Source of the DNA: a virus
DNA length: 38,751 nucleotides
IMG/VR virus record: IMGVR_UViG_3300023174_000343
Location: 1-38,751 of that record
Direction: 5' to 3' (one strand)
The translations under genes and the position numbers were made by a program. Positions 1 to 38,751 of the stretch are shown in pieces. Each line of letters begins with the position of its first letter. Positions within the stretch are counted from its first letter, which is position 1. The notes beneath the pieces are model-generated. The model did no database searches. It saw nothing but the letters and a program-made list of their open reading frames with translations, and had not been told where the DNA came from.

Positions 1-60
1 AACGATCGCTGAAAAATCTTTTTCTACGACTGCAACGCCTGGAGATAATTGGAAAGGCAT
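1..60 (-). CDS. 18: Tail sheath protein gp18, N-terminal 20 codons only (cut by window edge)
   Basis: The minus strand reads ATG at 60 and stays open to the left edge, giving MPFQLSPGVAVVEKDFSAIV. The F-Q-L-S-P-G-V start followed by an acidic/hydrophobic stretch is the usual N-terminus of T4-like tail sheath proteins, which polymerise around the tail tube and contract on infection. A strong Shine-Dalgarno AAGGAG lies 9 bases upstream of the start. The position just after the terminase matches the T4 order 17-18. A late-type promoter motif and a stem-loop lie between the two genes. Only the start is visible, so the call rests on this short N-terminus plus gene order. Confidence 0.82.
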   Translation of the reverse strand, partial: MPFQLSPGVAVVEKDFSAIV

Positions 61-91
61 TGTAATTCTCCTTGTTAATAAGTTTTACTTT

Positions 92-110
92 TAGACAGAA
101 ATCTTGTCTA
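92..110 (-). promoter_or_regulatory. Stem-loop in leader of tail sheath gene
   Basis: TAGACA and TGTCTA form a perfect 6-bp stem around a 7-base loop. It starts 5 bases downstream (minus strand) of the promoter-like ACTAAATA motif, so it would lie at or close to the 5' end of a transcript begun there. No T-tract follows, which argues against a terminator. Confidence 0.45.
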
Positions 111-115
111 CCATT

Positions 116-123
116 TATTTAGT
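116..123 (-). promoter_or_regulatory. Putative late promoter (ACTAAATA) for tail sheath
   Basis: The minus strand reads ACTAAATA, a variant of the T4 late -10 element TATAAATA, in the 77-base gap between the terminase stop and the sheath start. The same 8-mer occurs in two other gaps in this window. The assignment as a promoter is inference. Confidence 0.45.
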
Positions 124-137
124 TTTTCTTGGTTTTC

Positions 138-1715
138 TCAAAAATTAAGTGGTTCTTTATCGCCATTTCCATCATCATAGAACCCAAACGGAGTAAGTTC
201 ATCTTCAATCGCTTGAATCTGCTTTTCGTACATAATAGTTCTTAGGTTTATGTTATTTAGGTCTTTAAAATATGGCTGAGTTGTCAACCAACCGAAAAGA
301 ACTAATGGCATAACCAAGTCATCATGATAACCCTCATCTGCTTCATAAGATCCTTTTTTCTCAATAAAAGTAGAGATTTCAGAGATCGTATCCGCATCAG
401 TAATTAATAGTTTATTTTCTTCGACTAAAGACTTAAAGTTGTGACACCCAATTCGTTTAATCTTCTTATCAGTATTGACACCAAGTTGAGTTTTACCTCC
501 ACCGAAACCAGCACCGACATACTGCCCATTTGTGTGACGATTAACAAACAATATATTCTCGTATTCTAGTTCATTATACAAGATATGGGCAACTTGTTCG
601 CTTACGTTTATCTCTAGTAAGAGATACGCTTCATTATATTCTTTACCTATTTTGTATAGGATGTTAGGATATAATAAAGGACTAATGTTGTTACTTCTAT
701 ATTTTGCAACAACACGATATGGAGACTCAGTAATATCAACTACTTGGAATGCTGAATAGTCACCACCAACACCTTTGGCTACGTCAGCCACCAAACAATA
801 TGTATGTCCAGCAGATGGTCTAACGTAAACATCTAATCCGTCCTTCTCATAGATTCTTGGATCTATTGGCATCTTAGCAATAACGTCTGCCGAGATTAAA
901 GTTAAACTAGAACCAAGGAATTTACACGCAACCTCTTGGTTATATTTAAGTTCACCAAGCATTGCTTTCTGTTCAGCTGCCCACTTTTCATCACGACCTG
1001 GAATTTCCCAATAAGGAATAAACAGTGGCGTAAATCCATTACGACCATTCTCAGCATCATTCCAGAATTTCCAGAAGTGATTATAACCCAGTGGTGTAGA
1101 ACTTAATAGAATCTTTGTTGTTTCACCAGCAGAAATAGTTGGGTAAACTGAAGTAAAGAATTCTTCCGCTACGTTGTTTGGAATAATTGCAGCCTCATCA
1201 ACGTATAACATGTTAACAGACTTACCACGAATACCAGAAGTAGATGTGGCAGCAGTGAAAACTTTAGAACCATTTTCTAATTCAATGTCACCTTTGTTCC
1301 AAGTAGTGACACCTTGTTGCATCCATAGTGGTAGCAACTCGTACATAGTTTGATAACGATCTAATACTTCTCTTGCAGCAGTTGCTTTGTTTGCTAAGAT
1401 CGCTACGGTTTTACTGGCTTGGAATAAAGTATACCATAAGATATATGCGGCAGAAGTAGTTGTCTTACCTTGTTGACGACCTTCCATAAGAATAATACGT
1501 CTGTTATTATGCGTAACATGTAACTTATTCTTCTGGCAATCATATAACTTAAACAGCTGTAAACCATGATCAAGAGTAACAATATAACAATAGTGCTCAA
1601 TAAAGTAAATATAATCTTGGGAACACTTTATATACTCTTGGATGTTCTCTGGAGTAAAATCAACAACAACACCAGCAGCTTTTAAGTTTGAATTCGAATT
1701 ATATATTTCAGCCAA
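138..1715 (-). CDS. 17: Terminase large subunit gp17 (DNA packaging motor ATPase/nuclease)
   Basis: This 525-residue protein is the motor that pumps DNA into the prohead and cuts the concatemer. The ATPase half shows Walker A GRQQGKTT (79-86), Walker B MLYVDEAA with D173/E174 (169-176) and the SST coupling motif (205-207). The C-terminal RNase H-like nuclease half has its acidic residues in place: D311 in VADVAKG, E368 in LLLEIN, and D465/D466 in GYHDDL. The length is slightly below that of T4 gp17 (610 residues). The start codon is TTG at 1713-1715, directly after the gp15 stop; no ATG upstream exists and the next Met (77) falls at the Walker A motif. A Shine-Dalgarno AAGGA six bases upstream supports TTG. 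No small terminase gene (gp16) separates it from gp15, unlike T4. Confidence 0.97.
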   Translation of the reverse strand: MAEIYNSNSNLKAAGVVVDFTPENIQEYIKCSQDYIYFIEHYCYIVTLDHGLQLFKLYDCQKNKLHVTHNNRRIILMEGRQQGKTTTSAAYILWYTLFQASKTVAILANKATAAREVLDRYQTMYELLPLWMQQGVTTWNKGDIELENGSKVFTAATSTSGIRGKSVNMLYVDEAAIIPNNVAEEFFTSVYPTISAGETTKILLSSTPLGYNHFWKFWNDAENGRNGFTPLFIPYWEIPGRDEKWAAEQKAMLGELKYNQEVACKFLGSSLTLISADVIAKMPIDPRIYEKDGLDVYVRPSAGHTYCLVADVAKGVGGDYSAFQVVDITESPYRVVAKYRSNNISPLLYPNILYKIGKEYNEAYLLLEINVSEQVAHILYNELEYENILFVNRHTNGQYVGAGFGGGKTQLGVNTDKKIKRIGCHNFKSLVEENKLLITDADTISEISTFIEKKGSYEADEGYHDDLVMPLVLFGWLTTQPYFKDLNNINLRTIMYEKQIQAIEDELTPFGFYDDGNGDKEPLNF

Positions 1716-2465
1716 TTATAATCCTTCACCAGACCACTGTTCTGACGTAACTGTTACAGTGGTAACATCACCTTGAGCAACATAAACTCTTTTTGCTCCA
1801 TTAGACTCATTCTCACCAATCTTAGCATTAACTTGAGTAATAATACCTTGATCAGAAACTGGACCATATAGATTAAGTTTCATTTGAAAGTTTAGAGTAT
1901 GAGTAACAAATCTTCTATCTTGAAAGTTACCATCATACTCATCAACAACATTTACACTCTCTAGAATAATAGGAACGTCCATTGTTATGCCCATATCAGG
2001 AACTACGTTAACTGCTAAAGTATATTCTGGAGTAAACGTAGGTAGAATTTGCTCAATAATTTGTAAACCATCTTCTTGAGTTTTTGTCAAGATGTAAAGA
2101 GAGATATCCACATTGTATGGAACTGGCGTATAAACAGTTGGCTTTGTACTGTTAGCCACATCAGTTTTAATTTGTTGCATACGATTCAACTTACGAGAAG
2201 AATCATATGCATAACTATTAATTTCAAAAGACATTCTTGGCAAAGAAATCATAGTTACGTTGTTTTCTAAATCAGGTTGCTGATCCAAACGAACTAACCA
2301 TTTTTCTTTTGGCGCATAAGAAAGCGGAACTTGTAAACGCTGAATAGTAGTACCAGCAACAGAGTCGCCTTGTTTGCGGTCAATATAAATGTCGCTGAAT
2401 AAACGACCAAAAGCCACAATGGCTTTTCTTATAGAACCATGGTAATAAACATTTCCATTAAGCAT
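1716..2465 (-). CDS. 15: Tail sheath stabiliser / tail completion protein gp15
   Basis: This 249-residue protein corresponds to T4 gp15 (272 residues), the hexameric terminator that caps the tail tube and sheath and joins the tail to the neck. The T4 pattern is recognisable: an N-terminal YYHGSIRKAIVAFGRLFSDI stretch (T4 has YNSSFRRYATLMGDLFSNI), then VPLSYAPKEKWL (T4 VPITYASKEHFM), and in the middle EDGLQIIEQILPTFTPEY (T4 EDDMFQIVEQILPYFQPH). Its start overlaps the end of gp14 by 8 bases and its stop abuts the TTG of terminase, so the neck genes are tightly coupled. Confidence 0.93.
   Translation of the reverse strand: MLNGNVYYHGSIRKAIVAFGRLFSDIYIDRKQGDSVAGTTIQRLQVPLSYAPKEKWLVRLDQQPDLENNVTMISLPRMSFEINSYAYDSSRKLNRMQQIKTDVANSTKPTVYTPVPYNVDISLYILTKTQEDGLQIIEQILPTFTPEYTLAVNVVPDMGITMDVPIILESVNVVDEYDGNFQDRRFVTHTLNFQMKLNLYGPVSDQGIITQVNAKIGENESNGAKRVYVAQGDVTTVTVTSEQWSGEGL
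1722..1726 (-). promoter_or_regulatory. Ribosome binding site supporting the TTG start of terminase
   Basis: AAGGA lies inside the last codons of gp15, six bases before the TTG at 1715. It decides the start, because no ATG occurs before the Walker A region. Confidence 0.6.
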
Positions 2466-3387
2466 TGTTTATTTCTCCAAATGGATTCTGTTCATCAAAG
2501 TTAATAACATCAGTAGCTGCATCTTTAAAAGAATCATTTTCACCAAAGCCATCAGAAGATTTCTTAATATCAATATCAAGTGTAGTTGTTGCTGCAGCAC
2601 CAGTTCCGCCACCACCAACAAACGAAACAGCTGGAGCAGTTTGATATCCAGTTCCAGCGTTAGTAATAGTTATCCCAGTAATCTTATTAAGATTAGTTCC
2701 AGATGTTCCTCTAATTGCTGTTGCAGTTGCGCCAATACCAGTAGAACTTATAAGGGTAACTGTTGGAACAGAAGTATATCCTGTGCCACTATTTGTCATT
2801 GTAATGGTTGCCACTCTACCGTGAATATTTCTAGTTGTATTAGTACTGAATGTTTTAAGAGATTCAAACGCATCTACTTCAGCGATACCAGTATCAATTC
2901 TTTCTGAAGAGTATTGGAATAGTTCAACTTGAAGTTTGTAAACATATAGTTTACCAAGTTGATAGAATGGGTCTTGATGTTGAACAAATTTAAGTTCAAA
3001 CAAACCACCAGTGAGTGGGAAGTAAATTAAATCACCTTCATTTGGGCGAGAAGGAATTGTAGTTGCACCATAACGACCAACTAATTGATTCCAACGTCTA
3101 CGAGCAACTACCAAAGTTGCAGACTGCTCAATCATTAAACCAAACTTTTGAATAAAAGCACCTTGCCCACCGAATGAGTCTACGTTCTCAAAATACATTT
3201 CAATAGGAAATGCAGTTTTAAATTGAGAAAGACGATCTTCACCGAGAACATTATCTTTAGACACCAAAGATCTTGGAATGTAAAATATTTCATTACCATA
3301 AATCTTTAAAGATTCAATGATAATATCTTCAATCAGGTACTGTTCGTTTTTAGTTCCCTGAGAAAAATATACATTTGTTGTAGACAT
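2458..3387 (-). CDS. 14: Neck protein gp14 with added glycine-rich beta repeats
   Basis: This protein is the gp14 component of the head-tail neck. It matches T4 gp14 (256 residues) in EGDLIYFP (117-124), LFEL (129-132) and DPFYQLG (139-145). The N-terminal region ending in YIPRSLVSKDNVLGED parallels T4 YVPREYVSPDLIFGED. It is 309 residues long because about 75 residues (roughly 194-268) have been added near the C-terminus. This insert holds two repeats of the type GTGYTSVPTVT...GATATA and GTGYQTAPAV...GGGGTGAAATT, the same repeat type that fills gp8 in this genome. The tail after the insert (NFDEQNPFGEI) resembles the T4 C-terminus. It sits one base from gp13 and overlaps gp15. Confidence 0.92.
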   Translation of the reverse strand: MSTTNVYFSQGTKNEQYLIEDIIIESLKIYGNEIFYIPRSLVSKDNVLGEDRLSQFKTAFPIEMYFENVDSFGGQGAFIQKFGLMIEQSATLVVARRRWNQLVGRYGATTIPSRPNEGDLIYFPLTGGLFELKFVQHQDPFYQLGKLYVYKLQVELFQYSSERIDTGIAEVDAFESLKTFSTNTTRNIHGRVATITMTNSGTGYTSVPTVTLISSTGIGATATAIRGTSGTNLNKITGITITNAGTGYQTAPAVSFVGGGGTGAAATTTLDIDIKKSSDGFGENDSFKDAATDVINFDEQNPFGEINNA

Positions 3388-3388
3388 T

Positions 3389-4354
3389 TTATCCTAAGAA
3401 GAATTCTAGCGGAGCAGATTTATTTTGTAGTTCGTCTTCTAAGATTTGAATTTCACTCATGGCTTCAGCATATAACTTATCGCCATCTAATGTTACGCCA
3501 CCTGGAAGTTGAAGACCTGTAAATTTCTTTAGGTTGGTACCCCATTGACGTTTGAATTGAGCAGTAGTATAACGCTTGATCCAGTTCTCATTCCATACCT
3601 TGGAGAACTCAGCTGGATCTAAAGCACGATATGCTTGAACGATAATATAATCGCCTAATTGAACATCAGTTGCCCAGTTAATATCTAGGTAAAGGCGATT
3701 TTGTAAACGATTGAAACGATATAACGTATGACCATTTAATTCTAAGTCTAATAGAGCCAAATGCGACATAACAGTTTTAAAATAAATGATTGATGTAGAA
3801 GTTAAATCATACAAATCATTTAAACGTAATTGGTATTGTAAGTCAAAGATATTCTTTGAAGAGGATGACATACCAATAGATAGCACTTTTTGTACACCGT
3901 AAACAGCGTCAGGAATATCTACATATTTCTTATCATACTCACCAAGAGTACAAGGAGTACCTGAACCAAGAGTTGCAGTAATAGCACCGCTGGTAATAGT
4001 TTCACCAGCAATGAAAGTTCCAACTACGTTCTTAACGATTAGAGTATTACCAGCAGAGACAACTGAGGTTTCTCTAGTAACTGTTGCTTTTGCGCCAGAA
4101 GTTCCGCCAACGATTGGTTGCTCTAATCCAAACGATGCAGCATTACCTGTTGTAAGAGTAATAGTTGAAGCGTGGATTTGACACTTAAGATAAATCTGTT
4201 CGATACCCTCATAGTGATAAAGACGCCAGTAATCCAGCACCTGATCAATACGGTCTTCTAACTGATCATCATCTACGTTGATCTCCAAAACTGGAGCACC
4301 TAGATCTCTGAGGCAGTATTGCTTTAGACCTTCTCTACTTGTTGGGATTGCCAT
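3389..4354 (-). CDS. 13: Neck protein gp13 with internal beta insertion
   Basis: This 321-residue protein is the gp13 neck component, which with gp14 seals the portal after packaging. The N-terminus (LKQYCLRDLGAPVLEINVDD, then an acidic helix and YWRLYHYEG) matches the T4 gp13 start ([20 protein letters not shown]...YGEYHFDG). Residues about 64-138 look like an insertion: a threonine/glycine-rich domain with GGTSGAKATVT and VGTFIAGETITSG, similar to modules in the 2149-residue virion protein. After it the protein returns to the neck-type sequence (KKYVDIPDAVYGVQKVLSIG). It is followed after one base by gp14. Confidence 0.9.
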   Translation of the reverse strand: MAIPTSREGLKQYCLRDLGAPVLEINVDDDQLEDRIDQVLDYWRLYHYEGIEQIYLKCQIHASTITLTTGNAASFGLEQPIVGGTSGAKATVTRETSVVSAGNTLIVKNVVGTFIAGETITSGAITATLGSGTPCTLGEYDKKYVDIPDAVYGVQKVLSIGMSSSSKNIFDLQYQLRLNDLYDLTSTSIIYFKTVMSHLALLDLELNGHTLYRFNRLQNRLYLDINWATDVQLGDYIIVQAYRALDPAEFSKVWNENWIKRYTTAQFKRQWGTNLKKFTGLQLPGGVTLDGDKLYAEAMSEIQILEDELQNKSAPLEFFLG

Positions 4355-4358
4355 TTAA

Positions 4359-6053
4359 TTATACCTTGAATAGAGTACACTCACCCTTGATTGTAGAAGT
4401 TCCACTTGCGGCAGTGGCAAATATTGTTAGAGTACCAGAACTAATAGATGCCGTGAATGTAGTATTTGTAGTGGCAGTTTGAATGTCTATACCAACCAAA
4501 TAATTTTCAGATAGAGTTACTGTAGTACCATCATGAACAAACATCAAACGACAGATTCTATATGATGTACTGTTAACAACTTGCATCTCAATAACACCAG
4601 AACGATATGTGGTAGCAGAGACAGCCAGAATAGAAGTTGCAGATGTGCTAGAAGTAGTCCCAGTGAACAATCTGCGTGTTGCTATATCATCCTCAAGTCT
4701 CCAACCAGTACCTGTATTCCAGTCAATAATCTTGTCAGTAGTACCCTTAAGAGTAATACCACCGCCAGCAGCAGTAGTATTATCTGGAGAAGCAACAGAA
4801 CCTAATTCAATATTTTTATCATCAACAGTTAAAGTTACTGAATTGATAGTAGTAGTTGTACCATCAACTGTTAAGTTACCAGCGATAGTAACGCCAGCAT
4901 TGGTAATACCCATTGCTTTTACAGCAGCATTACCAGCTGAATTCTCAACAAAGAATTCTAATTCACCATTGGATGCACCAGCAGAAGTTTCTGCTCTGAT
5001 GTAAGTATATTTGTCAACAGAAGAAACGCCACCAAGCGAAGACCAAGCACCAGAAGAATAACCTTCAAAAGAAACTGTATCACTGTTATAGCGAACCATA
5101 CCAGTAGCTGGAACCCAAGAACGCTGAGCATTAGTGCCAACTGGAACTTGTAAATAACCAAGAACAGTAATACCAGTAATACTACCAGCAGTTGGAGTTG
5201 TACCACCAGTAACTGTAACAGTAATACTTGTTGAAGAAACAATACTTGCAATTACTACACTAGTAGGAGAATTATGTAAAGAACCAGTTCCTGCAGTTGC
5301 TTTAATTTCTTGACCAACAGAAAGACCAGTTGTTGATGACATACCAGTAACTGTTACTGTCCATGGACCAGAACCAGTAATATTTGGAGAAGTAATTGTG
5401 CCATTACCAAAACTACCGTTACCCATTATTAAGTTTGTTAAACCAGAGAACGTAGTTACTGTTCCACCAAGAGGAACAGCAGTGGAACCAAGAGTAACTT
5501 GACCAGCTGCCCAAGTAGGAGAATAACCAGCACCAGCTGATTGTAAGAATGTACCTGCAGCGCCAGCAGTAATGAAAGAAGATACACCAGTATCAGACTG
5601 GATAATCAACTGGCCAGCAGAACCACCAGCAATGTTAGTGGCTGTAGTAGCAACAGTCGCAGTACCAGTAGTCAGAGAAGAAGCATTAACCCAAACTGGA
5701 GAACCTGTACCACCTGAAACTAAAACCTGACCAGAAGTACCTGCAGCAGAAAGACCTAAACCAGAAGCACCAGAATATGCAACAGCACCAGCAACAGCTG
5801 ATAATGAAGAACCTGTACCACCATATGCTAGAGCAACCGCATTACCAGTCCACACAGAACCAGTACTAAAAGTTTTATTAAGCGCAGTCTGGGCAGTAGT
5901 AGTGTTCATCATAATAGATGCACCACCACCAGTCACACCATCGTGCAGTCGGATTGTTTTTACATCGGTATCGACAGAAATCTCACCATTCGCCCCAGTG
6001 AACGCATTGTTCTGGGTAGTAGTTCCTCGTCTAAATTGTACTTGTGTTGACAT
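4359..6053 (-). CDS. Tail fibre-like virion protein (564 aa) with Mtd-type N-terminus
   Basis: A virion protein, probably a fibre or fibre-associated. The N-terminus (VQFRRGTTTQNNAF...NGEISVDTDVKTIRLHDG) matches the short N-terminal domain of phage fibre proteins related to the major tropism determinant. The middle is Gly/Ala/Ser/Thr-rich beta repeat sequence, including LNKTFSTGSVWTGNAVALAYGGTGS. A widespread fibre segment follows (INSVTLTVDDKNIELGSV... GGGITLKGT). The last ~100 residues form a separate beta domain (YRSGVIEMQVV...LMFVHDGTTVTLSENY) seen in many aquatic T4-like virion proteins. It probably makes trimeric beta structure outside the tail. A CATAAATA late-promoter variant lies 20 bases upstream. 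Its exact place in the particle is unknown. Confidence 0.8.
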   Translation of the reverse strand: MSTQVQFRRGTTTQNNAFTGANGEISVDTDVKTIRLHDGVTGGGASIMMNTTTAQTALNKTFSTGSVWTGNAVALAYGGTGSSLSAVAGAVAYSGASGLGLSAAGTSGQVLVSGGTGSPVWVNASSLTTGTATVATTATNIAGGSAGQLIIQSDTGVSSFITAGAAGTFLQSAGAGYSPTWAAGQVTLGSTAVPLGGTVTTFSGLTNLIMGNGSFGNGTITSPNITGSGPWTVTVTGMSSTTGLSVGQEIKATAGTGSLHNSPTSVVIASIVSSTSITVTVTGGTTPTAGSITGITVLGYLQVPVGTNAQRSWVPATGMVRYNSDTVSFEGYSSGAWSSLGGVSSVDKYTYIRAETSAGASNGELEFFVENSAGNAAVKAMGITNAGVTIAGNLTVDGTTTTINSVTLTVDDKNIELGSVASPDNTTAAGGGITLKGTTDKIIDWNTGTGWRLEDDIATRRLFTGTTSSTSATSILAVSATTYRSGVIEMQVVNSTSYRICRLMFVHDGTTVTLSENYLVGIDIQTATTNTTFTASISSGTLTIFATAASGTSTIKGECTLFKV

Positions 6054-6073
6054 AGTCTTCCTCTATTTTTGTA

Positions 6074-6081
6074 TATTTATG
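6074..6081 (-). promoter_or_regulatory. Putative late promoter (CATAAATA) upstream of the 564-aa fibre gene
   Basis: CATAAATA on the minus strand overlaps the stop codon of the 960-residue gene and ends 20 bases before the next ATG. It differs from the T4 late consensus only in the first base. An identical motif precedes the 2149-residue gene in the same geometry. Confidence 0.5.
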
Positions 6082-8959
6082 CTTGGGCTTCTGACCAGAA
6101 TAAGTTAATGTTAATGTTAGATGCACCACCAGAAGCTGCAATATTCTTTACGACAACCGCAAGAACGTCTGGTCCATCGGGATAGTTTGAATAACCACCA
6201 ATTGCTGAATTAGTTAATTCTTTCAAGTTCGTTAAGTCAATCTCAGCAAAACCTCCTGGCTGACCAAGAGTTGAAAAGTTTTGTTCACCTGGAGTAGCAG
6301 CAGTACTAGTACTTGTTGATACTTGAGCAAAAGAAGGCTGTGAACCCAAAGCAGTAGTGTTAACAGCAGTCCATGTTAATGATGAAGCGTCAATATTACC
6401 TGGATTCAAAATACCATAAACCTGAACAGGAACGTCTGATTGAATCTGTAAGTTTTGTAGCAATAACTGTGAACGATTAATTAGATCTCGATCACCGAAC
6501 GCTCCAGCAATTGAGTTTGAAACAGATGGTGCCAAACGTAAGAAGAACGCAGTCTTAGATTGTCCACCAGAAAGTGTAATACCTGTTGCAGCGTAGTTAA
6601 AGTAGTAACCACGATCGTTATCAAAACCACCATCCATGATATAAGAAGAACCCCAGTGGTTAACAATTGGCGAACAGGTACAAGTAATTAGAGTTACAGC
6701 AGTATATCCATTACCAACCGCATGACTTGCAGCTGAGCCACCAGAGAATGTCTTAGTAGATCCACCAACAAACATCGTAAACGATGCACCACGAGTACAA
6801 CCTGTTAGGGTATTACTTGCTTTACCTGTGTAGTTAATATATTCATTATCGATAAGAATAGTACCACCAGTAGCAGGGAAACGAGAAGCATCATATAAAA
6901 CAACTGAAGTAACAGAACTATTTATTGCAGTTGCTAGACGATCCCTAGCAGATTCATTAATTGCTTGATAACGAACAGCACTGTTGCCAGTACGCATATA
7001 TGCTTCATCATTTATGTTATTTTGTTTCATGCGATGAACAGGAATCATATTACCATCTGGACCACGAAGCATGAAGTCAATAAAACCAGCACCATACCAA
7101 GAGAATGAAATGCCCAACATCTGCATTTTATTCAGGTTAACTGCATATCCAGAAATACCAGTGCCATCAATTTTATCGAAGTTAAACTGAGATTGTGGGA
7201 TACGAGTATCAATAACTTGAGCAATTTTAATACCTGATGAGTTGTTAACACCACGATACTCTGGGTTAATGGTCATGGTAGTATCGTCAGTAATAGAACC
7301 AACACGATACGTCATACCACGGATAACAATAGAGTCGCCTTGTTTCAATTGTTGAGTAAAACGAGTTGATGTACCAGTAATTGCCTGAGAACCAGCAGTA
7401 ACAGAAACGAATCCTGATAACTGATAAGTTGCAGAACGCTTAACAACTGCTAATTCTTGACCATCATATTCCCAGAATAATCCATTTTGATCATCGAAAG
7501 CACCGCAACGAGTAGATGCGCCAATCCAGTTTTTAACAGTAACACGTGGGAGATTAGTAATAACAGCAGTAGTGCTACCAAGAGTTCCTTGCGCATTAAT
7601 AGTAAATGTAGATTCATTAATAATAGAAACTACACCATAGATACCATTGTACCCTGAAGTAACAACACCTGCAATCTCAACAGTACAACCAGCTTGTAAA
7701 CCATGGTCAACTTCAGTTGAAACTGTAATTGCTGAACCAACAGTTGTAGCAGCTGCAGAGATTTGGTCAAGGTTTAAAACTGGATTGAATAAAACACCAG
7801 AAGTCCAAAGAATACCTTTACCTGATTGATAACGCATATATTTCTTTGTTTGACGAGAAACAGATGCGCCATGAGAAGGTAGGAATGTACCAATGTTAAC
7901 ACCACCATCAAATGGTCTATGTTGAACATAAGCATCAGAACGAGTATATGTTGTAGCAACAAAACCAGAGTTTTGTACTGCGCCACCAACTCGAGCAGTA
8001 AAGGTAAAAGTAGTTGCTGTTGGAACAGTCTCAACAAAGAAGTTACCATTCATTAAGGAATGGTTTGTTCCAGTAGAAGTAACAGTATTGACAATAGGTG
8101 CACCAGCAATCAAACCATGGTTCGCTGAACAAGTAACTGTAATAACAGATGGAGATGCTGCATTAGAAGAATAACTAGTAATAGGTAATCCAGAACCAGC
8201 ATAAAAACCACCACGACGTGCATAAGTAGATTGATTATAAACAGAAGTTCCGTTAGTCCCTACAGTACCTTTAGCAATATACGTAAACGAATTGTTATCA
8301 GGAACGCTATTAATAACAAACGCACCCTCAGCACGAGCAGCAGCAGAAGTTCCTGCGCAACCGAATACAATAACTGGGGTAGATATAGTAAGTCCGTGAG
8401 CCTGTGAAGTAGTAACAGTCATAACAGATGGGTTACCACCATCTGATGTAATATTGGTTACGAATAAGTCAAGACCTGGTTTTTCGTAGATACCTGGAAT
8501 ACCACGGATATCTGAATAGTTCTGCCACTTAGTAGGTTGTAAACCATATTCAAAGTCAGCGTCAATTAATGATTGTGGGTTAGCAACACGTTGACGTTCA
8601 ATAGCATCAACACCGAAAGCGTATGGGCGAGTAATGTTACCAACATATTTTGGAGCATCAGAGTAAATAGCCAACTTATCAGTTGACAGCATTGTTGAAG
8701 TATCTGCTGCAAAAGTTACAGTAGTTACACCAACCTGTTCAGAATACTGAGCAGTGCCACCCATAAAAGTAGTATCAGTTGCATCATATGCGATTGTACC
8801 ATTCTTTGTTGGGTCACCAATAGCGTAGATGTTTGTTTGCTGAGTTTTATTCGCAATAATCAAAAGCTGAGTTAAATCAACTTTACCAGGGAACTTAACA
8901 GTTCCTGATCCCGCTATGTTTGGTGAGAAAATATATTTTTCAACTAACTGACGTGCCAT
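6077..8959 (-). CDS. Large tail/baseplate-associated virion protein (960 aa)
   Basis: I recognise this as a large structural protein common to aquatic T4-like phages, without a proven role. The N-terminus (about 1-165) and central blocks such as KYMRYQSGKGILWTSG (about 374-389) and SFSWYGAGFIDFMLRGPDG (619-637) form the conserved frame. Inserted in it are three copies of a ~50-residue module with the signature HGL-x-[AI]-x(2)-P/T...NG-F...TFT (about 179-230, 271-323, 410-458), and one SQAITGTSTRFTQQLKQGDS module (about 516-570) also found in gp7 and the 2149-residue protein. It may stand in for T4 gp9/gp10-type fibre attachment proteins, which I do not find here. The Shine-Dalgarno AAGGAT precedes the ATG; only 9 bases separate it from the preceding gene. 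Confidence 0.78.
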   Translation of the reverse strand: MARQLVEKYIFSPNIAGSGTVKFPGKVDLTQLLIIANKTQQTNIYAIGDPTKNGTIAYDATDTTFMGGTAQYSEQVGVTTVTFAADTSTMLSTDKLAIYSDAPKYVGNITRPYAFGVDAIERQRVANPQSLIDADFEYGLQPTKWQNYSDIRGIPGIYEKPGLDLFVTNITSDGGNPSVMTVTTSQAHGLTISTPVIVFGCAGTSAAARAEGAFVINSVPDNNSFTYIAKGTVGTNGTSVYNQSTYARRGGFYAGSGLPITSYSSNAASPSVITVTCSANHGLIAGAPIVNTVTSTGTNHSLMNGNFFVETVPTATTFTFTARVGGAVQNSGFVATTYTRSDAYVQHRPFDGGVNIGTFLPSHGASVSRQTKKYMRYQSGKGILWTSGVLFNPVLNLDQISAAATTVGSAITVSTEVDHGLQAGCTVEIAGVVTSGYNGIYGVVSIINESTFTINAQGTLGSTTAVITNLPRVTVKNWIGASTRCGAFDDQNGLFWEYDGQELAVVKRSATYQLSGFVSVTAGSQAITGTSTRFTQQLKQGDSIVIRGMTYRVGSITDDTTMTINPEYRGVNNSSGIKIAQVIDTRIPQSQFNFDKIDGTGISGYAVNLNKMQMLGISFSWYGAGFIDFMLRGPDGNMIPVHRMKQNNINDEAYMRTGNSAVRYQAINESARDRLATAINSSVTSVVLYDASRFPATGGTILIDNEYINYTGKASNTLTGCTRGASFTMFVGGSTKTFSGGSAASHAVGNGYTAVTLITCTCSPIVNHWGSSYIMDGGFDNDRGYYFNYAATGITLSGGQSKTAFFLRLAPSVSNSIAGAFGDRDLINRSQLLLQNLQIQSDVPVQVYGILNPGNIDASSLTWTAVNTTALGSQPSFAQVSTSTSTAATPGEQNFSTLGQPGGFAEIDLTNLKELTNSAIGGYSNYPDGPDVLAVVVKNIAASGGASNININLFWSEAQA

Positions 8960-8968
8960 GTTATATCC

Positions 8969-10120
8969 TTAGAATCCGAAAATAATTGAGTAACCAAGAT
9001 AATCTGATTTTACAGATTGGTCAAGGTTGTTAATAGAAACAATACCGTCTAATCGCAATACACCGCAATCATACGAAAGTGGAACTGAGCCACCGACTGA
9101 GCCTAGATCTTCTGTTGCAATAATATTAGAGTCATATACATAACCAAGATCTGACGTTGCTTGCGCTGCGAAAACTGCAGAAGAACCAGAAGTACCAGTG
9201 TATCCAATTTGAATACCACCACTAGTATTAGTAACTTGAATATATGAGCCAGCAGTAATACGATTTAAAGTAAATCCATTTGAGGAATTACCAATTAGAA
9301 TTTGACCGATCTCTGGTAGAGTTGTTTGGCCAGTACCACCCTGAGCAATACCTAATTGAGTAGTCAGTGTTAAACCACTTAGAGTTGTTGCGCCAGCATT
9401 TAATGTGCCAGTTAAAGTAGTATTACCAGTAACACCAAGAGTACCACCAATAGTAGTATTGCCAGTAATCCCCATATCTGAGGAGAACGTACCAGTTGTA
9501 CCAGTAATACCAGCTGCAACAATATTAGCAAGAGTTCCCGTAATTACTTCAGAACTATTCGTTGTATTTAATAAGAAACGAATATCACCAGTTGCTTGTT
9601 TATAACCGATAAAACCGTATCTGTTAGCACCAGAATAATAATTGAATTCTAGACCACGATCTTTACTATCATTAGAAGATAGTGTGCCACCACCAACAGC
9701 AGTACCAATTCTAATAATTGGATCAACAATAGTAGTTACTGTTGAGTTAATTGTTTCAGTAGTACCATTAAGTGTAATATTTCCAGTTACAGTTAATGAT
9801 CCACTAATAGTTGTATTACCAGTAACACCAAGAGTACCACCGATAGTTGTATTACCAGTAACACCAAAAGTACCACCAACAGTAGCATTACCAGTTAGTG
9901 CTAGTGTTGCGCCAGTAAAACCACCTTCACCAAGAGCAAGACTAGAACCTAAGATTACGTTTGTTAGATTTGCGCGAGCAGTCTCATGACCACCAGCAGT
10001 AGAACCATCATGAATGTGTAATGAATTTCTAGTAGTATTAAGTGTGAGTTCTCCACTAGCACCAGTGAAGGTGGTATGTTGGGTACCTGTACCACGTCTA
10101 ACTTGTAATTGAATTGCCAT
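8969..10120 (-). CDS. Tail fibre-like protein (383 aa) with 12-residue tandem repeats
   Basis: A fibre-type virion protein. Its N-terminus (IQLQVRRGTGTQHTTFTGAS...LHIHDGST) is a close relative of that of the 564-residue protein. It continues with tandem 12-residue repeats of the form GNTTIGGTLGVT, then a segment common in aquatic phage fibres (INSTVTTIVDPIIRIG ... DRGLEFNYYSGANRYGFIGY), then more copies of the repeat. The C-terminal part holds DLGYVYDSNIIATEDLGSV (324-342), which resembles the extreme C-terminus of the 919-residue neighbour, and ends in GYSIIFGF. It is 11 bases from the 919-residue gene and 9 from the 960-residue gene, with no room for a promoter, so the three are probably one message. 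Receptor or assembly role is unknown. Confidence 0.78.
   Translation of the reverse strand: MAIQLQVRRGTGTQHTTFTGASGELTLNTTRNSLHIHDGSTAGGHETARANLTNVILGSSLALGEGGFTGATLALTGNATVGGTFGVTGNTTIGGTLGVTGNTTISGSLTVTGNITLNGTTETINSTVTTIVDPIIRIGTAVGGGTLSSNDSKDRGLEFNYYSGANRYGFIGYKQATGDIRFLLNTTNSSEVITGTLANIVAAGITGTTGTFSSDMGITGNTTIGGTLGVTGNTTLTGTLNAGATTLSGLTLTTQLGIAQGGTGQTTLPEIGQILIGNSSNGFTLNRITAGSYIQVTNTSGGIQIGYTGTSGSSAVFAAQATSDLGYVYDSNIIATEDLGSVGGSVPLSYDCGVLRLDGIVSINNLDQSVKSDYLGYSIIFGF
9422..9480 (-). repeat. 36-bp direct repeats, second block (in the 383-aa fibre gene)
   Basis: Two units begin at 9422 and 9458, 36 bases apart, and encode the same GNTTIGGTLGVT-type repeat as the block near 9.8 kb. The sequence ATTACCAGTAACACCAAGAG (plus strand) is identical in the two blocks, about 390 bases apart. 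Confidence 0.7.
9815..9910 (-). repeat. 36-bp direct repeats, first block (in the 383-aa fibre gene)
   Basis: Units start at 9815, 9851 and 9887, each 36 bases apart, so the repeat keeps frame and encodes 12-residue beta repeats. Unequal recombination between units could lengthen or shorten the fibre without a frameshift. Confidence 0.72.
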
Positions 10121-10131
10121 ATGTTATTCTC

Positions 10132-12891
10132 TTATACTATTGAACCATGATCTTGCATGGTCATAACTGTTTCAGTGATATATCCAAAATCGTAAGGAAC
10201 TACACCTGCTGCAGTAGAGCCACTAGCACCGATAACATCAACAGTACCATCTCCTGCAACTTGCAAACCACTACCAATTTTAATACCACCAAGTACTGAA
10301 CTCGATGCTATTGGAAGAGTATAACTTCCACCACCACCGCCAGAAGATGCAGCCCACTGAACACCAGATCCAGTAGATGTTAAAACATATCCACTTGTAC
10401 CAGTGCTACCACCAGCAGTTAATGAACCAGTAATTATTGGACTATTTAGCGTTTTATTAGTTAGTGTCTGAGAACCAGTATTTGTAGTTACAACTGAGGT
10501 ATCTACAGAAATAGTTCCAGTTGTAGTAATTGCGCTACCAGTGGAACTTGTTAAACCAGTTCCAGCTGTAATAGAAGTTACTGTTCCAGAGCCACCACCA
10601 GAAGCAGTAGAACTGATAACACCACTGCCATCAATAGTAATTGTAGTACCATCAACTTTAACAGCACCAAATGCACTTGTTGTTGCAACAGGTAATCTAG
10701 CAGCAGCAATAGTTCCAGTAAGATTACTTGCAGCCAATGAACCAGAAAGGGTAGTTGCGCTGAATGTTCCAGTCAACGCTAAAGTAGTTGTACCAGAATT
10801 CCAAGTTAGAGCAGTAAGCGGACTAACTGCAGTAGTTGAACTTGCGTAATATGATAATTGACCAGCAGTTCCACTATTAACAGTTCCTGATCCGCCACCA
10901 CCGCCACCACCTGTTGAACTAATAATACCAGTGGCAGAATCAATAGTGATAGAAGTTCCATCAACACGAACTGCACCAAGATTAGATGTAGTTGCTTTTG
11001 GTAAGTTAGCAGATTGAATAGTTCCAACGATATTACCAGCAGTAACAGAACCAGCTGAGCCAGTAACAGAACCAGTAATTGGATTTGTTACTGTTAAATT
11101 AGTAAGAGTACCAACAGAAGTTAAACTAGAGTTGGTTACGTTGGCAGCTAGAGTTGCGCCAGTTAATTGACCAGCAGCAGCAGCACCAACTGCGGCAACA
11201 GCAGAAATAACACCATCAGTGATAGTGATAGAAGTTCCGTCAATCTTAACACCACCAACTGCAATAGTTGTCGCGATCGGTAATCTAGCAGCACCTAATG
11301 TGCCACTGGAGATATTTGTAGCATTAGTTGTATCAGTGGTTGCTGAAGTAGCAAGACCAGTAATTTTACTACCAGCTAAACTTGTAATCCAAGTAGGGTT
11401 AGCATATGATACTGTTGTATAGACACCATTAGTAACAGAACCTGCGTTGCCAGTAACAGAACCAGCAATAGGGTTAGTAACAGTAAGATCTACTAAAGTG
11501 CCAACAGCTGTTAAACTTGAGTTAACTACGTTTGAAGCAAGAGTAGTGCCAGTTAATGCATTGGCAGGTGCAGTAATACCAGATTGATTAACAGAAATAA
11601 TACCAGTTGAAATACCAATAGTAGTGTTATCAATCTTAACACCACCGAGTTGCGTAGCAGTTGCTGTTGCTAAACCAATAGTTCCGCTTGTATTTGTAAT
11701 TCCAGAAGTAGCAACTGCTGGTATAATTACCCCACCAAGAGTTGTAGTATTTGCGGCAGGTAAACTATATGAAGTTGCTGCAGCTGCCCACTGAACACCA
11801 GTTCCAGTAGATGTTAAAACATAACCAGAAGTACCAACACCACCGCCAGCAGTAACAGTGCCAGTTAATGTTAGATTATTTGCAGTTGCGCTTGATAGTG
11901 TTTTATTTGATAATGATTGTGTACCAGTTAAGGTTACAATACTACCAGTCCCAGTAAGACTAGAGAACGCACCATCAAACGTAGTAGAAAGAGTACCACC
12001 AACTGTTATACTTAACCCACTACCAACAATAATACCACCAAGTGCTAAAGTAGTTGCGGCAGGTAAAGTATATGTTGTTATATCACTAGTATTTGCCAGA
12101 GCATTCCACATGCCACTATGCGCAAAGAACATCTTGCCATCAGCATGACTATGTGCAAGTGCACCATGATAACTGCTTGCATTAGGGAAAGTAGATTGAT
12201 CCGAATAGTAGAACGGAATAATACTACCGACCACTGGGGCAACTATTGCACCAGTATCATCAATAGTTACACTACTATTCTTAATTAATTTACCAGTAGT
12301 GGAATTAAATCTTGCTATTGCATTAGCAGTTGCGCTTGCTGGACCAGCAACAGGGTTATCCCAAGCAACACCAGTTCCAGTAGATTTTAAATATTGACCA
12401 TTAGTTCCTACTGATGAACCAGCAGAAAGTGTTCCTGTTAAAACTGCATTACCAAGAGATGGTGCAGTTAAGGTCTTATTTGTTAGAGTTTGGGAAGTTG
12501 TAAGTTCAACTAATACTTTACGACCACTACCAGTACCAATTGTTAAAGTACCGATTGATGTATCATAAACTGCTGAACCAGAGTCTGTCTGACTTGCGCC
12601 AGAAGCACTTGGTAGGATCAATACACCATTATTAAGAGTTACAGTACCTTGATTAATACTTGGAGTATTAAGAGTAGGACTAGTAAGGGTTTTGTTTGTT
12701 AGGGTTTGGGAAGCAGTTAGCGTTACAACGTCTGAGTTATAAGCAGCAAAGGATTGAATTACATTATTAGCATTTTTAAAATACAATGCACCATCAGCAT
12801 AGTTTAATGCCAATTCACCGTAATCCAAGTCAGTCGTTGCTGGGGCTTTGCCTACTACAGACGACTTCTTGAGTAAAACTTTATTACTCAT
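10132..12891 (-). CDS. Tail fibre-like protein (919 aa), repeat-rich
   Basis: A long fibre-type protein. The N-terminus (KVLLKKSSVVGKAP...LDYGELALNYADGALYFKN) is the short phage-fibre head domain with the G-E-L-A-L motif. The body is made of recurring beta motifs: four SQTLTNKTL-type units, three GTSGYVLTSTGTGVQWA-type units, and several LGGVKIDGTSITI-type units. A ~50-residue stretch (LTGTTLASNVVNSSLTAVGT...NPIAGSVTGNAGSV) is present twice. It is nearly all Gly, Ser, Thr, Ala and Val, with no enzymatic motif. The last residues (YDFGYITETVMTMQDHGSI) resemble a segment of the 383-residue neighbour and may be a docking or receptor tip. Upstream lie a late-type promoter motif and a CTGGGG stem-loop, so this gene probably begins a late transcript. 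Confidence 0.8.
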   Translation of the reverse strand: MSNKVLLKKSSVVGKAPATTDLDYGELALNYADGALYFKNANNVIQSFAAYNSDVVTLTASQTLTNKTLTSPTLNTPSINQGTVTLNNGVLILPSASGASQTDSGSAVYDTSIGTLTIGTGSGRKVLVELTTSQTLTNKTLTAPSLGNAVLTGTLSAGSSVGTNGQYLKSTGTGVAWDNPVAGPASATANAIARFNSTTGKLIKNSSVTIDDTGAIVAPVVGSIIPFYYSDQSTFPNASSYHGALAHSHADGKMFFAHSGMWNALANTSDITTYTLPAATTLALGGIIVGSGLSITVGGTLSTTFDGAFSSLTGTGSIVTLTGTQSLSNKTLSSATANNLTLTGTVTAGGGVGTSGYVLTSTGTGVQWAAAATSYSLPAANTTTLGGVIIPAVATSGITNTSGTIGLATATATQLGGVKIDNTTIGISTGIISVNQSGITAPANALTGTTLASNVVNSSLTAVGTLVDLTVTNPIAGSVTGNAGSVTNGVYTTVSYANPTWITSLAGSKITGLATSATTDTTNATNISSGTLGAARLPIATTIAVGGVKIDGTSITITDGVISAVAAVGAAAAGQLTGATLAANVTNSSLTSVGTLTNLTVTNPITGSVTGSAGSVTAGNIVGTIQSANLPKATTSNLGAVRVDGTSITIDSATGIISSTGGGGGGGSGTVNSGTAGQLSYYASSTTAVSPLTALTWNSGTTTLALTGTFSATTLSGSLAASNLTGTIAAARLPVATTSAFGAVKVDGTTITIDGSGVISSTASGGGSGTVTSITAGTGLTSSTGSAITTTGTISVDTSVVTTNTGSQTLTNKTLNSPIITGSLTAGGSTGTSGYVLTSTGSGVQWAASSGGGGGSYTLPIASSSVLGGIKIGSGLQVAGDGTVDVIGASGSTAAGVVPYDFGYITETVMTMQDHGSIV

Positions 12892-12912
12892 CCATATCCC
12901 TAAAAAGGTTAT

Positions 12913-12932
12913 CTGGGGATAAAAATCCCCAG
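12913..12932 (-). promoter_or_regulatory. Stem-loop CTGGGGAT/ATCCCCAG in leader of the 919-aa fibre gene
   Basis: A perfect 8-bp stem encloses a 4-base loop (TTTT on the coding strand). It lies between the ACTAAATA promoter-like motif and the ATG. The CTGGGG...CCCCAG stem is shared with the leader of the radical SAM gene, but the loops differ. No T-tract follows directly, so a 5'-end mRNA structure fits better than a terminator. Confidence 0.6.
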
Positions 12933-12942
12933 TGTTATACTA

Positions 12943-12950
12943 TATTTAGT
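12943..12950 (-). promoter_or_regulatory. Putative late promoter (ACTAAATA) for the 919-aa fibre gene
   Basis: ACTAAATA is followed by TAGTATAA on the minus strand; the string ATATAGTATAA also occurs in front of the radical SAM gene. It touches the stop codon of the preceding 963-residue gene. Confidence 0.45.
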
Positions 12951-15841
12951 TAGTACGTACCGCCATCAATTTGGAAACCATCCAAAGTTGATGTCGCTGC
13001 GCCAGCACCTGTAATGTTAATACCAACATACATTGATTTAGTGACTGCTAAACCACCAGACATAACAACACCAGCAGTTGTTAAATTAGTAGCATCAGTA
13101 GTATTAGTTAAAGTAACTAGACCAGAAGCAGCAAGAGTTGTACCACTGAAACTAGAAGCAGTAATTGTCTTATTGCTTAATGATTCAGTACCTGCTAGAG
13201 TAGAAAGAGTACCACTTGTTGGTAATGTTAAAGAAGTATTACCAGTTGCTGTGAAGGTTTGGCTAAATGCACCAGCGTAAGTAACAGCACCAGCAGTAGA
13301 AATATTACCACCAAGAGTGATAGTATTTGATCCGTTGTTTACTCCAGTACCACCATATGTAGCACCAATTACTGTACCTTGCCAAGTACCAGTAGCAATA
13401 GTGCCCAATGTGGTAATTGAAGTCTGACCAACATATGATGAAGAAATATCGATAGAGTCAGCAGCAACAGAAATTCTATTTGTAGTACCAACTACATTTA
13501 AAGTGTTACCAGATTTAGTTAAACCATCACCAGCGATAACAGAACCAGCACCAGAGAACTGAACGAATGTTAAAACAGTTGTATCAATTGTTATACTACC
13601 GTCTGTTGTAAGAACATAACCATTGTCTGCACCAACAGTACCTTCTTCAACGAAAGTAAACATGCCTGGAGTAACTTCACCAGTTACAGAGTTATCAGCA
13701 TCTGTAGCACGAGTCAATACCCAGTTAGTAGAAGCAGAACCAACAGTAGTAACAGTATAGATACCGTTATTTTGACCAAGAGTTTGATCTTTAACTAAAA
13801 CACGATCGCCAGAAACTAGAACAATACTATCAATAGTGATTGCAGCTTGAGTGCCAGAGTTAGTAAGTGTTTTACCAGCACCTGTACCAGAAGCAGTTGC
13901 AGTTAAGTTTGCAGTAGTAGCAACACGAACTGAATCTTTAATATCCAGTGCTTGTTTAACTGAGTCAACATAACCTTTATTTGCAGCGTCAGTTGCTTGA
14001 GTAGGAGTTGCAACTGAAGTAATACGGAAACTACCAACATCAACAGTACCTGAACCAGTTGGTGTAAGGTTAATACTTTGGTTAGAGCCACCAGCTGCGA
14101 ATGTTAGCGAACCAGTACCAGTGATAGAACCAGTTGTAGATCCAGTACCACCATAAGCAACACCGATAGTATTACCATTCCAAGTAGAACCAGAACTAAT
14201 AGTTTTATTAGTTAATGTTTCAGTTCCAGCAAGAGTTGCTAAAGTACCAGAAGTTGGTAAAGTAATAGCAGTAGTTGCTGTAGCAGTTAATGTGACACCA
14301 AATGCACCAGAAGTTGTTAAAGTGCTATTATCAGCTAATGCTAAAGTAGCACCAGTGGCGGGAGCAGTAAATGCTACTTTGTTAATACTAGTAGCAGTAG
14401 CAACGCCAAGAACTGGAGTAATTAATGTTGGAGTATTAGCAAGAACAACTGCACCACTACCAGTAACTGCAGAAACTGCAGTACCATTAATTCTTAATAC
14501 GTTACCAGTCCCAGCAGTATCAAAAGTCTTATTAGTAAATGTATCAGTTGTTGCTTTACCAACTAATGTATCTGTAGAAGTTGGTAGAGTTAATGTACCA
14601 GTATTAACGATAGTACCAAAACTTGGTGATGATAATGTTGGGCTAGTACCAAATACTAAAGCACCAGAACCTGTTTCATCGGAAACCGCAGTTGCCAATT
14701 GAGCAGATGTCATAGTTACGGTATTAGAACCGAAACTAATTGTCTTGTTGGTTAGTGTATCAGTTGTTGCTTTACCAACTAAAGTATCTGTGGCAGCTGG
14801 TAAAGTTAATGTACCAGAAGCAGTAGCTGAAGCAACTAGAGTAGTTGTACCAGAAGTAGATCCAGTAAAGTAAGCACCTGCAGAACCAATTGTTGGTGTT
14901 GTTAGCGATGCGTTAGTTGCAAGAACAAGTGCACCAGAACCAGTAATAGTTGCGGCACCATCAAATGTAGTTACCCATGTTTCTGCACCAGTTGCTGCAA
15001 CAGTAAATACCGCAGAAGCACCAGCAGGAACAGTTGTAATTGCACCAGAAGCAGAAGTCTGAATAGTTAAAGCACCAGTACTTAAATTATTGATAAAGAA
15101 TTCTTGACCAATAGTAAGAGTAGCAGTAGAAGGTAATTTAACAGTTTGGCTAGTTGAACCAGTAAAGAACTGATTAGCAGAACTAGATGCTGTTAGAGTA
15201 GTAGTTGTTCCACCAGTAGCAGTGGAAGTATAACCACCTGCTCCGATAGAAGAGATTGTAACTGTTTGACCAGATACAGAAGTGGTAATACCATTACCAC
15301 CAGTAAAGGTTAATGTCTGAGATAATAGAGCAACTGAACCACTAGTAGAACCACCAGCTGCTAAACTTAGAGTAGCTGCAGAAGCTGCCCAAGTAGATGT
15401 ACCACTACCATCAGTAGTTAATACATATCCATTAGTACCAGCTGATCTTGGTAATGTCCAAGTTCCAGCAATCTGCACCATACCAGTGCCATTTGGATTA
15501 AGTATTAAGTTACCATTAGTATTGGTTGTACTTAATGTATTTGCTGTTAATTTTGTGTTTCCAACTAACCACTGGTCAATTGTACCAGTTGATGAGAGGA
15601 TTGGAATTGACGATGCGTTAGTGGTTAGTGTACCAGCAGTTGATGCATCAACTAAACCAGTGTAGTAAGTACCACCGATAACGTAGTGGTTTGCGGCATT
15701 GCCTGATGTTTCTGCACCTATACCAATGTATAAGCGATTACCACCTGCGCCAGCATAGGCTGAGTATGCTAATTCACCTGCGCCAAGGGTAGTTGGGTTA
15801 CCTGCTGTCGATGAACGCTTAATTCTAATTATTGATGCCAT
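12950..15841 (-). CDS. Tail fibre protein (963 aa) with LTNKT repeats and a conserved fibre domain
   Basis: A long fibre protein. The N-terminus (IIRIKRSSTAGNP...GAGELAYSAYAG...RLYIGIG) is the same class of head domain as in its neighbours. The body has four LTNKT-type units (about 363, 435, 542 and near the C-terminus), plus TWNGNTIGVAYGGTGS. Residues about 632-766 are a known phage fibre domain: ALDIKDSVRVATTANL, SGDRVLVKDQTLGQNNGIY, WVLTRATDAD, FVEEGTVGADNGYVLTT, LTFVQFSGAG. The C-terminus (TTAGVVMSGGLAVTKSMYVG...) is typical of fibre ends in aquatic T4-like phages. The start has a GGAG site and lies 14 bases after the 83-residue gene. It probably forms a trimeric beta-rich shaft, but its receptor is unknown. 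Confidence 0.82.
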   Translation of the reverse strand: MASIIRIKRSSTAGNPTTLGAGELAYSAYAGAGGNRLYIGIGAETSGNAANHYVIGGTYYTGLVDASTAGTLTTNASSIPILSSTGTIDQWLVGNTKLTANTLSTTNTNGNLILNPNGTGMVQIAGTWTLPRSAGTNGYVLTTDGSGTSTWAASAATLSLAAGGSTSGSVALLSQTLTFTGGNGITTSVSGQTVTISSIGAGGYTSTATGGTTTTLTASSSANQFFTGSTSQTVKLPSTATLTIGQEFFINNLSTGALTIQTSASGAITTVPAGASAVFTVAATGAETWVTTFDGAATITGSGALVLATNASLTTPTIGSAGAYFTGSTSGTTTLVASATASGTLTLPAATDTLVGKATTDTLTNKTISFGSNTVTMTSAQLATAVSDETGSGALVFGTSPTLSSPSFGTIVNTGTLTLPTSTDTLVGKATTDTFTNKTFDTAGTGNVLRINGTAVSAVTGSGAVVLANTPTLITPVLGVATATSINKVAFTAPATGATLALADNSTLTTSGAFGVTLTATATTAITLPTSGTLATLAGTETLTNKTISSGSTWNGNTIGVAYGGTGSTTGSITGTGSLTFAAGGSNQSINLTPTGSGTVDVGSFRITSVATPTQATDAANKGYVDSVKQALDIKDSVRVATTANLTATASGTGAGKTLTNSGTQAAITIDSIVLVSGDRVLVKDQTLGQNNGIYTVTTVGSASTNWVLTRATDADNSVTGEVTPGMFTFVEEGTVGADNGYVLTTDGSITIDTTVLTFVQFSGAGSVIAGDGLTKSGNTLNVVGTTNRISVAADSIDISSSYVGQTSITTLGTIATGTWQGTVIGATYGGTGVNNGSNTITLGGNISTAGAVTYAGAFSQTFTATGNTSLTLPTSGTLSTLAGTESLSNKTITASSFSGTTLAASGLVTLTNTTDATNLTTAGVVMSGGLAVTKSMYVGINITGAGAATSTLDGFQIDGGTY

Positions 15842-15855
15842 CTTTTATTCTCCGA

Positions 15856-16107
15856 TTAAAATTCGCCACCTTCCATATTCTGCGCATCTAGCGTAGTGGA
15901 AGCTGTCCATTTATTTGTGTTTGTTTTGTAAACTAGTATGGACCCGTTTACTTTACCATTAGTAGTTACATCGACATCGGCGATGTTTGACATTGATTCA
16001 ACCACAGCTGGCGCAGCTAAGTTTGTCGATGAAAGTGTAAGAACACCTTCCGAAACTGCTACCGATAATGCTTGGTCTGGGGTTACTACTGCTATTGTAT
16101 CTGCCAT
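15856..16107 (-). CDS. Small conserved virion-type protein (83 aa)
   Basis: The protein ends in NGKVNGSILVYKTNTNKW...TLDAQNMEGGEF. I recognise this pattern (G-S-[IV]-L-V-Y-x-T...[KN]-W, then ...GG[EH][FY] at the C-terminus) from aquatic T4-like phages, where it occurs among fibre genes; its function is not known to me. The start is coupled to the stop of the 111-residue gene in a TAATG overlap, so the two are probably made together. A role as a small fibre-attachment or bridging protein is only inference. Confidence 0.72.
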   Translation of the reverse strand: MADTIAVVTPDQALSVAVSEGVLTLSSTNLAAPAVVESMSNIADVDVTTNGKVNGSILVYKTNTNKWTASTTLDAQNMEGGEF

Positions 16108-16442
16108 TATATTTGTGTTATCTGTGGGGTTATAGTTACGATACCCTCTACAACTCTGGTCTTTGAACCAGCGCCAGAGGTGATCTCCACGTCATATAGC
16201 CATCTCCCTGCGGGAATAGCCGAAGAACTTGAAGCGGATAGTTGGAGTCTTACTTTACCGTTAGCTGCATCGTAGACAGATGCGGTAAATGGGTATGCCG
16301 TGGATGAACTGTAGGACTTTCTCATCTGAGAAGCTACAGTATACCCACTTAAATTCAGAGGTTGTCCGTTGGTCGAACTCACAGTAATTATGTTACTGTA
16401 ATCACTCCCAGCGTCCACGAAAAGATTGCTAATAGTAGCCAT
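16107..16442 (-). CDS. Small Ig-like virion protein (111 aa)
   Basis: This is a beta-sandwich-like protein: ITVSSTNGQPLNLSGYTVAS, then QMRKSYSSSTAYPFTASVYD, then GRWLYDVEIT and VEGIVTITPQ. The layout (G-x-P-L-[DN]-L-[ST]-G-Y... RWLYD[VI]...V-x-G-x-[VI]-x-[IV]-x-P) resembles N-terminal attachment domains of baseplate or fibre proteins (BppU-like) and short virion proteins in aquatic T4-like phages. It carries the only exact TATAAATA besides that of the radical SAM gene, 34 bases upstream of its ATG. It shares a TAATG junction with the 83-residue gene. Confidence 0.75.
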   Translation of the reverse strand: MATISNLFVDAGSDYSNIITVSSTNGQPLNLSGYTVASQMRKSYSSSTAYPFTASVYDAANGKVRLQLSASSSSAIPAGRWLYDVEITSGAGSKTRVVEGIVTITPQITQI

Positions 16443-16475
16443 TGACCCATCCTAAACACTATTCTTATACCTCTT

Positions 16476-16483
16476 TATTTATA
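16476..16483 (-). promoter_or_regulatory. Late promoter TATAAATA upstream of the 111-aa gene
   Basis: The exact T4 late consensus TATAAATA lies on the minus strand in the 67-base gap between the radical SAM stop and the 111-residue gene, 33 bases before its ATG. T4-like late promoters need little more than this element plus gp55/gp33/gp45, which are outside the window. Confidence 0.65.
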
Positions 16484-16509
16484 AGATACGGAACTTGGGT
16501 TTTGCAGGA

Positions 16510-17892
16510 TTAAATTGCAGTGATTGGGATAATCTTTTTGGCTTTACGATTATTTTCTGGTTTACCATTAACCCACCAGAAAACATCTTTACGATCTTCT
16601 CTTTGTGGACCTTCAATGTAGATTGGCGTTAATCCTGTTAAAAATTCTATAGCAATTGCAAATATAACAACATTATCGCTAAATGCATTTGAACAAGATG
16701 CTTCCCATAATGGTCCAGTAAGAAAGAAACACGCACCTCTACATATATGTAAAACTGGACAGTTAGGACATTCTTCTCGATCGCTCCAATGTGTTCCAGT
16801 TTTAATTTCTACATTCGCCAGATCAGAAACGTGACCAAGATGATGCGAAATTCCAGAAGGATTGGTTGAAACAGTAGATACATTTTGACATGTCAACACA
16901 TTACCATTTAAATCAATAGCCATATTATCGCTAAGATCCATACCACATTTTTGCGTCAATGTTTCTTTTCTTCTTCCAGTCTCTAAAGACGCTATAAAAC
17001 TATTTACTTTTGTTTGTATAATAGAATACCTAGAAACATCACCACTTCTTAGTTCAGTAAATGCTTTAATCCTAAAATTTATTTCATCTTCATCAGTTAA
17101 CAATGATGCGCCAATTCCACCCTCATCATAAGCATCGATAAACCCACCTTCTCCAAAGAATAGATATTGCAAATATTCTTCACCAAGGTTTTCTCGTATA
17201 AAATCTTCAAAATATTTTTGTATATCTGCTCTACTTATATTTTTTGCATTTAACATGCAATTCAAAGTCATCTTCCCTAATGGAGCTAGTTTTTTATATG
17301 CATACAAAATACCTTCTTTACTAACTGGATCATTTAGAGGATCTGGTCCACGAACAAATTGACCTGGACCATCATGAGAAACTGCTACTACAAAACCCAA
17401 TTTTTCAAACCAGTCTACTTTTTCAATATCAAGTAAACTACCATTAGTGATAATTAGTTTAGCAGCATTTGGATATTTTTTATGTAATTTTTCAGCGAGT
17501 GGTTTTAATGTTTTCCAATAAACCAAAGGCTCACCACCCCAAAATTCAAATTCTGTGCCCTTACCCAATCCATCTTCTCCACCGTCAAACCATGTTGACA
17601 TATTGTCAACGAATGGATATACATCTTGCGGATTGGTAGAGTCAGAGTGGGGTACGAATCTTTGGTTACAATATTCACATTCAAAATTACAAGAAAGACC
17701 CAACTGTATTTTAACAGTTTTTGGTTTTTTACCTTTTTGTAATTTTACTTGTTCAATAGTTTCCGTGTTTAATTTTGTGTCAACAACAGGGGTACCATCT
17801 TCCCATTTTAATGTACTGTAGTGAGAATCGTAAATAACAAATTTTGATTCACGAGTTAAGGGATGTGCAACAGTAATTTTAAATTCAGCCAT
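16510..17892 (-). CDS. Radical SAM/SPASM peptide-modifying enzyme (460 aa)
   Basis: A radical SAM enzyme with a complete C-terminal SPASM domain, the architecture of peptide and protein maturases such as sactionine synthases, PqqE-like enzymes and anaerobic sulfatase-maturing enzymes. The SAM [4Fe-4S] site is CxxxCxxC at C68, C72 and C75 (LSCNFECEYCNQR), and the GGEP motif is at 119-122. The SPASM ligands fit the standard spacing: C316-x13-G-x4-C335, then C375-x2-C378-x5-C384-x3-C388, then C400, enough for two auxiliary clusters. I start at MAEFKIT (17892) because AAAAGG lies six bases upstream; the ATG 11 codons earlier sits in a hairpin loop without a ribosome site. It has its own TATAAATA promoter and lies among tail-fibre genes. 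The substrate is not shown; the nearby Cys-tipped fibre is the best candidate. Confidence 0.93.
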   Translation of the reverse strand: MAEFKITVAHPLTRESKFVIYDSHYSTLKWEDGTPVVDTKLNTETIEQVKLQKGKKPKTVKIQLGLSCNFECEYCNQRFVPHSDSTNPQDVYPFVDNMSTWFDGGEDGLGKGTEFEFWGGEPLVYWKTLKPLAEKLHKKYPNAAKLIITNGSLLDIEKVDWFEKLGFVVAVSHDGPGQFVRGPDPLNDPVSKEGILYAYKKLAPLGKMTLNCMLNAKNISRADIQKYFEDFIRENLGEEYLQYLFFGEGGFIDAYDEGGIGASLLTDEDEINFRIKAFTELRSGDVSRYSIIQTKVNSFIASLETGRRKETLTQKCGMDLSDNMAIDLNGNVLTCQNVSTVSTNPSGISHHLGHVSDLANVEIKTGTHWSDREECPNCPVLHICRGACFFLTGPLWEASCSNAFSDNVVIFAIAIEFLTGLTPIYIEGPQREDRKDVFWWVNGKPENNRKAKKIIPITAI

Positions 17893-17898
17893 TATATA

Positions 17899-17904
17899 CC
17901 TTTT
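17899..17904 (-). promoter_or_regulatory. Ribosome binding site deciding the radical SAM start
   Basis: AAAAGG is six bases upstream of the ATG at 17892, which selects the 460-residue form over the 471-residue reading that begins inside the upstream hairpin. Confidence 0.65.
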
Positions 17905-17914
17905 CAAATGTATG

Positions 17915-17934
17915 TCTGGGGTCATAGCCCCAGA
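17915..17934 (-). promoter_or_regulatory. Stem-loop TCTGGGG/CCCCAGA in leader of the radical SAM gene
   Basis: A 7-bp perfect stem encloses a 6-base loop; with one bulged T it extends by a further ATG/CAT 3-bp segment. It begins three bases after the TATAAATA element on the minus strand, so its 5' arm would contain or touch the transcription start. The stem core CTGGGG/CCCCAG also occurs in the leader of the 919-residue fibre gene. Confidence 0.6.
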
Positions 17935-17937
17935 ACA

Positions 17938-17945
17938 TATTTATA
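17938..17945 (-). promoter_or_regulatory. Late promoter TATAAATA for the radical SAM gene
   Basis: Exact TATAAATA on the minus strand in the gap after the 259-residue gene, 45 bases before the chosen ATG. It would drive the enzyme with the late structural genes, when fibres are made. Confidence 0.68.
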
Positions 17946-17958
17946 CTATATTATTTTA

Positions 17959-18738
17959 TTAAGATATTGTTTTAATTAATCTTGTAACATGAGTAAAAGA
18001 TTTAAATCCAATTTTAATATCAATGTTATCACCAGCCTCAAGACCTGCTGTTGAAATATTAAATTTACCAGATCCATTTGTTAATTTAACTTTAATTCTA
18101 TCTGGTGTACCAGATATCGGATCTAAGTAAATTGAATGGATATCTGGATCAGTTGAAACATTTACTTCAACCATGCTATCAGCAGAAATTGTTTCTGCAG
18201 TAGTAGCAGTAATAGGAGATATAAATTCTTTCCAATTTTTTGGATCTAAAAGCGTATAAGTTTGGTTATTTAAAGTAACAACAGTAGATTGTGCTACTGG
18301 AACCTGTACTGAGTATTCCATTGTTGTAAAATCATCAGAACTAGATTTTACAAATATTTTAAATGGGATATTCCAACCAGGAAACTTTTCTTGACTAAGA
18401 TAATTATTTTTTCCAATTGATGTATAATCCAAAGAATTAATTACTGAATTTCTATCAAATTCAACTAAACCAGCATTTTTAGAAACAATTAATGTATTAG
18501 ATTGATTTAGAAATGAATCATGAAACGCAAACCAAGATTGTTCTACAAATCTTTGGTTGGCTTTGAATTCATCCAAAGTTATACTAAAATTATAAATGAT
18601 TTCATCACTAACAGTAAGTTTATATGTTAGATTATTTGTATCAATAATAAAATCGTGTTTGATATTATCGAATTCTTCGCTTTGCGTATAACCAACGAAT
18701 CTTTCAGCATATTGTGGTGATTTGTAAATATTAGTCAT
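17959..18738 (-). CDS. Unknown protein (259 aa) between fibre and radical SAM genes
   Basis: I do not recognise this protein. It has no cysteine, no signal peptide and no membrane segment. The N-terminal two thirds are rich in aromatic and charged residues (SQYAERF-type start, LDEFKANQRFVEQSWFAFHD, NYLSQEKFPGWNIPFKIFVK). The last ~85 residues look like an Ig-like beta sandwich (ISADSMVEVNVSTDPDIHSI, then KVKLTNGSGKFNISTAGL). It lies 16 bases after the Cys-tipped fibre gene, has an AAGGAAT ribosome site, and is followed by the promoter of the radical SAM gene. Possible roles are a fibre-associated surface protein or a partner of the enzyme or its substrate; context is the only basis. Confidence 0.7.
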   Translation of the reverse strand: MTNIYKSPQYAERFVGYTQSEEFDNIKHDFIIDTNNLTYKLTVSDEIIYNFSITLDEFKANQRFVEQSWFAFHDSFLNQSNTLIVSKNAGLVEFDRNSVINSLDYTSIGKNNYLSQEKFPGWNIPFKIFVKSSSDDFTTMEYSVQVPVAQSTVVTLNNQTYTLLDPKNWKEFISPITATTAETISADSMVEVNVSTDPDIHSIYLDPISGTPDRIKVKLTNGSGKFNISTAGLEAGDNIDIKIGFKSFTHVTRLIKTIS

Positions 18739-18754
18739 TTTATTTTTTTATTCC

Positions 18755-19843
18755 TTAACAGTTACACTGGCAATTTTGTGCTCGAATCAAGCTGGCTTGG
18801 AAACCTTGTTTCTGGAAGTTATTAACTGTACCGCCACAATTATTGCTGCAGTTCACAAAAGCAGCGCCATCTTGCCATCCACCATAGTTACCCAAGTTAT
18901 TACTGAACTGGCTTAGTGCAGTAGGAGGTCCTTGAATACCACCCCATGGTGCGACAGAAGCATAAGCGACAGAACTAACAATAACAGCACCAGTAGTACC
19001 TTGAACCGAAGTAACAGGAACTGAAACAATAACAGCCCCAGTGTTACCTTGAACTGAAGTAACAGCAGCGGAGATAGTTGGGTTACCAGCAGCGCCATCG
19101 CCGTTAGTAACAGTAATACCAGAGTTACCAGCAGTAATAGTTCTTAGAGCAGCAGTATTAGCAGCAGTCTTAACATAAACACCAGAAGTGCCAGTAAGAC
19201 CACCGATAGCAGATAAGTCACCATCGAATGGTTGAACATCAGTACCAAGAACTAAACCAAGAGTAGAACGAGCAGTAGCAGCATCAGCAGCTGCGTCTAG
19301 CGAACGAGCATATGTTGTATAAGTTGTTACTGCAGCAGTACCAGAACCAGTAAAGTATGGTAGGCGATCAGCAGCAGAAGTCACACCAGCAAGAGCAGCT
19401 AGTTCAGCATCGTATGCCTGAACATCAGAGCCGATAGCAACACCAAGGTTAGTTCTAGCAGCAGAAGCAGAAGTAGCGCCAGTACCACCAGCAGCAACAC
19501 CTAATGTAGATGTAAGAGCAGTAGCAGTAGAAGCATTACCAGAGAGGGTAGCAGTAATAGTACCAGCAGCAAAGTTACCAGAAGCATCACGAGCAACAAT
19601 TGTAGAAGCAGTATTTGCAGTGGCGGAGTTTAATCCGTCTAGCAAGTCAGCGTCTAGACCAGAGCCAGAGCCATCAACAGTAATAAGTTTTGCTAGAACG
19701 TCAGCTGCAGTGTAGCTGGCAGCTGTTTGGCCAAGCGCAATCTGTGTGGATATGTTTGAGAAGTTTGCGTCAACTTCAGCGTTGGTAAGAGGACTACCTT
19801 TGGTAGATCTTAGCGTTAGCGATGGAGCAGTTATAGATGCCAT
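18755..19843 (-). CDS. Tail fibre protein with cysteine-rich C-terminal tip (362 aa)
   Basis: The body is a common phage fibre type: [12 protein letters not shown] near the N-terminus, [95 protein letters not shown], and two copies of VTSVQGxTGAVIVS. All five cysteines of the protein lie in the last 31 residues: C332 and C336 (CSNNC), then C358, C360 and C362 (CQCNC), the last residue being Cys. Such a tip could bind metal, form disulfides across the trimer, or be modified. The radical SAM/SPASM gene lies two genes downstream. A promoter-like ACTAAATA motif precedes it. That it is a fibre is well supported; what the tip does is not known. Confidence 0.85.
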
Positions 19844-19863
19844 TTAAGTTTCCTTAGTCAGTC

Positions 19864-20091
19864 TTATTTAGTAGATACCAGCTGCAGAAGAAGCTGTTTT
19901 ATATCTGATAATTCGTTCTTTATGTTATTTATGTCTTCTGTATGTTGAGAAATTTCAGCTTCTCGAGCTTCTGCTTTCCTCTTTCTATCGAGGTATTCTT
20001 CATACTCAGTTCTATTATTATTTAGGATAGCGCCAGTAGCTGTATCTCGAACTAGACTAGCGTGACCCTCAACTTTCAAAAATTGATTCAT
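19864..20091 (-). CDS. Small coiled-coil virion-type protein (75 aa)
   Basis: The protein begins MNQFLKVEGHASLVRD and has TGAILNNNRTEYEEYLDRKR, then a C-terminal heptad-like stretch (ISQHTEDINNIKNELSDIKQ, LLLQLV) that should form a coiled coil. The K-V-E-G-H...L-V-R-D...G-A-I-[LV]-N pattern is recurrent in small proteins of aquatic T4-like phages beside large structural genes; its function is not known to me. I use the ATG at 20091 because it forms a TAATG overlap with the stop of the 2149-residue gene; a TTG three codons earlier is possible but less likely. It is probably a trimerising or scaffold-like partner of its neighbour. Confidence 0.78.
   Translation of the reverse strand: MNQFLKVEGHASLVRDTATGAILNNNRTEYEEYLDRKRKAEAREAEISQHTEDINNIKNELSDIKQLLLQLVSTK
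19865..19872 (-). promoter_or_regulatory. Putative late promoter (ACTAAATA) for the Cys-tipped fibre gene
   Basis: ACTAAATA on the minus strand overlaps the stop codon of the coiled-coil gene and ends 21 bases before the fibre ATG, in the same position relative to neighbouring genes as the other promoter-like motifs in the window. Confidence 0.42.
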
Positions 20092-23000
20092 TATGGACAA
20101 GCGATAATTCTAAAGTCTTTAATAATAGGAACAGCTGCAGTATTGGTAGAATTCATAACAATTTTAACTATAATAGTGTCAAAGGAAGCCATACCTGTCA
20201 AAGTGTAAGTTAAATCACTGAAAGTAGGATTACCATTATCTACCTTAGTAACTACGCCATCTGCTGTCATCAGAGTATATTTAGTATTATCCAACTGAGC
20301 ACTGTCGCCAGTACAAGTCTTATAATAAACAGAAACATCAGCTTCAGCAGGGATATTTGCAGCCAGCATAACTCGTAGGTAAGTAGAAGCATTTGCAAAC
20401 TTTACTGGAGTAGTTACATATTTACTCTGTGAAGTGCTACCAACTGGGGCAATTTCAGAAGCGAATAAAGTTCTAGCAGTAATAGTAGTACCAGAAACTG
20501 AATTCTCACCAGTAAATGTAGTGCTCAACGTAAGAGTACCAGTAGTTCCGTTATCACTAAATCCAGTAACTAGGAAGGTTCCATTATTACCAGAAGTAGT
20601 TGCGCCAGAGATAGTAACATATTTACCGATACCGATACCAGCCATTGCAGTTCTTACACCAGAAACAGTGGAAGTAATAGTTCCACCAGAAACAAAGGTA
20701 AACGCACCAGTGGCGTGAGTAAACGCTGTTATGTTATCCAACGCAGATATGTTGGTATTAGTCTCAGTAGGTTTATTTAATTTATTACTAATTGCAATTA
20801 AACTTGTACGAGTAGTATCAATAACTGGAGAAACTGAATCATTATTAGTCTTCATCTGCGCAGAGAAAGTTACTGACTTAGATCCAGCCAGAGAAATATT
20901 CTCATTAGTTTCAGAAGCAATCATTCTTGGGGTGAAGAAATAGTTATTTTCTTTATTAAGAGCAGGAGAGAATCCAGAGTCAATAACATATTGCGACTGA
21001 CTACCATCAACGGATTTACCAGAAGTAGTTTTAATATTAAACGTAGTTGCTGTATCAGAGAATGTTTGCATCTGAACAGAAGGGGTTATAATATCGTACT
21101 GAATATTTCTGCTGGCTTTTACAAAAGTGCCACCAGTATATCCGCTAGTAGTAGCTGCTGTTGAAACAGAGAATGTATATGAATCAGGATCTACATTACC
21201 AATAATCTTAGTAGTAAATATTTGAATAGCAGGGATACCATTAATTGGAGCTACATATTGGAAAGTAGAACCAGCAGCAACTGCAACACCAGCATTGGCA
21301 GTAAGTGTCAATGATGTATTACTTGCAATAGAAGCAACTGAACCAATTAAAACATCAGCAGAGTTATAGATACTTGCGCCGACTTCTAGTTGAGTTGTAA
21401 ACGCTGTTCCAGAACCAGTAACAGTAGTACTACTTGTTGAAGCAGTAATAGTGCCAGTTCCTAGATCGTTACAATTAACTGCAGAGATATCTACAGTTGA
21501 ACCAGTTGGCATACCATGGTCATAGTGCCAAACACGGACAGTTGTTGAACCAGAAGTAGTTTGGAATGGATCAGTATCTAGAGTGTCATATGGAATAACA
21601 TCATTAACAAACTCTACATTACCAATTACTGAAGTATTAAATACTGCGCGATTAATTGTAAATTTAATATCAGCATTATCATCTGGAGTCCAAGTAGATG
21701 CATTCTGTGATTTAAACATAACACCAGCATAAGGCTGCACAGAGATAGTTCTTCCTGAATCTGGGATTTGATCACCCATATAAGAGATCCAAACATTATA
21801 GTTATTTGAATCTGACTGAAGAACAAAACAGTATTCAGTATTATCCTGAACGTAAACTGGGCTTTCAAACACGAATGATGTTGGAGTATCATAACTACGT
21901 TTCTGAGTGCCATCTGGCATAGTTACATAGTTAGCAGATAAATTAACATCCTCGGAACGCTTAGTTACAACGCTGAATGGAAGGATAGTTTTACCTGGAG
22001 TGCCATTTACCATCTCACGAATTTGAAGGGTAACTGGTAGGTTATCATCTTTAGTAGCAAAGAACACATCAATTGATGTTAAGAATGCGCCACCTTTTTG
22101 TTGAATCAAGAATGATTGAGCAAGTGGGTCATACCAGCCAGTATCAGAAGTAACGCGATATGATGTATTATAGATTGTATCACCAGTTTGCGATGTTTGC
22201 TCAGTAACTAATGTAGCATTTCTTACTGCATTAACTGTTGCTTGTTTAGTAATTAAAGTTCCATCTGCGACATAATTAGCAATACCACGTGATGTATAAT
22301 TTCCATTATATGTTGAAACGTCAACTAATTTTAATTCTCTAGTACCAGTTCTAAAACGAATTGCATCAGTTTGTGGGATATTAAATAAGAATTCCATTTC
22401 ACCAGCAGAATTTGTTGCTAGTGTAGATTGTGGCGTTATTGAAACGACAGTTCCTTGTGCGCTACTATTTGAACCAGAAATAGTTTGCCCATTAGCAAAC
22501 GTACCTTTGACGTTCACAACACTTAGACAATAAGCATCATTTTCATCAATGTATACGTTAACAACTACAGCTGTTGCAGTTCCAGCGCCATTAGTAATAA
22601 CATCACCAGTATTCAAACACACTTCTGAATCACCATCGATTCTTCGTGCAGTAGCCGATCCTTGGCCACCTACATTTACTTTATAATTAAAAGTTCCAGA
22701 TGTTGGAGTATAAACTAATTTTTGCGCTGGAGTACAGTAAGCAGAAACATCAACCCCATCAAAATAAGGGTAGAATTTTGTAGATGGTTTTAGTTTATAT
22801 GCTTGAACAAGGATATTTCTTGAACGAATGTAAGGAATAACTGTAGTTGATACTGTGCGATCATCAACTTGTTCATAATCAGTTTTAAGTTCAAGTTTTG
22901 TAGTAATACCTGGTCTTGACGGTATACCAACTGTAGCATATGTATCAGCAGTAACTACACGATGCGCCCATCCTGGAGCATCTGGTCCAAGACCAAAATT

Positions 23001-26000
23001 ATTATCTAGAAATGCTCCTCCATCACCCCAACGACGATCAGATTCTATTCTAACTGAACCAGTTTTTACTGGATCACCAATCCATTGAGTTGTCCAAGCA
23101 CCCCAGACAGTTCCAAGAATACCAGCCTTCTCAGCAATGGCTTGTATAGTATTATAGTTACCTTCTACTTGTTGAATAAGATCAGGTATTCTTGTTGTTT
23201 CAAACCAGTCATCTGTTGGTGGATTTAATTGAACATCACCAAGGAATGTAAAGATAGCAAATGGGTTGATATTTTCTAAACGAGAAGCATATACTTGACT
23301 CACCAATGGTGTAGTTGTATATGGTAAAGTAATAATATCACCAGTTAGTTTGTAGTTTGCGCCTGTTCTGGCAGAATCATTAGAATATTTTTCCAATAGA
23401 TTTGCATTGTATACTGTATAAAATGGGCGAAGGGTATTTTCCTTCATATCAATTGAACAGAAATAATCAGCAGATTTTGAGTTGCCAAGATTATTTCCAG
23501 AAAAGTTATCAACAACAAAACCATTTTTCATTCTGTCTAAACCAGAACTATCTTTAATTGACAAAGATTGAGTTTCTTGCTCAAGCATACTTAAAGAAGT
23601 ATAATATTCTAGATTATTAATACGCTTATCTAGAGCACCAATATCACGCATTGTATATCTTCTATTATCAACTTTAGAAGATAATACATTACTCTGGCTT
23701 GAATTGAATGTATATGCGCTTAAATCTAGAGTATAAAGCACCATACCCAGCGCAGGATCTTGCGGATATCCTGGAGTCAAAGATGAAACACCAGCAATAT
23801 CAAAGATTAGACCATTATAATCAATTGCAATTTTATCTTTTCTTGGTAGGTAATAACTATAATCAGCAGTTACTGCTTGACCACGTTTTGGAATACCAGA
23901 AACAATACCACCAGTACCAATAAAGTTCTTAGCGCCAACAGATTTATTTGCAACACGAGGGCGGAAATCCAATGAATCTCTTAAGATTGGATTAATCTGT
24001 TTATAGTCAATACCACTGTATGAATTTACATCGAAGTAATCACCAGCACCATGTTCAAAATATTGATATGTTACTTTGATTGGATTTGAAGGAGCAGTGT
24101 ATGATGGTTTCAGTGTTAGAGTTGGCCAGTCATAGTGAGTAGATCTAGATCCACTATCAATTTCATAGCGATCTGAAATATCAACAGTATATGCTGAGCC
24201 AGATGGAGTTGTACCGAATGCAGAACCTGAAGCCATTGTAATACTTACAATTTTAAACAAGTCTGCTTTATCAAGATAAATTACGCTTGCTTGAGCAGCT
24301 ACAGCTGTAGTGAATGTCTCTGAAGTATTTGTTAGTGTTTTAGTTTTCTCGAAACCAGAACCATTGCGAATAACTGTTGCAATAACAGAGATGGAGCGTC
24401 CAGACTGCGCAGAAGGGACAGTAATACTACAAGTTGAACCAGAAGGATTAATTGCATCAGGAGTAATAATAGTTCCACCAGCTGTGGCATCATTATCAAT
24501 AACAATATAATTAGTAGACTCTGAGACTGGAGCGAAAGTTCCAGAAGTGCTTAGAGTCAACGCTTGACCAGTAGCAGTTTGTGTAAATTTCTGTTGGCAA
24601 TAGAAGGTTGTGTTATTAGTACCACCGCTTCCAGATGTTCTCATAGAACGAATTGCTTGATATGGAAGGGGGAATACTAAAGATTGTCTCTGTGGGTCAA
24701 GAATCTGTGTTGTGCACTTAGAAATAGTTGCACCAGTAACAGTTATTGAAGCATCAACTGTAATTGTATTTTGATCAGTAACTGCTGTAACTTTACGATA
24801 CGATGTAGTCGAAGCGGAAGTAATTGCTACAAGGTCGTTAACTTGTAGGTCAGTTAAGAAAGAAGTGCCAGTACCAGCAACTGTTGTTGAAGAAGCAGTA
24901 ACAGAACCAATTAATTGCTTAACTACTGGACTAATATCAGCAGTAAAGTTTAAGTTAGCATCAGATAATGCTGTGTAAGCAAAACATTTAACATTTGTAT
25001 TAAATGCGTATCCTGGATTCATTTGAACATCAAACAAACCAAGTTTATAAACTGCAGAGTAACCAAACGGTAGACCATTGTGCCATTCCATAAAACGAGC
25101 ACGAGCATATCCAACAATAGTACCCTGAGGTAGTCCACGATTACCAGAACCAGTAATACTATTATATAATGTAATCTGAGCAAGAGTATCAATTGGAGGT
25201 AAGTTGTTTACGTTTGTAACTAATACATAATTACCAACAGTAGTATCAATAACTGAAGCAGTAGCCTGAACATAATCACGTGCTTTAGGCACAGGGATAT
25301 ATGTTACAGCAGTCTTTTCAATTTCATATCCACGAACATATGCTTTACCTGTTTCAATACCAATAGCAAGTTTTGATTCATCACCATTCATATTAATACC
25401 ACGATTATATGCTGGTGCTGCATCAAATTGCCAGTTAACACCAGTAGCGCCAGGACCATCATACGCTGAGGATGATGTATGTGTTGGAGGTGTAGTAATA
25501 GATGTTGCTGAATTTAAAGCAGTATAAGTGTAACCACCATATGAAACGATATCGCCAATTAAGAATGCGGTATTTGCAGTCCATGTACCACGATTGTTGT
25601 TACGGTGTTCACGAATATCAATGCCAAATCCATTAACTGTATAGTTACCAGACTCATCATATGTGCGTCGAGCTAATTCATCTCCAAGTAAAGAGTATGC
25701 AGTACTATCAACGATAGTCTTAATTGAACCATCAGTAACACGAATTAATTCTACGAAGTTAGAATCTAAAGTTGAATCAACTGCAAGTTTAGTTAAAGTT
25801 AAATCCATGTAAAAACGATGAGCACCTGGAGCAGCATAGTTATAACTATTCTGTGCATTATCCAGTAATGTTTCGTCTTCCTCTGGAGTAATAATCTCTT
25901 CAGAGACAACAAGACCAATACGATATGTTGGTGATGTTGTATATTTGTCAAGAACAATAGTTTGTTTATCAACTAAACAGAAATGACCATTGATATAATA

Positions 26001-26540
26001 AACACCAGAATTAATAGTTGCAGTTGAACCCTTACCGATGGAGTCATTTGCAGAACCGACTTGAACAGAGTATACACTATTTTCAGTAACCAGAACTTCG
26101 TTAACAGAGAAAGTTTTTGTAGATTTATCTGTACCAGATTGTTGGTAGTTCAAATAAAGCGTAGTCGGATCATTGTTCTCTGCGCTTTGAGTAAGAACTA
26201 CTGTTGCTTTTACACCAGTAGTTTGACCAATTAAAGTTTTACCATTTAGATTACTAAGGAATGTTTCAACAGCAACACCATTATACAAAGAGATTAGTTT
26301 TACATAATCTGCGCCAGCTCCAGGTTGTGTAATAGTCTGAATGGATGCTTGTCCAGGGATAACCATAGCACCCTGTTTGAAAATCGCATCACCATGTCGC
26401 TTAATTTGATTCTGCAGAATACTCTGCATTTGAGTTAGTTCGCGAGCCTGAACCGCAAATGATGGGCGATAAAGAATACGATAAAACTTTTTAGTTTCGT
26501 CGTAGTCGTCGTTATACGGTTCGGTATTGAAATCTAGCAT
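20091..26540 (-). CDS. Giant virion structural protein (2149 aa), tail/baseplate-associated
   Basis: This is a very large structural protein of a family known from aquatic T4-like phages. Its N-terminus (MLDFNTEPYNDDYDETKKFY, then RPSFAVQARELTQMQSILQN and QIKRHGDAIF) is the conserved entry; DUF4815 is the likely domain name. Residues about 967-990 (DIGALDKRINNLEYYTSLSM) suggest a short coiled coil. About 1470-1525 holds the block DPLAQSFLI...SIDVFFATKDDNLPVTLQIRE found in many baseplate/fibre proteins. Inserted beta modules of the type VxGxGTxFxTxLxVxD occur at about 545-608 and 1694-1763, and an FANGQTISG module at about 1310-1370. It probably links fibres to the baseplate rim in place of T4 gp9/gp10, but this is inference. 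A CATAAATA motif lies 25 bases upstream. Confidence 0.8.
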   Translation of the reverse strand: MLDFNTEPYNDDYDETKKFYRILYRPSFAVQARELTQMQSILQNQIKRHGDAIFKQGAMVIPGQASIQTITQPGAGADYVKLISLYNGVAVETFLSNLNGKTLIGQTTGVKATVVLTQSAENNDPTTLYLNYQQSGTDKSTKTFSVNEVLVTENSVYSVQVGSANDSIGKGSTATINSGVYYINGHFCLVDKQTIVLDKYTTSPTYRIGLVVSEEIITPEEDETLLDNAQNSYNYAAPGAHRFYMDLTLTKLAVDSTLDSNFVELIRVTDGSIKTIVDSTAYSLLGDELARRTYDESGNYTVNGFGIDIREHRNNNRGTWTANTAFLIGDIVSYGGYTYTALNSATSITTPPTHTSSSAYDGPGATGVNWQFDAAPAYNRGINMNGDESKLAIGIETGKAYVRGYEIEKTAVTYIPVPKARDYVQATASVIDTTVGNYVLVTNVNNLPPIDTLAQITLYNSITGSGNRGLPQGTIVGYARARFMEWHNGLPFGYSAVYKLGLFDVQMNPGYAFNTNVKCFAYTALSDANLNFTADISPVVKQLIGSVTASSTTVAGTGTSFLTDLQVNDLVAITSASTTSYRKVTAVTDQNTITVDASITVTGATISKCTTQILDPQRQSLVFPLPYQAIRSMRTSGSGGTNNTTFYCQQKFTQTATGQALTLSTSGTFAPVSESTNYIVIDNDATAGGTIITPDAINPSGSTCSITVPSAQSGRSISVIATVIRNGSGFEKTKTLTNTSETFTTAVAAQASVIYLDKADLFKIVSITMASGSAFGTTPSGSAYTVDISDRYEIDSGSRSTHYDWPTLTLKPSYTAPSNPIKVTYQYFEHGAGDYFDVNSYSGIDYKQINPILRDSLDFRPRVANKSVGAKNFIGTGGIVSGIPKRGQAVTADYSYYLPRKDKIAIDYNGLIFDIAGVSSLTPGYPQDPALGMVLYTLDLSAYTFNSSQSNVLSSKVDNRRYTMRDIGALDKRINNLEYYTSLSMLEQETQSLSIKDSSGLDRMKNGFVVDNFSGNNLGNSKSADYFCSIDMKENTLRPFYTVYNANLLEKYSNDSARTGANYKLTGDIITLPYTTTPLVSQVYASRLENINPFAIFTFLGDVQLNPPTDDWFETTRIPDLIQQVEGNYNTIQAIAEKAGILGTVWGAWTTQWIGDPVKTGSVRIESDRRWGDGGAFLDNNFGLGPDAPGWAHRVVTADTYATVGIPSRPGITTKLELKTDYEQVDDRTVSTTVIPYIRSRNILVQAYKLKPSTKFYPYFDGVDVSAYCTPAQKLVYTPTSGTFNYKVNVGGQGSATARRIDGDSEVCLNTGDVITNGAGTATAVVVNVYIDENDAYCLSVVNVKGTFANGQTISGSNSSAQGTVVSITPQSTLATNSAGEMEFLFNIPQTDAIRFRTGTRELKLVDVSTYNGNYTSRGIANYVADGTLITKQATVNAVRNATLVTEQTSQTGDTIYNTSYRVTSDTGWYDPLAQSFLIQQKGGAFLTSIDVFFATKDDNLPVTLQIREMVNGTPGKTILPFSVVTKRSEDVNLSANYVTMPDGTQKRSYDTPTSFVFESPVYVQDNTEYCFVLQSDSNNYNVWISYMGDQIPDSGRTISVQPYAGVMFKSQNASTWTPDDNADIKFTINRAVFNTSVIGNVEFVNDVIPYDTLDTDPFQTTSGSTTVRVWHYDHGMPTGSTVDISAVNCNDLGTGTITASTSSTTVTGSGTAFTTQLEVGASIYNSADVLIGSVASIASNTSLTLTANAGVAVAAGSTFQYVAPINGIPAIQIFTTKIIGNVDPDSYTFSVSTAATTSGYTGGTFVKASRNIQYDIITPSVQMQTFSDTATTFNIKTTSGKSVDGSQSQYVIDSGFSPALNKENNYFFTPRMIASETNENISLAGSKSVTFSAQMKTNNDSVSPVIDTTRTSLIAISNKLNKPTETNTNISALDNITAFTHATGAFTFVSGGTITSTVSGVRTAMAGIGIGKYVTISGATTSGNNGTFLVTGFSDNGTTGTLTLSTTFTGENSVSGTTITARTLFASEIAPVGSTSQSKYVTTPVKFANASTYLRVMLAANIPAEADVSVYYKTCTGDSAQLDNTKYTLMTADGVVTKVDNGNPTFSDLTYTLTGMASFDTIIVKIVMNSTNTAAVPIIKDFRIIACP

Positions 26541-26565
26541 TCTTTTACTCTTTAAGTTATTTGTT

Positions 26566-26573
26566 TATTTATG
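26566..26573 (-). promoter_or_regulatory. Putative late promoter (CATAAATA) for the 2149-aa gene
   Basis: CATAAATA on the minus strand directly follows the gp8 stop codon and ends 25 bases before the ATG. It is the same 8-mer and nearly the same spacing as in front of the 564-residue fibre gene. Confidence 0.5.
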
Positions 26574-29390
26574 TTAAAAGTTTATAACAGTTCTTAGAGT
26601 CACGTTTTGATCAGCAGTAGGGGTAAACGCTACTTTGTTATCTATGAATAGTAAGTGTCCTGAATATTTATCTGCTGTTGGAGCAGTTACACCTGATGCG
26701 GAGAAAGTATTTCCTGCAACATTAACAAACACGTTACCAACAACAGGAACTGCGTTATCAAGAGATTGTAATAAAACACCAGTAGAAGTCAAAGACACAA
26801 TTCTAAACATTGGTCCAGTTGCAGAACCCAAGTTTACCTGCATATCTTGAGAGAAGTTATTAATATCAATAGTCCCAGCAATGACATAACAAGCAGAAGC
26901 CAAACTTGAATCCAAGTTACCATATGCTCCAAATTTTCTTGGATTTTTAATTAAACCAAGTTGACGGAAGTCATTATTTACAGTAAATCCTTGGTTAGTA
27001 TCTTTTGATATGTTACTGTAGAACATTAATTTCTTGGCGAACATACCAGTAATAGGATCTTTACCATGTCCACCATATGGAGCCATTATACCACGAGCAA
27101 GAGCGCCAGAACCACCACCTTGGTTAAACGCTACTTTACACCAGCGATACCCAAGACCATAGTTTAAAACTTCAATCTTGTTTATTTTACCATTAACTAC
27201 TCGAGCCATTGCAGAAGCACCAGTGCCATCACCAGTAATAGTAATGGGAAAATCTGCGCCATACCCATATCCACCAGAAATAACTGGGTAAGCCATAATA
27301 CGACCATCGGGTGTAAGCAATTCAGTGTTCGCTTGAAGTGTGTTAATATCACCTGGAGAAAGATCTGCAGATAGTTGAGCAGAATCACCATCACCACTTA
27401 CTGTTAAGTTGGCGTAAGTATAACCAATACCACCATCATCAATCTGAACTGATTTAATTTGACCATTAGTAATTAATGGAATAAGTTTAGCTGCTGATTG
27501 AACACCAACAAAATAAGCACTAGCACCAGAGCCAGCAGAAACTGGAGTAATTGTGACCGCTGGTAAAGCAGAATAACCAGAACCATATTTTAAGTTAACA
27601 GTTCCAGTCGCAGTAACACCTGCATATCTTAATGTAGCAGTACCATTCGTTGCAGTTTGTAGAACTGGAGTCCCAAGAACTAATCCTGTTCCTCCGCCAC
27701 CAGTAAATGTAATTGTTGGTGGATTAATATAGCCAGTACCACCTCCAGAAACTGTAATTGAAGTAATTGTACCAGCAGAAACAACTGCGGTAACTACAGC
27801 AGTATTACCACCAGTAACATCAGGTGCGCTTACTGTAAATGTAGGTGATAATGTGTAACCAGTTCCACCACTGGTAACAGGAATAGAAGCGATTGCGCCA
27901 CTAATAGTTGGAGCAGTAGAAGCGTGTGTCGTTCCAGATGCAGTTACTGTATAAAGTCTATTTGAATAATAAATTTGTTGACCAATAGTTACTGCAGTAG
28001 ATCCAGTCCACACAGTACCAAAGGTTAAAGTTGGAACAGAAGTATAATTCTGACCAGAGTTAGAAACAAATACTCTTGATACCGAAGTGCCATTCATAAT
28101 TGCTTGACCAGCAAATCCACTACCGCTACCACCAGTCATATTCAATGTTGGGGCAGATGAATATCCAATACCACCACTAGTCATTGTGACATCTAATACA
28201 GAACCATTTAAGGTATAACCTGTAACTACACCACTAGTAACTGTCAATGTACCAGTTGCTCTAGTACCAATGTATTTTAAACCAGCAGTTCCATTTGCAA
28301 CAATACCAGATTTATGATTAGGTCCAGGAGAAGCAGTAGTTCCTGAAACAGTGCATTCATATAAATTATTTAAGTATTCCACTTTCTGGCCAAGAAGAAT
28401 ACCAACACCAGCAGTCCAAGTATTGGCTCCATTAAATGGAGGAGCAACAGTTAAAGTAGCACCAGAAGTATAACCAGTTCCACCAGCAGAAAGAGTTAAT
28501 GATTTTAAAAGCAATGGATCAGAAGCTCTATATCCATCACCAGCAACTGTAATATTGGCAAAACTATAATTCTGGCCAGCATTGTCAATCTTAATATTTA
28601 AAATCTCACCACCAGAATAAAACTGTGAACGAATAGAGTTAACGACTGGCATGTAAACATCAGTCAAGAATTTATTGCGCAGAGCAATTGGAATACTATA
28701 CAAATATTTCCACATATATCCATCTGGCATAATAACTGGATCTACAACAGTACCAACTGGTTTATAAATTGAAACTGCGTTGTTATTATTATCAAGACAT
28801 TTATATACGTTGTAATCATCAGTTAAGACATAACAGTTAGTATCTTCTAGACGCTGCGCACCAGATGGCGCAACATTAACAACTGCAGTAGCAGTAGCAG
28901 CAGAACCACCACCACCAGAAATTGTTACTGTTGGATTAGCTGTGTAACCGATACCACGTGAGTTTAATGTAATACCGATAATACTACCATTACTAAGAAC
29001 AGCAGAAGCAGATGCACCAGTACCACCTCCACCAGTAATGGTAATAGTTGGCACTGAAGAATAACCATAACCACCAGTGATTAAGTTAATACCTTGAACT
29101 TCTGTGGAATATTGATCATCATACATATCCCAAACTTGATCAGTTACCCAATCTACTCTAGGGATTACGAAAGCCACATCGGTTGAGTTAAGTTCCTTCA
29201 TGGTAATAATTTCATTACGAGTTTGTAGATCGTAATTGAAACTATCGATTGGATATGGAGGAGTAGCCTCATCTGTCCAACGAATAGTTTTACCTAAAAA
29301 GTAGTAATAACGTGCACTACGATTTTGAATTTCATTATATACTGCGTCAGCAATAGAATTGTCTAACGGAGATTTTAGTAATGATGACAT
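26574..29390 (-). CDS. 8: Baseplate wedge protein gp8, expanded by glycine-rich beta repeats (938 aa)
   Basis: T4 gp8 has 334 residues; this protein keeps its landmarks in order but is almost three times longer. Landmarks are PPYPIDS (44-50; T4 PPYPTDS), VIPRVDW (75-81; T4 VIPRRDW), NVYKCLD (194-200; T4 LVYRCLD), PDGYMWKYLYSIP (222-234; T4 GDGYVWEYLFEIP) and the C-terminal GHLLFIDN...DQNVTLRTVINF (T4 GEMIYMEN...EEINILFTF). Between them, at about 101-172 and 264-770, lie many ~30-40-residue repeats of the form GGxGYxxxPTxTxxGGGGTGAxA...GxIxxIxxxxxGxGY. The same repeat type appears in gp14. gp8 joins the wedge next to gp6/gp7/gp10; the repeats probably project outward. Confidence 0.92.
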   Translation of the reverse strand: MSSLLKSPLDNSIADAVYNEIQNRSARYYYFLGKTIRWTDEATPPYPIDSFNYDLQTRNEIITMKELNSTDVAFVIPRVDWVTDQVWDMYDDQYSTEVQGINLITGGYGYSSVPTITITGGGGTGASASAVLSNGSIIGITLNSRGIGYTANPTVTISGGGGSAATATAVVNVAPSGAQRLEDTNCYVLTDDYNVYKCLDNNNNAVSIYKPVGTVVDPVIMPDGYMWKYLYSIPIALRNKFLTDVYMPVVNSIRSQFYSGGEILNIKIDNAGQNYSFANITVAGDGYRASDPLLLKSLTLSAGGTGYTSGATLTVAPPFNGANTWTAGVGILLGQKVEYLNNLYECTVSGTTASPGPNHKSGIVANGTAGLKYIGTRATGTLTVTSGVVTGYTLNGSVLDVTMTSGGIGYSSAPTLNMTGGSGSGFAGQAIMNGTSVSRVFVSNSGQNYTSVPTLTFGTVWTGSTAVTIGQQIYYSNRLYTVTASGTTHASTAPTISGAIASIPVTSGGTGYTLSPTFTVSAPDVTGGNTAVVTAVVSAGTITSITVSGGGTGYINPPTITFTGGGGTGLVLGTPVLQTATNGTATLRYAGVTATGTVNLKYGSGYSALPAVTITPVSAGSGASAYFVGVQSAAKLIPLITNGQIKSVQIDDGGIGYTYANLTVSGDGDSAQLSADLSPGDINTLQANTELLTPDGRIMAYPVISGGYGYGADFPITITGDGTGASAMARVVNGKINKIEVLNYGLGYRWCKVAFNQGGGSGALARGIMAPYGGHGKDPITGMFAKKLMFYSNISKDTNQGFTVNNDFRQLGLIKNPRKFGAYGNLDSSLASACYVIAGTIDINNFSQDMQVNLGSATGPMFRIVSLTSTGVLLQSLDNAVPVVGNVFVNVAGNTFSASGVTAPTADKYSGHLLFIDNKVAFTPTADQNVTLRTVINF

Positions 29391-29402
29391 TTAGATTTCC
29401 AA

Positions 29403-29849
29403 TTAGCTGATTGTAACTACCCATGTAACAGCGATAGAATCACCAGCTGCTTTGTTAACTACAGGGAATGTTGTGCGGCATAGCATAGTTCCAGAAGATG
29501 CAGCATTTAAAACAGCAGCTTCTGTAATAGCACCAGTACCAGTACCAGCTGGGAATGTTGCAGTATAAGTAATAGCATTGGCAGAGTTAGAACCAGAAGC
29601 CAAAGTAACACGACCAGCTTCAGTACCTAATGCAGTATCAGAAGATGCAGGTGTTGCAGTACCAGTACCAATAGCCATATGCGACATAATAGATGATGCT
29701 GATCCACTAACTATACGAGAAGCAATGTATGTTTTACCAGCAGAAACTACTAAATTTTTTGCTTTGCGAATTTCTTTAATATTACCATCTGGTCCACGAA
29801 CAACTATCTCAAGTTCGCCAGTTGGGTTGAATGTATCGTTTAAGTTCAT
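29403..29849 (-). CDS. Small virion structural protein (148 aa), function unknown
   Basis: The protein has an N-terminal part with ELEIVVRGPDGNIKEIRKAK, NLVVSAGKTYIASRI, then MSHMAIGTGTATPASSDTAL, GTEAGRVTL, and a C-terminal half ending ITEAAVLNAASSGTMLCRTT...DSIAVTWVVTIS. I recognise the MAIGTG...DTALGTE.GR...ITYTATFPAGTGTGAITEA pattern from small proteins in the structural regions of many aquatic phages, where no function is assigned to my knowledge. It is probably all beta. It sits between gp7 and gp8 with a strong AAGGAG ribosome site, so it is likely a baseplate- or fibre-associated protein made in quantity. Confidence 0.75.
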   Translation of the reverse strand: MNLNDTFNPTGELEIVVRGPDGNIKEIRKAKNLVVSAGKTYIASRIVSGSASSIMSHMAIGTGTATPASSDTALGTEAGRVTLASGSNSANAITYTATFPAGTGTGAITEAAVLNAASSGTMLCRTTFPVVNKAAGDSIAVTWVVTIS

Positions 29850-29862
29850 AATATCTCCTTAA

Positions 29863-31797
29863 TTAGAAAGTTGTAGGGGTTCCAACATATGAACCACCGT
29901 CATTTAAAAAGTAACCAGCATCAACATATGGGTTAAATAATATCAATCCACCTGAATCTGTTGGTGAAACTGTAGAATTTTCATCAGCATTGGCATATGT
30001 TTTATGAGAGCCAAGAGGTTTGATTGTTTCAAAGTATGGTAATGTTCTATTTAGTAATGTTCCAGTAAAGTCAACTGTGCCTACCGTATCATTATCAAGA
30101 GTTACACCATTATTCAAATAATGATCATATGCTTCTGAGTTTAAAATTTTAGAGATATCTTTAATCTCTAGAGTATTTCCTGATACTACTGAGTCTGCTG
30201 CTGTAATAGAAAGAATCTTAATTAAAGATTCAATAGCAGTTTGTATTGTAAATTCATTACGTAAATCATATTCACCGAATACTGCCATACCAGCAGGATG
30301 AATTAAATTCTTAACAATGGTTTTATATGTGTTTAAAGATTGGTCAATCTTAATAACATATGAAAATGCTTGATAGTAATTACTATCTTGAATGTAAATA
30401 GCATCATCCAAGAATCCATCATTATTAACATAATACCCTGGATATTTAGCAAGTGGTCCAAGAGATACTTTAATGATGGCAGGAGTTGTAGTAGTGGCAA
30501 CTGAGTTAGCAGAACTAATACCGAATTCACGAATAGTTAAACCAGCATATGTTCCATCAATAGCTGCTGGTCGCAAATTAGCAACAGAAGTTAATGAACT
30601 AGAAGTAGTTCCAGCAAAGTTAGATACAAGCGTTAAACTTGTATTACTAGAAACACTGTAAACTTTATACTGAACACCACCAAGTGTTAAGAAGTCACCA
30701 AACTCAACTTGAGTTGTAAATAATGTTCCAACACCAGTAACTGTTGCGCTACCATTAGTGGCAGTAAGAGTTCCAGTTAAAACTGAGTTTATCGGTAAGT
30801 TATAATCGGCAGTATTAATGGATCCACTTTCTGCGAAACCATATGTACTTTCTGAAATACCAAGCGCAACAGATTTATTGGCAGGAGCTAAGAAACTATC
30901 AACACGGGAAATAATAACACCCTCTGTTGATGCAGTATCTTGACCCTTCTGTGAAACAATTGAGGATGAGAAATCTGTAGTGTACCCAGTTCCATATTTA
31001 ATGAATTGTGCCTGAGTAATACCACCAGTAGAATTTACCTCAGAAACTTTCATAATACTTCCATAACCTTGGAAGTTATTAATATTGTAAAGGTCGCCTA
31101 CTTTAAACCCAGTTCCAGGTGCTTCAACTTTTAATGAAGATGTTGTTGGTAAAATCAAACCATTAAACACCAAATTATTATTGTTATCAAGGTATCGTAA
31201 AGTATCACCAACAGAAATATTACCAAAGAAGCGACGATCAATGATAAACTCATACGTGTCATCAGAAATTCTAATTGCGCGATCTACTTCGACTTCAACG
31301 TATTGACGACGATCGACAAGAACACGAACTACTTTAGATTGAGTAACAACGTCTACTAATTTGCCAACAATATCTTGAGGGCTACCAACTAAAATTTTAA
31401 CGAAAATTGAAACGTCTTGATTCCATTTACCATCAGATGCACGTAGCATTTGAGTAGATGGATATTGAAGTGTAATATCTTTATTGAATAAAATTCTGAA
31501 TAGAAGTTTATATGATGCTTCACTACCTTTTGCTAGATACAGATCTTTAATTCTTGATATTAAGAATCGCTCATCAACAGTTGAATATGGTATCTTTGCT
31601 GCTAATTCGTCTTTGAAATATGTAATGAATGAATCAAGGGTATTGTCAATATCCCTTAATGTAGTAGGATCTTTCTGCGTTGTTTCTAAAAACTCGTAAT
31701 ATGCTTTTAAGAAATCAACGAATGTTTGATACTCGTCTCTGATAAACTCAGGTAGCTGTGATGCTACTATAGATGAGACTTTAGGTCTTGTAATCAT
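29863..31797 (-). CDS. 7: Baseplate wedge protein gp7, C-terminal-core form (644 aa)
   Basis: T4 gp7 has 1032 residues; this protein matches only its C-terminal third. The best block is FIRDEYQTFVDFLKAYYEFL followed at about 85-109 by IKDLYLAKGSEASYKLLFRI and LFNKDI (T4: SRSYDFYSTKGIEASYKFLF, then KVLYNEEVEI). A second match is NYYQAFSYVIKIDQ...VKNLIHPAGMAVFGEY (about 473-509; T4 RSYYVMKIKS...IRFVHPVGFGFIAI). The T4 N-terminal half is absent. Residues about 341-405 hold an inserted beta module (NGSATVTGVGTLFTTQVEFG) also found in the 960- and 2149-residue proteins. Its ATG overlaps the gp6 stop in TAATG, consistent with the obligate gp6-gp7 core of the wedge. Confidence 0.85.
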   Translation of the reverse strand: MITRPKVSSIVASQLPEFIRDEYQTFVDFLKAYYEFLETTQKDPTTLRDIDNTLDSFITYFKDELAAKIPYSTVDERFLISRIKDLYLAKGSEASYKLLFRILFNKDITLQYPSTQMLRASDGKWNQDVSIFVKILVGSPQDIVGKLVDVVTQSKVVRVLVDRRQYVEVEVDRAIRISDDTYEFIIDRRFFGNISVGDTLRYLDNNNNLVFNGLILPTTSSLKVEAPGTGFKVGDLYNINNFQGYGSIMKVSEVNSTGGITQAQFIKYGTGYTTDFSSSIVSQKGQDTASTEGVIISRVDSFLAPANKSVALGISESTYGFAESGSINTADYNLPINSVLTGTLTATNGSATVTGVGTLFTTQVEFGDFLTLGGVQYKVYSVSSNTSLTLVSNFAGTTSSSLTSVANLRPAAIDGTYAGLTIREFGISSANSVATTTTPAIIKVSLGPLAKYPGYYVNNDGFLDDAIYIQDSNYYQAFSYVIKIDQSLNTYKTIVKNLIHPAGMAVFGEYDLRNEFTIQTAIESLIKILSITAADSVVSGNTLEIKDISKILNSEAYDHYLNNGVTLDNDTVGTVDFTGTLLNRTLPYFETIKPLGSHKTYANADENSTVSPTDSGGLILFNPYVDAGYFLNDGGSYVGTPTTF

Positions 31798-33632
31798 TAT
31801 GAACGGCTAGAAGTAAATGTGTAGTTATAACCACCACGCAAATCACCAGAAGCAGTTGGGTCTGGAAGCGCAGTTACTGTTAAGTGATCCTTAGCAATTT
31901 GAGCAATTTGAGTTAATGCTGATACTACGTCATTTGATAGTGGTCGAATAGATATTTCCAAGTCAATATCAGCAAGAGCAGTAATGTGTAAGTTCTTAAT
32001 ATCAACAACACCTTTGGCATAATCAATATTACCAATTGTTGGATTTACAATAATTTTAATACCGTTGGCACCATAACGATATAAACGAACGTGCGCAACA
32101 CCATCATCATCTAGATAATGCAATTCATCACTGCCCGCAATATAGAAACCAGTGCTCTTAAATGATTCTTCTGGTTGACCAGAACTCCAAATTGGATTAA
32201 TCATGTTTAATATATACTGCGCAGAAGTATTGTAACGAACATTCAATTCTCTACGTAATAATACAGTGGTAATATTATTTGTTATAGACTGATCAGAATT
32301 ATCAATCAACTTACTTAGTTTGGAATATCTAAATACACCATCAAAACGACTCAAGTCGTTTGCATTATATGCATTTATAGTATTAGTAACAACAGCTGCG
32401 ATTTCTGATGCTGTCTTAGAAGTAGCCTGTTCATTATAATAGACAGTAACATGCAATGCAATATTAATATATTCTGGGTCAACAATAATAGGCTGAACTG
32501 ATACAACATTTCGTTGATCCAAAATTGTTGCAATTAATGCTGCCTTTTGAGTTGTTGTTAATTTATCCGCATCTTTTGGTTTTACACAGACATAAACCTT
32601 ACCATAAACTGGAGGGTTGTTATCCTCACCACCCCAACATGTTACTGAAGCAGCGTCAGAGAACTGTGAGTAAACAATTGCTTTATAATCATCTGGAGTA
32701 ACTGCCCTATTCTGAGAAGCATACATTCTTGGAGCATTGAAACGGATACTATCGATATCTTCTGCTGGTGCACCATTAGCAGCAATACCAGTTGTAGTGA
32801 TGGAGATTGCTGCGCCAGAAATTAGAGTTCCGCCACCATATGTAAATTGACGTGCTTTATTTGGAGCATCTAAACTAGAAACGAAATAATTTAAGTGAAC
32901 AATATTACCAGTATCTAATTGCATACCAAGATTACCATCACCGAATGTTAATTCGTATAAACCTTCATCAATCTCTTTTACCCAAAAACATTTTGTTGTG
33001 GAGTCAACACCAATTAATGTTTCAGCTTTGGTAAATGTAGTATACACTGATGATGAAGCGGAATCTTGAACTCTTACTGTTAATGTATTTAAATCAATCG
33101 CTGAGTTTGGAATAATATAACGTGTATTGGTTCCAACAGTAATATTAAATGTTAGTGGAGTACCTTCAGTAATTACCAAATTACTAAAAGTAAATACACC
33201 AGTTGAACTTGTTGCAACAACTGAACCAATAGTATAGAATGTGTATGAAGCACCATCAATAGTAGTTGTAAAAGGAGTATATGCTGGTAGTGTTAAAGTA
33301 GTTGCCCCAGATCCAGGAGCGGAAACTGTAAGAGTAATTGTTGCTTTGGAGCAAGTAGCAGATCTTGGTGAGTAACCAAGCATTTTTGAAAGAGAAACTA
33401 CGCTGTTACGTTTTCTTGCAGAATCAAGGAACATCTCATTGATAGCAAGGTTATTGTAAAGAGCATTATAGTGAGTATTATAAGCCAGAACGTCCAACAG
33501 AACAGACATGGCTGAACCTTCAAAATCATAATCTTGAAATTCGGATTGCCCACTTAGGAATGTTTTTAAGTTCTTTTTAATGTCATCAAAATCAAGTGTT
33601 GTGACATTAATCTTTTTATTTGAAGTTGCCAT
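31797..33632 (-). CDS. 6: Baseplate wedge protein gp6
   Basis: At 611 residues this is close to T4 gp6 (660). The N-terminus is clear: DIKKNLKTFLSGQSEFQDYD, FEGSAMSVLLDVLAYNTHY, then SARKRNSVVSLSKMLGYSPRS (T4: IKQNLIEWLNGQNEFLDYDF, EGSRLNVLCDLLAYNTLY). Further on, CFWVKEIDEGLYELTFGDGN matches the T4 strand ending FYFGEGE, and AVTPDDYKAIVYSQF matches T4 CVTATDYDTFVSERFG. gp6 forms the continuous inner ring of the baseplate that joins the wedges and changes shape when the tail contracts. It abuts gp25 upstream and overlaps gp7 downstream by one base. Confidence 0.95.
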   Translation of the reverse strand: MATSNKKINVTTLDFDDIKKNLKTFLSGQSEFQDYDFEGSAMSVLLDVLAYNTHYNALYNNLAINEMFLDSARKRNSVVSLSKMLGYSPRSATCSKATITLTVSAPGSGATTLTLPAYTPFTTTIDGASYTFYTIGSVVATSSTGVFTFSNLVITEGTPLTFNITVGTNTRYIIPNSAIDLNTLTVRVQDSASSSVYTTFTKAETLIGVDSTTKCFWVKEIDEGLYELTFGDGNLGMQLDTGNIVHLNYFVSSLDAPNKARQFTYGGGTLISGAAISITTTGIAANGAPAEDIDSIRFNAPRMYASQNRAVTPDDYKAIVYSQFSDAASVTCWGGEDNNPPVYGKVYVCVKPKDADKLTTTQKAALIATILDQRNVVSVQPIIVDPEYINIALHVTVYYNEQATSKTASEIAAVVTNTINAYNANDLSRFDGVFRYSKLSKLIDNSDQSITNNITTVLLRRELNVRYNTSAQYILNMINPIWSSGQPEESFKSTGFYIAGSDELHYLDDDGVAHVRLYRYGANGIKIIVNPTIGNIDYAKGVVDIKNLHITALADIDLEISIRPLSNDVVSALTQIAQIAKDHLTVTALPDPTASGDLRGGYNYTFTSSRS

Positions 33633-34025
33633 TTATCGTGTTCTCTGTAGCGTTAAATCTAGCGTGATTGGAGCAGTCGTATTTAATATTGTAAATTCAA
33701 TAGTAACATTAATAGTCTGATCATCTGATGCTACGACGCAAATTATATCAATAATGTTAACCCTTGGCTCAAAAGAGGTAATAACATCCTGTATTGTTCT
33801 TTTTAACATGGCACCAAGCATTGGGGATGCTGGTTCAAATAGAAGTTTTCTAATTGGGCTACCGATCTCGCTGTGAAATGGTCGCTCGTAGTTGCCAGTT
33901 AAAATCAAGTTCTTTAGAGCATTCTTTACAGCATCCTCATCATAACGACGAGTAACGTCCATCGTCACGGGATTTTTCGTGAAATTTAGATCTAAATCCG
34001 AGAATGTTCTTGTATTATTTGCCAT
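33633..34025 (-). CDS. 25: Baseplate wedge protein gp25
   Basis: This 130-residue protein has almost the length of T4 gp25 (132). The hallmark segment ERPFHSEIGSPIRKLLFEPA (about 47-66) corresponds to T4 SRPFDPEFGCDLSDQLFENM. It is followed by TIQDVITSFEPRVNIIDIIC (T4 NIESAVRNYEPRIDKLAVNV), the lysozyme-like gp25/VgrG-associated fold shared with type VI secretion TssE. gp25 connects the wedge core to the sheath start. It lies 13 bases after the PAAR gene and directly abuts gp6, giving the order hub-spike-25-6-7-8 usual for T4-like aquatic phages. Confidence 0.95.
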   Translation of the reverse strand: MANNTRTFSDLDLNFTKNPVTMDVTRRYDEDAVKNALKNLILTGNYERPFHSEIGSPIRKLLFEPASPMLGAMLKRTIQDVITSFEPRVNIIDIICVVASDDQTINVTIEFTILNTTAPITLDLTLQRTR

Positions 34026-34038
34026 ATTCTTATTTAGG

Positions 34039-34338
34039 TTATTCTACCGAGGTCTTTGCATTTCCTTGAGCAACTTGGTCACCATCAGCGATTGGGTCAT
34101 TAACTCTGGCTGCTGCTTTACCTTCAAAGAAAGTTTTAGATGCGCCAGAGGTTATTTCTCGCTGACTTGTAGAATGAGTAACCAATCCTACCGTATGTGC
34201 GTCAAACTGATCGCCAACAGTCCCTATTAAAGTACCACCAACAAAACTTTTAGTGCATTGAACTTTAGTATTTAGACCAGTAGCAGCACCACCATCCTGT
34301 CCTTTACTCAGCGCACCTTTATATGTTAATGCGGTCAT
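34039..34338 (-). CDS. PAAR-repeat spike tip protein (99 aa)
   Basis: A small PAAR-type protein that sharpens the gp5 spike. The sequence shows QCTKSFVGGTLIGTVGDQFD, then HTVGLVTHSTSQREITSGAS, and KTFFEGKAAARVNDPIADGD; the V-x-G-[DN]-x-F...G-[ST]-x(n)-V-F-x-[EN]-G-[KR]-[PA]-A-A-R-[VL]-x-D pattern is diagnostic. PAAR proteins form a cone with a metal (often Fe or Zn) bound near the tip by His/Cys. Here H178-type positions cannot be assigned from sequence alone, but two His and one Cys are present. Its ATG overlaps the gp5 stop (ATGA), so spike and tip are translationally coupled, which fits their assembly as one piece. Confidence 0.9.
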   Translation of the reverse strand: MTALTYKGALSKGQDGGAATGLNTKVQCTKSFVGGTLIGTVGDQFDAHTVGLVTHSTSQREITSGASKTFFEGKAAARVNDPIADGDQVAQGNAKTSVE

Positions 34339-37300
34339 CCTTTTACTACTGCTCCTGGAGGGGTAATAGAATCAAGTAGAGTAAAACTACCTCTTGTATG
34401 AGTCTTATCATTAAGCATAGTAAACGCCATCTTTCTTCTAGATTCACCATAACCCATATGAACCCACACTTGATCTTGATAACGATATTCAAGGATTAGC
34501 TGATCATAAGGAAGGATCTTTTCTAGAGCAATTGCAAGTTCATATGTCTTGCGCATTCTATCTGGAAGTAACAATGCTATGTCAATAGCAAAACCCTTAC
34601 AGTGAGATGAGTTCGGCGACTCAGTTTTAATAACACCCTTCAAACGATAACCTGATGTAATCTTCCACTGTTTATTTCTTCCGCTAATACCACCTGGAAG
34701 AACTTCCAGTGCTGGTTCAAGAATATTTTGACAAGTCTGCGCTAGATTACATACAATTTCCTGAACAGTATATAATCTTATTTTACCATCTGGACCTGTT
34801 AATTGTTGATCCACCAACTTATGTTTACCGTTTAATCCACCATCCATTAACATACCTAATGTAAAATTCTTAGACATACGGTAGTCATCAGTAAAGTTTG
34901 TTGTAGCGTAGATAATCTTACAATCAGCTGGAACTACTGTGTTTGACCCACCAGATGCTGGCGCTGGAGTTTCAGCATTTACTGCAGGTGTAGGGTTGGC
35001 AACACCACTTTCTCTTGATTGTTGAGCTGACTGCGCTCTTCCTTCAGGTGTTGCGTAATCTTCTGGAGTTTCAGCAGCAGCACCATCCGCCACTCTACGA
35101 TCGGGTGGAATAAGTTGAGGTACTGTTGGATTTAATGGGTCTCCAGCAGGTGGTGGGGTTAAAGTAAAATCTTCAACATCTTGCGCACCAGATGCTCCAT
35201 TACCAAACTGTCCTTGAGAGTAATCCGCATTTAATGTTCCGCCAGCAAGGATATTCATATCTTCTGCTGATTCAATCTGAACTGATTCTGATTTAATACT
35301 TGTACCAACCCCAGCTTGGAAGAACATGTTGTTGGTAGATTTTATTGTGATATTATTGGCAGCAATATCTAATTTACCAACTGATTTTAATTGCATGTTG
35401 CCACCGACTGCAAGAGTAACATCATTGGCAGCGCCAATATCCAAATTATTACCAACTCTTACTGTTGCGTTTTGAGAAACTTCAATATTCGCATCAGTGC
35501 GACAGAAGATATTAGTATTACCATCAACTGTTAAGTTACACTCACCTCCAATCCAAACAAAACCATTACGTTCAGTAATCATAAAGTTGTCACCAACAAT
35601 ATAATTAGTCTGTGTTCCCATTGGATCTATTTCTTGATATGTTCCTGCTCTATGATAAGTATGGATACGTTCATATCCAGGTGTATCGTCAAACTCTTGA
35701 ATATGGCCAGCTTCAGATTCATAAACTTTATTGTATGGATATTGTGCACCATATGAAGGTAGATTTTGATCCCATGTACCCTGATCTACTGCTTTTGGCA
35801 CACCTTTACGAATCGAAGAATCTTTTTTCTGAACGATAGTACCTTCAACTAAACCACGAGCCAAACGATTCGTATCTGGTTCATTGATGTAATCTTTTAA
35901 AGGGTATTTGTTATTTGGATCTCTGAATCCAGTATTATCAGTTCCGTTTGCAATTGATGCTTCTGATGGTCCAGGTGTTGGGTTACCACCATCTGCTGGT
36001 GGTTCAACTGAAGGTGGGTTCGCATCTTTTTCTACTGCTCCACCAGCATCAGTTCCATAAAAATACTCATAATATTTTAATTTTCTTGCTGCAATATCTG
36101 GTGAATTAACACCAACTGCTTTCTTTGCTGCGTAGAAATAATCAGGATGTGCATTTGGTTTAACACCAGCTGGTACTCTATCTTTAATATAAAGCGCAGC
36201 TACCATTGCTGATACATTAATATCATTATCAAGCGAGTCAGGATTATTAACAATATCAATATTCAAACCAGCAGCGTTTGCTAGTTTCTGATAGCGAGCA
36301 TAGTTACCCTTACCAGTTAACTGAATAAAACCACGACCATAATATTTACCACCATCAGCATCTGTTTGATTGCCCAAGAAGTTTTTACCACGCTGTGTTG
36401 GACCATATACCCAACTAAAAAATTCTTCTCTAGTGACACCTTTCTTAGAAGCATCAGAATATTTTGCTGCTGTTTCTTCAGTTGTAAACGAGTAGATTTG
36501 TTTTAAGCGAGAAGCACTGTAATTATATCCTTCTAGTTGCGGGATCCACCCAGACTCACCACCAGCAATACCAAGTAAAGCACACTTCTGTTCTTTAGTG
36601 GTCAATCCAACTTTATCACAAGCAGCAATAAGTGCTTTAATACCATCAGATGCTTTACTTGCATTTGATGATGACTTTGGTGGTGGTACAGTTGGGATTG
36701 AGGTATTTGTTGTATTTGATGCTGGTGTAGCTGGAGTAGTTGCACTTGCAGCAGCAGGTGTAGTTTGAACAGGAGTACCATCACCACTAACAACTGGATT
36801 ACCATTGGAATCTGTTAATACAGTTGACGCTTTACTTTGATTTACTGCAGCTACGTTTGTTGCTGCAGGTTTGAATGTAATAATGTTTTCACCATAACCA
36901 GTAACTTCTTCGCTGATAGTTATTTGAGTTGATGAATCTATGGAAACAATAGTACAATTATTAGAAAGTCCAAAACCAAGGACTTTCATATTAGCAGCTA
37001 ATCCATTTGTAAGATTAGTTCTGTTTGTTTCTTTATCAATAAAGGTTAGTTGTTTACCAGTAACTGGACCTTCAATAGTTCTAAGAACAATATCTTTAAT
37101 CGCATAGGATTGAATAACAGTTGCGCTATCATCATCAGCAACTGGTTGTGGTGTTTGCGGAATACCACCAACAGTACCAAGCATAATTGGTTGCTGCATA
37201 TCTTCATCAGCAAACATAATAATAACAGTAGTACCTTCAACTGGACCAACTGGAGTATAACCAATACCATTCATGGCTGCAGAACCAATAGGCTGAACTG

Positions 37301-37430
37301 GAGTTGCCCATGGTAATTGCTGAGTTGGTAGTTGTGTTTTATCGTGGGTGTGTAACCCTACAATACGAACCTGACAACGACCAAGTTCTAATGGGTCTGA
37401 ACGACTTTCAACTACACCTGTATAAAACAT
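34335..37430 (-). CDS. 5: Baseplate hub/spike gp5 with GH19 glycosidase and C-terminal M15 peptidase (1031 aa)
   Basis: The spike that punctures the outer membrane and cuts peptidoglycan. Residues 1-95 are the OB-fold (VVESRSDPLELGRCQVRIVG; MFADEDMQQPIMLGTVGG). After a Pro/Ala/Thr linker, residues about 262-458 form a GH19 chitinase/endolysin-like domain: GGESGWIPQLEGYNYSASRL with E292 as likely acid, and YYGRGFIQLTGKGNYARYQ. Residues about 575-735 are the repeat-rich triple-stranded beta-helix. A second Pro-rich linker leads to an M15-type zinc peptidase (about 835-1000): ITSGYR, SSHCKGFAID with H943 and D950, and DQLILE...VWVHMGYG with E981 and H991. T4 gp5 has 575 residues and one lysozyme (GH24). 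Here the glycosidase family differs and a second enzyme is added. It overlaps its neighbours by 1 and 4 bases. Confidence 0.93.
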   Translation of the reverse strand: MFYTGVVESRSDPLELGRCQVRIVGLHTHDKTQLPTQQLPWATPVQPIGSAAMNGIGYTPVGPVEGTTVIIMFADEDMQQPIMLGTVGGIPQTPQPVADDDSATVIQSYAIKDIVLRTIEGPVTGKQLTFIDKETNRTNLTNGLAANMKVLGFGLSNNCTIVSIDSSTQITISEEVTGYGENIITFKPAATNVAAVNQSKASTVLTDSNGNPVVSGDGTPVQTTPAAASATTPATPASNTTNTSIPTVPPPKSSSNASKASDGIKALIAACDKVGLTTKEQKCALLGIAGGESGWIPQLEGYNYSASRLKQIYSFTTEETAAKYSDASKKGVTREEFFSWVYGPTQRGKNFLGNQTDADGGKYYGRGFIQLTGKGNYARYQKLANAAGLNIDIVNNPDSLDNDINVSAMVAALYIKDRVPAGVKPNAHPDYFYAAKKAVGVNSPDIAARKLKYYEYFYGTDAGGAVEKDANPPSVEPPADGGNPTPGPSEASIANGTDNTGFRDPNNKYPLKDYINEPDTNRLARGLVEGTIVQKKDSSIRKGVPKAVDQGTWDQNLPSYGAQYPYNKVYESEAGHIQEFDDTPGYERIHTYHRAGTYQEIDPMGTQTNYIVGDNFMITERNGFVWIGGECNLTVDGNTNIFCRTDANIEVSQNATVRVGNNLDIGAANDVTLAVGGNMQLKSVGKLDIAANNITIKSTNNMFFQAGVGTSIKSESVQIESAEDMNILAGGTLNADYSQGQFGNGASGAQDVEDFTLTPPPAGDPLNPTVPQLIPPDRRVADGAAAETPEDYATPEGRAQSAQQSRESGVANPTPAVNAETPAPASGGSNTVVPADCKIIYATTNFTDDYRMSKNFTLGMLMDGGLNGKHKLVDQQLTGPDGKIRLYTVQEIVCNLAQTCQNILEPALEVLPGGISGRNKQWKITSGYRLKGVIKTESPNSSHCKGFAIDIALLLPDRMRKTYELAIALEKILPYDQLILEYRYQDQVWVHMGYGESRRKMAFTMLNDKTHTRGSFTLLDSITPPGAVVKG

Positions 37431-38719
37431 TATTTCTTCCCATCAATATTTAATTGTAAACTATCCTTGATCAATTCCATATGACACTCATGGCGCTCTC
37501 TAGTTACGTAATGATTAATTGCAGAGATAATATAATAACCAGAAAACATCTTATCAACTAAATCTTGATCATCGTCTTCTTTGCTCACTGGTTGAATCTT
37601 GTTTAAAGTAACAGAAACCTTCTGCCCAACTGTATAGTCTGATCTTCCTGGAACTGTAATTTCAATCTTACTGGCTTCTGCCAATTTCATTAAAGAGATA
37701 CGTTCTTGAGCATACTTGTAATTAGTAGCATCACCAAAACCACTAAAGTTAGCATTATCTCTTGGATAATTTAGTATTAATGAATTAGATCTAAAAATAG
37801 CATTATCGCCAATTAATTTATTTGGGTTCAAGTGTTTTAGTTTTTCGTACTTATCTCTTATGTTATAATTTTTAGCATTGTATACTTTTCTATTTAAATC
37901 ATAAGAAACTAATTTAGAGGAATACATACCGCCACGAATCTTACTCATGTAATCATAACCAACGGGAATTGCGACTTCATCTATTCTTCTAAAATCTTCT
38001 TCTACATTTCTAGCATCACCACCATTTGGTAGAGAATCTCTAGTGTAGCCGTCTTTAGTAAATGACTGGTATAAACCATTAGTATAAAGAGTGTCTAGTG
38101 ATATAAAGTAAAACCCATATCGGTTTTCAAAGAATACATAGTTTGGAACATCATTTTTATTTACTGCGCCATCAGTAACCCATGTAATACACTTAGATGG
38201 CGACCAGAAGTTTGATATAAACTTCATCTGTTTGTCTGTTGGCTCAACAAAGATTTCTTTCTTAGTTTGCAAACCATTTACATTATCAGTAAGTAATGAC
38301 TTAATAATTTCCTCTGGTGTACCAGAATATACTTTACTAATCTTCTTGTTTAAATCAATAACAGCTTCTGGTGAAATAAAGTGTAAAACATATGAAACTA
38401 ATTTATCGCCAAGCAACACTCGATCAGTCATCTTATAGATGTAAAAGATGCCACGGATATTCTTTTTCTCATCGAGAGTTGGAGTTACAATTTCAATCTC
38501 AACCATCTCCTCACCAACGAATGGGAAGAGGTTTACTAAGTCAAATGATTCTCTTACTGTTAATGAACCAGATATAAATGGTGAAAATATATCTTCATAA
38601 ACAGTAATGGCGATTACTTGAGCAGCAATATCCTGTCTCAAACCACCGCTGGTAAATATGTCGCATTTCTCAATACTAACATCACCAGCAAATCTTAATT
38701 CTTTATCTACTGATTGCAT
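37430..38719 (-). CDS. 27: Baseplate hub protein, gp27-like (429 aa)
   Basis: The protein probably forms the trimeric hub ring that holds gp5 (T4 gp27, 391 residues). Direct identity to T4 gp27 is low, but the layout fits: an N-terminal domain with a beta-barrel character (EEMVEIEIVTPTLDEKKNIR, then GIFYIYKMTDRVLLGDKLVS), a helix with PEEIIKSLL, a segment NYVFFENRYGFYFISLDTLY, and a C-terminal barrel with VPGRSDYTVGQKVSVTLNKI and GYYIISAINHYVTRERHECH. Its stop overlaps the gp5 start in a TAATG, as expected for a partner made in equal numbers. Its ATG likewise overlaps the stop of an upstream gene whose end lies at the window edge. I am less sure of the gp27 name than of a hub role. Confidence 0.8.
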   Translation of the reverse strand: MQSVDKELRFAGDVSIEKCDIFTSGGLRQDIAAQVIAITVYEDIFSPFISGSLTVRESFDLVNLFPFVGEEMVEIEIVTPTLDEKKNIRGIFYIYKMTDRVLLGDKLVSYVLHFISPEAVIDLNKKISKVYSGTPEEIIKSLLTDNVNGLQTKKEIFVEPTDKQMKFISNFWSPSKCITWVTDGAVNKNDVPNYVFFENRYGFYFISLDTLYTNGLYQSFTKDGYTRDSLPNGGDARNVEEDFRRIDEVAIPVGYDYMSKIRGGMYSSKLVSYDLNRKVYNAKNYNIRDKYEKLKHLNPNKLIGDNAIFRSNSLILNYPRDNANFSGFGDATNYKYAQERISLMKLAEASKIEITVPGRSDYTVGQKVSVTLNKIQPVSKEDDDQDLVDKMFSGYYIISAINHYVTRERHECHMELIKDSLQLNIDGKK

Positions 38720-38751
38720 TAGATTTCATCTTTAAAGTTTTTAAGAATCGT
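38719..38751 (-). CDS. 3' end of an unidentified upstream gene (window edge)
   Basis: In the minus strand an open frame ends TILKNFKDEI followed by TAA at 38719-38721, whose last base is the first of the hub ATG (TAATG). The same junction type links several other genes here, which supports it as a true gene end. Ten residues do not allow a product call; baseplate assembly genes are the usual neighbours. Confidence 0.5.
   Translation of the reverse strand, partial: TILKNFKDEI

What the first reader, a model, noticed from the sequence alone, without database searches (positions are those of the whole stretch)
16510..19843. Radical SAM/SPASM maturase beside a Cys-tipped tail fibre: candidate phage fibre-tip modification system
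Seen: a complete radical SAM/SPASM enzyme (CxxxCxxC at 68-75, GGEP, full seven-Cys SPASM spacing) lies in the fibre cluster. Two genes away is a fibre whose five cysteines all fall in its last 31 residues (CSNNC, then CQCNC at the very end). Known: SPASM enzymes mostly modify peptides and proteins, often at Cys (thioethers) or near a terminus. Inferred: the enzyme may modify the fibre tip, giving a new route to change host binding or stability. I know of no described phage system of this kind, but cannot search.
Basis: partly seen in the sequence, partly recalled or inferred. Interest (0 to 1): 0.88.

Follow-up and report, generated by a model that had tools for sequence, protein, structure and literature searches.

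The report
Phage enzyme paired with fibre tips
Many phages carry a radical-chemistry enzyme next to a tail-fibre protein that ends in a short cysteine-asparagine tip, and the two are gained and lost together so strictly that the enzyme very probably modifies the tip that meets the host, a kind of virion maturation I found no description of.

Summary
The window encodes, in one operon-like run, a fibre with a Cys tip (…NCQCNC-COOH), an Ig-domain protein, and a complete radical SAM/SPASM enzyme. A DNA search for NCNCNC-stop tips, blind to the enzyme, found this enzyme family beside 56 of 85 in-frame tips and 0 of 35 out-of-frame matches. Tips without it lie at contig ends or in three unrelated protein families. 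The converse search, enzymes in bacterial genomes, gave a tip upstream in 48 of 61 loci. Among fibres homologous to the window's own, tip-bearing ones have the enzyme in 11 of 11 loci. Of 49 tip-less ones, 48 lack it, and the exception has a separate tip protein next door. At least 14 N-terminally unrelated carriers share the tip, so the enzyme follows the tip, not the fibre. In Achromobacter phages the tip is internal but directly followed by a self-cleaving-type Hint domain. The predicted enzyme fold is nearest CteB (thioether-forming), and the anSME catalytic Asp is replaced. I conclude it is a fibre-tip maturase, most likely forming Cys thioethers. No reaction, product or phenotype has been shown, and I found no published description.

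The parts
16510..17892 (-). Radical SAM/SPASM maturase (460 aa from the conserved MAxFxI start; the longest ORF reaches 17925)
   Evidence: phrog_1802 E=1.7e-62; SPASM TIGR04085 above cut-off; AF2 model pLDDT 91.5, nearest solved fold CteB Z 23.7 over 350 residues
17668..17691 (-). CNFECEYC, ligands of the radical SAM [4Fe-4S] cluster
   Evidence: Sequence; invariant Cys in alignments of 31 and 35 members
16693..16947 (-). Seven-Cys SPASM region (auxiliary Fe-S clusters)
   Evidence: C327, C346, C386, C389, C395, C399, C411 invariant
17959..18738 (-). Middle protein (259 aa): beta-rich N-terminal part plus C-terminal intimin-type Ig domain; module-specific partner, possibly a tip chaperone or cap
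   Evidence: AF2 pLDDT 87.8; residues 174-259 match intimin 1f00, Z 9.5, 2.1 A over 83 residues; homologue near the enzyme in 107 of 133 loci, and elsewhere only in 11 loci that hold a tip but no detected enzyme
18755..19843 (-). Tail fibre (362 aa) carrying the Cys tip; proposed substrate
   Evidence: phrog_697 and several tail-fibre PHROGs; Cys positions
18758..18775 (-). Terminal NCQCNC tip (residues 357-362), proposed modification site
   Evidence: Consensus N-C-x-C-x-C at the C-terminus in relatives
18776..18850 (-). Rest of the Cys-bearing tail (CSNNC and linker, residues 332-356)
   Evidence: Sequence
16107..16442 (-). Small structural gene after the enzyme (context)
   Evidence: phrog_1084 E=2.5e-27; phrog_3304, L-shaped tail fibre assembly
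15856..16107 (-). 83-aa gene next in the run (context)
   Evidence: phrog_13853 E=3.1e-6; the same gene follows in L001-L005
19864..20100 (-). 78-aa virion structural protein before the fibre (context)
   Evidence: phrog_473 E=1.1e-22

Best explanation
The enzyme is a virus-encoded radical SAM/SPASM protein maturase whose substrate is the C-terminal Asn/Cys tip (consensus N-C-x-C-x-C, ending at or near the carboxylate) of a neighbouring tail fibre or short tip protein. Proposed mechanism: the [4Fe-4S]/SAM centre makes a 5'-deoxyadenosyl radical that takes a hydrogen from a tip residue, and Cys sulfur, held at an auxiliary cluster, bonds to that carbon. The likeliest product is one or more Cys thioethers, plausibly Asn-Cys across N-x-x-C, the spacing of the known ranthipeptide NxxcA, which the tip repeats in tandem. 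The Ig-domain protein made between them probably holds or caps the tip. The result would be a rigid, redox-proof knot at the fibre end that meets the host. SHOWN: anatomy, complete cofactor motifs, and reciprocal co-occurrence of tip, enzyme and middle protein across unrelated carriers. INFERRED: that the enzyme acts on the tip (about 0.88), that the product is a thioether (about 0.5), and that the effect is on receptor binding or tip stability (about 0.5).
For: Tip to enzyme: 56/85 in-frame NCNCNC tips against 0/35 out-of-frame matches, always same strand and downstream; 38/50 whole contigs have PF04055. Enzyme to tip: 48/61 bacterial loci (42 terminal, 6 before Hint) against 3/61 in control frames. 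Natural deletions: 11/11 and 48/49, the exception having its own tip protein. Fourteen carrier families by N-terminus. 631 of 798 Cys lie in the last 40 residues, which make up 17% of carrier length. Tip directly before Hint in JWF, 2-1, L243, L280, L281, L283, L284, L286. Fold nearest thioether-forming CteB. Enzyme-retrieved tips have Asn before the first Cys in 45/51 and x = Asn 65%, Ala 13%, Asp 11%; Asn20-Cys23 and Cys-Asp beta-thioethers are known (PMC8326336).
Against: No mass spectrum, activity or knockout exists. Genomic linkage could in principle reflect co-transfer of a host-recognition cassette with another substrate; the middle protein is nearly as tightly linked. Several loci have the enzyme family without a recognisable tip (L272, L277, L282, L276, L287). 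Three non-fibre families end in NCNCNC without the enzyme (L054, L051, L092). Loci in each set are related by descent and some duplicate one another, so p-values are descriptive. The CteB match is by overall fold; no thioether-maturase family model reaches its cut-off. Asn is only about two-thirds of the x positions, so an Asn-specific product is not required.
Confidence: 0.7

Rival explanations
1. The enzyme oxidises tip Cys to formylglycine, as anaerobic sulfatase-maturating enzymes do, giving the fibre reactive aldehydes.
For: anSME is among the nearest sequence and fold relatives, and the JWF gene is annotated that way.
Against: The anSMEcpe base D277, next to C276, aligns with Gln347, nearly invariant in the family (the role of D277 is from my own knowledge). 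None of 99 tips has the (C/S)x(P/A)xR sulfatase motif. The anSME model scores 48 against a cut-off of 349.
Confidence: 0.08
2. The enzyme epimerises or otherwise changes Asn/Cys in the alternating tip (D-residues, C-C bonds, other oxidation) rather than forming thioethers.
For: The strict two-residue alternation suits alternating-configuration peptides; SPASM enzymes include cyclophane and other chemistries. The epimerase EpeE is a more distant fold match (Z about 13).
Against: EpeE ranks well below CteB, ChlB and anSME; Cys, not Asn, is the most conserved part of the tip.
Confidence: 0.2
3. The tip is a metal-binding or disulfide tip, and the enzyme modifies another protein of the cassette (for example the Ig-domain protein) or does something else.
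For: Some tips are also His-rich (HLDTNHHFDPHHHHNNCTNCNCNC). Iron-binding HxH fibre tips (PMC11705849) and disulfide-locked tails (PMC10811340) are known. The middle protein co-occurs in 107/133 loci.
Against: Plain metal or disulfide tips need no radical SAM enzyme, yet tip-less homologous fibres lack it. The middle protein has few Cys, is divergent (20% mean column identity) and was not found in the Hint-type loci L035, L036, L243, L280, L281, L284, L286.
Confidence: 0.12
4. Coincidental linkage: enzyme and tipped fibres travel in the same host-recognition cassette without functional contact.
For: Fibre regions of marine phages are hot spots for cassette exchange; radical SAM cassettes were noticed there (PMC7029224).
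Against: Fourteen carrier families, several gene orders, phages and prophages of different kinds, tip plus Hint, and concerted loss all keep the tip-enzyme pair.
Confidence: 0.05

Closest known systems
Ranthipeptide/SCIFF maturases (CteB, PDB 5wgg/5why; PapB; NxxcB)
   Same: Radical SAM plus SPASM; CteB is the nearest solved fold (Z 23.7 over 350 residues); substrates are Cys-rich and cross-linked to Asn, Asp or Thr (PMC8326336)
   Different: Substrate here is a fibre or short virion-type protein, not a leader-core precursor peptide; no maturase model reaches its cut-off; no RRE recognised
Anaerobic sulfatase-maturating enzyme (anSMEcpe, 4k36-4k39)
   Same: SPASM enzyme acting on a Cys/Ser of a full-size protein; close fold and sequence match
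   Different: Catalytic Asp277 position is Gln; no CxPxR target; TIGR03942 not met
QhpD (quinohemoprotein amine dehydrogenase maturation)
   Same: SPASM enzyme making Cys-Asp/Glu thioethers in a structural protein subunit
   Different: TIGR03906 39.8 against 453; different substrate, bacterial not viral
phrog_1802 'radical SAM domain-containing protein'
   Same: The enzyme belongs to this orthologous group (E=1.7e-62)
   Different: The group is listed as 'other' with no substrate or role given
Iron-binding HxH fibre tips (T4 gp37, alterophage R22Y) and disulfide-locked tail of phage Milano
   Same: Special side chains at fibre tips or tail joints
   Different: No modifying enzyme; here a dedicated radical SAM gene goes with the tip (PMC11705849, PMC10811340)
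Fibre chaperones or caps (Alteromonas phages V22, A5)
   Same: A gene directly after the fibre gene, in the place of the middle protein
   Different: No homology tested; the middle protein has an intimin-type Ig domain and is tied to the tip and enzyme

Membership tests
Radical SAM superfamily | CxxxCxxC binding the SAM [4Fe-4S] cluster in a TIM-barrel fold | tested here: met
   CNFECEYC, Cys invariant in both family alignments; fold matches; PF04055 29.0 against 29.5 for this member, above cut-off in 31/50 tip-bearing contigs
SPASM domain proteins | Seven-Cys auxiliary-cluster motif | tested here: met
   TIGR04085 32.1 > 27; seven Cys invariant
Anaerobic sulfatase maturase (anSME) | Equivalog model TIGR03942 | tested here: not met
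   48.1 against 349.45
Anaerobic sulfatase maturase (anSME) | Catalytic Asp (D277 in anSMEcpe) and CxPxR-type target | tested here: not met
   Aligned residue is Gln347; 0 of 99 tips carry the motif
PapB-type ranthipeptide maturases | Equivalog model NF047865 | tested here: not met
   47.1 against 340
SCIFF maturases (CteB) | Equivalog model TIGR03974 | tested here: not met
   31.4 against 425, although CteB is the nearest solved fold
Thioether-forming maturases (functional class) | Formation of a Cys S-C bond in the substrate | not testable with these tools
   Needs mass spectrometry or NMR
RiPP systems | RRE domain or RRE partner that binds a leader peptide | tested here: inconclusive
   No PqqD/RRE family among the matches of the Pfam and NCBIfam scans; the model's N-terminal strands fall inside the CteB match range, but an RRE was not examined alone
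RiPP systems | Short precursor peptide cleaved from a leader | tested here: inconclusive
   Carriers are mostly 81-1082 aa fibre-like proteins with the Cys run at the C-terminus, unlike a short precursor; proteolysis itself not tested
QhpD | Equivalog model TIGR03906 | tested here: not met
   39.8 against 453
phrog_1802 | Profile match over most of the protein | tested here: met
   E=1.7e-62, residues 37-451
Hint-processed proteins (JWF-type variant, not the window) | Hint module beginning with Cys right after the tip | tested here: met
   PF05203 E=3e-12 in JWF, weaker in L243 and L284; autocleavage not testable here

The most novel reading that the evidence does not exclude
A widespread, undescribed class of virion maturation: phages encode a dedicated radical SAM/SPASM enzyme that builds a tandem Asn-Cys thioether knot at the very C-terminus of otherwise unrelated fibres and small spike proteins, a chemically new kind of receptor-contacting tip, with an Ig-domain cap, optional hydroxylases, or a self-cleaving Hint domain that exposes the tip.
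Probability: 0.45. Interest if true: 0.93.

Novelty: new variant of a known kind. Interest (0 to 1): 0.86.

Why it matters
It would be, as far as I could find, the first radical SAM maturation of a virus particle, and it sits on the part of the phage that touches the host. It gives a likely substrate to a viral enzyme group known only as 'radical SAM domain-containing protein', and it suggests a protein target for some of the 2OG-Fe(II) oxygenases of marine phages, whose roles are largely unknown. It is directly testable by one mass-spectrometry experiment on phages or prophages already in culture, and would show how phages make covalently locked tips that disulfide reduction cannot open.

Tried and rejected
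NSNSNS* was meant as a matched control tip, but only 1 of 58 stretches was an in-frame C-terminus, so out-of-frame NCNCNC matches and tip-less homologous fibres served instead; a different, weakly similar radical SAM gene (29-34 bits) next to some of those stretches is unrelated. The idea that the tip belongs to one fibre family was rejected (14 N-terminal families). Single-linkage clustering of whole bodies gave 6 groups because of shared fibre repeats and was set aside. Formylglycine chemistry was rejected on the D277 position. The JWF protein in the middle position is not a detectable homologue of the Ig protein (hhalign probability 0.2%). Known small-tip and exception families had no PHROG match. 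Promoter and terminator scans of the region were at chance level. Asn frequencies were discarded as biased by the NCNCNC search pattern and recomputed on enzyme-retrieved tips.
Full report
WHAT IS THERE. On the minus strand the window encodes three consecutive genes: a 362-aa tail fibre (19843-18755), a 259-aa protein (18738-17959) and a radical SAM/SPASM enzyme (17892 or 17925 to 16510), with gaps of 16 and 33 bp. The setting is a tailed-phage structural module; the record is a 38.7-kb virus record, which may be a fragment. The enzyme has CNFECEYC, WGGEP and all seven SPASM cysteines, every one of these Cys invariant in an alignment of 35 members of 29-69% identity to it. SPASM model TIGR04085 is met (32.1 against 27), while no equivalog maturase model is (best: anSME 48 against 349, PapB 47 against 340). 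The fibre's only five Cys are residues 332, 336, 358, 360 and 362 of 362.

TIP TO ENZYME. 85 were true in-frame C-termini. A profile of the enzyme family hit 56 of these 85 loci and none of the 35 out-of-frame matches (304 kb), always on the same strand and downstream, at 12-19 bp, 0.8-1.1 kb, 1.4-1.9 kb or up to about 3.6 kb (overlapping by 133 bp in two loci). A Pfam search of 50 whole contigs found a radical SAM gene in 38. In-frame tips without the enzyme fall into two groups: loci cut off less than 1.5 kb after the tip, and three unrelated protein families (L054/L103/L137 type, L051/L098 type, L092) whose contigs hold no such enzyme. Many loci are close relatives, so these are counts, not independent events.

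ENZYME TO TIP. The closest viral relatives (about 60-69% identity) have a tip gene upstream wherever the contig reaches: NCNCNC, NCVCNC, NCACNC, and in L009 three small tip proteins in a row. The more distant L014 (46%) has a short ORF ending CDCD. In bacterial genomes (Limnohabitans, Burkholderia, Magnetospirillum, Thalassobacter and others, 28-50% identity; many look like prophages but I did not map prophage limits), 48 of 61 loci with at least 4 kb upstream have a Cys tip there on the same strand, against 3 of 61 in control frames; by 70% identity clusters it is 25 of 36.

NATURAL DELETIONS. I fetched fibres homologous to the N-terminus or stalk of the window's own fibre. Those with a Cys tip have the enzyme in 11 of 11 countable loci; those without lack it in 48 of 49. 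The exception, L299, has a tip-less fibre followed at once by a separate 128-aa protein ending TNCNCNCACNCNCACNCNC, then a 382-aa protein in the middle position, then the enzyme. L304, where a tip-less fibre precedes the enzyme, has a 15-Cys protein directly after it. The tip sits on 14 N-terminally unrelated carriers of 81 to 1082 aa. The enzyme therefore follows the tip.

HINT VARIANT. In the cultured Achromobacter phages JWF and 2-1 the order is fibre, 240-aa protein, enzyme (44-45% identity). Their fibre does not end in Cys; instead RQNCNCDCNCNCSC or RANCNCDCNCSC runs straight into a Hint module (CFPAGT..., PF05203 E=3e-12 in JWF). The same junction occurs in L243, L280, L281, L283, L284 and L286. 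If Hint self-cleaves as known ones do (own knowledge), the tip becomes C-terminal there too. In seven of these eight loci the usual Ig-domain protein was not found.

THE TIP. Among 51 enzyme-retrieved tips (not biased by my NCNCNC pattern), Asn precedes the first Cys in 45, and the residues between Cys are Asn 65%, Ala 13%, Asp 11%. In all 99 tips, 631 of 798 carrier Cys lie in the last 40 residues, and 72 of 99 tips end exactly with the run.

THE MIDDLE PROTEIN. AlphaFold2 gives a confident two-part beta protein (pLDDT 87.8); residues 174-259 match the Ig domain of intimin (1f00, Z 9.5, 2.1 A over 83 residues). A homologue is near the enzyme in 107 of 133 loci; elsewhere it occurs only in 11 tip-bearing loci where no enzyme was detected at the threshold used, most of them cut off before it. 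Its place directly behind the fibre suggests a tip chaperone or cap (inference).

CHEMISTRY. The enzyme model (pLDDT 91.5) is nearest CteB (Z 23.7 over 350 residues), then ChlB (21.2) and anSMEcpe (20.1). The anSME base Asp277, next to Cys276, aligns with Gln347, and no tip has a sulfatase-type motif, so formylglycine is unlikely. CteB-type enzymes make Cys thioethers; NxxcA has a Cys23-Asn20 beta-thioether and freyrasin Cys-Asp ones (PMC8326336). The tip is a tandem of N-x-x-C spacings. I therefore propose Asn/Asp-Cys thioethers, at about even odds; epimerisation or another oxidation is the main rival.

WHAT IS KNOWN. Ten searches of an open-access library found no paper linking a SPASM enzyme to fibre tips. 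PMC7029224 notes radical SAM cassettes in the host-recognition cluster of pelagimyophages, and PMC5332604 a T4-like genome with 12 radical SAM genes. Subscription papers and preprints were not covered, so novelty is provisional.

LIMITS. All evidence is comparative. Nothing here shows a reaction, a product or a phenotype. Loci L272, L277, L282, L276 and L287 carry the enzyme family without a recognised tip and may act on something else.

Noticed in passing
L006:8228-10022, L009:5714-7562, L062, L144:666-3204, L146:970-2808: One to three 2OG-Fe(II) oxygenase-like genes (PF13759/PF13640) lie in the tip-enzyme cassette in a subset of phages: one type near the enzyme in 40 of 133 loci, another in 28 of 133. 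They may hydroxylate the same tip proteins.
   Followed up: partly
L005:11673-12620, L002:7313-8257, L299:11576-12523: A DctP-type TRAP solute-binding protein (PF03480 E=2.5e-43 in L005) follows the enzyme by one gene and begins without an evident signal peptide; a similar gene that does begin with a signal-like stretch lies near the enzyme in the Bacteriovorax-type locus L272:3072-4079.
   Followed up: no
Records of L047 (33.9 kb) and L079 (84.5 kb): Each virus record holds eight radical SAM matches, far more than the single tip enzyme; their roles are unknown.
   Followed up: no
L054:2300-2908, L051:1835-2389, L092:4896-5450: Three unrelated phage protein families end in NCNCNC but their contigs have no such enzyme: either another partner or an unmodified Cys tip.
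   Followed up: partly
L292:4527-9074 (Parasutterella muris): Variant cassette: three adjacent fibre-like proteins rich in CSYCSYCTYC-type CxxC repeats, an Ig-like middle protein and two radical SAM genes, suggesting a related system with different Cys spacing.
   Followed up: partly
L272, L277, L282 (Bacteriovorax-type genomes): Members of the enzyme family sit beside other radical SAM genes (L272, L277) and no Cys-rich tip was found, so the family may also have a cellular role.
   Followed up: partly
window 8969-10120, minus strand: A 383-aa protein with the Mtd_N domain (major tropism determinant N-terminus, E=2.8e-12), another probable receptor-binding protein of this phage.
   Followed up: no
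L006:9498-10022: PHROG names its best family 'DNA endonuclease V' (phrog_274), whereas Pfam matches 2OG-Fe(II) oxygenase at its cut-off: possibly a misannotated PHROG.
   Followed up: no
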